A stretch of 64,000 nucleotides of DNA from Earliella scabrosa (lineage: Eukaryota; Basidiomycota; Agaricomycetes; Polyporales; Polyporaceae). Both the position numbers and the translations under genes were made by a program. Shown piece by piece: positions 1-64,000 of this stretch. Positions within the stretch are counted from its first letter, which is position 1; each line of letters starts with the position of its first letter. The notes beneath the pieces were generated by a model. It was not told the DNA's origin. It saw only the letters and a list, made by a program, of their open reading frames with translations, and made no database searches. The DNA is taken from NCBI GenBank assembly GCA_022605405.1, contig JABYQQ010000007.1, positions 1,550,001-1,614,000 of the forward strand, given 5' to 3'.

Positions 1-1698
1 ATCGTTGAACCGACTCACCACCCTCTTCGAGGCCCACAATCTCGAAGAGCTTGACCATCTAATCATGAGCCCTGTGGTCGCAGAGTCTTTCGATGCCTTC
101 AGCCGCGCGACTCGCGCAGTCGTCCCTCGTCCGGACAAAATCAAGCAAATTACCGGTGACGACGAAGCACAGGCTTTCCATGACACAAAGCTCGCGCAAG
201 GAATCTGGTATCTCCGCCCACTGTACGGAGAACAGCATGAGCTTCAACTTTCGCCTGACGAGAGCGTGTATGCGGGGACACTACGCGCTCTGGTGGAGCG
301 GTTGACTGTCGACTTCCCGAGTGAGTGGTGAATAAATTTTGATGTTGTGAATCGTGTTGAATGGCGGCTCTACACAGAACCCATCCAGGAGACGAGGTAC
401 CGGCAGGCGTTCCTCACGACGTACAAGTCCTTCGCAACAGCCGAGGAGATCTTTGACTTGCTTGTGGCTCAGTTCAACATGACACACCCTGGCTCCCTCA
501 GCCTGAAGGAGCTTGAGAAGTGGAAGGAGAAGAAGCTCAAGCCGACTCGACGCCGTGTCCTGACTGTACTCCAGGTGTGGATCGACGACTACGGTCTGCT
601 CCAAGACGACCCGCACATCGCCCGGCGCGTCGTCGACTTCGTGTCCCCTATCTCGTCGCCTTCCCCGCTGGCCCAAACTGCCCTCGACGTTCTCAAGTCT
701 CTTGAGCGATATGTGAGTGCCTGAACAAAATGAGGGTCTGCTGCCTGTCTCTGACCTTGTCCAGATCTCCGTCATTCCTCCCACACCCGTCTCGGCTCTC
801 AGCACCCGGCACAAAAAGGGGAAGAGCAAGGGCGAGCTCCTACGCATGGATACACTCTTGATCGCAGAACAGCTCTGCTTGCTCGCACAGAAGCTCTACT
901 CGAAGCTGCGACCACAGGAGTGCATGAACTGGGTGAAGACACAGACCGGCAGCAGCGTCAAGACGCTCGTGGCGTTCAACTCCTTCCACGAGAAGCTTGG
1001 CGCATGGGTCAAGCTCAGCATCCTCAGCATGGAGGGTCTTGGCAAGCGGGCGGAGACGATTGACTTTTGGGTCAAGGTCGCGGAGGTACGCAGTACCATA
1101 GGAGAGCAGCGTCGTGATACTGACTCGCCCACTCTCCCTGCTCTCTCATCATCCCTCCCAGAAATGCAAAACCCTGCACAACTTCGCCTCGATGCACGCG
1201 ATCGTCGTCGCGCTCTCCTCCCCGGTCATCAGCCGGCTGCACCTCACCTGGGCGCACGTCAACCGGCGCGTGCAGCTCGAGCAGCTCGCAAAGTACCACG
1301 AGCCGACGGGCAACTTCTCCGCGTACCGGCTCTTCCAGCGGTCCGCGGACGGGCCCTGCATCCCGCACGTCGCCATGTACCTCGCGGACCTGCAGAACGA
1401 GCAGAGCCCGGACAGCGTGCTCGTCGCGCCCGCGTCGTCGCCGCTCGGGACGACGGTGTCGCTCATCAACTTTGCGAAGCGCGAGCGGTGGTGGGAGGCG
1501 ATCGACGCGATGCTCCGCCACCAGGCGAAGCCGTACACGTTCGCCGAGGACGCGGGCGTCGTGACCGTTGTCGAGACGAACCTCGCGCTCGCTGGGGAGA
1601 AGGACCAGGGCTCGTTCTGGACGAAGAGCCAGGAGATTCAGCAGGCTGAAATGCAACACGCGGATATCCGCAAGGGGCTCGAGCTCGCGGGCTTCTGA
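1..1698 (+). CDS. Ras guanine-nucleotide exchange factor, C-terminal part (5' end outside window)
   Basis: The gene enters the window already open. Exons are <1-320, 378-712, 765-1085 and 1162-1698, with introns of 57, 52 and 76 nt, giving 503 visible residues ending ...LELAGF. The first exons carry a RasGEF N-terminal (REM-like) module, recognisable from GTLRALVERLT and FLTTYKSF. The last two exons carry the Cdc25-type catalytic domain (LCLLAQKLYSKL, FNSFHEKLGAWV, NFASMHAIVVALSSPVISRL, LTWAHVN, PCIPHVAMYLADL, NFAKRERWW). The family catalyses GDP release from Ras at membranes, upstream of cAMP and MAPK signalling. Fungal relatives are Cdc25 and Ste6-type proteins, which often carry an N-terminal SH3 domain; that part, if present, lies upstream of this window. 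It is convergent with the Rab5 gene. I am confident of the family but cannot say which RasGEF subtype this is. Confidence 0.9.
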
Positions 1699-2146
1699 GC
1701 TCGCCCGTCGCTCTTGGGTATTTATTGGTATGTCTATTATCTTTATTTGGTCCCCTACATCCGGGCTGGTGCCCGCCAAGTCTCTCATTGTACAACCCCC
1801 TCATTTGTGTTCAAACATCTGCCACTCCTTCATTGCTGTATCTTGTTATTCCCGTAATCGTGCATCGTGGACTATGTTGGAATAATCTCTTGGTGTTGGT
1901 ACTATCTTGCCGTGATATTTGTTTGGTGTAGTGCAATGGTCCACAATACGCAAGTCCATATATAACAGGATGAAACTGAAAGACAGGTAGACTACATGGT
2001 AAGAAAATGGGTGGTGTAGAAACATGGCAGCCCGTGTAGAATGAGGGAATCCGACAAGGCACAGGCAGGTGTGGCTTGTGATGGATAGATGGCAGGATGC
2101 GATGGGAACAGAGTGAAGAAGCTGACCGCAGGTGACGGCGACGTGT
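1699..2146. other. Tail-to-tail spacer between RasGEF and Rab5
   Basis: About 450 bases between two converging stop codons. The sequence becomes T-rich just after the RasGEF stop and presumably holds both 3' UTRs and polyadenylation regions. Open frames here have no recognisable similarity. I see no further gene. Confidence 0.6.
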
Positions 2147-3156
2147 CTAGCAGTTGCACTGCTCGCCCTGACCTTGACCGGCGGCCGCTTGCTTGTTGAG
2201 GTCGACCCCTGTTCTCCCTGCAGGTCCCGGACGCGCACCGCCCCGTGCGGAAGGTGGCGCAGTGAGAGGAAGCTTCTTGGCTAGCATGGATGGTTTGAAC
2301 GATGAGTACGGGCTGAGAAACATGCCGTACGCACCGATTGAAGTGAAGATGTCGGACACTCCCTCACCAGTCTTGGCACTGGTTTCGCCCCACATTAGGC
2401 CTTCCTCCTCAGCGTACTTCTTGGCCTCTTCCTGGGAGACCTGACGGCGGGCGGAGAGGTCGAGCTTGTTTCCGCAGAGCGCGATAACGATGTTAGGGTC
2501 GGCTTGCCGTTGAAGTTCACGAATCCATGACTTCGCCTTCTCTAATGACGTGGACTGTGTGATATCGTATACCACGACCGCGCAGTTGGCGTTGCGGTAG
2601 TACATGGGGGCCTTGAGCCGCCAATATCAGAAAATGGCAGCAAGAAGCATGAAATCGTGAACATACAAGAGACTAGACAAGGAAAGTCAGCATGACATCG
2701 TAATGTGTAGGTCGGACGAGCATACCTTATAGCGTTCCTGACCAGCCGTATCCCTGCATACTAGTTGGTCTCTTGTACGGCACCGCTTTCACTTCGAAGG
2801 CTCACCATATCTCAAACTTGACGGTAGTCTGGTCCTCAAGAGTAACAGTCTGTGTCAAGAAGGCGGCTGGACGGGGTTGAGACAACGGAGATGATAAGAG
2901 GAAATGCATCAAGCGACATACCGCCAATAGTACTCTCCCGATAGTCGTCAAACTGATCCTTCACGAAACGCAATACCAAGCTAGTAGTGCAACTGTGTTG
3001 GGATCGAATTGAAGCCTAGCGCAAGTGGCAATAGCACGTACCTGGACTTGCCGACCGCCGATTCGCCTGGTTCGCCGGGAGTCAGAGAACACGTACACGG
3101 ACAGTCAAGCCACACACACCGAGAAGGACGAGCTTGAACTGGAACTGCTTGGACAT
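2147..3156 (-). CDS. RAB5: Rab5-type small GTPase (Ypt5/Vps21 homologue)
   Basis: Eight exons on the minus strand: 3156-3120, 3066-3042, 2980-2922, 2866-2806, 2753-2726, 2672-2667, 2611-2335 and 2280-2147. Together they encode 208 residues, a normal Rab length. The P-loop GESAVGKSS lies at residues 13-21, switch I has [14 protein letters not shown], switch II is [18 protein letters not shown], the base-binding motif NKLD lies at 120-123 and SAK at 150-152. The C-terminus QCNC provides the two cysteines for geranylgeranylation. The [12 protein letters not shown] effector region and the AVGKSSLVLRF context are diagnostic for Rab5. The protein should direct early-endosome tethering and fusion. 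The 3 kb gene is unusually fragmented and includes a 6-nt exon coding Ser-Leu (residues 71-72), needed to restore the invariant RYKSLAPMYY. The start at 3156 (MSKQFQFK) is the only ATG compatible with the G-domain start. Confidence 0.95.
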
Positions 3157-3563
3157 GGCGGAGGGAGATGAGTGGAAGGTGGCGGGAGGAGGCAATGGTC
3201 TGCTATCGCGCAGCAGGTGACGCCTGACACCAACGAGGCTCCGAGTCCGCCGTGGGCAGACCACAGACGCTCGCCCGAATAGGGCGGAATTTTCGCACGC
3301 GCCCGTTTCCACTACTCGCCAAAATTTGATTCCTCTCCTTTCCCCCCATCCACCACCTTCAGCTCAATCGCCGTTTCGTTGCTCTCGCATCCTCCCGCCC
3401 TGAGTTGAATCTCATTTCTCGCGACACCTCTCCGAGCACGCAACATTACACCCCGTGAACTTCTGAGCTATTTCTTCACTTCGCCCTCCCTCGACACGTC
3501 ACTGAGCGCGCCACGATATCAACCGCGAGTTCCTGAAGAGTCGCAGAGAAGAACATTGAGAAC
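3157..3563. promoter_or_regulatory. Divergent promoter region, Rab5 / RRM protein
   Basis: A 407-base gap between two divergent start codons must hold both promoters and 5' UTRs. Long pyrimidine-rich runs on the plus strand (about 3326-3500) look like the usual fungal CT-rich leader of the rightward gene. I see no clear TATA box. Confidence 0.55.
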
Positions 3564-6296
3564 ATGAATCGACACCATCCGTATGGCGGCGCGCCCTATG
3601 ACGGGCCACGCAGAGGTGGCCCTCCCGGCAACTTTGGGCCTGGGCCTGACAGATCCCACCGCTTTGACAGAGGCGGTGCTCCGAGGGGAAGAGGGTTCGG
3701 TCGCGGCCGCGGGGGTGGCGGTCAGGGCTCCTACGGTGGTTATGGCAATGCAGCTCCATATGATCAAGGTCCTCCGCAAGGCGACATGGGGGCATACAAT
3801 AATTACGAGCCCGGTCCGCCCCCCCAAGGGCATTACTACCAGAACGGCAACTACAATGCGCCAGGTCCCGGGCAGTACAGTGACCCTTCTGGTGGTTACT
3901 ACCAGAATTATGGCTATGAAGGTGCGCTTGAGAGTCACATCTGAGTTTTGAGGTCGTTGCATGGCATGAGAGGACTATGCGAATCGTTCGGGACGTCCCT
4001 CGGCTTCAGGGCTTTCATCATGGCTCCCTAGAGGATCTGAGCTCATTCCGCGAAGGTGTGGCGTGAGCTCTACCGACCCTTGGACATTCCAATTCGGATG
4101 GTGTATGGGCTCACAGACCTTATGTCGCGACCCGCCGTGAGTCTTCAGGCTCCGAGAACCTCCAGTCGTACACGAGCTGAGGATCATCCTTCTTGAGCGC
4201 CCTCGTGCCTGAGAACGGCGTCTCCTACCACGTTCTTCACCGCCGTTCTCCATGTTGTTACTTGGGATCTGACGAGGCATTCTCACGTTCATTGATGTTT
4301 CGATAGATGGTTCAGGTCAAAACTACAATCAGGGAGGTTATGGGAATCGATTCCAGAAACGCCCTCAACGTCGCGAGCGAGACGACAAAGTACACGACTC
4401 CATTATTGAGGAACGCATTCAGCGCGAGCGACCTTGTCGCACCCTGTTCATTCGCAACATCAAGGCGAGTCGACGAACGTGGCGGCAAGTCCTTCAACGC
4501 GCGTGCTAACGAGGTCATATCTATAGTATGAAACTAGCAGTGAAGACGTAAGGCGACTTTTCGAAGAACATGGAGAAATTAAGACGTTCTTTGACCTGAT
4601 TGCCAACCGTGGAATGGTGTTCGTTACATACGTGAGTTAACTGGTCGCCTCCAGAAGCCACCCCGTCTAAGTCGGCTATTAGTATGATCTTCGCGCTGCA
4701 GAGAGGGCTAGGGACCGGTTGCAAGGTTCTGAGATCAGCGGTCGTCCTGTGAGTTCGGTCACCGTCTTCCAGTAGCACAAAGCTCATCACACATAGATCG
4801 ATGTGCATTATTCCCTCCCACGCGATGACCACGGGCGAGGCGCCGATAGACAAAAGGACCAGGTAAGGCGCAGATCCCCAGGGGTAGGGGTAGGTCGGAC
4901 AATTCTAATCCGGTCCTGCAGGAGTTACAAGGCAATTTGCTGGTCACACTGCGTAACTCTCCGTCGGGTCAACCGATCGACGACGAAGAAGTGCGCCGCA
5001 AATTCCAGCAATTTGGTGATGTCAAGTCGGTTCGACCTGTTGGCGATCGTCCCGAGTAAGTTCCTCCACCCTAGTGTCCGATGAGTACTGACGTATCCGC
5101 ATAGCCAACGTTATGTCGAATTCTATGATACCCGAGTTAGTGTATTCCTCCCGTGACATGGTCCGGAACGTACATACTGAGTATCTGTGGATAGGCCTGT
5201 GAAGAAGCGCACGATCGGCTTCGTCATCAAGGACTTCAAGATGGCGTGATGGAAATTGTCTTTGCATCACCTAGCGATGACCCTCGCGCTGCCTCCCCTC
5301 GGTATGTCACTCGTTTTGTGCGACGCAATGTGTCTGACTCTCCCCTTCCAGTCGTGATGACCGTGGGGGTGGAGGTCCAGCAGGTGGCGGGTTCGAGAGA
5401 CAGCGTGACTGGGATGACTCGCCCAGTCGTGGTCGACGCGGAGGGCATCGTGGCCGCGGAAGAGGTCGAGGTTTCGGCCATAACGACTGGGAAGACAGAC
5501 GAGACTTCCGTGGTAACAATAACACTCGTGGAACCGAAGATGAGTTTGGCAGAGCTCAACGTCCAGGCGACTTCAACAGACCCGGCCCGGGTGGCTATGG
5601 TAGCCCTGGTCCCGCTGGCCCAGGATATGGTCCCCCTGGCGGGAATTACAATCAAACAGCCACCGCTCCGCCCGCGGCGGTGAGTCGTTCTCATAAAGCG
5701 GTCCAAAACAACTGCCTGACTTGCATCGATCACAGGTCGCGGACGAACGTGAACGACTAGAGCAGGCGAAGAAAGTGCAGCAGTTGCTCGCTGCTTTGAA
5801 ACAACCTCAGGGCGGTCCCCCTCCTGCCCCCGCAGCTCCTCCGCCAGCTCCTCCTGCGGCCGTCCCACCGCAAGCGGCCCCACAGATGCCCCCGCCGCCT
5901 CAACAAAATACGCCGTACTACGGTCAATCGTCGATGCCGCCTTCACAAATGCCTCCGTACGCGCCGGCGCCACCGTCTGTCCCTCATGCCAATTCGTATC
6001 CGCCGGTGCCTCCCCAGTCTTCTCCTCCTGCTCCCCAAGGTGCACCAGCGGCTTTGGCTAGCCTTCCCCCCAACCTGCTTGCTCTGCTGCAGCAAGGCGG
6101 GCAGACGCAACCACCGCAGCCTGGCGCGCCCCCTATGCCTCCGTACAGTATGCCACCAGCCTCGGCTTTGATAGGAGCCCAGCAACCACCTCCCCTTCCT
6201 GGTGTTCCTCCAGCAAACCCCAGTCAGCCTGGATATCAGCACTGGATGGCCTATTTGGTCCGTACACAGTCGCTCTTGCAGGCAGGGTCAAACTGA
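3564..6296 (+). CDS. Two-RRM, RGG-box RNA-binding protein (Mei2-like)
   Basis: Ten exons: 3564-3921, 4316-4464, 4527-4631, 4683-4748, 4797-4862, 4922-5055, 5105-5135, 5195-5301, 5352-5679 and 5736-6296, giving 634 residues. The first 120 residues are Gly/Arg/Tyr/Pro-rich. RRM1 follows: RNP2-like CRTLFIRNIK, then EEHGEIKTFF, RNP1-like RGMVFVTY and YDLRAAERA. RRM2 follows: GNLLVTLRN, FQQFGDVKSVR and QRYVEFYDTR. Next comes an RGG/RG-rich segment (about residues 330-440) and a Pro/Gln-rich tail opened by a short helix (VADERERLEQAKKVQQLL). The RRM1 signature resembles Mei2-like proteins, which bind RNA in meiosis and morphogenesis; the third, C-terminal Mei2 RRM is not seen, so its role is inferred only to be RNA binding. 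Intron 2 (4465-4526) uses a GC donor. Intron 1 is 394 nt, very long for this genome, so an extra or alternative exon there is possible. Confidence 0.85.
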
Positions 6297-6593
6297 CTAG
6301 GGGTGCCTTAACAGGCTCAGAAACGATAGACGGTTGATATGTTACGTTTACTACCATTGGACAATGATGAAAGTGTCCTGTCTCGTTTGACGTGCTATCT
6401 TATTCCTAGTATCTTCGCTGTAGATATTAATGCTTCGGGTCTACGAGTACTTCTACTGCTCTTGCTATGAACAAATCATGTCTTTCCATATTGATGTACT
6501 TCGTCGCATCCTGGTCTCCATGCAGTCTCCGGGGTCCTTCTCAGTCTCGATACGAGCGCTTGCTTCGCGGCAACTTGGAAGCTCGCGGTCAGC

Positions 6594-7146
6594 ATGCTCA
6601 ATCTTGGTAACTTGCGCACTCTTCTCTCGCGCGTTCTTGACCTACCCTTACTGCACACGGTCGTCCTTTTTACGCCTGAGGGAGAGCTAGTCTGCTATGC
6701 CTCGGAGCCAAACAAGACCAAGGACCGGGTACGCGTGCTCGTCGGTCTCAGCACAGAAATATGGCAGGAGACGCGAGAGCAGAACATTGGCATGGTAGAC
6801 TGCGAGGTCCGTCTCCTAGTTATTGTGAGCACGGTTCAGTGAATGAACGGCGCGATAGCTCGGGCATTTGCTGGTGTTACCTATCGAAACACCCAAGAAA
6901 GACGACGACGACGAGCCTGTTATGCTGCTTGCCCTTAATGCGGAGACTTCTGTGCCCTGGGACGAATTGGAAGCCAAGGTGTGTCCACTTCCATGCTGAA
7001 TGTTGTTGACCCACCCAGACCACGACTTTGTGCAGGCAAGGAAGCTGGCTGAACACCTGGAGAAGCCTGTCACTCAGATGAGTGGGGCTTTGGTCTCAGT
7101 TCCCCCTCCCCCGACCAGCCCTCGCCGTGCTGATACAGCACGTTGA
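6594..7146 (+). CDS. LAMTOR2: Ragulator subunit LAMTOR2 (roadblock/LC7 fold)
   Basis: Three exons (6594-6806, 6859-6978, 7036-7146) encode 147 residues. The N-terminus MLNLGNLRTLLSRVLD, the strand TVVLFTPEGELVCYAS, the helix that ends EIWQETREQNIG, and the C-terminal helix ARKLAEHLEKPVTQM follow the order of human LAMTOR2 and fission-yeast Lam2. In that family the protein pairs with LAMTOR3 inside the Ragulator complex, which anchors Rag GTPases and TORC1 at the vacuole/lysosome. An acidic KKDDDDEP insert (second exon) and a Pro/Ser-rich C-terminal extension of roughly 20 residues are extra. The family assignment rests on motif order only. A different roadblock-family protein is the main alternative. 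Confidence 0.72.
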
Positions 7147-7753
7147 CACCATCTTTCCGGTAAGCATGGTAACTCTCATACCGGGATCCTGGCTGTGCAT
7201 GCTGTTGACTCTTGAGCAGATGAGAAATTACGGGACATAAGTCTTCCTCGGTCACATTGCGTGCGCAGTGCATCCTGAAATCCGACTCACGGCGGCCGAG
7301 CCTTCGCGTCGTGTGAGCAACATCTCAGAGAAAAGGTGCTACCCAGACTATTTGGAGACATTCAAGCCTTTTGGGTGGGCTAGCTTCGCGCGTTCTGGCG
7401 TACGAGCGTGTCTTCTCTGGCGGAGGCCGGATCAGGTGTCTTCACTGCCAGCTCGATTGTACAGTCAATCGCATGGCCGGAGCGTACAGGGTAGCAATGT
7501 ATATGATTTTGTCCACGTCCGAACCACGTCATGAGTGCACTCAGCAGGGAGAGGATCGCGGCGAGCAGAGAAAGTCTTAGAGCGCGAGCAGCATGTGGAC
7601 GTCATATCCGCGCGGCGACTTGGAACGCCGGTGCGCGAGCGCGCTTGTGCTGTCCGTTTCATCCTCCCTCCTTCCGACTTTCCCGACCTCAGTCATCCTC
7701 CCTCTCCGTTTCTCTTGTTCCTCTTGACGCCTCCAGTAGCGTCCTTGCTGGTC
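7147..7753. other. Spacer between LAMTOR2 and COQ1
   Basis: This holds the 3' UTR of the LAMTOR2 gene and the leader of the next gene. About 7660-7740 is a strongly CT-rich tract just before the COQ1 start, typical of fungal core promoters and leaders. An open frame in phase with COQ1 runs upstream to about 7535, but its sequence does not look like protein, and the mitochondrial presequence begins at 7754. Confidence 0.55.
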
Positions 7754-9311
7754 ATGCGACGATGTGCATTTCCTGGAGTGCGCCTACCTCAATCACTACC
7801 ACCACCCTCAGTGGTCACGAGGGCCGCGACGCGCAGAAATTACAGCGTTCACGTCCAGCAACAGAAAAAGGCTCCTGTACCACACCCGCAGCCGTTGCAG
7901 ACTGCCAACGCGTATTATGAGCAGCCACCTCCACCGAAAAAGCCAGCTCGTCCTGACCCATACACGCTCGTCGCGCCCCAGCTCAAGGAGCTACGCGAAA
8001 CACTTCTCAACCTACTGGGCTCATCGCACCCGTCCCTCACCGAAATTGCGCAATATTACTTCCTCCACCCTTCCAAGCAGCTACGGCCGCTCCTTGTGCT
8101 CCTCTTCTCGCAAGCGACGAATGGGTTGGGCACCGGTTGGCATCTCAAGAAGTGGGCAGCGGAGTGTGAGGGAGCGGGTGGACGTACGGAGGAGTTGGAC
8201 CGACCATTGACGCGTGCGGACGTGCTCAACGACTGGAATCCCAATATGCCCGACCACACCGAGTCGTTCAAGTCGACGTTCTCCCTACGGCCCCCACGTC
8301 CACCTCATCAGTCGCCTCCCCCGCCTCCATTCCCACCACCACTGGCAGTTCCGACCGTCGCTTCGCCGCTGGAGCTGCTCCCAACGCAGGTACGACTTGC
8401 CCAAATCGTGGAGATGATACACGTCGCGTCGTTGCTGCACGACGACGTGATTGACAAGTCGCCCTTGCGGAGAGGTGCGGCGTCCGCGCCCGCCGCGTTT
8501 GGGAACAAGCTCTCCGTTCTCGCTGGCGACTTCCTCCTGGGCCGAACAAGTGCCGCGCTGTCACGTCTGGGCGAGAACGAAGTGGTCGAGCTCATCGCGA
8601 GCGTGATTGCGAACCTCGTGGAGGGAGAAATCCTTCAGCTCAAGTCGTTGCATCAGCATGAGCTAGGCCTTGTGGGCTTGCCGGCTATGGTGGGCCAGGA
8701 GAACTGGAAGATCTACTTGCAGAAGACCTACTTGAAGACGGCAAGTTTGATGGCGAAAGGTGCTCGTGCAGCAGTCGTGCTTGGCGGTTGCAAGGAAGGC
8801 GAGATCTGGAAGGAGGTCGCGTATGCGTACGGTCGCAATCTTGGTATCGCGTTCCAGGTGAGCGTCCCGGTTTTTAGTGTGCTCCTACCAGTGAGGGTTT
8901 ACTCGACTATCCCAGCTCGTGGACGATACCCTCGATTATGAGGCCAACGAGGCCACCCTTGGAAAGCCAGGAGGTGCGGACCTGCAACTCGGCCTAGCCA
9001 CTGCCCCTGCCTTGTTTGCCTGGGAGGAACACCCAGAAATGGGTCCCCTGATCAAACGGAAGTTTGACCAGCCCGGCGATGTTGAGACGGTATGTAGATG
9101 CCGACTACGAGGGCGTACCAGTATCTGATCTGTTTTCCCCCTCTATCAGGCCAGCGATCTTGTACGCAGATCATGCGGCGTCGAACGGACGCGGGAGCTG
9201 GCACGAGTATACGCTGACAAGGCGCGGGAGGTGCTCTCGGTATTGCCTGATAGCGATGCGAAGGGGGCCCTGGAGGTGCTGACGGAGAGGGTTGTCAAGC
9301 GGAAGTCCTGA
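7754..9311 (+). CDS. COQ1: Mitochondrial polyprenyl (hexaprenyl/solanesyl-type) diphosphate synthase, ubiquinone biosynthesis
   Basis: Exons 7754-8857, 8916-9089 and 9150-9311 encode 479 residues. The protein makes the isoprenoid tail of ubiquinone from IPP and an allylic diphosphate. Seen in order: an Arg/Ser-rich presequence ending near RRNYS, KQLRPLLVLLFSQA (IPP-binding lysine/arginine), LLHDDVID (first aspartate-rich motif), RRG, GNKLSVLAGDFLL, a helix EVVELIASVIANLVEGE, KTYLKTASLMAKG, and the second aspartate-rich motif LVDDTLDYEA followed by LGKPGGADL. The FQ-LVDDTLDY junction is created by the first splice and completes the second motif. An insert of about 100 residues, Pro-rich near its end, separates the KQLRP motif from the first aspartate-rich helix. 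The chain length made cannot be read from sequence. Confidence 0.93.
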
Positions 9312-9600
9312 CGGTGGTAACCTACATAGATTGCATTAATCACATGGACCATAGACGATGTGTCGTCGATATGGGAGCTGCTGACCTCTCTTTGGTGACG
9401 AACTCTGAGCTTCGCCGCAATGAGTTTTGTCCCCGTGGTATGTGGCTCGCGAGAATTCGCTGTCACAGGAGTGTCCCGGGTCCCGGCTGTTCAGATATTA
9501 CTTACCCCGCGTCCGAAGAACGCATGGTCTATCCTCTCTCTTGACTTCTTCCTTCCATCTCCTCCGTGACCTCTGACTTGTTTAGCAGATCCCTCCGACG

Positions 9601-11045
9601 ATGTCTCGCATACTCCCCAATCGCGAAACCACCATCCCCGCAAAACGTCCTGCATCCTCGGATACCGACCTCTCCTACCGCTTCAGCAGGAGCATGGCTG
9701 CAGAGATACCCAACAGCAAGCACTTACTCTTCGACACACTCGAGCTTCCTCCGGCCCCGCCGTCTACCAAGAGACGCGTCAACCCGGACAGCCTGGCGAT
9801 CCGGCTGGGTCCAGAGCTCGTGGCCGAGCTCGAGTCCTACGTGAAGCCTGGCATCATCGAGATGCCCTCGTTCGCCATCCGGCAAGAAATCCAGATCCGC
9901 TACAACGTCGATCGGAGGCACATCTACGACTGGTTCCACAGCAAGGGTCTTAGGGTTACGAAGGAAGACAAGCGCGCCACGGTCGAGCTCAAGACCGATG
10001 CAATGCGTATGCAGGTCAGTCCTCCCATGATGCCTCGCTATATGCGCATATAGTTGACTTATGTGTTATGCAGAGGCGCGTCCGTCGTTGTGTAGCATCC
10101 CCGCTGCAGTCTGGACGAGCTCGCCCCCCTACCCGCAAGCTGGACCCTTCTCAGTGTATCTCCGATGTTCCTATGGATCTACCTGCAGTGTCGACGGACT
10201 TCGTGAAACGGGTGACACCTCCAGAACTGTGGACTTCTGCTCCCTTCAACGTCGTAGCCAGCAAAATCGCCTCAAGTGTGCCTCCTCGTCCGCCTCCCGG
10301 AACCTCGCGTACCTTGAGCGACCCGCACATCAACTCGGTCTCCCTCATCTCGGAGAGCATGGAGCTCAATCAAGCTCAGCGTCAGACTTGCTATGATACG
10401 CTGTCTCGCGTCCTTGGACCTGCTCACGGGATACAAGAATGCGTTGGGACGTACAGCGCCTACATGGCTCGACAAACGGAAGTCTACTACGAGCAACTGC
10501 TTTCTTACGATTGTCCACCCTCCGCCACCGTAGAGGACTCCTCTTCGCTACAACCGGACAACTCTCAGACTGGCGACACCTCCACAGAAGACACGTTCGA
10601 CTACTTTGGGTCCGCCTACGCATATAGCCCAGACTCCCTATTGGATCTTGCTAATGCTGTCCTTACCTCTGGCGACTCTGACAACAGCCTCGCGTCCTCT
10701 GCCTCAGACTCGGTTATGTCTCTGGAGCTCGACGACATCCTTGCAAGTCCCATCATCCAAGAAGACGCGTATCCGGAACCTCAACCGTCGAAGCCTGCCC
10801 CTCCACCGAAGTCGGTTTCGTTTGCACCTGTTAATAGAGCGTTGCTCAACTACTCGGCTCTGTTGCTCTCGGCTCGCAAGGGAACGGTCGCCGGACAGTC
10901 CTCAAGTTCTCTTGCCGGCGCTCTTGACGAACTACCGTCTCCACCAATCTCAAAAACCGAGCAGGAAACAGCGCGGAGGAGCAGGGAATGGACACGCCCT
11001 CGCATGGGACGCGCGCGCGCGTACTCTGCTGGTGGCGGAATGTGA
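9601..11045 (+). CDS. Homeodomain-like protein, candidate transcription factor
   Basis: Two exons (9601-10014, 10074-11045) encode 461 residues. Residues about 60-125 form a compact helical region ending with RRHIYDWFHSKGLRVTKED, which resembles the second half of a homeodomain: the recognition helix pattern W-F-x-x-(K/R)-G replaces the usual WFQNRR. The rest is Ser/Thr/Pro-rich and probably disordered, with acidic stretches (DTSTEDTFDYFG, SVMSLELDDILASP) that could act as activation segments. Nothing suggests an A-mating-type pair: there is a single HD-like gene, with no MIP neighbour in the window. The DNA-binding role is inference, because the motif is divergent and the first homeodomain helix is weak. 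Confidence 0.6.
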
Positions 11046-14000
11046 TCTGAAACAACGGCAATGCGCATCCTCACCTGTGTTGTCGATGTGCCTATCCGTT
11101 CTCCTCTCCTTCGTCCACCGCGCAAACCGGTGAGTTCCCCTGTCCATCAAGGTTCGGTGTTGCGGTCTCTTCTGATATCCCTTCTTGCAGACTCTGACGT
11201 CTCCCCACCGCCGCATCTCCTTCTACGCACGAGCCGTTGTTCATCACGTCTCTGCCACACAAGCTCCCGTATCAGCTAGCGCTACCACCCTACCACAGTC
11301 TGATATGCTCTCCGCGACACCTATCCCACGTCTCGCCACACAAGTTTCGCTCTATCAAGCCCTTCTATATGCGCCCCCCTGTTATTTGCTGCTCTGACCT
11401 CGGGTCGACGGATGCGTCAACCGGGACCTGTCAGCTCTTATCTCAACATGTCCTGTCCCTGCAGTAGCGTTCTTATCTGCCCCTCTCTGCGTCGCTCTTG
11501 CGGTGCGGCATCGCTTTGTACCATGGATTGTATGTTGATACGCATGTTTTGATGTCGTCATAAATGCGTACATACGTCGCCTCGTTCTCGACATCTTTGT
11601 CCGATGATCATGCATCATGCATCGCGCTGGTACTATAGGGGGACGTGGTCCATGCGTTTATTGACGTCGTCGAATGCCGGCGGCCGCAGAACAGGCCATC
11701 TACTTCTACGCTGGCGAAGCGCCATGGTAAGATAAGATGCTCGGGACGTCGTGGAACATGCCGCTGACGCGTGCTTAATGTCGGCGAAATGCTGCACGCA
11801 GCCCAGCGGCGGCGGCAGCGGGCGCAGTGTCTACATTGTCTGCGGAAGATTGTCGCTGCCACGCCCTACACGCGTGATGAACGAGGTCATTGTGCAGATG
11901 TCCTACTAGTACAGGTCCTGCAGAGCTCTGCGGTGCGCAGAGAACGATGATGACTATCGTGGCGGCCGTATTCGATCATGATTGTTCGACTGCGTCCGGT
12001 GGACAGCAAGGTCGACGTCATGATGCAAGGCCGTCGTCGGCCTGTGACTTCGATGATGAACAGCGGATGCGGTGACGCTTCGGGGAGGGCGAGGGACTTC
12101 GAATTCGCATCCCAATATAACAGCAAGGTAGCCCTCAGTGCTGTGACAGTGCAATTATTGCAGCCACAGTCCTTCCGCATCGGTCCTGAAGGCTAGGCCG
12201 AGATGCACAGCCAACAGACATACAGTGTGGCAGTAGAGTGTATGTAGGCCGTCGTAGCTCGGTGTTCGGCGGATCTGCGGTGGGGAGCCTGGGCCGCGAA
12301 GGTCGCCCGCCGATTGGGGGAGGGAAAGCGGTAACGCGTGTATTTGTCGACGAGTATAGAAACGCGCCTGGGAGGCGAAGCACGAGTGATGCAATGCTGA
12401 AGGGCGGTATGCACGGCATTGTCCATGGGTGCCATGTAGGACGGTGTCGATCGCGCAAAGCCATCGGCGGGATTATTCAGCGGGTTGCCAGTGCGTGTCG
12501 TGTGCCGCCGTATGGCCGTGCGAAGATGGGCCGAAGTTCACGAGATGAGAGAGCGGATGAGGGGGTGGTCAGCTCTGTATTGAGAGATAGAGAGCAGCGA
12601 GAGCACTGGCAGGAACTCCCCGGATCTGCACTGTGGAGATATTCAGCGAAGACTTCGGAGGGTCAGGTTTGATGTCAGCTGGGTGTTGAGGCGAAGGTGC
12701 CCCCTTGAGCTTCCGCAGTCGAGACTCGCGAGCGGTGAGTAGCTCGATCGTGCAAGGAAGGGACGCGCGGCCCCGGAGCAAGGCCACATGCCACTGCAGC
12801 TGAGCGATGTTGAGTACCGCGGTTGGAACGTTGGTCGTGCCTGGCAGGATATTCGGCGTCCCGTCTGTAGAAAGCGTCCGTTCGTGCCAGTGTATTGGGC
12901 CTTGTATGCATCTGGGGGACTTGAAGAACGTCACGAAGGGTCCGTTATCGATCGCACGCTGCATCTATCCCCGGACGGACAGAAGACCGAGATTCCAACG
13001 TCGACCGTGCTCAAGGAGCGGTCGATGGGCCGTGCGCGATGGGAGTTGGCCGTCGACGACCCGAGCCATGGCTCGGCCACTGAAACACCAGGAGAGGAAG
13101 GAGGGCGAACACCCACGACATGGAAACAGAAGCGTTCGATTTCCATGTAGTCAGGGATTGTGCGCAACATATCGAGCGCGTGCCCCCTCCAACAAAACAC
13201 GCTGCCCGTATCGATCGATGATCGAGCACGATGCATGCCGCAGCTCCTAACACGGCAGGAGCCCGAGCTGGGCACTGAGTACTGAGCACTGGACGCGAGA
13301 GCGATCCGAGGGACGGTTCACGGAAGAAGAGCACCCGGCAGGCGCATCCCGCCGCGGTTCGCTGAGTTGGGATCCTAAATGAAGCACACACAAGAACGTC
13401 AGATATCGATCATATCGCCCCCCACGTTTCACTGATCCCCACACACGCACCTCGCTAGCGGCCGCCACAGTTACTACAGCCAGCAGGGCCCCCTTTCGAC
13501 ATACGTCACGTACTGATCAGTGTGTGCACATCTGGATCCGCGATGTCACTCGAGCCATCCGATCAGGGCGTGCGTCGTGCCAGATCGTTCTTCGCGGCGA
13601 ACTTGCGGCCGCGGTCACGCGACGGGCTCCAGGGGAAAGGCCCGTCGTCGGATGCTGAGACGCACATGTGGGCCGTGGGGTGCATGGAAGGCCGATTCCT
13701 TCTAGGCCGCGTTTCATGAAGTTCCAGCGCCCGCCGCGGAGTCGATCGGTGGTCGAGCGTCGGCCTCTCTTGAGCGGACGCGCCTTGGATAACGAGGGCC
13801 ACAGCCCAGGCCGACGGGCGAGACGAGACCCAAGTGGGAGTAAGCGGTGAAAGTGCAGAAAGAGGGCACGGGCACGGCGCACGTTGCGGTCGACTGAGAA
13901 CTTGGACTTGCGAGTTCGCCGTGAACCGTACCGCAGCGGCGTCTCGTACATAGGGCTCCCGTGCGGATATGGCTACGGATATGGAATTGGGGAACGACGA

Positions 14001-17000
14001 GATTCCAAGTTCTGACAGGGTTCGGTATGGAGCGAGTGCCACGCTTCGTTGAAGCTTGGTGCTTCCTGCGGTGCTTCGGGCGACGACAAGCGAATAGCGG
14101 TATCCGGGTTGGAGCGGGAATGGAAGAGCGAGAACCGCAGGTGCCACTGGGAAAAACTGCAGGGCGCTCTGCAGCAGCGATGAGTTGCGGCAGCACTCTC
14201 GAGCGGCCAATGGCAGTGGCAGCCGCGACTCCCGAGCCTGCGGTTGTCAGCTTCAGGGGTGCCTTCGTGCGCGGATGCGTAGGAAGGAGTGCGGCGACCA
14301 CAAAGAATTTCCGTCGCGACGGTTCCGCGCTACCGTCTGGGGGGTTGAGCTCGAGCTGCAGGGTCTGTGGGTTCACGCGTCCATCCGGGGGTGGGGGTCG
14401 AGACTGTCGGACACGTCTGCATTGAGTGGGCCAGGGTGCTTGGTAGCGTAGAACATGCCATGGAAGCGGAACGGAGGTTTGAGCTCGCTCCGGCGGGGAA
14501 GGTGCTCTTGTAAGGGCGGTTCGGAGGAGGCGTACGATGAGAGTTGGGGGGCGTTGCAGGATCTGCTGAGTTGAATCTGTGGGCAGCGGTTAGCGTCGAG
14601 ATGATCACTTGACAGGCCAACGAGGCAGTCGAGGCTCAAGATTCGAGACTCGCGAGAAAGCGCAGCGAGTCATGGCACCACTCGGGGTGAGATTCTGAAG
14701 GCTGAGGGTGGGTTGACGACCCCTCGGATCAAACTCAAGTCTCCGCGACGGAGGGAAAATTTAAAAAGGAGGACGACTGACTATATGCGCCCGCAAGGCG
14801 TTCGTGGGTCTACGACGAGGCCGGCTGCGTCGCGCAGTTTCGTCAAAGACCGCGAATGCCGAATGGGTGCAGCGGCTTCTCTTGACACATCGCAGTGGGA
14901 AGCAGCGTCACAAGACTGCACCCGGTGGTTCGGGGAGACGCAGCGCGGACAGGCGCGCACTCCCATGCCCCAGCGGAAGACGAGCACAGGCGCTCCGACT
15001 GTGCTGTGTGGCCAACTGTGTGTGCACAAACGCCGGACGTTTGTATGTACGCCGCGCGGGTGCAGCCCACGGGACGGTCCAGGCCAGGGCGCACGGCGTC
15101 GACGATGTGCGAGATGCGAGATGCAAGAAGGATGAGCGCGGCATGACCACGACGGATCCACCAAAGAAGTGGCAAGAACTGGGAGAAGCGCAGGCCGGGA
15201 CGTCGTGTCGTCACGAGACGGCTGTCTGAAAGCCGCTCGTGTTCGAACAGATCGCAAGATCGCCTGCTCAGCGGTTCGCGACGCGCGCCCCCGGTATCCA
15301 GACCTAGTGGAGTAGCTCAACACGCGCGCAATGGATGCGTTGAATGCGCACGAAACGTCGTCTCCACCTCCCACACTCGCCATCGGCGAGGGTGGCGAGA
15401 CTCCGCGGCAGGGCGGCAGGGGGGGTCACGCGACGGGCGTGCAGAAGCAGGTTGTGAAGGATTGTGGTGGCCGACATGGTTATGACGGTAAGGCACTCGC
15501 TCGCGCAAGCATCATCGTGAGGTCGGTTGAGCGACTGTCTTGGGTTCTGAGCGACCGTCTGGGTTCTGGACGGCCGTCGAGAACGCGAGAATGGGGGATC
15601 GCGAAGGTGCCCCGTCTTGTCGGGTAGCCACAACGCCTTGCACGATCCACACGACATGATCCCGAGGACGTAATGTCGTGCGCACGACGTAGACGATGAT
15701 GGGACTGTGACAGGCTGCTGCGTCAGCCCTGGTAATAACGGTGTGTGGACGAAGTACGCCGGGTGCTGCACTTCCGGATAAAGCACGAGATGAGACGACT
15801 GTCAAACAACAGCCAAAAATGTGATCGAAGACGTACCAGTCGAGCTGCTGCGATCGTACACACACCTCCGAAAGGTACACGCCCTCGAATCAGTTTCGAC
15901 TCGTCAGGGAGAAGGCGTCCTCTGAATCTGGGCGCACCACCACGCCATACGCAGATATGAATACCCGTCAGGAGGTTGGGCCGTGCATTGAAGGCGCCAT
16001 GGCAGGTATTCTGACTCAAGGTCGCGCCCATAGAGAGGTGGATACCTGTTGAGCGACGTCAGCCCGTCGTCTGTCATGACAAGTTAGTGCAGCAGCCCAC
16101 CAGCAGCACTGACTCGCTTACGCGTCCCGATACGCACGCACGCAGCAGCGGAGACGATTCATAAGAGCCAACGCTCGCGCACTAGTACTATAGTATCGTG
16201 CTAGCCGGATATGCGCCAAGGCTTGGTTAACTGCCCCTCGGTCCCCTGGATCGTGTGCGTGCGGTGCGTCCGCGTTGAGAGCGACCGGGGAGCGCGGCGA
16301 GGAGAGAGAGATCTGGATGGGCGAAGCGTTCAGGAATCAATATTCAATGCTGCCTCGTGTCGGGGAAGGCGTGGGGCGGAGGTGATGGGGATTTGCGGCG
16401 TGGCAGGAGAGAGGCCCCGTTCTGCGCGCGCCCCTGCACACGCTAGCCCAGGCGTTGTGGAGCCCATCCCCCACTCCCATCCCTCCAGAGTCCCATCCTG
16501 CTGGCCCCCACGGTCAGGCTCACACACGTGCACGTGCCCGCGTTCCGCGACGGGCCTCGCTCGCCCAGCTCGTCCCCAATGGCAGCTCCGAGCCCGCGCC
16601 GAGTCCCAGGGCCGCCGCAATGTCCGATAGCCATCGCGCGCGCCTTCGCGTCCGCATTGAACGTGAACATGCGGCCCCGCGGAGGCTTTTGCAGCTCGCA
16701 CTATCCCATCGCGTTTGCAAGCTGACGGGAGCGCTCTAGACCAGACCCGGTGCGAGCGCCGCAGTGCACTCGGCACCGCCCGCCCGTTCGCTGCAGTACT
16801 TGCTGCACTGGGCACTGGCGCCGTGCCTCTTCGTCTTCGCGTTCCTGCTGCTGCCGTTGCCTCAGCTCGACGTGCCAAGTAGCGTTCAGAGCTGACGGCA
16901 GCGATAGCCCTCGACCGCCGGATCTCGCATTCATCGTAGCTCGACGCGATAACAGACACAGGCATCTATCGAACAGGTGCGTCAGAGTCTAGACGAACGC

Positions 17001-18547
17001 CCATCGACATCTCCCGCCCCTCCCCGTCTTCCGATCGCTATTCTTGTGCGGCTTTGGGTTCCGGACACTGTACGTACGTGTCTTACCGCGCCTTCTTCGG
17101 GTGGTGGTCCCGGGTTGGGCATCGCACGACATCGCCAGCGGTGTGTTGAGAGCGGGCGGTGTGTATCGGACGGGGCGGGGCGTGGCGAGGACGGGTGGTG
17201 CCCTCATTGCTGCGTGCAGCGTGCACAGCGAGCGAGCCGTATGCGGGAGGGACAGCCTGAGAGGACGACAACATTGTTCGGGATGATGTGCGGGGCGCCT
17301 GAGAGTGGGTCGAACGAAAAGCTTAAGCCTATACTCAAACTCGATACAAATCATGGCGGGCGCAGTAGTCGTCCCGGGGCGGGCGCGCGAGGTGGGAGAC
17401 TCGGGAGCCTGTTTGAAGCGTAGGGCCTAGGGCCAAGTATAGCGACCGGCCCTGGGCCGTGAATGTTGCCCGGAGGGGAAGAGACGATCGCTGGGCTGAT
17501 GCTGGGACGCGGCAGGTTCTGGAGGAGACGAAGGAGATGGCGCGGAGCCAAGTCGGTGAATGGGTTGATGAACGGGGCACGTACCGGTCGGAAGCACATG
17601 CTACGGCGGCGGCGGGGCAGGGGCGCGGCGGCAAAGTGCGCGAAGGTTTGCTACAGCAACGGGCATCGTTGGCTATCGCGCCGACGGTCTGGGGCCGGTT
17701 GGTCGCGACGGAGTGGGTTGTGGTCTCACGAGCTGACAGGGACGGCAAGGTTTGTTTATCTGTCGATATGGACGGGCTATGCGGGAGAGCTGGACGGGTT
17801 TCGGAAATGTTTGCCTGAGAAGGCAATTGGAGTGAGATGTTAGAGCGGGTCTGGAGAGGGGTGGGCCTCGGACTGGAGGAGATGACTAGGAGAGCTAGGA
17901 GGAGAATGGAATGCTCTGGGAGCACGCCGCGGAAGCATGGAGGTTGGGGTGATGGCGCTGGTCGCGTGAACGCACGCTTGGCTCGATATCGAGCATGTCT
18001 CGCTCGGGTCGGGACAGGATGGCATGGGAGGGGCCTGCGCTGGAGGAGGGATTGTGGCAGAGCGGCACAAAGGGCGATGGAAGGGGACAACAGGGATTGG
18101 ACGGGTGGTGCTGGTGATTGTTTCATAAAGCGGCGGGGCACTAGCGCGGCCGGCCGGGCCCCTTTCTCCCCTGCGCCTTTGACCGCCGCGACGCAGCGCC
18201 TGTGGTGGATCGCTGCTGGGAAGTATATCTGTGCTCGTTCTGTGGGCGAGGTTGTTTCTGCCCTCTGGACCCTCTGCTGCTGCTGCTACTGCACGCACTC
18301 ATCGCAGGCGTTGACGCCGGACGTATCAGCGTGTGGCTGTTTGTGTTGCCTCGAGGCATCTGCAATCTCGGCTATCTGGCGCGCGTGGCCTTCGAGCGAA
18401 GACGGGCGTTTTCCCAGGGGAGCCCTTCGCTGGCCTTGCTGTGATCCTCCCATCCACTGCCCGTCCGTATAAGCCCTTGCTTGTCGTCACCGTCCCCTTC
18501 TCTGATCTCCTTCCCTTTCCCTCCAGTCACGCTCTCTCCGCCCGCCC
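11046..18547. other. 7.5 kb interval without a supportable gene
   Basis: Both strands contain many overlapping open frames of 60-270 codons, but they are Arg/Pro/Ala/Ser-rich, overlap one another in several phases, lack recognisable motifs and have no supporting splice structure. This is what GC-rich noncoding DNA gives by chance. No tandem repeat, terminal inverted repeat, transposase or reverse-transcriptase motif was recognised. The rightmost few hundred bases hold a TATAAG and a CT-rich leader for the gene at 18548. The interval may be a long regulatory region, or hold noncoding transcripts or poorly conserved genes. Confidence 0.5.
18468..18473 (+). promoter_or_regulatory. TATA-like element upstream of the 18548 gene
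   Basis: TATAAG lies 80 bases before the start codon and is followed by a CT-rich stretch and a CCATGG start context. Position and context fit a core promoter; it is not proven. Confidence 0.4.
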
Positions 18548-20962
18548 ATGGACCGTCGCGGCCGCTCCAGAGACGTCTCCCCCGTCGCCCTCGCCACCCA
18601 CCTCCGCCAGCGCACTCGCGACCCCCGACCCGCAAACCACCACGCCCACTCACAAAGGCGCGCCCCTTCGCACCTCCCCTCTTGCCCCATGTCTCCCTGC
18701 TATCCCTCTTCCTTCAAACCACCGCCCCGTGACACGCCCGACGCGCCCTCCCAGCCCGTCGCGTCCTCGTCACGCCTCCCTCCCCCGCCCTCGCCTCTGC
18801 ACAACACGTGTTCGCTGTCCACGTCACCCTCAGACACCATCCCGCGCACCCACTCCTCCAGCAGTGTCGTCTCAGACGCCTCCGCGCAGACCCCAGTCGG
18901 CCCTCTCACCCCGCCCGACGTGGACCAACAGTATGCGCTCGACCGTCCTCTTGACTACTATGACTCCCCGCCCTCCCCTCCACGCTCCCTGCAAGACCAG
19001 ATGCACAACGCCTACGCGCTGGAGAACATGCACCTCGCCAAGGTTCTCCTTCTCAAGCTTCGCGGCATCGAAGTCAACGGCGACGACGACCCCCGCATCG
19101 CCGCCGTGCGTGACGAAGACTTTTCCAGCTCCTTCGTTCCCGAAGGCGGTCTCACACTGGTCGCCGAGGCCGAGGCACGGGTGCAGGAGGCAGAACGTCG
19201 CGCGCGTGAGGAGCAGAAGATGCGCGAGCGGGAGGCTCGTCTCAGACAGTGCGAGCGGGTATGGGAGAACAGCATGCGCAGGTTCAAGTATGAGCGGGAG
19301 CGCATCGCGCGGGCCAAGGAGGAAGCGTACCGCGAGCGACGCGATGCAGAGCGCCGCGAGCGGGAGCGCGAACGCGAGCGCGCACGCAAGGCCGAAGCTG
19401 CCCGGGCCGCCCGGGGCTCTCATCTAAGGATAGCGAGCGGGCAAACGCGGCAGCTGCTTTGCTATGATTCATTGCGGAACGCCGACACGAGGTTTCCCAA
19501 GCCCACGCAGTCCCAGCAGAAGGAGGATGATAACGGCCTCTTCCTCTACGACATCATGCCGTCCCCGCCTTCACGCCCCTTGTCCATCTCACCCCCCTGC
19601 AGTCGCTCGCCCACGGACAGGGACTCCCTCACTCTTCCGAGGGCCCAGCGGGAGCTCGCATTGAAGCACGCAAAGAGCCTATCGCGGTCGGTCGCTTTCT
19701 CTGACGTTCTTGTCGCCATGCAGGGACCCTTGTTTGTGGAAGAGGAGCCTGCCAGGCCCTACGCACGTTGCAAGCCGCACCAAGCTGAGCTACTCGCAAT
19801 CCTGTTGGAACCTGTGGAGAGGGTGGAAGAGAAGGGCAAGGCTCCTCAGGATACTCTGCCAGAGCCTGTGCGAGATTTGGTGAAGCCGAAGCACCCTGCG
19901 GCGGTGAGGCTCGCACGGTCCTCGACGATTGAGTCGGTCTCCAGTACGTCGTCCGAGACATCCTCCTCTGCCTCTACTGTCACGCGTTCCGGCTCCTGGT
20001 TCTCGTTTGGGAGCAAGAGTTCCTTCCGATCCACCTCGACCGCGTTGACTACACCCTCGTCGTCCCCGCATACACCCACCAAGTCGTCCACCATACTCTC
20101 CGTCCCTCTATCCTCTTCTCCCCCATCCGATTTCCCGTTGCGCACGAGCAGGCAATCGTCCAAGCCCCCGGTTTCTCCCACTGTTCCTGCGCTCGACCAT
20201 CCACTTGCTCCTCCTACGCCTTCCAAGTCGAAGCGCAAGGAACCTCTAGCAATTGGCCGTGGTCGTCCTCTCACCCGGCGTCTGTCCACGTCGAACCACA
20301 GCCAGTCAGACGACTCTCCTCCGCCAAGCCCTTCCGGTCTTGTGCATCGAGTGAGTCGCTCGGTATCCACTGTCATCGACTTCGCCTCGCAGTTCCAGCG
20401 TGCATATGTGAAGGCAACGATGTACTCGGCGGGCGTGGACCTCTATGGCCGGTCCCTATCGCGGTCCACCTCACGCTCCCCTTCTCACTCGCCTGTCCGT
20501 GTGCGATGCACCTCGAAGTCGAGCCGCTCTGGCGGCAGGCCCAGACCCTCAGGGTACCGCGCCTGCTCGCTTGACGTACAAGTGTTCACTGCTCAGGACG
20601 AGTCTGCGATCGACTCCTCTCACCAGTACCAGCGCACGTTGATCCCTCTCTCCGCCCCTTCGACCGACACGCTCCCCGCACACGAGCGGGTCTTCCCTCT
20701 TCCACCGCCGCTCCCGCGGTCCCCGTATCGTCTGCAATTCCAGCCTGGGACACGCATCTCGCGCGTGCGCCCTGTTGCGAACCCGATCCTTCTTCGGCTC
20801 CAAGCGTTGCACAACGTCTGCCAATCGCGTGCGCTGTCTTGGCATCGTGCGCGCGATGGGACGATGGCTGCTGGGAAGGAGAAGATGGTCGGGATCGCGT
20901 GGGAGGGTATAGGGAGGAGCAGTCTTGGATGGGAGGCCGGCGGAAACAATGCCTGGTACTAG
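18548..20962 (+). CDS. Hypothetical Ser/Pro-rich protein with charged coiled coil, single exon
   Basis: One uninterrupted frame of 804 codons, the only large intronless gene here. The first ATG (18548, CCATGG context) is used; a second at 18689 (MSPCYPSS) is a plausible alternative. Residues about 155-185 form a helix (QDQMHNAYALENMHLAKVLL). Residues about 215-300 are a highly charged Arg/Glu coiled coil. The middle is Ser/Thr-rich and disordered (runs like SSTSSETSSSASTVT). A distinct C-terminal block with RVRPVANPILLRLQALHN and KEKMVGIAWEGIGRSSLG looks conserved and globular or helical. I do not recognise the family. It stands alone downstream of the 7.5 kb gap. Confidence 0.75.
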   Translation: MDRRGRSRDVSPVALATHLRQRTRDPRPANHHAHSQRRAPSHLPSCPMSPCYPSSFKPPPRDTPDAPSQPVASSSRLPPPPSPLHNTCSLSTSPSDTIPRTHSSSSVVSDASAQTPVGPLTPPDVDQQYALDRPLDYYDSPPSPPRSLQDQMHNAYALENMHLAKVLLLKLRGIEVNGDDDPRIAAVRDEDFSSSFVPEGGLTLVAEAEARVQEAERRAREEQKMREREARLRQCERVWENSMRRFKYERERIARAKEEAYRERRDAERRERERERERARKAEAARAARGSHLRIASGQTRQLLCYDSLRNADTRFPKPTQSQQKEDDNGLFLYDIMPSPPSRPLSISPPCSRSPTDRDSLTLPRAQRELALKHAKSLSRSVAFSDVLVAMQGPLFVEEEPARPYARCKPHQAELLAILLEPVERVEEKGKAPQDTLPEPVRDLVKPKHPAAVRLARSSTIESVSSTSSETSSSASTVTRSGSWFSFGSKSSFRSTSTALTTPSSSPHTPTKSSTILSVPLSSSPPSDFPLRTSRQSSKPPVSPTVPALDHPLAPPTPSKSKRKEPLAIGRGRPLTRRLSTSNHSQSDDSPPPSPSGLVHRVSRSVSTVIDFASQFQRAYVKATMYSAGVDLYGRSLSRSTSRSPSHSPVRVRCTSKSSRSGGRPRPSGYRACSLDVQVFTAQDESAIDSSHQYQRTLIPLSAPSTDTLPAHERVFPLPPPLPRSPYRLQFQPGTRISRVRPVANPILLRLQALHNVCQSRALSWHRARDGTMAAGKEKMVGIAWEGIGRSSLGWEAGGNNAWY

Positions 20963-21974
20963 GTGCGACGCTACCTTGCCCTATCAGCGACACTGTTCTT
21001 ACCTCATTCACAGGTCCTCTCTGCTCCCTCGTCCTCCATTCTACACCACACATGCGGGTGTCGAATTCCTGAATCGGATGATCCAGTTATGAACTGTGCG
21101 CTTGCACGTCGCTCTGTGCTCCTGCTTTCGCTTGCGCTTTATGCATGCTTCGGAACTGTCACGACCTCTAATTCCCCTCATCTCCATCTCCCGTTTCTGC
21201 TCCCAGCTTCACTATTTACTTATCACCCAGACCGCCTTGCGCCACCACCCCCTCACCGCCGCCATCCGATAGTCAGCGCGTCCTCTCTCGACCCTGATAT
21301 TTCCACCCTCCTCTTCTTACACATCGTCGCCGGTCGCCGCAGTGGGGCAGTGTACTTGTGGCTGTCCTTGGGGGTTAGAGCCCCCGCTGCGGTGCGCCTC
21401 GCCGTTCGTCCCTACTCGTTCGTCGTATGCCTAGGACTCTCGCGGTATAATCCCTAATGGCGCCCCTACATCGGATCCGGACCCCACTCCTTCCCTCCCT
21501 TATCCCTTCTCTCTCGTCTCACCGCTCTTCCTCTTCTTGCGCTGTATCCATCTTCATTGCTCCCGTTGCATCCATCCCCACTGTCGCTTTGCTACGCATT
21601 CCTCCATGCACGCAGGTAGACACGCACACGCAGTGCGCAGTGTGCGTTGTTGTACGAGTATTCATGCCCCTCCACCATACACACATACATACATACATAC
21701 GTCCATACCCCCCCGGTCTCGGTGATATCACTCTTGCTCGAGCGGTCTGCTCGGAAGATCCCTTTGCACGCTCTCGCTGTAATTAGTTGCATCCCATCCT
21801 ATCCAACGAACACTTATGCCTTTCTATTAGCCTGCTTTGTGTGTGCTCGGCGTGACCAATGTTGGACATGGGTCTGGAGAGATGAGAGAAGACGACAAGA
21901 TATGCGAATAAATACGCGACGACGAAAGCGAAATGTATGTACAAGACATCGGTCTAGCGAGGACGCAAGCACAA
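20963..21974. other. Convergent 3' spacer
   Basis: About 1 kb between the stop of the 18548 gene and the stop of the minus-strand STRIPAK subunit gene. It has pyrimidine-rich tracts and a CATA microsatellite. I see no coding signal beyond short chance frames. Confidence 0.5.
21683..21700. repeat. (ACAT)n microsatellite
   Basis: Roughly four and a half ACAT units in the 3' spacer, preceded by CACA-type sequence. It is a short simple repeat. Confidence 0.85.
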
Positions 21975-23365
21975 TCACCGACCGAGGTCGTATCCCCCCT
22001 GCATCTGCCACGGTCTCTCCTGCACGCCCTGGTTCACGCCGTCCCAGAAGGGACCGCCGCCACCACCACCTCCCCGCCCCCTCCCAAACATCGCTGTCCG
22101 CCGGCCCTGCATACCACGCATGCCCGGCTGTATCATGCTGCCCCCAGGCATACCCACGGGCGCACCTCCGCCCACACCCTGTCCCGGCGGTGGCTGCGGG
22201 ATCATCGACCCTGGGGGCGGGCCAGCGCCGGGTCCGGGTGCGGGGCCCAAGCCCATCCCCATTCCCATCCCCATGTTCATCCCACCGAGGTTCCCGCCGA
22301 CCATGTGCGAGGCGGCCTCAAACGAGGGGATGTTGCCGCGGACGACGCCGAGCTGGCCGGGGCTCGCGGCGCGGTAGGGCGCGGGGGCGGAGGAGGGGTT
22401 GATGTGCCGGCGGAAGGAAAGTTCGCGGGCTTCGTCCTCGAGCCAGCCGTTGGCCTCGGCGGAGGCGCGGTCGATGCCGAGGACGCGCCGGAGCGCGTCG
22501 TTCTCGGACTCGAGCCGGGCGATTTCGTGCTCGCGCTCGACGGCCCAGTCTTCGCGGTCGGAGAGGAGGGCGTTGAGCTCGTCGAGGGTGGGGACGGCGG
22601 AGGCGGGGGGTGGGAGAGAGGGGTCGTGCGAGGAGGAGGTGGGGGAGGGGGAGGAGTCGTCTGGGAGCTCGCCGTTCATGGAGCGCATGAGGGCGCGGAG
22701 GGATTGGGCGAGGCGGTGTAGGGAGAGGGTGGCGGCGGTGTTGCTGGAGAAGTCGTTTTGGACGAGGGAGGCGTCGAGGCTCTGGATGAGCTGCTCGTAA
22801 TGTCGGGTCATCGTGAGCTCGTGTTGTTGCGCCGCAAACTAGAACGAGATGTCAGATAGCGGTCGCAGAGTACGGGGTTGTTGGGACGTACTGCGTGATT
22901 GCGGAACTTCGTCATGACGGTGTCCATTGTCTCCTCGTACTCCTTCAGCAGCGCGGAGAGCTGCTTGTTCTCCTGCATGAGCGTATGGTTCTCTATGATG
23001 ATCTGTGCGTTTGCACGCTCCAGCTCCGACTCGAACACCTCTGACGGCATAGCGTGACCATGAGGAAGGTGCGTCAGACACAGATCTCTTTCACAATCAT
23101 GGACGCGATATTGCTCACCTTTTGAGAGATCAATGTTGACGCGTCGCAGCGAGCACCCGCTTGCCACATTCTGTGCTTCAGACTAGAACATACCCTGCAT
23201 GCATGAATGCTCGGGGACAATGCAACCGGGAACCAGGCATACTTTGAGTGACTGTGCTTGCGACGCAAGGGTCGCGGCCATTTTGTGATTCAACGCATTC
23301 TGTTCCGACAGTTCGTGCAGTATCTGCCATGCGCGTATGAGGTCGCCGTCGAGGTCATGATACAT
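21975..23365 (-). CDS. SIKE/FGFR1OP2-family protein, putative STRIPAK subunit, with RGG tail
   Basis: Exons 23365-23243, 23182-23119, 23040-22892 and 22838-21975 encode 399 residues. The N-terminal half is helical ([19 protein letters not shown]...[15 protein letters not shown]). A segment [26 protein letters not shown] then [10 protein letters not shown] aligns with the central coiled coil of FGFR1OP2/SIKE1, and [17 protein letters not shown] matches that family's C-terminal heptads. These proteins belong to the STRIPAK phosphatase-kinase complex, used in fungal fruiting, fusion and septation. The last 110 residues differ from animal members: Met/Gly repeats ([11 protein letters not shown]), a Pro/Gly-rich stretch and an [10 protein letters not shown] box. 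Start 23365 is the first ATG and gives an intact first helix. Confidence 0.7.
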
Positions 23366-23614
23366 AGTGAGACGTCCGAGATGTCGAGGGTGGAGGGAGA
23401 GCAGCGTTAATCCGAGACGGTCGCTGTTTGTCCTCCGCACCGTCAAGGCTCCGAAAGCTGAGAGTGCTCGGGGTCCAGCAGTCACAGCAACGGGCGCCTA
23501 CGTGACTAAACGCGTGACTGGACGTGACTACACGCGTTTGGACCGCGCGACGCGTCTTTGCGTCTTGGTTGGAGTTTGTCCTTCTCCTGTCCTTCCCCTT
23601 CCCCTCCGCTCAAC
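23366..23614. promoter_or_regulatory. Divergent promoter, STRIPAK subunit / MIS12
   Basis: Only 249 bases separate two divergent starts, so both promoters share this segment. It contains a repeated CGTGACTA-like core (about 23500-23532) and a CT-rich leader just before the MIS12 start. Confidence 0.55.
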
Positions 23615-24609
23615 ATGAGTGCACCACCAGCTGGTCCTCCGCCATCGGTGCCATCAGTCCTCCTACCCGAACTGCTTGGCTTCATCCCACAGTTTCTCTT
23701 GGATGATATCATCAACATCGCGAACGATGAGGCGCGACAGAGTGTCGACGCCATGGAGCAGTTTCTGCAACGTTGGGCCGACGCTCGTGCGGAAAAGGAC
23801 GCAGAGTGGGACCCGACACAAGAGATTGAACAAGGCCTTGTGGCCTTCCAGACTCTTCTCGAGTCGCATGTGGACGTCGCCTTCGACTTCTTCGAGGCAT
23901 GGTCAATGCGAAACATATTCGCCATACCCGCGGATCTGCCCGTAGTCGCGCCCCACCAGGCAGGGCTCGATCTCGACCAAGAACCGGAGAGGGAAGCGGA
24001 GCTCCTTGCCGAGATCGACGAGCTGAGGAGGAAAGTCCATGCGGTGCGTGTGCTCGTCCTGCAGGACAGACTGCTCTCACGCTAATCTCATCCGCGACCC
24101 AGCAACGGAAACTGAAGCGTTTGTTCACCCGTGCTGCGCGCAAGTCTGGCAAGGACCTGGAGCATGCGCGTGCACGCCTCGACCGCCTCGCCTTCCTCCG
24201 TTCTCCGCACATGCAGGAGTTGCTTGCCCTCCCGAAGCAGCTGCAGTCCCTGCATGCCGCTGTCTCGTCCCTCCCTGAAATCGACCCTTCATCCGCTGCT
24301 CTTGAGCCGGGCGTGCTGCCTGAGCCCGGCAAGCGACCATGGGAGACGAGCAAGACAGGGTACCTCAACTGGGCTGTGGATCAGCTCATGCAGCGGGCGA
24401 AGGAGAAGGCAAAGAGCGAGACAGGGGAAGGTGCCGCGTTCGCGGAAGGTAGCTCTGCTGTTGGTGCGACAGCTGCTGCTGCATACGACATCGCCCGTGC
24501 CGAGGACGTCAAGGCGTTCTTGGGGCAGGTTGCAGGAGAGGGTGCAGATGTTTCGGTGGATTCGGGAAAGGGCAAGGGCGTGGATAGGATGGATTCGACG
24601 CCAGGATGA
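23615..24609 (+). CDS. MIS12: Kinetochore protein Mis12/Mtw1
   Basis: Two exons (23615-24043, 24103-24609; 59-nt intron) encode 311 residues. The N-terminus LLPELLGFIPQFLLDDIINIANDEARQSVDAMEQFL matches the start of Mis12 (a helix beginning in F-x-P-Q and the motif L-D-(D/E)-I-I-N). It is followed by long alpha-helical and coiled-coil segments (EPEREAELLAEIDELRRK, QRKLKRLFTRAARKSGKDLEHARARLDRL). Mis12 is the scaffold of the MIND complex that links the inner kinetochore to Ndc80. Length and helical layout fit the fungal family. The C-terminal 60 residues are Ala/Gly/Ser-rich and probably disordered. Confidence 0.87.
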
Positions 24610-25709
24610 ATATGGTATGAGTCATGGTCGCCGTACATCGCGTGCGTTTACCTTCATTGATTTGCCTGTGTGCATGACCTGATAGTCCGCGCATCAGTGC
24701 CGCGCTTGGTCGACCCAGGAATTGTTTCGAACCATTGTACTACGGAGCCTGTTCCAGGTACGTATGTCTTGTGCAGAGAAGGAGATTGAAGACCCTCTGA
24801 CCTTGTTTCCCTTCCCAGCGTTGCTCGGCAGGAAAGGATCAACTTGCACTACGATGACTACGCCCCCCAGATGCAACGGCCGACACCCGAATTCGATTGA
24901 ATTGAACTTGCGCCGGCATTGACAGTGTCTGGACAAGCTACTTGTGCGTCTCCACCGCACGCGGTCTTCATTGACCGAGTGGTGGGCCCTGCGAGGCCAT
25001 TCTCCGGACTGGCAAGATCAACAGTGATATCACTGAACGCGAACAAGGTACGCAACCTATAGCTATATACGACTGTATTCGGACTACATGATGCATCCCG
25101 TCTCTGCATCTACCCACCGCTCCTGGGAACAATCTGCGTAAACTGATATGATATGAGGTTACATTGGCCGGTCTTCCTCCGCCAATCGCGCTAGGAACTG
25201 TTGACAACACTCATTTGTTCCCTTCCTGGTAACGTTCGTCCGTCGGAGGCGTACGACCCGGACTCACTGGCAGTATGGTTGTGATGGCAACCGTGACTCT
25301 CGAGTGCTCGTTCAGCATGGATTTATGGTGGGCTATAAGTATGCGCGATAGCATGGCTTCTTTATATATAAGTACGCATACTGCGGAGTACCTATGGAGT
25401 TGCTGCGTTCAACAACTGTTACGACGGTCAGAATGGGGTGATGGAAGAAGCCGTGGGTGGCTGTTTAGCGTGGCCGCGCCTGATGCGCACCGGCGGCTGT
25501 TTGTCCCTGGTGCGCTTCTTGGCTCTGACCGAAATTCTCTGTACGACCATCTCCTCACTCCTTCTCCTCCCAAAACATCTCGTCCGGCTTAACGTATAGC
25601 TCTCTCGTCTTTAACTCCTTTCGCTCTCGCCTCCACCCGCCGCTCGCACAGCACCCACACGCACATTTCCATCCGCCTCACCCATCACTCACCCATCTCG
25701 TGTGCTACG
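24610..25709. other. 1.1 kb spacer, possible gene relic
   Basis: This stretch is less GC-rich than its surroundings. Short coding-like pieces appear on the plus strand around 24780-25050 (for example a frame reading SVARQERINLHYDDYAPQM), but stops interrupt them and no splice arrangement gives a recognisable product. TATATATA-type sequence sits near 25363. The right end is a CT-rich leader for the gene at 25710. It could be a degraded gene or only spacer. Confidence 0.35.
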
Positions 25710-26547
25710 ATGGCAGCCGCTCTCTCTCAACTCTCCGCCTGCGTCACTCGCATCTTGTCCCTCAGTGGCTTCCCAAAGGAGCTCAAGACCAGAGATATAC
25801 AAGCCGCTTTCTCCGAGTGGGATGGTGTGAACGGCGGCTTCAAGATCAAGTGGATTAACGACACCAGCCTCCTGATTGTTTTTAATGACGCGACCGTGGG
25901 TGCGTGGCTATCTCCTGCGTTGAGCATACAGCCTCAGCGATATCTGTTCGTCGCGGTAACATGTTCGTGCTACAGCTAAGCGGGCCTATTTGCATGCCCT
26001 CGCATTCCCTCCTTCCATCTTCACTTCTCCCAACTCCTCGGGCACCGCTACTATCAAGCCATACGACGGACCTGACGCACAGGATGTCATCCAATCCGTG
26101 AACTCTCGCACGCACAACAACTCCGGACGTGGCCACAACGTACGCAACTCGGTCTCGCACGCGCGGGGCGTATCCGTCAGTCATTCCTACCGCAACAACA
26201 ACACCTCCAATGGCAGTGCCCACGCCAACGGTACACTGCTCGAGCATGGTCCCCGCGACCGCGAGCGGGAACCCTCGCCCACTCTTCCCAACATTCCTTC
26301 CCACCCTACCCTGAACGCCCTTATCTCGTCCTCGCTCAGCGCAGAGGTCTCGCCGGTTGATCCCACTGTCAACGATCCTGCTGTCCTCGCTGCGCAACCC
26401 GATCACGGTGCGCCCCGCATCGGAGACCCGGGCAAGCGGATGTTGGGCGCCGCATTGGGGGTGAGGCACCCTGGCCTCGGCCCACGCATGGTCGGCGGAG
26501 CCGGCAATGGAATCCCGGCGATGGCAGGGCTCGTGGCGAGCGAGTGA
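25710..26547 (+). CDS. Small RRM-like protein related to the R3HCC1 C-terminal domain
   Basis: Exons 25710-25899 and 25976-26547 encode 253 residues. Residues about 12-75 (VTRILSLSGFPKELKTRDIQ, AAFSEW, GGFKIKWINDTSLLIVFND, AKRAYLHAL) form an RRM-like fold. They match the pattern of the R3HCC1/R3HCC1L C-terminal domain (GFP-x-(E/L)-x-(R/K)-T-x-D-(L/I)-x-x-AF-(S/x) ... IKWV-D-T). The remainder is low-complexity: Asn/Ser/His-rich, then Pro-rich, ending in a Gly/Met/Ala-rich tail. An RNA- or protein-binding role is inferred from the fold only. No R3H motif is present. Confidence 0.65.
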
Positions 26548-27077
26548 GCGCCCTCGTGCAGGTGAAGGGAGCATTGCAGGAGGTCCGAGCAAAGGATTGG
26601 CGGAGGGCGATAGGAACAGGAAACGGCGTGCACTCGGGGTGGAGGTTATGTTCCCAGTATTCTGTCTATGATGTTCTCTTAGCTTGTAATTGCGCAGCGT
26701 TCCGGTGTTGATCATTCCCTCTCTCTCTCTCTCTCTCTCTCGTTAACACCCCTCCTCTTCGCGTCTCCACCTCGTGCTCGCGTAGCAGTGACTGGTTCGC
26801 TCGAGCTCCTCCAATCGGGTCTTCACCGTGAGTCGCCGTAATTTGTACTTTGTCGACTACCTAGGCGCGTCCTCTCGTAGTCCTCTGTAATTTCACGGTT
26901 CACCGAACACATCCGTACGCGTCGATCTTCCGAGTCGCTGCGCATTGCGCAAGCTCAGGGCGTAAAGTGTGCATCCTGAAGACTTCCCAGTTTGGGAATG
27001 CTTCGGAGCCTGGGAGTGGCGTCGAGCGCGGGTGGCAACTCCCACAGTCATCCTCGTTGACAGGGCAAACGATCATC
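26548..27077. other. Spacer with CT microsatellite and TPR-gene promoter
   Basis: The 3' region of the R3HCC1-like gene and the promoter/leader of the TPR gene. A 22-base CT repeat is the main feature. A frame in phase with the TPR protein extends upstream to 26967, but it is not protein-like. Confidence 0.5.
26719..26740. repeat. (CT)11 microsatellite
   Basis: Eleven perfect CT units in the spacer upstream of the TPR gene. CT tracts are common in fungal promoters, so this may be promoter-associated as well as a polymorphic repeat. Confidence 0.95.
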
Positions 27078-29836
27078 ATGCCATCCGACGACGACAAGGC
27101 ACGCGCCGAGCAGCTCAAGGTCGAGGGGAACGCCCTGCACGCAAAGGGCAACTACGTCGGGGCCCGATCCAAGTACTCCGACGCAATCAAGCTCGACGGC
27201 GAGAACGCGGTCCTCTACGCGAACCGTGCGGCAGCATATATCGCCTCGAAGCAGTAAGCGATCGGGTCTTCTGAGGCTTCACAGAACGCCGCTGACTTCC
27301 TGCAGGTATCTGGATGCAGCGCAGGATGCTCAGAAGGTGCGCGGTTATATTATCGTGGCCATCCGTGTGCTCAATGACTAACGAGCGAAAGCAGGCCGTC
27401 CAACTGGATCCCAAGTACGGGAAGGCGTGGGCCCGGCTAGCAAAGGCGGCCTACGTCAGTATCGCCCATACCGGTTCCACACCATCTGTGCGCTGACCGC
27501 TTCCTGGCAGGAGCTGCGTGTGTATGAAATGAGTATCGACGCATGGAAAAAGGGACTCGCCACACTGCCCAGCGCCGACCTCTCCCCACTGGAGTCGCAG
27601 CTCAAGGAGCAGTTCGAGGAAGGGCTGAAGCTCGCCCAGGCCGGGCTGGCGGCGCAGGAGAGCAGGACGATGAACGAGAACAGGCTACACGCCCTCCCGG
27701 CGGACGCGAAGCCGGCATGGATCGTTGCGCTGGAGATGGAGGACGTCCTCACGGCGAACAACGTCCTGAACACCTGCGTACGTTAGTAGGGTCCGCGAGC
27801 CCTCGGCTACGGGGGACACGGCTGCGTGGCCCTTATCCCCCCCAGAGCCAGTGCTGTAGTGCGCCGTCCTGACGTTCGCGTTCCAGGCGTGGCCGCTCAT
27901 GAACGCTTACAAGGTGAAGATCGCTCCCTTGCCCATCTGCCGTCGAGAGTCCAGTCGAGTGCTGACCGGGCGTGCTTCGTGGCTCGTGGATCGTGCTCGG
28001 CGACCCCGGCCCACGCACAGGACTTCTCGGAGGGGGTCAGGTTCATGAAGCAGATCAAGCGGACCCCGAACGGCGCCGAGGGGAACCTGAACGTAATGTC
28101 CCATGCCACTACTGCCCCCACCCCAGCCCGAGCCGGTTGGGCGGATTCCGCGATGTGGTCCACTGACGATGAACGGTCGGACCCTCCAGGCACTCCAAGC
28201 GATCGTGGGCGGTTTGCTGCGCGACCAACGTGTATTCCATATGGACTCGAAAGACTGGATCGACCTGCTCCAGCTCCAGGGTGCGTTTTCGCCTCCCGTG
28301 TTCCCTCTTTGTGGGATATTACTTGTGCGTCTGATGCGCTGACGCCGTGCCCTGGGCAGTCGAGTTCGAGTTAGCTGCGTTTGGCGGCTGGCCCACGGGC
28401 GGTGCGGAGACGGTCAAAGAGGAGTGCGTGAAGCTGTTGAACGAAAAGGGATGGAAGGCCACCCGGCTGGCACTGGCCGCAACGATCAGGTCAGTGAACA
28501 GCCCTAACAACGAGAGATAGATTAGACGGGAACAAGGATCCCCCTCGTGTTCTGTGATTAAATGCCGAGTGCTGACCGGTGCTCTCCGCAATGCAGGGCG
28601 TGGTTCCTCCGGGCGTACTTTGCGGACCGGAGCGGGCAGAGCAAGGACGTTGCGATGCAGTACTACAACAACGCCGTCGACGTGCTCGAGTGGGGCGCGC
28701 AGAAGTGGGCGGACGTGCCGACGTCCGAGCGGGGATACATCTTCCTCAGGACGTACGTCCGCGCGATCAAGCGCATCCGGATGACGGCCTATCTCGCTGT
28801 TCGTCTCTCCACCTGCCTCTATCGCTCGCTGGGACTGTTGGGACTGATAGAGACACCGCATCCAGGCTCTGACGGAGGCCGAGGGCGAGTCCGAGTACAG
28901 CGTAGAGGAGCTCATCGACATGGCGAACCAGATGGTCGACGAGACGACCAAGAACCCGCCCAAGGAGGGCGACGAGACGCCCATGGACAAGGGCGCGTGG
29001 TACTCCTTCCACGTCTTCCCGGTGGCAGATGCACACGCGTGAGTGGACTTGAAGTACCGTACGATGGCTCGCATGTGCGAGGCAAGAGGATATACCGGCG
29101 CTGACGCTGATATGGGGTGCCACCCCGACGCAGCACGCTCGGTGCGGTGTTCATGCAACAAGGCATGGCCGCAAAGAATGAGAACGACGCGGACGCAGCC
29201 GAGCGGATGTTCGCCGCCGCAGCGCGGTTCTACAAGCAGGCTGCGGAGATGTACCCGCCGGACGACGAGTACTTTCCCTGTGCGTGGCTCTCTCTCTCCC
29301 CGGTTCCATTGTCCAAACGTTCTTCATTTCGTTCGTGCCCGGCAAGCTCGAGTTTGAGTTCGGGCACCGCAATGATGTTTGTTAGTTTGATACAATGCTC
29401 GGCGTTCTGACTGCAGCACGCGCCACGCAGACTTCCTCAAGGTCGCGTTCGAGGCGGAGTGGCACCGCGGCCGGCCGCTGTCCGAGACGCTCCCGCTGTG
29501 CGAGCGTGTCCGGAAGGCGATGCCCGCGGTGCTGAAGATCTGGGAGCACGGGGGCGCGACGCCGCTCAAGGAGAACGTCCGGCAGCTCGCTCTGTGGGAG
29601 ACGCGGGCCTACACCGGGCTACTACGGGGCGAGTGCACTATGGCGACACCGTCGGTGCGTGTCCCCGTCCATTTGTTGTTTTCTCCATTCCGGCGAGAGT
29701 GCTACGTGCACGGGAAGCTGATTGGGTTTTCTTACACACACGCAACACCGTTTATAATGACGCGCCTGGGGATGCAACATCGATGGGGGGCCTATTTTGA
29801 TTCCAATGTCTGCAGTCCGACATCCCCCTGAACTGA
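27078..29836 (+). CDS. TPR-repeat protein, 13 exons
   Basis: Exons: 27078-27253, 27306-27336, 27395-27454, 27511-27777, 27887-27913, 28021-28092, 28190-28280, 28360-28489, 28597-28798, 28866-29038, 29134-29279, 29431-29654 and 29816-29836, giving 539 residues. The N-terminus is a Sti1-like TPR array: ARAEQLKVEGNALHAKGNY, KYSDAIKLD, AVLYANRAAAYIASKQYLDAAQDAQKAVQLDPKYGKAWARLAKAAY. Later parts are helical (DFSEGVRFMKQIKR, AWFLRAYFADRSGQSKD, YYNNAVDVLEWGA, MFAAAARFYKQAAEMYPP) and may hold degenerate TPRs. TPRs bind partner peptides, often chaperone C-termini; the partner here is unknown. Two points are uncertain: the acceptor at 28189 (another at 28126 would leave a 34-nt intron), and the end, since reading through the last donor would stop at 29831. 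Confidence 0.75.
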
Positions 29837-32800
29837 TGCTCGCGCCGGTTGGAGTTGGCGTTGCGCGTTGTGGCACCGAGAAGGGCGCGGTGGTGATGGC
29901 GCGGGCGGACGGTGGCCTGTTTGTGGTACGCGCTCTCACGTCCGAGTTTGATCTTGGGTGACCGGTGATACTGTTGATGATGATGATGACATTGATATGC
30001 TGCTTGCTACTTACTGACCGTGCCTGCACTATTCTTTGCACGCCTGCGCTGGCACAGGCGATGTCTGGTCTCTGCCTGGTACTGAAAACTGTAAACTGTA
30101 TATGCCAGCATGCCTGTGCGGTATGTATGTGGCAGATCGGAGGCGACAGACACGTGTGCGATACATGTGAGCGGGTTCGGTGGACCTCATGACGCGCGGT
30201 TCATTAACTCACGTCCACCACGCCGCCAGATATCTCCCACACCGCCCTCAAGCTCAAGTTCCTGGGTGCGGGGGAGCGCAGATATCTGCACAGATATCTC
30301 GACGCAGCCCACGTCCAGGTGCAACAGTGTGGGTCAAGGCCGCGCTTCGGATGTATCTGGATATCCCATCCACGGCACGGGGCCGTGATCAGAACACCGA
30401 CAAGCTTTGATGATGTCTCGCCCTGTGCGCGGAGCTTCCGTGCGTCTTGAGAAGAAGGGGGCGTGCCAATTCAGAGCCTGTGGTCGGCCCAGGGCAGCTC
30501 CGTACCGCCCGGGGCTGGCTGCTCGCGCAATCGTCCTGTGTGGTCGGAGGCAAGGCGTGCCTGTCTCGCCTTGTCTTGGTGGTTGCTGCTGCTGCCGCCC
30601 GCTGGAGTGGAACGCAAACCCGGCTGGTTCGCTGTATGGACCATGATGCGTGCTAGATGCTCTCACCCACATGTCGTCATCGGGACGCCGTAACGGAAGT
30701 GGCGGGGCGAGCATTCTCACTGCGGATGCGGCGAGGTTCGCGCCGCTGCCGCGGCCCTTTTGCGCTGCTTGCGGTCTGCAGCAATCGCAATCGCTGTACT
30801 ACGGTAGGACGAGGGGGCGAGCGAGCGCGCCCAGATTTGAGAGCGGCCGAGACGTTTCGAGGTGCGTTCGTTGCTGCTGTGAGTTGTGTAAGGTTGGTGC
30901 ATGGGATCGCGCTGCTCGAGCGGGAGGTGGGATCTGAGACCCCTGAAGCTTGTGGAGGCGCATAGAGAGTCAGTTGATGTACAGCCGCAGATCGCCGCCT
31001 GGCTGCATCATACCATACTAATAACGTCTGGCATGAGAGCACGGTTCCGCGCGGCACCAATCATCGCAGGGGCTGGTTATCCTAGGTTATCCCTGGCGCG
31101 GGCCCGTGGGCTGCGACACCACTCGGTGATAGAACCCGGAGGTGAGCTGTGATGTTTTCATGGAACCATTGGAATGGGGTCCTCTCAGCGTCTGCGCCTG
31201 CTGCAGGCAGTTCTAGCGAGTCCGTCGTGGGCTTACCTCCGGGGCATGCGGGGAAACGGGTGCGTGGCAAGGCGCTCCCTCGAAGTCGAACTTACGGCTA
31301 CCAGAGCGGCGGCGGCCTTCATTTTGGCGGAGGGGTTCCATGGCTCGTGCGGTTTGGACAGCTCGCGGTGACAGCTGCAGGCAGAGGGACGCTTCTTCCG
31401 AGCCAAACCGCAGATATCCACGTCGGCGCTAGCCGGCGAACAAGGTTTCCCTCCGTCGCCAGTCATTGCGAGTCACTGACAGCTCGTGGCGTGGCGTGTA
31501 CATGCGTGCACCCATCGCAGCGTCCAGCAACATACCGCTTGCTCGCGCTGGGTGTGCAAGGGACCCCCAATGCCATGTCATGCACCCGAACTTCGCGTCG
31601 GAGGAGAGAAATGAACTTGCGTCGAAGGCCAGGCACGTGTTGTTTGGTTCGACGGCGCACGCGCGGGGCGCAGAAACTCTAGGAAATGCACGATCCGGAA
31701 TGGGACTGCGGACTAGTGCTTCCGACGGAGAGCGTGCACGGAGACGATGACGACGGAGAGATCGGGCCTTTGTCCTTTTCTCGCTGTTCTTTTTGTGCAC
31801 ACGGTCTGTCATGCCAACGAGAGTGGGCCTTCGGGCGTACGTGCGAGCACTTCGAACTTGCTTCACGCCCCAGCGATCATTCATGGATATCCATCAGGCA
31901 CCGCCAAACCTCGCAGGACGCTCCATAGCACGCCCAGGGAAGGCGACACGCGAGCCTTGTGGCCAGACCGCGTTCGACACGCAAATGACGTTCAAATTGG
32001 ACCATGGGACCGATCTGCGGTGGATGCGAGGATAGACCACTGCCAGGGATAGAGGCGGCGCGCGGGGCGAGAACGAGGGTGGGGGTGCTCAAAGGCTAAT
32101 AAAACAACAGCAGCCGGGTAGGTAGGCGACTGAAATTTGAACAACGGGGTTGCGTGCGCAGCCGAGAAGAGGCGGGGATTGCATAACCGCAGGCGCCGCT
32201 GCGGGCGATGTGCGGCGCCGGGAGTCAGTAAGTATCAGACCCAGAAGGCTGTCCGAGCGCACTCGGCCAGACAGAGCATTCAGACGGCGCATGCAGACAG
32301 AGGGCGGACATCAGAGATCGTGTTGTGCTATGGACTGATTCCAGTGGCTGATTCCAGTGGGAGAAAGCAGGAGGAACAGGAACGGATGGATGCATGCTAC
32401 GGCTGATGGATGGGCGCGGGTGGTATGGAAGGTTAGGTTCACTTAGCCCTTGACGGGTCCCGGCAGAGTCTGTGTGGTCCCTGCGCTTCGACGTCCTTAC
32501 GGAAGGGTGCGACGGGTGGGCGACGGGCCAAGTCGATACGCCTCTGGGTCAATGCGTCGTCAATGCGCACGCGGCGAGCGGGGCGAGTGTATTGGGCGGC
32601 GAGGTCTGAGATGGACCAAGGACTGGGAGGATAATGATGGCTATCAGCGTCGAGATGAGATGATACTCGGAGAAGGAGCCGATAATTGGTTTCCGGCGTA
32701 TGATTGTGGTCGGACTGCCTTATCGAGCACTCTTGGGACGCTTCTCGCTTGCGGTCTCTCACCGATCTCACAGCTTCCGTTCTCCTTCGCCTCTCTCCGT

Positions 32801-32887
32801 CCCTGCGCAGGCCCCGCGAGCAACTGCCATACAAATAGCCCGACATGGCCCCAACGCCCGCCCCCAGCCCAAGCCCCTCCCCCCGCC
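29837..32887. other. 3 kb interval without a supportable gene
   Basis: Short, mutually overlapping open frames on both strands (up to 177 codons) are Arg/Ala/Ser-rich and show no family motif or splice pattern. The last few hundred bases are CT-rich and serve as the leader of the gene at 32888. It is probably regulatory or noncoding. Confidence 0.5.
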
Positions 32888-34839
32888 ATGCTCTCCGTCT
32901 CTCCCAAACGCTGTCTCCCGCCCCCCGCGTCCCGTGACGGCCTCCCTCCCTCCAAGCGAGCGAAGACGTCCCACCCACGCGCCCAGCCCGATCTTCCCTC
33001 TCGCCCTCATCCCGCCTGTGCCGCAGCCCTACACTCGTTCGATGTCGATCACCGCTCGCGCCCTCTGACCAGCTCTGCCTCAATCACACCCGCTCAACAC
33101 GACCTTCGCGTGAGTGCTCGCTCCCCTCCCCACAATGGACATCGGAAGAGCATTTGCCTTCGCATTGTACCACATATGTGCGCTCCCCCGCCTCGTGCAT
33201 CAAACCCGTCCTTTGTGTCCATAAAGCTATTGTCCAGCATGCGTTCATTTACCCTTCTCCCGGGCTGATCACTCTTAATTCATCACAGGTTCTCGGAGGC
33301 TCGCCGCAAAGCGTTCTTTCGTGTGCCACCGCGAGATATCACAACTATCCGCCACATGAGGATGATCATGCAGAAGCCTTTGGCCAGCCCATCTTCTACC
33401 TCCAGCCGCACGCCACCCGGCGAGATGACTATATAGCGTCTCAGGACGCAACAGCGTCACCGTCTAACCCTCCTCCCTCCCTTGGCACCCCTGAAGAGAT
33501 GAACTATCATTTTAGCACGGAGACGTTACCGCCCTTCGACGGATACGCCGTCTCCAGCAACAAGGGCGCTGCTCGCACTTACGCACAAGCGCCGCGTTGC
33601 GACCCCATTGTTTCGGACCCTCTGTATGGGCCGTATGATGGAACAGGTCGGTGCTCAATGCCTATCAGCATAAATGATCGTGTCTCACCCGTTCCGACCC
33701 AAGACTTCCCGCAGGGACTGCTTTTCTGCCCGCCCGTTGAGACGGCAGACCCCCTCGCATCCCTAGGCTGGGGCTTCAGCTTCGACGACGCACTAGGGAA
33801 TCCGTCCTCGCCCAGCTCCCGTTCCATGTCTCGTTCCAGCTTCAGCTCCAGTTTGGTCGCGGACACATGGTCACCCTATCCCGAAGACTACCCCACCCCT
33901 TCATCTGACAGTGCGGTGACGACGCCTGCTCCTAGCGAGGCGTGTGTCGGCTTGCCTTCCGACTTCTCTCAAACTCTATTCGGGGACGATTTCTCATTGG
34001 GCCTGGATACGAAGACGGAGGGCGAACACGCCCTCTGTTACGTCCCAGGATCTGCGCCGCTTTCTCCCAGCGGGAGCTTCGCCCTAGACCTCTCCCGCAT
34101 TCCCCAGTCCATTCCAGCCGCCCCAACCGGTCGCATCGCGGAGGCGAGGCGGCACAGCGAGCCCGCGAACATCGCTGCTCTGCACTTCGCGCCGTTTTTC
34201 GCCTCTGCGCATGAGGTGCCACCGCCCATCGCGCCCGTTCCGGCGGACCTTCTGTCAATGACGCTTCCGATCACAGATAATCTGGCGTCCACCTCGGGTA
34301 CGGGTTCGCACTCCGCGGTCCCTTCATCGATCGCGCCCCATCAAACCGAGCTTCCGCGTCCCCTCGAGCTGAAGCAGCCCAAACCGGTCCGAGGCTTCAA
34401 GCCGCCGATCCTTCTTTCCGGGTATCAGTACGATCCCAAGGACTTTGTCAGGAGACGGTCGGAGCCTGTCCTGCCCTTGCCTGACCTCGACGTCGCGAGT
34501 CACCTGCCTCTCGACGTTCCCCAGGAGTCGGACGAAGATGACGACTCTATGGACTTCGAGGACAGCGTGTACGAGGACGCTCCGGAGGACGACGGGTGCG
34601 ATGAGGAGTCCATCGATCCTGCTCTCTTTGAGGGAATGGACATGGACTCCTTCCTGGGCATGAACCAGGACGGTTCGCTGTTCGACCCAAATTGGTCCTG
34701 GCTCCAGCAAGGGCCGACATCCACAGTTCCTCCTGAGGAAGTGTTCAGCCAGGGCTTCGACTGGTCCGCGCCCGGGGCCTCGTTTCCGAGCATGACACCC
34801 GGGACGATCTCTTTGGACGCATTCTTCGGTTCGCATTGA
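32888..34839 (+). CDS. Hypothetical acidic Ser/Pro-rich protein, probably nuclear
   Basis: Two exons (32888-33109, 33289-34839; 179-nt intron) encode 590 residues. Exon 1 supplies a basic PPSKRAKTS stretch resembling a nuclear-localisation signal. The frame also stays open upstream of exon 2 to 33154, but the CAG acceptor at 33288 and donor GTGAGT at 33110 give a phase-0 join. The centre is Ser/Pro-rich. Residues near 450-470 contain (R)GFKPPILLSGYQYDPKDFVRRRSEP, a block that looks conserved. The C-terminal 100 residues are very acidic (QESDEDDDSMDFEDSVYEDAPEDD broken by hydrophobics such as DMDSFLGMNQDGSLFDPNW), like a transcription activation region. No DNA-binding domain was seen, so a regulatory role is inference. 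Confidence 0.7.
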
Positions 34840-35200
34840 TCTTGCTTGTGTTTATGTTCTTGCACGTCATCCGCTCGCTCGCATAGTTTCGCATGGCCAC
34901 CCGCACGTTGTAGCACGTACATATTGCTCGCTCATTTTGCCCCTCGCCACCCCCCACATGTAGCAATACCGCATTCGTTCCCATCGCTTAGATACCTCTG
35001 TCGCCCTCGTATTCTATCAGTACAGCATTAGTATGCCAGAGCGCACTGCGCAGCATATCTCCCCAGCGCGCTGGCGCCCTTGGCGGCGCCGAAGATCAAT
35101 GTGACTCAATAGCGAGAGTCAACATATAAGCTCGGCCTGTGCGCTGTTTTCCAAGTACGTCTCGCACATTGTGTTCGTCCCGCCGGTGGAACTCAGCATC
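34840..35200. other. Spacer
   Basis: About 360 bases holding the 3' UTR of the upstream gene and the promoter of the next. The frame of the next gene stays open to 35171 but only with a GTG, so the ATG at 35201 is taken as its start. Nothing else is seen. Confidence 0.5.
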
Positions 35201-36127
35201 ATGACGACGTCCTTTCCTGTACTGTCTTCCCCGCCAGAGATTCGCGCGCTGATCTTCAGGGACGCCGTCACGTTCGCTCATCCCCTCGTCCGCTTGAAAA
35301 CCAATGACAAGCGCGAATCTCTCGCGCCCCAGCTCGGCCTTCTCCTCGCGAGCAAGACTGTTCACGAAGAGGCCGCAGCGCTCTTCTACGAGCTGAACAC
35401 CTTCCGCTTCGTCCTGGCTATACCCCGACGAAACGGCGACCCGTACGATTCGGACGAAGACAGCGTCGTCGACAGCGACGAGTCGGACTCGGAGGATTCG
35501 CGTGACCCCCAGTCCGACCCCGAACCCAGCGCCACCACCGAGCGCACAGTCGCGGGCGCGCTTACCGTCCCGACTCGCTACCTGAACCGCCTCCGGTCGG
35601 TCATCTTCCACAAGCGGATCGCTGGATACTGGCCGAACGGGCCCCTGCGGCGGGACCGAGAGGACCTCGGGGAGGCGGAGCTCGCGCTGCTGCTGGACCG
35701 GATCGCGGCGCAGAGCGGGATCCTGGGCAGCGTGTCGATCGAGCTGCAGCGGGCGAGCTTGGTGACGTCCGTGCAGTGGGACCCGGACCCGCTCACGCTC
35801 CTGAAGGAGCTGGACGGGGGGAGCCGGTTCGGGCGGATCGTCGCGGAGAGGACGCCGGAGCTGAGGAGGCTGGAGATTTGGAAGGGGAGGAAGTGCCATG
35901 CGGAGTGGATGGAGCTCAGTGGGAGGTTCCCCGAGGGAGGGGCGGAGCGCGGGGAGGTGTACGTGCGGGAGGTCGAGGCGGGGGTGCTGGAGAGGGTCAG
36001 GGCGGGACACTTTGCGGGGGTGAAGAGCGCGAGGTACGAGCGGCGCGGGTGGGGCGAGTACGTGCAAACGCAGGGGAAAGATGCGGACCTGTTCATGAAG
36101 GAGGGGTTCGTGCTGCTGTTCACGTAA
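35201..36127 (+). CDS. Hypothetical protein with 2EXR/F-box-like N-terminus
   Basis: One exon, 308 residues from the ATG at 35201. The N-terminus (SSPPEIRALIFRDAV, then PQLGLLLASKTVHEEAAALFYELNTFRFV) has the layout of the fungal 2EXR/F-box-like family: a proline-led helix, then a conserved 'LL-x-(A/T)-(S/C)-(K/R)-x-(V/I)-x-x-E-A-x-x-(L/I)-(F/L)-Y-x-x-N-x-F' block. An acidic insert follows (DSDEDSVVDSDESDSEDS). The rest contains NRLRSVIFHKRI and LRRLEIWKGRKCHAEWMEL, typical of the strand/helix alternation after such domains. These families are large and poorly characterised in fungi; a substrate-adaptor role is only a guess. Confidence 0.65.
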   Translation: MTTSFPVLSSPPEIRALIFRDAVTFAHPLVRLKTNDKRESLAPQLGLLLASKTVHEEAAALFYELNTFRFVLAIPRRNGDPYDSDEDSVVDSDESDSEDSRDPQSDPEPSATTERTVAGALTVPTRYLNRLRSVIFHKRIAGYWPNGPLRRDREDLGEAELALLLDRIAAQSGILGSVSIELQRASLVTSVQWDPDPLTLLKELDGGSRFGRIVAERTPELRRLEIWKGRKCHAEWMELSGRFPEGGAERGEVYVREVEAGVLERVRAGHFAGVKSARYERRGWGEYVQTQGKDADLFMKEGFVLLFT

Positions 36128-36588
36128 GGACGGGGGCTGGCGGGTGCTTGGGATGATCACCGGACTGGGATGCGCAGAGGTGGATTGGTAAAGTGTACTT
36201 GTAGGAGGGTCGGGGGATTGAAGGTTCCGCGGACACTTGACCCGTTGATGGCGGCAATGAGACCAAGGGGGACGTAGTGCGGGGCCCCAGGGGCCGCCAC
36301 CGATCGCGCAGATCGTAATCTGGGCGTTGGGCGCCATGTAGTAGCCGGAAGCGCCGGCCGCGGACGTCCGGCTCCGGGTGTTTGAGTCAAGCGGACCAAT
36401 CGGAACATGGCTCATTCCGCGCGTACTTAGGCTCGCTCACCGTCGTTCGTCCCTGTTCTCCCTTGGGCGCGGTCCTCATGTCCATGCTGTCCTTCCTGCA
36501 GATGACCGGTCATCCTGCGTCCCTTCACAGCTAGCAACTCCTCGTCTTGACCCCCACACATCTGCGAAACACACCACTCGCGCCTGCC
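36128..36588. other. Spacer
   Basis: About 460 bases between two same-strand genes, containing the 3' UTR and a CT-rich promoter stretch (about 36440-36540). A frame on the opposite strand crosses it and continues antisense through the neighbour, but it is not protein-like. Confidence 0.45.
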
Positions 36589-37574
36589 ATGCTCGCGCGG
36601 TTGTCTCAGGCGGCTTCGAGGACGTTCGTGTCGACGATCGAGGTGGGCGGACCGTGTTCGGTGTCTGGGGAAGAGGGCGAGGTCCTGGTGAGTGCGTGTG
36701 TCTCTCTGTGACGAACAGCTAACCTTGACTGCGCGCACGGTAATAGAGTTTGAACGTCGAGGAGCTCTGTCAGCTCGTCCTGCCGCTCCCGCAGATTGCG
36801 TGGAGTAGGGTGTCCGACATTTGCACGCGCACGGTCGCACCTGTCTATCATGCGCTCTCCAGCACGGTGCACGACGACTTGGAGCAGCTCGCGCAACTGT
36901 TTGTGGACCTGGAGGCGTCGTCTGAACGGGAGACGTACTTTGAGGTGAGGCTTCCTCTGTCATTCTTTGCGACGTCATCGTCCGTGCGGTTCTGAGCTTG
37001 TTTGACATGGCAGCCTGCCGAGCGCGACGTTCTTCCCACTCACCTGAAGCGTTGCGAGAGCGTGGACGACTTGGCGACCTTGCCGTCCGAGTCGTCTCGT
37101 CCTGCCCGGCGATCCTCGGTCAGGGTGTGTCTTTCCTTCGTATCCCTCCACACGACCAACGCTCAACCCTGGACTGCACAATCATAGAACCCAGACCACC
37201 CGCAGGTCATTGCGAATGACGATCCGTCAATACCGACCATTGTCATCACGCCCTGTCCTTCCCTGCCACGGGAGGTGGCATGTCTCATCCCATACCAGGA
37301 CGCAGCGTTTGGGAACCGGCTGCCTGTGCCCACACATCCTGTGCTCAACGACGTCTTCCCGCCGCTCGTCGCGAAGCCGTTCCCGCTGGTGGAACGGTGG
37401 AGATACGAGGACGGGCACTGGCGTGCGCAGCTGCCGCCGGTGCAGGAGCAGATGTCAAAAGGCATGTTCTCGCGGCCCCTTTCCACGAGACGCCAGCGGG
37501 CGTTGGACGCGTCCCGCACACGCTCTATGCGCGGCCGGACTGTGTACTCGCGTACAAGCCATAGAGAAGGCTGA
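36589..37574 (+). CDS. Hypothetical protein, four exons
   Basis: Exons 36589-36687, 36747-36944, 37014-37124 and 37206-37574 encode 258 residues. The splices keep one clear frame: SLNVEELCQLVLPLPQIAW, VYHALSSTVHDDLEQLAQLF, then a disordered Ser/Arg segment, then a conserved-looking block TIVITPCPSLPREVACLIPYQ, DAAFGNRLPVPTHPVLNDVF and LVERWRYEDGHWRAQLP. The C-terminus is Arg/Ser-rich. I recognise no family. Codon usage and conserved-looking blocks argue that it is real; the exact exon ends are inferred from consensus and phase. Confidence 0.6.
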
Positions 37575-38058
37575 AGACGACCTCGTCGATCCACCACTCG
37601 GACACCTCTCACTACGTCACCTCCAAGTACCTTACATGTTCCCGTACATCTCATTCGCATTTGTCGCATCTTTATCCGCTTACTTTCGTGTACACGCCTC
37701 ATCGTTTCCACACTGTTCTGCACATATGTACCGGGTATCTAGCAATGCTATCTGTGAACCGCACACGTTGGTTGTCTGCATGCTACGCAGAGCACAGCGA
37801 AAAGCCCGAGGCTGATTGGTTCGGACAACTGTGCGCTGGTGCCTACGCACGTGTCCTGGTGATGGCTATATGCGGTGACCTCACTACGCCTCGCGGGGGC
37901 GGAGAGGGCGCTAACATCCTCCACGTATTCCATGCCCGACGCTCACCACTGGGCTCTGCACAGAGCTCGTTCATAACACATTCTCGTCCGTCCCCGTCCT
38001 TCTCCCCGCACGCGTCTCGAGCGTCTCCTCATCCTCCTGCAGGCCGCCGGGAAGACAG
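37575..38058. other. Spacer, promoter of the PH-SMP gene
   Basis: Nearly 500 bases. The last 100 are CT-rich and end in a CTGCAG just before the start codon, so a 5'-UTR intron is possible. No coding sequence was seen. Confidence 0.45.
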
Positions 38059-41000
38059 ATGTCCTTGAAAGCTCTGTTCTATGCATACGTGCTCGGCGGA
38101 CTGACATTCGTCCCCCTCGTCATCCTCGCTGCTGTCTTTTACACTATCTACACCGCCGTCCCAGTCGGCGACCCGGACCCCGACAAGCTCAGGAAGCGCG
38201 AACTCGAGCAGCGCTCGCAGGCCGAAGACACTGATCCGCCATCGACCACCTCTGCACCCTCCCCTGCCGATGTCAACGACCTGCCCAGGCCCCGGAAGGG
38301 GTGGCTCACCGTCCGCCGGACGTTCGAGGAGTCCCAGACGGATTCGTCATACGTGGACATGGTGAGGGGCTTCCTGGACTCGCGGTCCAAGGATCCGAAA
38401 CGGTCAAGGCCGAAGGATACGTGGTACGTCGCGCTAAAGGGGACAGTGCTCTACCTGTACGAGGACGAGAGCATGACCGAGTGCGAGGCGGCGATCGAGC
38501 TGAGCGGCCACGACGTCGTCATCTTCCCCGAGGGCCTCCCGGACGGCGAGCTGTATGCGAAGCGGAACGCGATCTGCCTGAAGCCAAAGGCGTCGCTGAG
38601 GGAGAAGGAGATGCCGAGCGTGACGCGGGAGATGAAGCTAGGGGAAGAGAACGTCGACGCGGTGGTTGAGGAGAAGGGCGGGAACGCGAGGCAGAAGCAG
38701 CGGGAGCGGGAGCGTGTGGCGGAGCTGGAGAGGAGGAGGGACGAGGCGAGGGAGCAGGCGATGGACACGTCCACGCCGTGGTTCATCTTCGTCCGGTCCG
38801 CAGTGGAGATGGAGGACTGGTACCTCGCTCTTGTTCACGCATCGGACAACCCTGCGAACAGCCCGACGCTGGACCCGCTCAAGCCTGTCTTCCGCCCGGA
38901 CGACATGTCGCACTTGGTCGCCACGCTCGACGAACAGCCCGACGTCATTCCGATGCGGTGGCTGAATGCGCTCCTCGGACGCGTGTTCTTCAGCTACTAC
39001 AGGACGCAGGCGCTGGAGTCGTACATCATCGGGAGGCTCATGAAGAAGATATCCAAGGTCAAGCGGCCCGCGTTCCTTACTGATATCAACGTCCGGGAGG
39101 TCAGCGTTGGAAACCGCGCGCCCACGTTCAGCAAACCGATGCTCAAGGAGCTTACCAAGGAGGGCGATGCGTCACTGGAAGTGCACGTCGCTTACAAGGG
39201 CGAAGTGCGGGTCACCGTCGAGGCCACTGCTACTATCAATCTTGGTGCACGGTTCAAGACATACGTCGTGAAGCTTGTTCTGGCTCTGGTGGTGCGTGAA
39301 ATTGAGGGTAACTTGCTCGTCAAGGTCAAGCGCCCTCCAAGCAGTCGTATCTGGTACGCGTTCACGCAGATGCCCAGGGTCGTCTTGGATGTGGAACCAG
39401 TCGTGAGCGACCGGCAAATCACATGGGGCATGATTCTGAGCACCATCGAATCCAAAGTCAAGGAGGTGGTATGTTACCTGTTACATCGTTTCCGATGCAC
39501 GGACAGTAGCGCGTTTGTCTAATCTACGACGTTTCAACAGATCTACGAATCCGTGGTGCTGCCGAACATGGATGACATCTCGTTCTTCGAGAGCTCTCAG
39601 TACGAGCACCGTGGCGGGATTTGGGCGGACGCGTCTCGTCAGGAACGGGCACCGACATTGGACGGAGAGCAACCACTATCCACCGATGACACCACAACTC
39701 CTTCCGCGCCGCCACAGGACGCTTCGAAGATCGATGGCAACGATTCACAGACACCTTCGATCCCTCGCTCCCATTCCGCGGATGAAGTCGAGAATGCCAC
39801 ATCTGGTCCTGCTACCGCTGAGCCGATGGCTCGAGCGACTACCGTGGATGCATCTACAGCAGCGGCTTTTGGCACCTCTCCTGCAACAAAGCGACGGAGT
39901 TGGTTCTCTAACGGCCAGGATGAGCCGGACGTCTTCACGGGACCCTCTTCCAATCCTCCGGTCACAGAAGAACGCGTTTCAAGGGGGCGGACGCTGGCAG
40001 CAGACGTCAAGACTGAGCGGCGCTCGAGCATGCCCAGCTTCGGTCACGACACAGAACCCCGACGAGTCTCGACCGTACCTGCCGATGACACGGGCGACGA
40101 AGGCCAGTTCCTGTCCCCGGATCCTCCAGCACGCCGCTCTCCATCACAGCATTCCCGCTCTGCCTCGTCTCGCGCTGCTTCAGTGTCCTCGTCTCATGGC
40201 GGTGATGTTTCCGACGACTCACCGGACGCTCAGATGGCGAGCTATCGGTCGAAGAGCCCCGCTCCACCTGGCAGCTCGCCCCGTCAGACGCCGACGAGCC
40301 CCAGCTCGTTCTTCCAAACTCTTAAATCGCGTGCGGGCGATAAGCAGGCGCTGAGTAATACGGCGAAGGAGGCAATGCGGAAATGGGGGGTCAATTGGGG
40401 CAACTTCCGGCGGGAGACGATGGGAAGCTCCGGTTCCGGAGGCGCCGCGTCGGGAGACGAAGGCGTACCCGATGCTGGACACGGAGACCCACGGCGCCCA
40501 GACAGCAGGTCCTCCGTCGGCCGGCCGAGCTACGCTGAGGTCCGGGCAGCGGTGGAGGAGCGGCGGGAAAGGGAGCGCGCGCCTCTGCAGGAGGCCTCGT
40601 CCCGAAGTAACCAGCCCGTTTCGGAGCCTATTCCTGTGCCGCCAAGCGGGAAAGGCAAGGAGAGGGCGGAGAGCGGTTCGCCAGGCATTGCCCGCCACGA
40701 GGCGTCCCCAGCGTCCCCGACATCCACAGGAGCTGCCGCCGCCGCGGTGGCGCGTTCAGAGTCCCCCGTCCCGCTCGAAAGGACCGACTCTCAGGTATCG
40801 GGTTCGTCGCACCACAGCGCTACACAGGTGTTGGGCATTGCACCTGAGGAGCCTGAGCGACCGTACGTGCCGGTGCGCACCCAGCCGCTCCCGCCCAAGA
40901 CGATGACCATCCCGGGCATCCATGCGAGCCACCGAGGAGAGGTCATGTCGATGGGGTACGCGCCACCGCCGCCGGCTGTCCCACAGGAACAGAAGAAGGC

Positions 41001-41589
41001 GCCGCTGCAAAGCGTGTACCGTCTGTGGAAGAACCCTGCTACTGCGAGTACACAGCAGAGCGAGCCTGCACCCGTGTCGCAGACAGGATTCACGGGGCGC
41101 GACCAGGATTCTGCGCCGGGCAATACGATCTCTGAAGGCGAAGGTGAGGCCTCGCTGCCGCCGCCGCCGCCGCCAGCAGCACCAGCACCAGCAGCTCGAC
41201 CCGTCCCTCCGCCGCTGCCCCCTCGGGCAAACTCGACGCATGTGCACACGAAGCCGGCAGAGCTCACACGACCGTCGGAGACGGACACGTCTTCGCTGTC
41301 AAGAGCATCTGCCGCGCTCCAATCGATTGCGCTGAAGGACCGGGAGAAGCGTGCGTCGCTGACCCCGCCATCGAGCACGCCGTCGTCTCCCGGACAGATC
41401 GCAGACGCTCCGAACCCGAACCCGAACCATAGTCTGCTTGATCAGAACTTGGACGTGACGGCTTCCCCTGCCTCCAGCACGCCTACTCCATCTTCGCCTC
41501 CGAGTCCACCTCCACCTTTGCTTCCGGGCCCGAACGGCCGCGGGCCGCCCCCCGCTCTCCCGCCCAGGCGACAACGGACAGCTTCGTAG
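38059..41589 (+). CDS. PH-SMP lipid-transfer protein of ER contact sites (Nvj2/TEX2-like)
   Basis: Exons 38059-39468 and 39541-41589 encode 1152 residues. Residues about 5-32 are one membrane segment ([22 protein letters not shown]), the ER anchor. A PH-like domain follows ([19 protein letters not shown] ... [18 protein letters not shown]), then an SMP domain from about residue 298 ([96 protein letters not shown]). This order is that of yeast Nvj2 and animal TEX2, which move lipids such as ceramide between the ER and other membranes. The remaining roughly 640 residues are disordered, Ser/Pro/Ala-rich, with polyproline runs near the end ([16 protein letters not shown]). This tail is much longer than in yeast. 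Confidence 0.88.
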
Positions 41590-43286
41590 AGCATGATGGC
41601 ACGTTCTGACTCGGTTCTCCGCTGTTTTTGGTCGACTTTGGCACACATTGGCATTGGCATTGATCGGATTGTACTGCATATATTCTATACTCTGCTGTCG
41701 TACTGTACCCATACATACATACACTCGAGTCATCCCCGCAATCGCACACCGCACGTTCCTCTCAGATCGTTGTCCCAATGGGGCGTTGCTCGCGGCCGTC
41801 GTCGGGTGTTGCTGAAAATCTACAGATGCTTTCTAAGCCGTCCGCGGCCGGAGCGATAGGTGCATCAAGACCCGAATGCCGTTTGAAGGTCTTGTGCGTG
41901 ACCACAGTCGGATTCTTTTAGCCTCATGGCGCAGAGAGGCGGCTTCTGACGTGATGCGACTAGTCGAGGACGTACAAAGGCGCGTGTAGTGCATGCAGGA
42001 CCGCCGCCACGCTTCGTTTCTGGGGAGCTGCTCAAGCTCGGTCGCGTCGGTGATTCGCTCGTCGACGACGCGAGGCAAACGGCGAGTATCCGCCGCTGCT
42101 AGGGAGAAATGCGGGGCCGGCGGCGCGCACGCCGCAGCGAGCTCGTCTTGTGTTCCGCATTCGTACAGACTCGAGAAGGCTTCGAATTCGTGCGCCACAA
42201 TCAGGATTTCGCAGGCACACTTGGAGGGATGCTGTGGACGCGGCCGCGCTTGACTGGATTTGGGTGATGAGTCGTGGTGTTGCGCTCCCCGAAAGCGGCG
42301 TCTGCGCACTCGAGGATGTGATAATTATCCTGCGTGGACGGGGCGTGGCGCTCTGATTGACAAGGGGGATCAGACACACGGGCGATTCGCTCGGTGGGGA
42401 CGTGTTCGGTCCATGGCAGGCGTGTTTTATTGCTCCCGAGGGGGCGAGGGCGCGCACGACGATTGCGTCCTCGAGAGGGGGGCGGGGCATGGCCATGTGG
42501 AAGCGCGTGAGGATGGCCAGCGCGGCGGGTCGCGCGCGCATTGATGAGGCCCAGGAGGAGAGAGGGGAATAGGGTTTGGAGGGGAGAGATCTGGAGATCG
42601 ATGTTCACGGGAGGATCGATGAGAGATCGGACAGAAGCTGCCTCGAGGATCGCGACATTCTCGCGGCCGAGCGCCGTCGTCCTAGCAACGGCGTCCGGTC
42701 CGTGTTCCACGGACGCCCGCATCGTCCAAGAGCCCGCCTCTCGTCTTGCGTGCAGTCACTCTGTGCACCGAGCCTGCTCCGAGCACTCAGCGAGTGCCAG
42801 TTTCGCTCGGCGCCCCGACTCGTCCAATCGATAGATTGAGACATATATTCTTCCCCTGCCTGCCCTCTGCCGTCCTCCTGTCTCAACCTGCAGCTACAGT
42901 TCCTCCGTGACCGAGCGTGGTCTTGTCGACTCGATCGTGTCTCACACTGACTTGTGTGGCTCTGGGCGATCACGCCTGCCCGCTCCAGCCAGCCGCCGCC
43001 AGACCCAAGCGCGTGTGGTCGCGTCCCGACTCCCGGGCCCCCGCCGGCGTAGCGTCAGTTTGCCAGGCGGTGCACGCGAACCCAAATCTCCAGTTAAGCT
43101 GCCACTGGGCGTGCCTGGCCGAACTCTTTTCCATATCCTGATCGCGAGGGCCCTCTTCACCTACACCTCGCGCAGGTTCCGTCTTTCGACGGCCCTCGTC
43201 CTTCTCCTTCTCCACCTCCACACTCCCGGTTGGTTTTTGTTCCTGCCTCCATTCACGACCCGTGACGTCTCGCTTCGCACACCATA
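41590..43286. other. 1.7 kb spacer
   Basis: This contains the 3' end of the PH-SMP gene (a short CATA run near 41711) and a long upstream region for the next gene. Its last 250 bases are CT-rich. Small frames on both strands look random. No gene is supported. Confidence 0.5.
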
Positions 43287-46200
43287 ATGGCCGGGCAAGA
43301 AGACTCCATGACGGGTACCCCGCAATATGACGACGTGATACACATCGCACCCGTGCAGGCCCAATCGCCCTTGTCGCCCACTTCCAGCAAGAGGTTTATC
43401 GTCGAGCCCCAGGTGCTCAATGCTGCATTAGAGGTGGAAGAGAGGAGGCCTCCAGGTGCGCCCTGTTACGCTCACGTCAAGCTCGTGCGCGAAACCTAAC
43501 GCGACAGTACCTCGTTACTGCCAATGCCATAGTACCGACCCCTTCGCCCCGCATGCCCGTCGGCGGCCTTCCTCCGCCCCCAAGACCGAACAGCCGCAAG
43601 GAGCGGCCGCCGCGATCGTCTCCGTCCTCGTCCCCCGCAACGAGTGGAGACCACTCGGCGATTATCGCGTCACAAGCCAGCTCACCGTCTCCCCTTTCGT
43701 CCCCGTATTCACCATATTCAAATTCACCAGATACGCCAAGCCAGTCGGATGGGAGTCCCACTGTGCGGCCGTCGCCGCGGCTGTCCACCATCATGCGCCC
43801 CGAGTCGCTATTGTTGAACAGCTACCGCCGACAGTCGGTGGTCGAGCCGGAGGAGCAGGATGACGCCAAGCTGGTGGAGGATCCGCCGTCGGTTTACCCG
43901 TGGTCACCCCGTGACGCGGGGGAGATGAGTTCACCGCATAGCTCGTTCCAGGGCTCGCTGCCGTCCTCTCCAGAGACGTCTGTCATGCCCGTTGACGGAT
44001 CGCGTCCGGCGCGACAGAACCGCTATCTGACAGGATTGCAGAAGATCACGAAGCTGGGGAGTAGAGCGCGGCCGTCGATGAGCATGTTCTCGGACGCGGG
44101 GGAGCGGAGCGCGAGGCGGATGAGCGACGCGGACCTGGACACGAGGAACCGGGCGACGAAGAAGGGGAGCGGCGGGAGCGAGGACCTGTCGTCGCGCTAC
44201 CGGCGGATGCTGGACAAGGGGGTGAAGACGGCGGGGGATTTGATACTGATTAAGCCGTCTTCGAGCGTGCCCAGCTCGCCAATCTCGCCGTCGGTGAAAA
44301 GTAGGTGGTTTCCATGGATGTATATTGTGCGCAGGAGCGTTGTGCCGATCGTTGCTGGGTGTTGTTGCAGGCGCTGGGCTGGTGCCCATTGAACACGGCG
44401 GCGGATCACGAGCAGGACCCGGGCCTGGTTTCAGCACGAGCGGAGTGCGATCACCATCAGCGACGAGGCGGTCGGCTGTCGCAACAACACGCCCTCCGTC
44501 CCAGACTCGGAATCAGCCCAGGGGCAGCCCCGTCGCCCCCTCCAGTCCCTCGCCACGCGCCTGGCTTTCCCACGCCAGGCAGCCCTCGGACTTGTCTTCA
44601 TCGACCTCGCACTCGCACTCGCACCCGGCCACCTTCTCCCCCGCCCCCGCCTCCGACTCCTCCCACGAGCCCTCCTCTGTCCCGACAGAGCCCCGCATCT
44701 CCATCTCGTCGACCATATACCCCTCGTCCTCTAATATCCACTCGTTCGATATTGCTCGCTCGCCCTCTAACCCCATGCCCGCCATGAGCCCCGACCGCGA
44801 ATCTTTCATCGACCTCGCATCTCCTACCTTCTCGCCCATGGCGGCCGAGTTTTCGTTCAACACCAAGCCCCTGGCGGCCCAGTCTATGCTCACCGAACAG
44901 TCTATCCCTCCCTCCGCAAGCTACAGTCACCGCCCTCACCGAGGCCAGTCCTCGTCGCGATCTTCATCCCCGCAGCGTTCGAACGCGTCAAAACCCGTTC
45001 TTCCGCGTCTCGTCGCACCCGCCGGGCCCGAGAAGCCGCCAGTTCCCACCGCGCCGAAGCCTGATTTCAGTTATCGGTCGCGGTCCGGGAACAGACTCTC
45101 GCCACAGACCAAGAAGGCGAGTCCGCTGCACCACTTTGCGTCCGACCTTGATCCCGCACTGCCCACGTTCTCCACCGCAAACGCGCTCACGCCCCAGGAG
45201 CGCGCGGCGGGCATCCGCACGACGCGGAAGCTCGCACAGGTGTTCGGGCAGCCGCCTGGGGTGCCGGGGGCATCGCCCGTGTCGCCTGCGTCGGCGCAGG
45301 AGCTCGAGGTCGGGAACGGGTGCATGCCGATCCCGGGCCCGCTCGCGCTGAATTTGAGTGCGAAGCGGCGGCAGCAGCACCGGCCGGCGGCATCCATGTC
45401 CGATGACGCGACGCCTGTGCACGAGCCCGTCGCCTCGGCCGGCGGATCGGTCTGGCCGCCGCCGGACGGCACCCGCTATCTCTCCCTCGCCCCCCGCCGC
45501 CACTCGGCGCCGCTCAGCCCCGACGACCTCTCCTTTCTCTCCTCCTCCCGCCGCCAGAGCACCGACTCGTCCTCGACCGCCTCGCGCGCCGCCCACCCCG
45601 AGACGGACGCGTCCTCGGTCATCGACATCGGCCCCGCGCAGGGCGGCGACTCGGCGAGCTCCGCCAAGAGCCGGCGCAAGAGGACAGGCGCGGGACCGGG
45701 GTCGCCGATGTCGTTCATAGACCTGTCTGATGAGGAGGCGGGGAACGACAGCGTGTCGGAGGTGCTCGTCGAGACGCCGAAAGCGTCCCGGGGACGGCAT
45801 CCGTTCTCGTCCACAGCCTCGATTGCAGACAGCGTCTCGTCTGAGCAGCTCGCGGAGGAAGAGCGCCGTCGCAAGCGTGAAAAGCTCGCGAAGCTACACC
45901 GCTTCCTTGGTTCTCGTGTCCCCCCTCACCTCGTCCTCGGCCCCCTCGAAGAGGGCACCCCGCTCCCGCCGCCCGCGTTCTCCCCCGACGACGACGAGTC
46001 CGACATCCGCAAGGTCAAGATGAGGAGACGCAGGAGCAGCTCTGCCGCCGAGTTTTCCCGCACCTGGTCCGACGACATTGACAGGCTCAAGGAGGAGCTC
46101 AATGAGCGCGAGAAGGCGATCAATGTCCGTCGCGCGGTGAAAATGGAGAAGGTACGTGCTTAATGTTTTCTTGCGCCCAGCCCCGGCCACCACACGTCCT

Positions 46201-47195
46201 CCGTGAAGCCCTGCCCCTGCATGCTAATCATATCCATTCCGACCACACACACACAGATGTTCGGCGTCGCCCCTCCGCAGACGCTCTACCACACCCGCGC
46301 CCCCGTCGGGTCCTCACCAAACATATCTATCATCCGGCAACCGTCTCCCTCTCTCAAAAACACTCCCAGGAGCCCCGCAACCCCTCCCTTCCGCTTCACG
46401 ACTGCGGGGCCTTCGTCTAAGGCGAAGACCAAGAAGCGCCCAGGGACGGGCGACTCCTCTAAACCCCTTATGGACGACTCCCTTCACGACAATATTGGTC
46501 TCTTGGATGTCAGCCAGTCATCCGTGTACATGCATTACCGCCACTCGTTGAACTCCCTTAACGACATCATAGACAGGGTAAGCAGTCTAACCGTGTGCCC
46601 ATGTGGCGTCCGTTCTCACACGGCGCTCTCACAGGACGACAGGGAGTCCCTCGCGGAGCTCCACGACTACCTAACGGGGGATCATTACAAGACGGGCGAC
46701 CAGTACGACTACCAGTTCGCGGTGCCTGCCGCCTCGAGCTCAAACGCGAACAGCGCTGCGAACGCAGCCGCATCTCCTCTGCTTGATGAGTTCTCGGTCA
46801 CCACGCCAACGAGCAAGTCCGAGCGCCGGCGGTCCCTCCCGTCGCGCGTGTCGATCGCCTCGTTCTCGTCCGAGATCAGCATGCTCGTCGCCGGCGCCGC
46901 CCCGACGCCGATGGAGCCCTCGTTCCAGCAGCGCCGCCGCCGCGCCGCGAAGCTGACCAACTTCTTTGGCGTCAACTACCGCGACCTCATGAGCGAGATC
47001 CTGGAGAGCATCGAGAAGGGCCTCGAGGAGGAGCGCGGAAAGGGCACGCTCAAGCCCGACGAGGTCAAGGTGCGTGTCCTGATCTGAGCTGATTGATGTT
47101 CGTGTTCGATTGCTCATGCGCTTCTCTCCGTCTTGCAGGATCTCCAGCAGAAGCTCGTGTCGCTCAAGACGAAGCGGAACAGCCTCTCGCGATGA
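43287..47195 (+). CDS. Hypothetical 1176-residue low-complexity protein with conserved helical C-terminus
   Basis: Six exons: 43287-43455, 43533-44300, 44371-46151, 46257-46577, 46635-47069 and 47139-47195. Acceptor 43532 is chosen because it alone keeps the downstream frame (RRPPGVPTPSPR). Most of the protein is Ser/Pro/Arg-rich and disordered, with clusters of probable phosphorylation sites. More ordered parts are QNRYLTGLQKITKLG, SSRYRRMLDKGVKTAGDLILIK, a basic coiled coil (EEERRRKREKLAKLHRFLGSRVPPHLVLG), SDDIDRLKEELNEREKAINV, and the C-terminal block AAKLTNFFGVNYRDLMSEILESIEKGL followed by KDLQQKLVSLKTKR. The family is not recognised. The layout suggests a cytoskeletal or cell-polarity scaffold, which is inference only. 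Confidence 0.72.
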
Positions 47196-47628
47196 GCGCC
47201 GCCATGTGTGTTGGCCCCTTCGCATGTACCTCCCATCTCCACGCCCCGGCCTGGCCTGGCCTGCCTGTCTCATCTACGCATCTACGCACCTACGCATCTT
47301 TCACGACTCTCTCATGGGACCATTGTGTGTCTGTGTCGTGTGCTCGGACTTATTGTATATATAGCATATCATCGCCTGTAATCGTGGCTTTGCGGCCAGC
47401 GCAGCGCGCTCCCCCGCACGCCGACCATGCATTCCTACGTAGATTATTGTGTACATTGTAATCATGACATGTTGCCCGGAGAACGCGAGGCTGGTAGCTA
47501 GTGTGAGACCCGAGAAGTGAAGTGGTGGAAGATGAGACATGGCAGCGATGAGGAGTGTCTGAACCGTCCGAGAAGGGAGGATGAGAGGTGGTGGAGAAAC
47601 AATGATGAGAGAACGAACATGCAAGCGT
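47196..47628. other. Convergent 3' spacer
   Basis: About 430 bases between two converging stop codons, with T-rich sequence and a TATATATA run near 47355. It presumably holds both polyadenylation regions. Confidence 0.5.
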
Positions 47629-50600
47629 TCAGAGCACGACAAGGTCGCCCTGACATGAATGGCACCAGAAGATGTGAGACTCGTCCATGAACACCGGCCG
47701 TTTGGACGACGAGTGCGTGTGGGTATGTGGCGGCGGCGGCGTGGCCGGCTGTGAGGGCGGCTCGATGACCGCGGGGAGGCCAGCGGGCTTAATCGCAGGG
47801 GACGACACGCCTTTCGAGCTGCGCGACAACGGACGTGGTGTGTGGCTCGACGCGGCGACCTCGCTGTCGATACGGGCCTTGAGCATGCTCAGGCTGACCT
47901 TGCGCTTGTGCCGCGCCTCGGGCGACAGGCCCTCGAAGGCCGAGAGCGTCGCGGGCGGAGAGGCGGCCCCGGGGCGGTGCGAGTTAAACGACGCTCTGCG
48001 CAAGTCGTCGGAGTGGTCGACGGCCCGACTGGTCGTGCGCCGTGGCAGCGACCCAGGCCCGGGAGCGTGTTGAGAGGTCCGAGACGGAGGCCGCGCGAGC
48101 GGGCGGAGCTGTGCGAGCTCGTTCTCGAGGACGGAGACCTGCCGCTGCAGCGCGTGCATTTGAGCCTCCGCGTTGAACACGGACGTCTCGAGCGCGCGGA
48201 CCTGGGAGTGTGCCGCGGAGAGCTCGAGCGCGTGCTGCTGCTTGAGCGCACTGAGCATCTCCTCGTCGAGCGAGGAATGCGGGTCGGCGCGCGAGGGTGG
48301 GGCGGACTCGGCGGAGGTGGCCTCGCGGAGGCGCTCCAGCTCCTCGTCCTTCTGCGACTGCTCGGCTCGAATGGACTCCATTTCCGTCTGCGCGCGCTCC
48401 AAGAACTCCTGCGCCTCGGTCTGCGCCTGTGTGCGCTCCCCGAGCTCGCTGCGCAGGGAGGAGAGCTGGGTCGACTGAGAGTTGAGCGAGTCGGTGAGCC
48501 GTCGGATCTCCTCCACGTTTGAATTGGCGACCTGGCGCAGCTTGGCTCGCTCGTCCTCGAGGTCGCTGACGCTCTTTCGCGCTGCGGTGAGCTCGGCCTG
48601 GAGTTCTGAATAGGCTTGCTGAAGCTCCGTCGAGTCTTTCTGAAGCGCAGCACGCTCGTTCTCCAGCGCGCTATTCAACGCATCCCGTTCCCGCTCGACG
48701 GCCGCCTTCTCGTCTCGCAGCTCCTCGAGGCTGGCTTCAAGCTGGGCAATGACGCCATCGCGAGCTCCAATCGTCTTTTCGAGGGTCTCGATCTTCTCGC
48801 TGAGCATCAGCTTCTCGTCCGTGAGCTCGACGATCTTTGGGCGCATTTCGTCGAGCGAGCGCATGAGCCCGATGCCCTCCGCTTGTAGCTCCTTTTGCGT
48901 CTTCTCCGCGTCGTCCGCACGTGCGTTCGCAGCTTTGAGATCAGCCTGCACCTGTTTCAGCTGGCGTGCATTCAACGCAAGGTCAGATGCAAGGGCGGCA
49001 AGCTTCTGCTGGAGCTCGGACACCAAGTTCTTCTTCCCCTCGATCTCTGTTTGAAGAGCAGTGCGCTCTCCTAGCAGGCTGTCCCTGACGGATATCACTG
49101 AGGACAGCTCCTCCTGGATAGCAGAATGTTGTTTCTCCACCTCCGCATGACGGGCTTGCCAATCCGCCTCAGTTGCTGCCTTCTGTTGCAGCTGCTCGGC
49201 GAGACTGTCCCGCTCCGTCTGGAGATGCTCGTGCGCCTGTTTCAAGTGAGTCAGCACATTGCATGGATGCATGCAATATAGTGTGTCGGGACGGCTCACT
49301 TGACGCAGTTTCGACAATTGGAATTCGAGCTCGTCAGCTCGGTCTTGAGTATTTTTGAGCGTCTCTTCCAAACGCTCCGCTCGGTCGTCGCTCTCGATTT
49401 GCTCTTCAAGTTCGCGAACCCGGCGTTCGTGTTCCGCGGACTGCGTTCGCAGCTCGTGTACCGTCCCGTTCAGCAGATGAATCTCGCGTTCCTGGATGAC
49501 GGTCAGGACATTGTATTGAAGTAGAAGTAGAGCGAACTGACTTGATCCCGCGTCTTGTCAGTGAGCTCCCTTTCGGTCTCCGTTAGTGCGACGATCTGAG
49601 AGGCGGACGCGGCGGCTTCCGATTCGAGCTGCGAGACACGGAGTTGGAGCTTCGCGCTTCGAGACAACTCGTGTTCCAGTCGCTTCTCAGTCTCCTGGAG
49701 GGCTAGTTGTAATGATTAGACAAGTTCCTTGATGGATAGCACTTCAACGTCGTACCCGCTTCCGCGCTCTCGAGCCGTTCGACAGCAGACGATAGAGAGG
49801 TCTTCTCAGAGACCAAGAGAGAAATTGTCTGTTGCTGCTGCTGGACCTGCTCCGCGTACTCATGTAGGGTCTGATCCAACGTCTGAACCTGCTCTTGCAA
49901 CTTGGTGGAGTTTTGCCTTTCTGCGTGCAACGCCTGTTCGGTCGTTTTCGCGTCTTTGCACGAATGAATGCGTATTCTCGGGACACGTAGGAGATCGACG
50001 CACCTTGCAATGCGGTTTCCAAAACCGATATTGACGCGACGAGGTGCTCCCGTTCAGCCTGCAGAGCAGAAATAGTCTGCTCTTGTTGGCGAACTTGCTG
50101 AGAGAACTGCTGCACGTTCGCCTGCAGCTCCCGGACGTTGCTCTCCAGCGCGACGGTCTTGGCCTGTTCCGCTTGTAGCAGCTCTTGCGTATGACGCGCC
50201 TCTGCATACCCAATCATGAGCGCGGACGACACCAGAGTCTCACACGATGTATGCGAGAGACAAATGAGCACGTACTCTGTTCAACCTGTCCAAACCCTTC
50301 CAACTGGGCGGTCAACGACGCCTTCTCTGCCTCCAATCCTTCAATCGCTCGCTTCTGCTCCCGCAAGAGGGCACGCAAATCTTCCCGTTCCCCATTCGCT
50401 TGCACAGGCGGAGAGGTCGCAGCGGGCGGGGGCGGAACCGCAGCGTAACGCGGCGCAGGAGCAGCGACCGCAGGCGAGGAGCTTGCGTCGACACGCGTAA
50501 GTCCAGACAGCCACGACGTGTCGGTTCCGTTGGACGTGGGCCCATTGGCGAACCTGCACACACAACGCACGGTTATTGGGTGTTACGAACACGTTTGCGG

Positions 50601-51027
50601 GTTTCCGAGTTCCCGGGGCTCGGTGAACACCCTGGATGAATAACGGGGGCGTGTATGGCGTGGCACTCACAGGTCCGCAACATTGCTCTCATGCTTCTGC
50701 TCCACGGGGGGTGCTGCGTGTGCTAGTGGTGAAGATACCGTGGGCGGAGGTACGGGAGACGGGGCCGCGTGGTCTATTGACGGAGGGGGCGGCGCTGGAG
50801 AGAACGTCCTCGACGGTGCAGGGCTTGGAGAGGCAATGCGCGGGGCTGGGGACGCGACGCGCGGACTCGGCGGGCCTCCGCCTGTCTCAGCGACCTTCTG
50901 AGCTTGCCTCTTCTTGAGCTAGACGACGGCCGAGCGGTGAGCACTCGCAGCTTTGGAATGCATGCTGTCAGAGACAGACCATCGCCCTCGCGCGGGCTGC
51001 CTTCGCTGCGCGATCGTCTTCGGACAT
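47629..51027 (-). CDS. Long coiled-coil protein, possibly a golgin (GM130/Bug1-like)
   Basis: Exons 51027-50980, 50918-50671, 50553-50276, 50201-50004, 49953-49756, 49702-49542, 49491-49300 and 49236-47629 encode 976 residues. The N-terminus MSEDDRAAKAARARAMLKKRQAQK resembles the short basic N-terminus of GM130-type golgins. A Pro/Ser-rich stretch follows, then about 700 residues of near-continuous heptad coiled coil (EREDLRALLREQKRAIEGLEAEK, VQQFSQQVRQQEQTISAL, TLHEYAEQVQQQQQTISLL, and long KIVELTDEKLMLSEKIETLEK-type runs). The C-terminus ends DESHIFWCHSCQGDLVVL, with a C-x-x-C that could be a small metal-binding knuckle. Golgins tether vesicles at the Golgi; that assignment is tentative because coiled coils are easily confused. 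Several exons end in phase 1, and all eight join without a frame break. Confidence 0.75.
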
Positions 51028-51671
51028 GGTGACTAGTCGTTCGTTTCGGTGAGGTTATGAGTGTTGACGGAGAAAAGCCAGGGTAGAGGAGAGGGGGTAC
51101 GGCAATTGAATGTGGCTACAACTGAAGGACAAGTAGCACCAGCGCTTGGCCAGACACGTATAAGTACTTGCTCCTCGGTCATACAGGTGCGTATCATGCC
51201 ACCGTAGTCTCGGCCCTGCGATATTCTCACATTCCACAGCCAGACGTCGTTACCATGAGCATGGTTTGCCTGCGAGAAGCGTGTCCTGATCACACAAGCG
51301 AGTAGGGATGGCATAGGATCTGTATTGCCGGCGAGGACCAGAAACGGCGAGGGAGGGATACGGAAAGCGGAGAGCGGAGGAAAAGAGCAACAGGAAACTG
51401 AAACGGGACCGTCATGAAGAGCTGTATAAGACAATTATGTCACAAGATGCTTGCCACCCCAGGCCTGGTGGTAATGAGTGTACGAGGGGTAACGCGTAAC
51501 GACAGACTCGATGGCGGCCAGGAGGCGCAGGTAGGATAGAGGGAGAAAAGCTACCGTATGAGAAGAACATATATCGATATAGAGGTCGTGACAACCCATG
51601 CCAAGAGTACAACGGGGCGTAGCAGTGAGGGTATGATGAGCGATCCCGAGCCTCACAAGATGCAAACCCTT
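51028..51671. other. Spacer between coiled-coil gene and G-beta gene
   Basis: Both neighbours lie on the minus strand. This gap holds the promoter of the coiled-coil gene and the 3' UTR of the G-beta gene. Frames here are short continuations of neighbouring sequence and have no independent support. Confidence 0.5.
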
Positions 51672-52957
51672 CTACGCCCAGACCTGGAAGCGTACAAGTC
51701 AGCAGCAGTGGTATGACGACGGATATGAGAAACGAACCCTGAGTGTGCTGTCCCAGCTGCCCGTGCACAACGCCATACCGTCGGAGCTGACACCGAGGCA
51801 GCTGACACGGTTCTCGTGGCCAGTCAAAACACCGACCCGCTCGCCCTTGAGAGTGTCCCACACGTTGCACGTCCAGTCATCATAGCCGCCAAAGAGGATG
51901 CGGCCAGAGATGCTGAACGCGACGGAGGTGATACCGCAAAGGATGTTATCGTGAGTGAATGCGTTCAACTCGCGGTCAGCACGGATGTCGAACAACCGGC
52001 ACGATGCATCATCAGAACCAGTAGCGAACGCATCTCCGTTAGGGAAGAAGCTATTTTTCCCAGTCAGCGTTCCCGGCGATGACCTGGTGAAGTGTTGGCA
52101 CAGACCTGACTGCGTTGATGTCCGACTCATGACCAGTGAAGGTCTGGGTCGCCTTGCCGCTGCGGATGTCCCAAAGCTTGGCAGTCGCGTCGCAGGCACC
52201 AGAGACGAAGACGTTCTGGTTGGGACCAAGGGACAGGCTAGATGGCGAATGTTGAGACGAGATGTCCGATTGGAGCAACAACCCGACGAGCGCGACGACT
52301 TACCTCATCACATCACCAGTATGGTCGCTGAATTCCACCACCCGGACGCCTGCCTCGATATCCCACAACATGCAGGTCATATCACCCGAACTGGTGACGA
52401 TTTGGCGGTCGTTGAGGAAGCGGCAGCAGCTGAGGTAACCGGAGTGTGCGCTGAGCTCGCGGGCGCCCTTGACGTTGTTGCCCTCCTTGGAGTGAAGGTT
52501 GTAGATGGAGCAAATGTTGTCGAGACCACCGCAGGCGACAAAGTTGCCAGAGGGGGAGTATGCGCAGGTCATGACCCAGCTAGAACGAAGGGGGATAGCG
52601 TGGACCTTGTTGGTGGTGTAGGCGTCCCAGACGATAAGCTTTCCGTCCTGGGATGCAGAGACGAGGTGACGGCGGTCCGTGGCCCAGTGCATGGCATAGA
52701 TCTTTGCAAGGTGACCGCGGAGAGCGCGACGGGGACGCATGACGACACGGGGCAAGGCAGGCACCTCGTTGGCCATCGCCCGCACTGCGTTCGCGCCGTG
52801 TAAGTCAGCAAACAAGGGTCTGTAGAAGGGGACGGTACTTACAGGAAGTGTCAGCTGAAGACTCCCTCTTTGCGCGGATTTTCTCCTTCAGACTCTCTGC
52901 CTCACGCCGCGCAGCGGCGATACGCTCCTGGATATCTCCCTGGGGTGACTGGGACAT
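51672..52957 (-). CDS. GPB1: Heterotrimeric G-protein beta subunit
   Basis: Exons 52957-52843, 52784-52304, 52237-52106, 52050-51738 and 51683-51672 encode 350 residues, the usual G-beta length. The first 40 residues ([22 protein letters not shown]) are the helix that pairs with G-gamma. Seven WD repeats follow, beginning [13 protein letters not shown]...[10 protein letters not shown] and ending [55 protein letters not shown] and [10 protein letters not shown] are classic G-beta signatures. It transmits pheromone and nutrient signals from G-protein-coupled receptors. The acceptor at 52785 (not the nearer CTACAG) is needed to give DTSLRAMANEV. The last exon is only 12 nt and encodes V-W-A-stop, closing the seventh blade. 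Confidence 0.96.
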
Positions 52958-55855
52958 GTTTTACGGCTTGAATGGGCAATTGAGGTGTTGAACGCTTCTG
53001 CTGGGTCGACAAAAGCCTGGACAGGTATAATGGGGAGAGACGGCGTTAGAGACGTGCTGGACCGCGTAGAGGGAGACCGACCGTGCGAGGGAAGGAAGCT
53101 GGGGAGAAAGAAGAGCTCAGGGGGTGAGAATATGATGGAAAGTTGCGTGGGAACCGACAGAGACTAGCGGAGGCTAGAACGATGTCGGGTGTGGAGGAGT
53201 CGGGGCCGCCAACGAGGACTGGAGGAGCGAGAGAGGCGGGGAAGATGGCGGGGAGGAGAGAGAGCGAGAGAGAGGCGGAGGGCGATGGCGACTGTCAACA
53301 GCAGTGGGAGCCTTGATGGCACCGCTCGCCCAGCCCCGGCCAGCGACGCTCCCCCTGTCGGACCTCCCCATTCTCGTCCCCGGCCCGCTCCGAATCCCGG
53401 CACCCCCGCCGGCACTCCCGCCGGCCTCGCCGCTCTCTCCGCCCTTGGGTGACGCGATACATACTCAACGCCGCCGGAGTCTATTCAACTTTTCTCTAAT
53501 CGCGCCCCCGACGCCGCGATGCATTACTCCCCCCTTTCTGCCAGCCCCTTCCGCTCCAGACCGTCCGACCCAGGAATGCCGCCGTACGCCGAAAGATCCT
53601 CCGTACCATCATCCTCAACGCAAACCTGATCAGAACGATCTCTTGTCATCTGGGCACCCAACCTTCTGCTCCGCCGATCCCAGCTTCCCGGAAAGTGCGC
53701 AGTACTCCTCGACGTTTGTGTGTATACCTATTCAACTTGAATCTCCGGTTACATGACTCACTCTGCGATGCGCTTACAGTCTGGACTCTGGACTTCAGTC
53801 CCGAGTGCGATTCCGAACCAAGGATCCTGGCGCACCGACCCCAATCGCAAGCTCCGGCTCGGTTCGATGCCCCGGTGACTCCTCCCAATTGCCTGGCTTC
53901 GGAATGGACGCGGTGCTTTCCACCCACGACGGCTACGTGTAACGTGTAAATGCTCCCCACTGCAAAACTATCACCCGCTCTGACTGGTCGGCGGTTGATC
54001 GTGCACAGATAACCGTTCTATCCCAGTAGTTGACGGCACCGATGTCAGACATGCTGTCGTCATGTTCGGGCAGCGTTGCAAGCCCGCGAAACTGGGACAC
54101 AACCACACGCCAAAGTCCACCTCCGATGTGTTGGCGTCGCAACCGTGTCCGCAACCGCATACTGTCCTTGAATCGCAATTTTCTTGTCTCGAGTCCTCGC
54201 TGCCGGCCATGCTTAATATCCGCCGATCGGAGCGCGGGCCACCAATAGCTGCGACAGCTGTGCGTCCAGCACTTCGTACAGGTATGTGTTTTCTCGCTGC
54301 GCGCGATTTCTTTCTGTGTACTTTGATCCATCGGAGTGCAGAGATTCACCTGCATTACCGTCGGCCTTTTGGCTCGTAATGACAAGCTTCTTGCGAACCG
54401 AGATCTCGAACAGCCAAATCGCGGGAAGGTCCGATTCCGAAGCTGTCCTAGGAAACCAATTATCACCAGTAGGCACCCCACAATAGGCGAGATCCACCAT
54501 TCGGCCTAGTCCTGCCATCCTCGAGGATGCACTCTTCCTGTGCCACGGCGGTAACGGATGACAAGTCCAGTGTTCTCAGTGAAAGGTTACCTGGTTTCGA
54601 GGCTGAGTTGCCTTACATTGCAACTGGGGAAGCAATTGCTCGCCTCGGATGCTGATCTCAATCTCCATACAGAGCATCGGTAGGGGCTCTTACGGCAACC
54701 CGCCAGAACACCGGGTGTCTAGATCCGAACGTCAACCACATCCACGAGACATGGGTTGCGATGCCCAGTTGGGGCTGTTGTTCTTTCTTGAATACTTGCC
54801 CAATATGGATGGCTATGCAATCGATCTGCCTCTCTCCCGTCTTTGCGCGGGATTACTTGCACTAAAAAGGCACACCGCCTGCGCCCACAACCGGTCCTCA
54901 ACATCGCACGATTGATCTGAAAATTCAATTTTGGACGTACAGGCCGGCACGTTGAGATCTGATTTACTCCATCGTTTGCGGTTTGGAACAAGGCAGGCTA
55001 CTCTGCGGACTGATTTTATCCAGATATGTTGTCTACGGGCGTTCCGATCCTTTGAGGGTCGCCTTACTCCAAGTTTATGGCGCCAGCCACAATCTAGCGC
55101 GCTCGGGTCGCCATCAATAGCACACACAAGTCTTCCGCTCATGCATCGGTCTCGGCGTCGTATAGGAATAGGATTGCATATTTGAAGGTAAGTGTCACAT
55201 TCCTTATTCTCCTCGCTTGGTTGACATACTGGGACCCGCTCCGGCATAGCAAATTACGAACCACATACTCAGCTTCAACAATCCGTGATGGGGAGGTGCG
55301 GCAATTCGGTTCTGCACACGTGTAAATCCTAGGAACCTGACGGAAAACTCCAGCGAGATGTCTGTCCAGTGTAGCTGGGAGCTCAACTTCTGGTGATCAC
55401 CCGGTGTACCACATCCCATCCGCCCGCGACGCGCTCCCTGACTCATGTCCCGCGGAAGATGCACAACTTGCGCCCCCCCCCTCCATCGACTCCGTTTGAC
55501 TCTTGTCGAGACACCCCGGTGCGCAGCGGGGTGTCTTTGCATTCCAATCAGGGACGCATCTGCGTCTCCGGATAGGCGTTCACACTGCTTGTTCTGTCGC
55601 TCTCCTTTGCGGTCCTGTCTGCGCTGTGACATCATGTGCGTTCTCGGCATCCCGACGGTGCATTGGTCTCCCAAGTATCGCAGATGCTCGGTTCTCGCAA
55701 GTATCGCTCAGCCACATCTGGAGGTATATATGCCTAGCAGGATATCGAGGTTCAGACCATTCCCTCTCGTTCAGCTTTCTCCAAGTTTTCGACCCAGGAC
55801 TCGCTTTCTTCTTTGTTCTTCTTCGTCTCTTTACCCAACTCACCTACAACTCGCA
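52958..55855. other. 2.9 kb gene-poor stretch before the mini-dsRBD cluster
   Basis: The left 400 bases are purine-rich on the plus strand and form the G-beta promoter. Farther right, composition shifts to less GC. I see only short interrupted frames on both strands, without motifs. A frame at 53304-53756 is Pro-rich and unsupported. No transposon hallmark was found. Confidence 0.45.
55725..55731 (+). promoter_or_regulatory. TATA box of mini-dsRBD gene A
   Basis: TATATAT lies 125 bases before the start codon, with a CT-rich leader in between. Genes B and C have comparable elements, which supports the call. Confidence 0.5.
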
Positions 55856-56218
55856 ATGTCCGACCGTGAGTGACCAATTTCCAGATCTTCGCGTACTGAT
55901 ATTGATCCATCCGGATATCGTGCAGACTGGCGTATGCAATTTAACAACTACTGCCAACGCAACAACCTCCAAGCATATGTCTCCTGGCCGAACCCCATGC
56001 AGACGGGTCCTCAGAATGCCCCAACTTGGACTGCCTCCGTGTACTGTAAGTGGACAGTATGAGTTTCATATCGGCGATCTCCCCGTACTGATTCCGTGCG
56101 GCATCCCTCAGTTAATGGGATTGAATATGGACGTGGCTCCGCTAACACCGTTGGAGCGGCCCGTGAGATTGCCGCGGAGATGGCCTTGAAAGCTCTTTGG
56201 AGTCAACGAGGCTACTAG
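55856..56218 (+). CDS. Mini dsRNA-binding-domain protein A
   Basis: Exons 55856-55865 (10 nt), 55926-56045 and 56112-56218 encode 78 residues, essentially one double-stranded-RNA-binding domain. Alpha-1 is WRMQFNNYCQRN; beta strands follow (QAYVSWPNP, TWTASVYFNGIEYG); then GSANTVGAAREIAAEMALKAL forms the last helix. The usual domain end G-x-G-x-S-K-K-x-A-K-x-x-A-A-x-x-A-L is preserved in spacing, but all three lysine positions differ (V, G, R), so RNA binding may be weak or replaced by protein contacts. Exon 2 (120 nt) equals exons 2 plus 3 of gene B (27 + 93), and the last exons are identical in length (107). It is therefore a paralogue lacking one intron. Function unknown. Confidence 0.7.
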
Positions 56219-57492
56219 TGCGCGTGGTAAGCTACCCGCTCCCGTTATGAGCTCCGCACGCTGAAGCGGTTTTGCCAGGATCCTCCCTCGGTGCATCGCC
56301 GGACTCTGCTCCGCTCTAATCTACTCTCGGACTCTTCTAATTGCTTGCAACGCGCCTCATGTATCAATACCGACACTGGGCGGACTGGATCTGTGTGGTC
56401 TTAGGGACTCATGACTATCTGGCCTGGGCCTTGCTGCTCTCGCTCTCTCTGCTGTAGCCACCTCTTTGTAGCCTTGCAGATGCTTTCAATGCAATCCTCG
56501 AACATCCACTCGTGCGACCTCTTGCCTACCGCTCGTTCGATACTCGGGTCTGCTATGCACGGCGAGAAGCCTAGGGCTAGGATGCTGGCGCATTACCAAG
56601 CTCAGTATGACTTCACCCTCTCTCCGCGCTTTCAGCAGCCAGGGGCGCTAATCTCCGGCTAATTTTCCGAGGAGTGGGAGTCGACGCGCACACCTTGCTC
56701 CCTCCGGGTCCTTTTATCTGGTAGCGAATTCTACCATGTTGGGGCCTTATTCTTCGCCTTGAGAACACAGCGCCGCGTTCTACGCACGACATGCGACGAC
56801 ATCGAGGACGAGCCCGGTGCTCCCAGCCGATGTTCTCATTGCCTCACCGCTCACTGCGCGAGGACCCACGCATCCGGCAGGCCTGGCCCCGCCGCCTCGC
56901 AGATCGTGGCCTACTGCAAGCGGCCGATCGGAGCAGGCTAATTAGGTGGAGGATGGGGGCGCATCCCGCGAAACCGCCCTTCGGTTTCGCTTCCGTCGAG
57001 GTGAGCATCTCCGAATCTCCGTTGCTTGCAGGTCTGCCGCTCTCCGCTTTAAACCGCGCTGCTCTCTCTCTGGAGTCCTTCTTTCGCCCGTTCCGACGTT
57101 CTCAATGCGTCCGACGTTCCCCTCGCGCCGACCCGTGTAGGGCTGCCCAGGGTCACGACGCCTTATTGGGCAATGGAACCGCCCCTCGAGGGTGCTCTTC
57201 CGGAGTTCGACCTATGGAGTGCCATTGGTACATCCCCGTACGTGATCTCCTAACTCCTACTTGGTGTTGCACGATCGAGAGGCCTGTGATGCACAAGGCG
57301 CACAATGTTCATTAGAAGGCTAGAATCCCTCGCGCCCTGGCGTTCTCAACTCCCTTCCTTGTCACCGCAACACCGTCGCTGCAGTCGTCAGGAAGGGGGC
57401 CGATGGCTCGAGGGCAGCGAGGCACGGTGTATATAGCAGCAGCGATGGTTGTACCTGGTGAGATTCAGCAAGAGAGCAGAACGTAGAGTAGA
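56219..57492. other. 1.3 kb spacer between dsRBD genes A and B
   Basis: No further dsRBD copy was recognised. Small frames on the plus strand (for example 56791-57315) are Arg/Ala/Ser-rich with no motif. The right end carries the TATA box of gene B. Confidence 0.45.
57430..57436 (+). promoter_or_regulatory. TATA box of mini-dsRBD gene B
   Basis: TATATAG lies 63 bases upstream of the start codon, a typical position for a TATA-driven fungal gene. Confidence 0.55.
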
Positions 57493-57914
57493 ATGTCTAG
57501 CAACAGCGGCAGCAACGGTACGTGCTCCTTGTCTTGGTGCTTGTCGTACGACGACTCACGGGCTTGCGCAGAGGGCGGAGCGATTGCGCTCAACAACTGT
57601 ATGCTCATTGCTAACTCTCTCGCCAGTCAATCTATCTTACTTATCGACACTCCCTAGATCTCCAGGCCAAGAACAAGGCTGCCGAGCTGAGCTGGGAGGA
57701 TACATTCACTGGACCGCGCCACGCCGGTGAATGGACCTCAAGTTGCAAGAGTACGTGGCACGTCACGTTGCCCTCATGCTGATCTGATCAAGCTTCTACT
57801 TTAATAGTTGACGGCCAAGTCATCGCCAGTGGTACCGGGCCACAGAAGAACGTCGCCCGGGATGCCGCTGCTAGGGAGGCACTTCCCATTCTGATTGCCA
57901 AGTTCGGTGCCTAG
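57493..57914 (+). CDS. Mini dsRNA-binding-domain protein B
   Basis: Exons 57493-57517, 57572-57598, 57658-57750 and 57808-57914 encode 83 residues. After a short MSSNSGSN leader the protein is a single dsRBD: alpha-1 ALNNYLQAKNKAAELSWED, strands GEWTSSCKIDGQVIASG, and the last helix GTGPQKNVARDAAAREALPIL. The first lysine of the K-K-x-A-K motif is kept; the others are N and R, so one basic contact is substituted conservatively. All introns are phase 1, as in genes A and C. The domain normally binds A-form RNA through alpha-1, the beta1-beta2 loop and the lysine helix. No second domain or catalytic region is present, so it can act only as a binder or adaptor. Confidence 0.78.
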
Positions 57915-59961
57915 AAGGTCCAGCGAGCCCGCCGTGGCTTGGTGCCCGTACAGTCTTCGTTTCAGCTGTTGTGTTCGTGTTCTCTGTCCTGTGTGCTTGT
58001 GCATGTCTCCGCCATCGTGTAATCTATGTCTCGGCATTGTGTGTTCCGATCATGTTGCTCCATTAGTTCCTTGCTCGATCCCCTAGAATACTTCGCACTT
58101 CACACTGCTCAGGTAGCATTTGTCCATGCTTTCGTGTGTATTGACATCCTGCTGTATTTTTGGATCTTCTTGCGTGCGTGTCTGAAGACTGACGCGGAGT
58201 TAGACGCCGCGAACTTGTTCCTGAGCGCCATCCCGCGTCAGGGGCGCAATGAACTCTCGTCGACTTGTTGACAACGCCAGTATGACACCGACAGCCTGAG
58301 CGAGCTGCGTCTCGGCATCCATTCAGTAGTCGTATGGTTGCCGCATGTCTCCAACGTCGCCTTCATACCGGTGGGAGCGGTATCTCGCGAGTCGATCAGA
58401 TCCGCGTCTACCCCGTTGCGGTGAGATGTTGCATTGAGATCGCATGCGCATGCTTGAACCACTGCGCAACAGAGGTGGGTGCAGATGTTCGAGATATCTG
58501 CAGTGCTGACGTTGATATCGACGAATCCGACCGCAGGAAGCATATATTGCATCCCGATCGATAACGCGATCACAGGAGACAGCCTGAGCATATATCGTGC
58601 TCGGCAGGCATCCCAGTCTGCCCTGCTTGTGCCACAGTGACAGACGCGGCGCGTTGCGGACGACGCAGCTTTTGTTGCGGTCAATATATCCTGTGGACGA
58701 TTGGCCCAGACGCCTTTCAACCTGTCGGACGACATGACGTATGGTGTGGTTCAAAACCCCGCCTCTCCGCTGTACAGATGATCCAAACGATCACTCGCCG
58801 GTCGAAACTCAGACGCGGCATTGTTCTGGTCTCACACCGCCGTGGGTCGTGGAGAAGTGGCGGCCGTCATAACCAGCACGTTACAATCATCCAGACGGCC
58901 TGGACTTGTCAGCCGTTGGTGCCGGTGCGCACTGCGTGGCCAAGGATGCGGAGTGTGAAGTTAGCCATCTTGATATCATAAGATGACATCTGTCTTCCGG
59001 CTCAACGGACTTGTTCCGTTGCCAGTGCTACCCACACGCCGACGCGGTGCGGTTAACCGGAGGTCATGTTTCACCTCTTTTTGGCGCATCCACTCTGGCG
59101 GTGCGAGACGCCTAGTTGTCGGCAGGCGCCATGTCTGGAGGTGTGTTCCACTAAACCCCTGAAGACCCTGAAGGAGTGCTGACGTCGTGTCTCCCGACAG
59201 CATGCCGCGAGGTCCACGCTGCCTTTGCCCGACTCATCCGTCGCCTGACATGTCTTTAGCTCCCAGCTTGCTAAAGCAGTGTTTCACGACAGGGAAATTA
59301 ACGGGACGCTGCCGCTGGCAGAATACAAGGCACATGCTGTGTAGGCGATATTGTCAAGTGCTACGAGTCGGAAGGAGATTCCAAGCAGTAACCCGCGGTA
59401 CGCGCGTAGCCTCTAAATAATTCGCCGGCGTTCCTAACCGCACACACCGGACAGAGTATCGCTCAATTATTGCTTGTGGACCCTTGGACCTTTGAAGCAG
59501 GCGAAGCTTGGTCCATAATTTCCCCGGGCCGACCATCGACCTCGATCGGTCTTTGCATCTGCGAAGCGTGACCCGCAGTGCGGGGAGAATGAATCAGCAT
59601 GTCCTCAGAGATGGATCGTTGAGACAGGTATCGTCTCACACAAGCGGCCAAGTCCAGTCGGAGGTTTGTACTTCATTGCCCGTGGCAGGACCTCGTCCGA
59701 CCTTGCCTCCGGTGAGATGTCTCGATGACGGCATTTCGGAGCCAGACCGTCAACCACAATCCCGTCCTGTCGTGCGCACACAGTGCCCGAACACCCGGAG
59801 GACAGTATGCTCCTGACTAGCAGCGGAACAAGATGGCTGGCTGGAAAACGAGCGCAGAAAACGGTACGTATAAAGGGTCGACCAGCTCTCAAGTTTTCAG
59901 CATCGAGCAACATTCACTCACTTCCTCGTTCTACGCAACATATCCACCGAGCATCTTCACC
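57915..59961. other. 2 kb spacer between dsRBD genes B and C
   Basis: Moderate GC, with small frames on both strands (the longest 58238-58735 on minus, Cys/Thr/Ala-rich) and no recognisable domain. Some pieces look like degraded coding sequence, but I cannot assign them. The right end carries the TATA box and leader of gene C. Confidence 0.4.
59869..59875 (+). promoter_or_regulatory. TATA box of mini-dsRBD gene C
   Basis: TATAAAG lies 93 bases upstream of the start codon and is followed by a leader with ACTCACTTCCTCGTTCTACG-type sequence. Confidence 0.55.
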
Positions 59962-60367
59962 ATGGGCACCCGTATGCGACTAGTCTTTTCCCCACCGTCT
60001 TCCGGCTAACCGATCTTCTCACCTTCAGGCTACAACAACGACCTGAACAACTGCAAGTCGTGTAATCGAAGTATCGTATGGCTGAATTAACCTTGTACAT
60101 CTCATGTAGATCTGCAAAGACAAGGTCAGCTTGCCGCTCTCCACTGGGGCGAGGAGCAGGTTGGTCCACCCGGTCAGCGAGCGTGGCAGATGACTTGCTT
60201 CAGTGAGTGGGCGTGCTTCGATCCTTCTACTCCACGGACAATGACACATGATCCGACGCCCAGTCAACGGTGAACAGAAGGGAGTCGGAATCGCCGCTCA
60301 GAAGGGCGCCGCCAAAGACCTCGCCGCGAGGGAAGCCTTGGTTAATCTCGGACTCCTCACCGGCTAG
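59962..60367 (+). CDS. Mini dsRNA-binding-domain protein C
   Basis: Exons 59962-59971 (10 nt), 60029-60052, 60110-60202 and 60264-60367 encode 76 residues: one dsRBD. Alpha-1 is RYNNDLNNYLQRQGQL, then AALHWGEEQVGP, strands RAWQMTCFINGEQKGVG and the helix AAQKGAAKDLAAREALVNLGLL. It keeps K and the A-K pair of the K-K-x-A-K motif (pattern Q-K-G-A-A-K), so it is the member closest to the canonical RNA-binding surface. Intron 2 (60053-60109) uses a GC donor (GCAAGT); this is required to reach the LNNYLQ junction shared with gene B. Exon 3 is 93 nt in both B and C. The splicing makes the gene invisible in any single frame. Confidence 0.75.
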
Positions 60368-61148
60368 CCAACGGAGATCTTCATCAGGAATGGCCGTCAA
60401 TCAGCGACTTCTCCCTACGAGATGCGTCACAGTTGACTGACGTACCCGCAATGTTTTGTCATACACGAATAAATTCAGTTCTCTGCTTCTTTCGAAAATC
60501 TGGAAGAGTGTGCGTCCGTTTAAGCATCGGCGTCTCCAGTAATACTCGTTCCTATTACATTACGTAATCGGTGCCTATCCAGTTGCAGAACCTGCGGAGA
60601 CATTGGCTCGCAGTTCAACGACGACCAGCTGATCATAGTCAACTTCAATGTCACGCCGCGCGGTGCCCTTTCTTGTGGCAGGCGTCACAGGTAGAATGAT
60701 GCCACTTGTAGGGTTACGGATCTCCGAAGCTGACCTCAATTATCATGCGCAGGCATACTGTCCGGCGTGTACATTTTCAAACCCTTGTTCAACTCAGAAA
60801 TGAACAATAGGCGAGTATACGATTCGCTCAGTGCACCCTTTATCAATTGACCCTCGGACTTTGAACGCTGAAACGACATGCCGACAGGGTACGCAGCGTC
60901 GAGAATGACGTGTCCCCAGACCCCCAGCGCTCCGCGACAAACCCCTCGACTCAGGGCAATCCTCCGATAGCTGACAACACGCAGCCCGTGGACCCAGCAC
61001 CCAGCACCCCGCAGAACATCAGACAGTAATACTAGAGTTACGGTGACATAATGAACACTAGACACATCTCCGATCATTGTCCGCACGCCAACAGTAGGGG
61101 TACAACCAAGAGCAGTCAGCCTGTAATGCATCCCCAACATCGACAACA
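60368..61148. other. Convergent spacer after the dsRBD cluster
   Basis: About 780 bases between the stop of dsRBD gene C and the stop of the minus-strand SAD1 gene. It is relatively AT-rich with an AATAAA-like site near 60469. A minus-strand frame at 60736-61152 has no motif. Confidence 0.45.
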
Positions 61149-63076
61149 TCATTTGTCGACCTCCATGCCATTAGACGAGCCGTCCGTTCTTCGCTCCCAA
61201 ATCTGTGCCGATGCCGTTAGTACGGGGGCTGCGATACCAATGCCCAATGAGAGACGAACCTGTAACATGGTCTCCCCGAGAACGATCATTTCCTTTCTGA
61301 TTTCTTCCACGATGAGGTCCTGAATCTGGAACCATTTCTCGTTTTCGCCTCCACCTGCTCCGGCTCGGAGATGGACTTTCCACACCGTGCTCTCCTTGTC
61401 GCGCGTGGTGCCTGCCGCTGACTCGTGTGTGACGTTGGCAATCAGGTCGTAGACAGTAGAGGGATGCGAGGCGGGCGCGTCGAGGTCTTTGAGATGATCA
61501 CGGAGTATTGACATCAGTTACGGCGGTGACTCGATTGACACGGCCTACGTACATTCTCTGAAGTCGAGGCCGCGTAGTGGGAAGTTTACAATGGTGGGAT
61601 TCTTCTCCTCTACGAAAACATTTTTCGTGAACCGCTTGAAGTGAAGGATGATGTAAGGAGGTAGTCGCTGACATTTGAAGCGGCGCAATTGGCCCGAGGA
61701 TTCCTGCGAGAGCGGATCAGTAGATGACATCAACTCACTGGAGCTTGCTAGACCGTACCTGTGTCTTCTGGCCATCGTATTTGGCAAGTACAGACTGAAT
61801 GCTGACCTGCGGAATGATGTTCTTCTCGACAGCATCTTGGAACAAGGGCGGTGGCGGCAAATCGACGGCCAAGAAGAGAAAGGGAGATACAGTCGACTTG
61901 ATCTCTATCGTTTGTATCGTTAACTCCGCGGAGCGTATCATCCACAGTCACGACACACCTCGATCGATGTCGAAGCGAGGCTTCTCGTTGCCTCCGGTGT
62001 CGGGCCGAACGAGGACCTGCTGTGTCTCCATCCGAACCTCGCCTTGGAAGGTGGAAAAGATGACGCCTGGTGAGAGCGTGTGATTATGAGCACAGTCCGG
62101 TCGCGGACCAACAGGCGACATACTGGAGTTTTTCTTCTTCGTCCCGCCCATGTCCTTGTGGAGATGGTTGAGTAGCCAACCCAGGAACTCTACCGGATCT
62201 CCTTGCTTCTCAAGACTATATCTCCCAGCACTCGTTCTGTTGACCTCCTGCAAGAATTCGTGGGGACTGACTTGACTTTTGAATAATCGCGGGTTCCATA
62301 TCTTCTTCGCGAGACCAGCAAAACGTTTCAACATTTCGGACTCTTTGCCACGAAAGTTGGAAAGCAAGAGGTGGTCTCGGAGTGGCGGTATATGAAGGAG
62401 GGAATGAATCACGACATTCATGTAATCATTTCGCTTGATATTGTTCAGCCCGATGTATCCAGGGATGTAAGGTTTATTTGATAGATCATAGGAAGGCTTC
62501 TGGAGATGCGCGGGTGTAGACAGGGTAGAAGTGGATGTCGAAGTGAATGAGGGGGCGAGTACGAACGATATGTCTTCCAGGGAGGGGTCTGACACAAGAT
62601 ATCCGTCGGGCAGAACGTACACCTGGTGGCAGGGTTCCATTGTGAACAAGTAAGGGCTACAATATACACTCACCTTGGTCGTTTCCAGGTTGATGAATAC
62701 GTGATGATCATCGTGGATGGCATGGGCGTAGGCGTATGAATTCCGCCCTCGACCCTGGAAATACTTGCCGCAGACGAGGCAACCATATATGTTGATGTTG
62801 GACAACGAGACAGAGCACACTTTCTCGAAGTCGAAGTCCAGCACAGCTCTGTTTATCTGGTTGCATGGTATTGAGAGCTTGAATCGGTTCACTCTATGCG
62901 CAAGCGACACGCACCGTGTCAAGGTACAGGTCTGAGGCTCTTAGTGGTTCCTGTGTTCCGGACGACACGGTCGCGTCCCCGTCTTCCTCCTCATCCTCAG
63001 CGGTCTCCACACGAACTCTTTTTGCGGGGCGATCGGTGTTCTCGGCCGGGGTCGCGTGTTTGGTGGGAGCAGACAT
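61149..63076 (-). CDS. SAD1: Sad1/USP39-type spliceosomal pseudo-deubiquitinase
   Basis: Exons 63076-62915, 62856-62674, 62622-62124, 62066-61959, 61904-61759, 61703-61553, 61486-61260 and 61202-61149 encode 509 residues. The N-terminus is acidic and basic with PAKRVRVE. The ZnF-UBP domain follows (INRAVLDFDFEKVCSVSL, CLVCGKYFQGRG, SYAYAHAIHDDHHVFINLET). The USP fold follows (PGYIGLNNIKRNDYMNVVIHSLL, PHEFLQEVN, DPVEFLGWLLNHLH, KSTVSPFLFLAVDLPPPPL, PPYIILHFKRFTKN, NFPLRGLDFREY, VYDLIANVTHE, WFQIQDLIVEEI). The catalytic cysteine position of active USPs (N-T-C-Y-M-N) is N-D-Y-M-N here, as in yeast Sad1 and human USP39, which act in tri-snRNP assembly and splicing without protease activity. The first join (DLYLDT to INRAVLD) required the acceptor at 62857. 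Confidence 0.95.
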
Positions 63077-63286
63077 GGTCAAGCAAAGTGAGGAAGGAGA
63101 CCGGGATACACGGGCCACGGTCGCGTCTGCAGCCACCGCGTCTCGCAAGCACTTTCATCGGGCGCCCGCAGTGGCCACGCCGAATAGCCAGCTTGTCTTG
63201 TCCCCATACGCTCGACCTCCGTGCTACTTCACCAACCTACAATTCGGGAAGGGACAGGACGCTCATCTGCCACGGCACAAGACGCA
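63077..63286. promoter_or_regulatory. Divergent promoter, SAD1 / RSM22-like
   Basis: Only 210 bases separate the two divergent starts. No TATA box was seen. A shared promoter is likely. Confidence 0.55.
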
Positions 63287-64000
63287 ATGATACGTCTAGG
63301 ATGCCGCAGAACGCTTGGTGGGTTTCTGCGCCGACAAGCTGACGGTCTACGCTCCTCTTCCACATCCGCCTCGCCGTCTCATCAGCCCAACGCTCCTCTG
63401 GATCTCGACCCAGCTTTCCAGGCGCTGCTTCGAGACGTCGAGATCTCCCTGCGCAACAAGAGCTCCTCTGGCTTGCGCAGTCTCCGAGAACTCGAAGTCT
63501 TCCCTCATGATCCAGACGCCGAGGTGGATTATTTGACCTCCGCGGAGCTCGATACGCGCGACGACCTGCTCGCGGAGAAGGAAGGAAGGAAGTCACCCGC
63601 TGCTGCGTTTGGGAGTCAGCGTATTGGTTCGGTTGTTCTACCATCAGAGTTGCAGACAACCATTGGGAGGATGATCGGAGGTGAGCGTCACATCTTGCGC
63701 TTGATGTCCACCGTGCCTTACCAATGGATGCCATAGACTCTGACAAGCATACCCTACATCATGATGCTAAGCGGCTTTTTATGGAAGAAGAGGGTCCTCG
63801 AGCTGAATGGAACGCCTCGTACGACGCCAAGTACAAGTCCGGGAAGGAAGCAGGTCGCCACTCTCTCAGGGATGCCACCGCGTTCGCCACCGTAGCGCTT
63901 CCAGCCCACTATTCAGTCGTATACTCCGTTTTAGATCATGTCAAGCAACGCTTGGGGCCAGACTGGGAGGTTCAACACGTGCTGGACTGGGGTGCTGCAA
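63287..64000 (+). CDS. RSM22: Rsm22/METTL17-like mitochondrial ribosome assembly protein, N-terminal part (3' end outside window)
   Basis: Exon 1 is 63287-63680; exon 2 starts at 63737 and is open to the window end. The N-terminus MIRLGCRRTLGGFLRRQADGLRSSS is an Arg/Ser-rich mitochondrial presequence. Later parts (LPSELQTTIGRMIG, a helical segment, ATVALPAHYSVVYSVLDHVKQRL, and the start of VQHVLDWGAA) match Rsm22, whose methyltransferase-like fold begins with V-L-D-(W/F)-G-(A/S/T)-G. The family is needed for mitochondrial small-subunit assembly and carries an iron-sulfur site farther C-terminal, beyond this window. The start at 63287 is chosen because it opens the presequence; the frame upstream is not protein-like. 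Confidence 0.82.

Follow-up and report, generated by a model that had tools for sequence, protein, structure and literature searches.

Three small genes stand in a same-strand tandem array within the window, by which we mean the whole 64,000-nt stretch of DNA from the wood-decay mushroom Earliella scabrosa analyzed here (Table 1). Joining the predicted exons reproduced the spans given in the original prediction, together with its products of 78, 83, and 76 residues and its division of each gene into three or four exons of 10 to 120 nt (three, four, and four exons, respectively). All eight introns resulting from these predicted joins are 54 to 66 nt long and in phase 1; seven have a GT donor and one a GC donor (GCAAGT), and all eight have an AG acceptor. 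The branch-point pattern CTNAY is present in seven of the eight introns but lends them weak support, because the pattern is loose and is expected by chance in roughly one intron in three (hand estimate). Within the Earliella scabrosa genome, to which the comparison of intron sites was confined, the site between strands 2 and 3 also occurs in the copies C1, C6, C9, and C7:2410956 (DNA read by eye). Public records already hold all three genes as hypothetical proteins: gene 2 is identical to P0002, and genes 1 and 3 correspond to the last 78 residues of P0032 and the last 76 residues of P0001, respectively, both of these public models carrying an N-terminal extension.

Table 1. Genes, predicted introns, and upstream motifs of the dsRBD gene trio (positions are those of the window)
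Feature	Positions	Strand	Exons or phase	Remarks
Gene 1 (type A)	55856-56218	+	55856-55865, 55926-56045, 56112-56218 (10, 120, 107 nt)	78 aa, single dsRBD
Gene 2 (type B)	57493-57914	+	57493-57517, 57572-57598, 57658-57750, 57808-57914 (25, 27, 93, 107 nt)	83 aa, single dsRBD
Gene 3 (type C)	59962-60367	+	59962-59971, 60029-60052, 60110-60202, 60264-60367 (10, 24, 93, 104 nt)	76 aa, single dsRBD
Gene 1 intron 1	55866-55925	+	phase 1	follows the 10-nt first exon, as in gene 3
Gene 1 intron 2	56046-56111	+	phase 1	between second and third strands; site common to all three genes
Gene 2 intron 1	57518-57571	+	phase 1	
Gene 2 intron 2	57599-57657	+	phase 1	within LNNY motif, as in gene 3
Gene 2 intron 3	57751-57807	+	phase 1	site common to all three genes
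Gene 3 intron 1	59972-60028	+	phase 1	
Gene 3 intron 2	60053-60109	+	phase 1	GC donor; within LNNY motif, as in gene 2
Gene 3 intron 3	60203-60263	+	phase 1	site common to all three genes
TATATAT	55725-55731	+		131 nt upstream of gene 1 ATG; inside N-terminal extension of P0032
TATATA	57430-57435	+		63 nt upstream of gene 2 ATG
TATAAA	59869-59874	+		93 nt upstream of gene 3 ATG; inside N-terminal extension of P0001

The surroundings appear gene poor, as had been proposed: 31 stop-to-stop frames of at least 90 aa overlap 53.3 to 61.2 kb, and the six that were searched against Pfam gave no match at an E value of ≤0.1. The 300 nt upstream of each gene have no 7-mer in common on either strand; the only motifs noted there are of the TATA kind and lie at unequal distances from the start codons. 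No tRNA genes were found within the window, and blastn against plasmid records returned no match, a result that is expected and uninformative for a fungus.

Each joined product is a single dsRBD. All three exceeded the cutoff of 23 bits for the Pfam dsrm family (PF00035), the profile search that had been put forward as a check on the joined exons, with scores of 40.5 (gene 1), 35.6 (gene 2), and 28.9 (gene 3) bits; no other Pfam family scored above its cutoff in any of the three, i.e., no catalytic domain accompanies the dsRBD. A family hidden Markov model (HMM) built from 63 rows, with all Earliella rows left out to avoid circularity, scored the joined products at 117.8, 95.0, and 94.7 bits for genes 1, 2, and 3, respectively. 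When applied to the window, the same HMM gave six separate exon-level matches of 30.0 to 54.6 bits at the three genes, whereas shuffling the window 50 times at the mononucleotide level gave a best score of 13.0 bits, which excludes chance as the source of these matches. It detected no further family copy elsewhere in the window, where the sole other match at an E value of ≤1 (8.8 bits) fell within the shuffle range, or in the 10 kb flanking it on either side (best score, 4.7 bits). The predicted structures of gene 2 (P0002; pLDDT, 81.3) and of the gene 1 orthologue from Daedaleopsis (P0003; pLDDT, 84.9) are confident alpha-beta-beta-beta-alpha models, and both modeled folds are dsRBD-like. The best Protein Data Bank match of each is the first dsRBD of PKR, and the models also match dsRBDs of proteins with many roles, including mitoribosome chains.

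Relatives of the trio were found across the Agaricomycetes in public protein listings; fungal types, orders, and classes here are presumptive, being assigned from genus names. The three genes share with this Agaricomycete single-dsRBD family an LNNYxQ-type helix 1 (FNNYCQ in gene 1), the phase-1 intron between strands 2 and 3 (compared among the Earliella copies), and their placement in the trees. The first tree comprised 68 rows chosen from overlapping listings of 28 and 114 matches; the second added 39 of 44 further fetched proteins and dropped eight rows that were long, partial, or near-duplicate (P0096, P0077, P0052, P0063, P0049, P0017, P0040, and P0059). In these trees, which rest on 80 columns and contain many open forks, gene 2 belongs to the most widespread lineage, with members in several orders, gene 3 belongs to a second old lineage, and gene 1 belongs to a derived Polyporaceae-type lineage. 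A Moniliophthora “S5 DRBM domain-containing protein” was set aside by its name, which we take to denote the ribosomal S5 domain. In 11 of the 14 species with at least two types among the matches listed, different types lie on contigs of equal length. This points to a conserved cluster, probably one maintained among Polyporaceae-type fungi. The trio belongs to an old and apparently undescribed mushroom family; no paper on it appeared among the matches listed from open-licence articles in PMC (titles and beginnings of abstracts; e.g., the best 12 of 280 and the best 12 of 213), with subscription papers lying outside that search.

The original prediction was correct in seeing stand-alone dsRBD proteins of one family in a same-strand tandem, but its description of the family as local and expanding is not supported, since the three members fall in separate lineages that are common to other genera. 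The only close duplicate detected in the genome is C6, 82% identical to gene 2, and the two differ by 39 synonymous changes over 45.7 sites and 18 nonsynonymous changes over 149.3 sites. Their synonymous sites are already near-saturated, which, together with the trees, disfavors a recent tandem expansion.

The three genes differ systematically in their RNA-contact residues, a pattern that had been missed in the original prediction. None has all three lysines of the helix-2 KKxAK set, the corresponding residues being VGAAR in gene 1, KNVAR in gene 2, and KGAAK in gene 3. Gene 2, which alone has the His of the GPxH loop, is the nearest of the trio to a canonical dsRBD; gene 3 keeps the first and third helix-2 lysines, and gene 1 has neither the loop His nor the first or second lysine. 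The same division runs through the family. Among the 56 of 68 first-tree rows that were typed by hand (50 in types A to D and 6 “A-like,” with 12 unplaced rows left out), the loop His occurs in all 17 type B and all 9 type D rows and in none of the 13 type A or 11 type C rows. The first helix-2 Lys is found in 12/17 type B rows (2 others have Arg and 3 have Leu) and 11/11 type C rows, in no row of type A (0/13) or type D (0/9), and in three of the six A-like rows. Lys or Arg at the third position is nearly universal (A, 13/13; B, 17/17; C, 11/11; D, 7/9). The second helix-2 Lys is missing from types A, B, C, and D alike, and therefore gene 2 itself departs from the full canonical set. Most rows retain the helix-1 LNNYxQ, the GP loop (less so the Trametes-type C rows, which have GAGN), and the third-position Lys or Arg. 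In type B, acidic proteins predominate (pI 4.5 to 8.1; ≤6.8 in 15/17), which is unusual for an RNA binder, and type A proteins are mostly basic (pI >7 in 11/13).

Gene 1 is well conserved even though, of the three, it seems the poorest candidate for gripping RNA. Its orthologues in the six other species compared are 68 to 82% identical to it, the highest value being that of Daedaleopsis P0003. Of five species, four show stronger conservation of gene 1 than of gene 2 (identities to Earliella for genes 1 and 2, respectively, of 79% and 53% in Fomes, 68% and 50% in Ganoderma, 70% and 50% in T. cingulata, and 78% and 66% in P. arcularius), and in the fifth, Dichomitus, the two are level (68% and 69%). 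Gene 1 is not the most conserved member everywhere, as gene 3 reaches 72% in Dichomitus, and type D is also conserved (74 to 76% to two Trametes-type species).

The Earliella genome is rich in RNAi genes, among them Argonaute, RNA-dependent RNA polymerase (RdRP), and two double-RNase-III (Dicer-like) loci. No dsrm match up to an E value of 5 was obtained in the C-terminal part of the Dicer-like frame on C9 or in one C-terminal exon of the C8 locus; the C8 exon gave a very weak match to the family HMM (4.2 bits; E value, 2.7). A tie of the trio to RNAi or dsRNA sensing is an inference. Our preferred reading, tentative and of somewhat less than even confidence, is that the trio represents three paralogous single-dsRBD genes of an Agaricomycete-wide family, in which genes 2 and 3 would serve as minimal binders of dsRNA and probably feed RNAi, with gene 1 as a partner or modulator that faces proteins. 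Gene 2 and, with less support, gene 3 would be small soluble proteins gripping A-form dsRNA with one domain each; they may pass dsRNA to the RNAi machinery (Dicer, RdRP, and Argonaute) or shield it from that machinery, and they might in this way provide in trans the dsRNA binding for which no recognizable domain stands at the ends of the organism's own Dicers. Such help would be less needed if those Dicers have a divergent dsRBD, as the C8 exon match might indicate; fungal Dicer C termini may carry one that is missed by Pfam, according to the available part of one report (PMC12663654). The loss from gene 1 of the loop His and first two helix-2 lysines, despite its conservation, makes protein contacts likelier than RNA binding as its main role, and it may act as a dimer partner or modulator of genes 2 and 3 or of a nuclease, like the protein-binding dsRBDs that are elsewhere termed type B (a usage distinct from our paralogue type B). 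As a counterpoint, lysine loss is no proof of lost binding, type A being mostly basic with its third-position Arg or Lys kept. The preferred reading also has to accommodate the acidity of type B, the several dsRBDs per chain of known Dicer partners, and the three A-like rows that keep the first Lys. In animals, the binding of Dicer by separate proteins through such a protein-binding dsRBD is established (PMC10328071, available portion), and no dsRBD partner of a fungal Dicer is named in the excerpted literature on Dicer and its partners.

It is possible, if on balance unlikely, that these proteins instead serve as general chaperones or buffers of dsRNA, unconnected with RNAi, and coat endogenous duplexes such as natural antisense-transcript pairs, mitochondrial RNA, or viral RNA so as to limit sensing or decay, with subtypes that differ in affinity. 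A single domain with a partial set of RNA contacts would suit that role, as would the structural matches to dsRBDs of many-role proteins, but a lone dsRBD usually binds weakly, type B is mostly acidic, and gene 1 is well conserved though it lacks the main RNA contacts. In favor of such a role, the available text of one study reports that natural antisense transcripts contribute to shaping the transcriptome of Pleurotus ostreatus fruiting bodies (PMC8893723). Rather less probable, in our judgment, is that all types are mainly protein-protein modules that reuse the dsRBD fold to form homodimers or to pair A with B or C as heterodimers, with RNA binding absent or of secondary importance in every type. 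The absence of the second helix-2 Lys from types A to D, the absence of the loop His from types A and C, the opposite charges of types A and B, and the existence of protein-binding dsRBDs (PMC10328071, in part) are consistent with this, but the general retention of LNNYxQ, the GP loop, and the third-position Lys or Arg, as well as dsrm scores above the cutoff, argues against it. We regard as more doubtful still a split, multigene counterpart of the animal and plant multi-dsRBD Dicer partners (TARBP2-like), in which gene 1 would be the protein-binding unit and genes 2 and 3 the RNA-binding units, clustered in Polyporaceae-type fungi. Finally, recent local duplicates drifting with no particular function would fit C6, which has no clear 5′ end and a partial public model, and the varying count of listed members between species, but are very improbable given the separate lineages, the excess of synonymous over nonsynonymous change between gene 2 and C6, and the identity of gene 1 to its orthologues.

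Under the preferred reading, of RNA-binding genes 2 and 3 with a protein-facing gene 1, the trio offers a lead on how these fungi handle double-stranded RNA. A widespread Agaricomycete family of minimal dsRBDs, with the gene 2 type in several orders, provides a short candidate list for dsRNA handling and Dicer partners. The division of RNA-contact residues among neighbors, in which the poorest expected binder is well conserved, may amount to a natural experiment in the passage of a dsRBD from RNA grip to protein contact.

Compared with known systems, the Earliella proteins are like the dsrm domain (e.g., PKR dsRBD1; PDB 1x49) in that all three pass its Pfam cutoff, but they differ in that the domain is nearly the entire protein and its contact residues are thinned and divided between paralogues. 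The suppressor of invertebrate iridescent virus 6, compared by its description only (PMC4231766, in part), is likewise a dsRNA-binding protein and interferes with RNAi; it is virus encoded, whereas the Earliella genes are chromosomal and intron bearing, and none of 66 pattern matches of gene 2 (P0002) to viral contigs was confirmed as a relative. TARBP2, R2D2/Loquacious, HYL1/DRB, and RDE-4 are also small noncatalytic proteins that mix RNA- and protein-binding dsRBDs (PMC10328071, available portion), but they carry several dsRBDs per chain, whereas the Earliella proteins carry one per chain of 76 to 83 aa and are distributed over several genes. The Agaricomycete “DRBM domain-containing protein” entries of UniRef and the Lyophyllum shimeji “putative double-stranded RNA binding motif containing protein” belong to the same family; the names seen there are automatic domain names, and types A to D, their shared contigs, and the split in contact residues come from the present analysis.

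The joined exons of the three genes encode proteins of 78, 83, and 76 residues (genes 1, 2, and 3), as originally predicted, and their identity as single double-stranded RNA binding domains (dsRBDs) also held, with scores of 40.5, 35.6, and 28.9 bits against the Pfam dsrm family (cutoff, 23) and no other family above its Pfam cutoff in any of the three products. A family HMM built without Earliella rows scored the joined products at 117.8, 95.0, and 94.7 bits and gave six exon-level matches at the trio (30.0 to 54.6 bits), against a best score of 13.0 bits in 50 mononucleotide shuffles of the window; the single extra match in the window at E ≤ 1 reached 8.8 bits. All eight introns are in phase 1 and 54 to 66 nt long. 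The first intron site is common to genes 1 and 3, the site at the LNNY motif is common to genes 2 and 3, and the site between the second and third strands is common to all three genes and recurs in phase 1 (DNA read by eye) in the copies on contigs C1, C6, and C9 and at C7:2410956. The gene-poor stretch is bordered on its left by a G protein beta WD40 gene (minus-strand frames 51702-52304 and 52303-52887; WD40_Gbeta scores of 187.5 and 289.5 bits) and on its right by a zf-UBP and UCH gene (minus-strand frame 61951-62940), which we take to be a ubiquitin hydrolase of Sad1/USP39 look.

The gene 2 product is identical to public Earliella scabrosa protein P0002 (C8Q76DRAFT_446897), and the gene 3 and gene 1 products match the C-terminal 76 residues of P0001 (C8Q76DRAFT_729540) and the C-terminal 78 residues of P0032 (C8Q76DRAFT_729525), so public E. 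scabrosa annotation already includes the domain, within hypothetical proteins. The N-terminal extensions of P0032 and P0001 cross TATA motifs at -131 (gene 1) and -93 (gene 3) from the ATG adopted here and are probably start-site errors. Among the 12 other type A rows (the gene 1 lineage), 8 have a short MS-type start resembling the adopted one (P0003, P0004, P0033, P0034, P0035, P0038, P0045, and P0061), P0006 carries a long extension, and the remaining 3 start later; on this comparison of sequences, the shorter starts of genes 1 and 3 appear more likely than the public ones.

Trio genes, public-model extensions, and other dsRBD loci in the Earliella genome (positions without a contig are those of the window)
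Feature	Location	Strand	Remark
Gene 1 (type A)	55856-56218	+	
Gene 2 (type B)	57493-57914	+	
Gene 3 (type C)	59962-60367	+	
N-terminal extension of P0032 (gene 1)	55634-55855		74 residues
N-terminal extension of P0001 (gene 3)	59833-59961		43 residues
Old gene 2 duplicate (L023)	C6:2576168-2576425	-	public model P0014 partial; no clear 5' end
Type D single-dsRBD gene (L025), apparently complete	from C1:2151775-2151921 on	-	83 aa; dsrm 23.6 bits
Gene 1-like single-dsRBD copy (L024)	C9:644633-644898		dsrm 24.9 bits
Longer Q/P-rich protein with terminal dsRBD (L026)	C7:2410956		dsrm match; shares phase-1 intron site
dsRBD after weak RNase III-like trace (E = 0.21)	C5:638898		dsrm match
DEAH-type helicase (frame read by eye) with dsRBD	C3:424643		dsrm match

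Three profile searches returned 28 (E ≤ 0.01), 114 (E ≤ 0.001), and 185 (E ≤ 1e-5; 120 of these listed) matches. The listed matches that carry an organism name all come from genera that we take to be Agaricomycetes, except for a bacterial RNase III in the 114-match search; orders in the tree were likewise presumed from genus names. Trees of 68 and 99 rows over 80 columns had many open forks, and both split the family into two halves (support, 98/99 in the 99-row tree, whose bootstrap had not settled). One half holds type A (12 rows from Polyporaceae-type species; 98/93) and type D, a clade of 18 rows (97/83) from Polyporales and Gloeophyllales plus one long-branch Thelephora row. The other holds the gene 2 lineage, type B (37 rows from Agaricales, Boletales, Russulales, and Polyporales; 96/96), and the gene 3 lineage, type C (9 Polyporaceae-type rows; 98/93), which adjoins Jaapia and Punctularia (96/94). 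Because the trio draws on both halves, it is not a fresh local duplication, and the local, expanding family first proposed gave way to members of separate lineages.

Elsewhere in the genome, the C6 copy is closest to gene 2 (82% identity). Over 65 codons, 39 synonymous changes per 45.7 sites and 18 nonsynonymous changes per 149.3 sites separate the two, indicating that the C6 copy is old and that its coding exons (3 and 4) are constrained. The type D gene lies on a different contig from the trio, which is on C7, no start exon was found for the gene 1-like copy on C9, and the Q/P-rich protein is a possible source of the family.

To judge linkage in other species, we compared the longest contig listed per protein, a proxy that was tabulated by hand and may stem from another strain. 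Two or more of types A (or the A-like rows of Trametes and Cubamyces), B, and C were listed for 14 species, and different types lay on an equal-sized contig in 11 of them, which is suggestive rather than conclusive since the contigs are long. All three types did so in Earliella and Trametes cingulata, and two types did so in Fomes, Dichomitus, Ganoderma leucocontextum, Cubamyces sp., T. meyenii, T. maxima, Pilatotrama, T. elegans, and Epithele. The types fell on unlike contigs in Cubamyces lactineus and Lentinus tigrinus, and Polyporus arcularius was undecidable, with consecutive model numbers and differing longest contigs. Dichomitus type C and one T. maxima A-like protein are listed on contigs apart from the linked ones, as do extra A or A-like copies of T. 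cingulata, Pilatotrama, and Cubamyces sp. Consecutive model numbers in T. cingulata (1516127/8), T. meyenii (1005545/6), and Epithele (96494/5) suggest real adjacency. In contrast, type D shared an equal-sized contig with A, B, or C in none of nine species, Earliella included, among the matches listed. These patterns are suggestive of clustering of types A, B, and C across Polyporaceae-type species.

AlphaFold models of gene 2 (P0002; 63 rows; pLDDT, 81.3; pTM, 0.66) and the gene 1 orthologue P0003 (55 rows; 84.9; 0.66) have alpha-beta-beta-beta-alpha topology, and both match PKR dsRBD1 (1x49) best in the PDB (TM by query length, 0.74 and 0.82, respectively); a sequence-profile search of solved chains placed ADAR1, PKR, and TARBP2 on top. 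The loop His and helix-2 positions contact RNA in dsRBDs. In an alignment to PKR dsRBD1, every B (17/17) and D (9/9) row has the His, and no A (0/13) or C (0/11) row does. In helix 2, the first Lys occurs in C (11/11) and B (12/17; otherwise 2 Arg and 3 Leu) but never in A (0/13) or D (0/9), none of the four types has the second, and the third position holds Lys or Arg in A (13/13), B (17/17), C (11/11), and D (7/9). The six A-like rows are less clear (first Lys, 3/6; second Lys, 2/6; His, 1/6).

Contrary to expectation, type A, with the fewest contacts, is not decaying. Gene 1 is better conserved than gene 2 in four of five species: identities between Earliella and Fomes, Ganoderma, T. cingulata, P. 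arcularius, and Dichomitus are 79, 68, 70, 78, and 68% for gene 1 and 53, 50, 50, 66, and 69% for gene 2, which leads by one point in Dichomitus. Gene 3, the best conserved of the trio in Dichomitus (72%), is 59% identical in Lentinus, 56% in T. meyenii, and 55% in T. cingulata; type D shares 74 to 76% identity with two Trametes-type species and 52% with Gloeophyllum. Most type B proteins are acidic and most type A proteins basic, and we speculate that such opposite charges would suit mixed complexes.

The genome has 18 exon-level Piwi matches on 5 contigs, 23 RdRP matches on 7 contigs, and 6 RNase III matches, with paired, Dicer-like domains at two loci (C8 and C9). The RdRP matches lie on C2, C15, C16, C33, and other contigs, and several of them contain in-frame stops, reflecting introns or decay. 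Neither the C-terminal portion of the Dicer-like frame on C9 nor one C-terminal exon of its C8 counterpart gave a dsrm match up to E = 5, and that C8 exon scored at chance level against the family HMM (4.2 bits; E = 2.7). A survey of fungal Dicers cautions that divergent dsRBDs may elude such profiles (PMC12663654).

The domain, the fold as modeled for gene 2 and the gene 1 orthologue, the lineages, their conservation, and the residue split are direct observations. Genes 2 and 3 may act as minimal dsRNA grips and gene 1 as a protein-facing relative that would form complexes, the trio being a modular accessory set for dsRNA handling. General dsRNA buffering, the main rival, is nearly as likely; our best reading is modular dsRNA handling, most plausibly within RNAi. 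We found no paper on the family, types A to D, the apparent cluster, or the residue split among the open-licence titles and abstract openings listed; the dsRBD itself is already known, and the family proteins carry automatic domain names.
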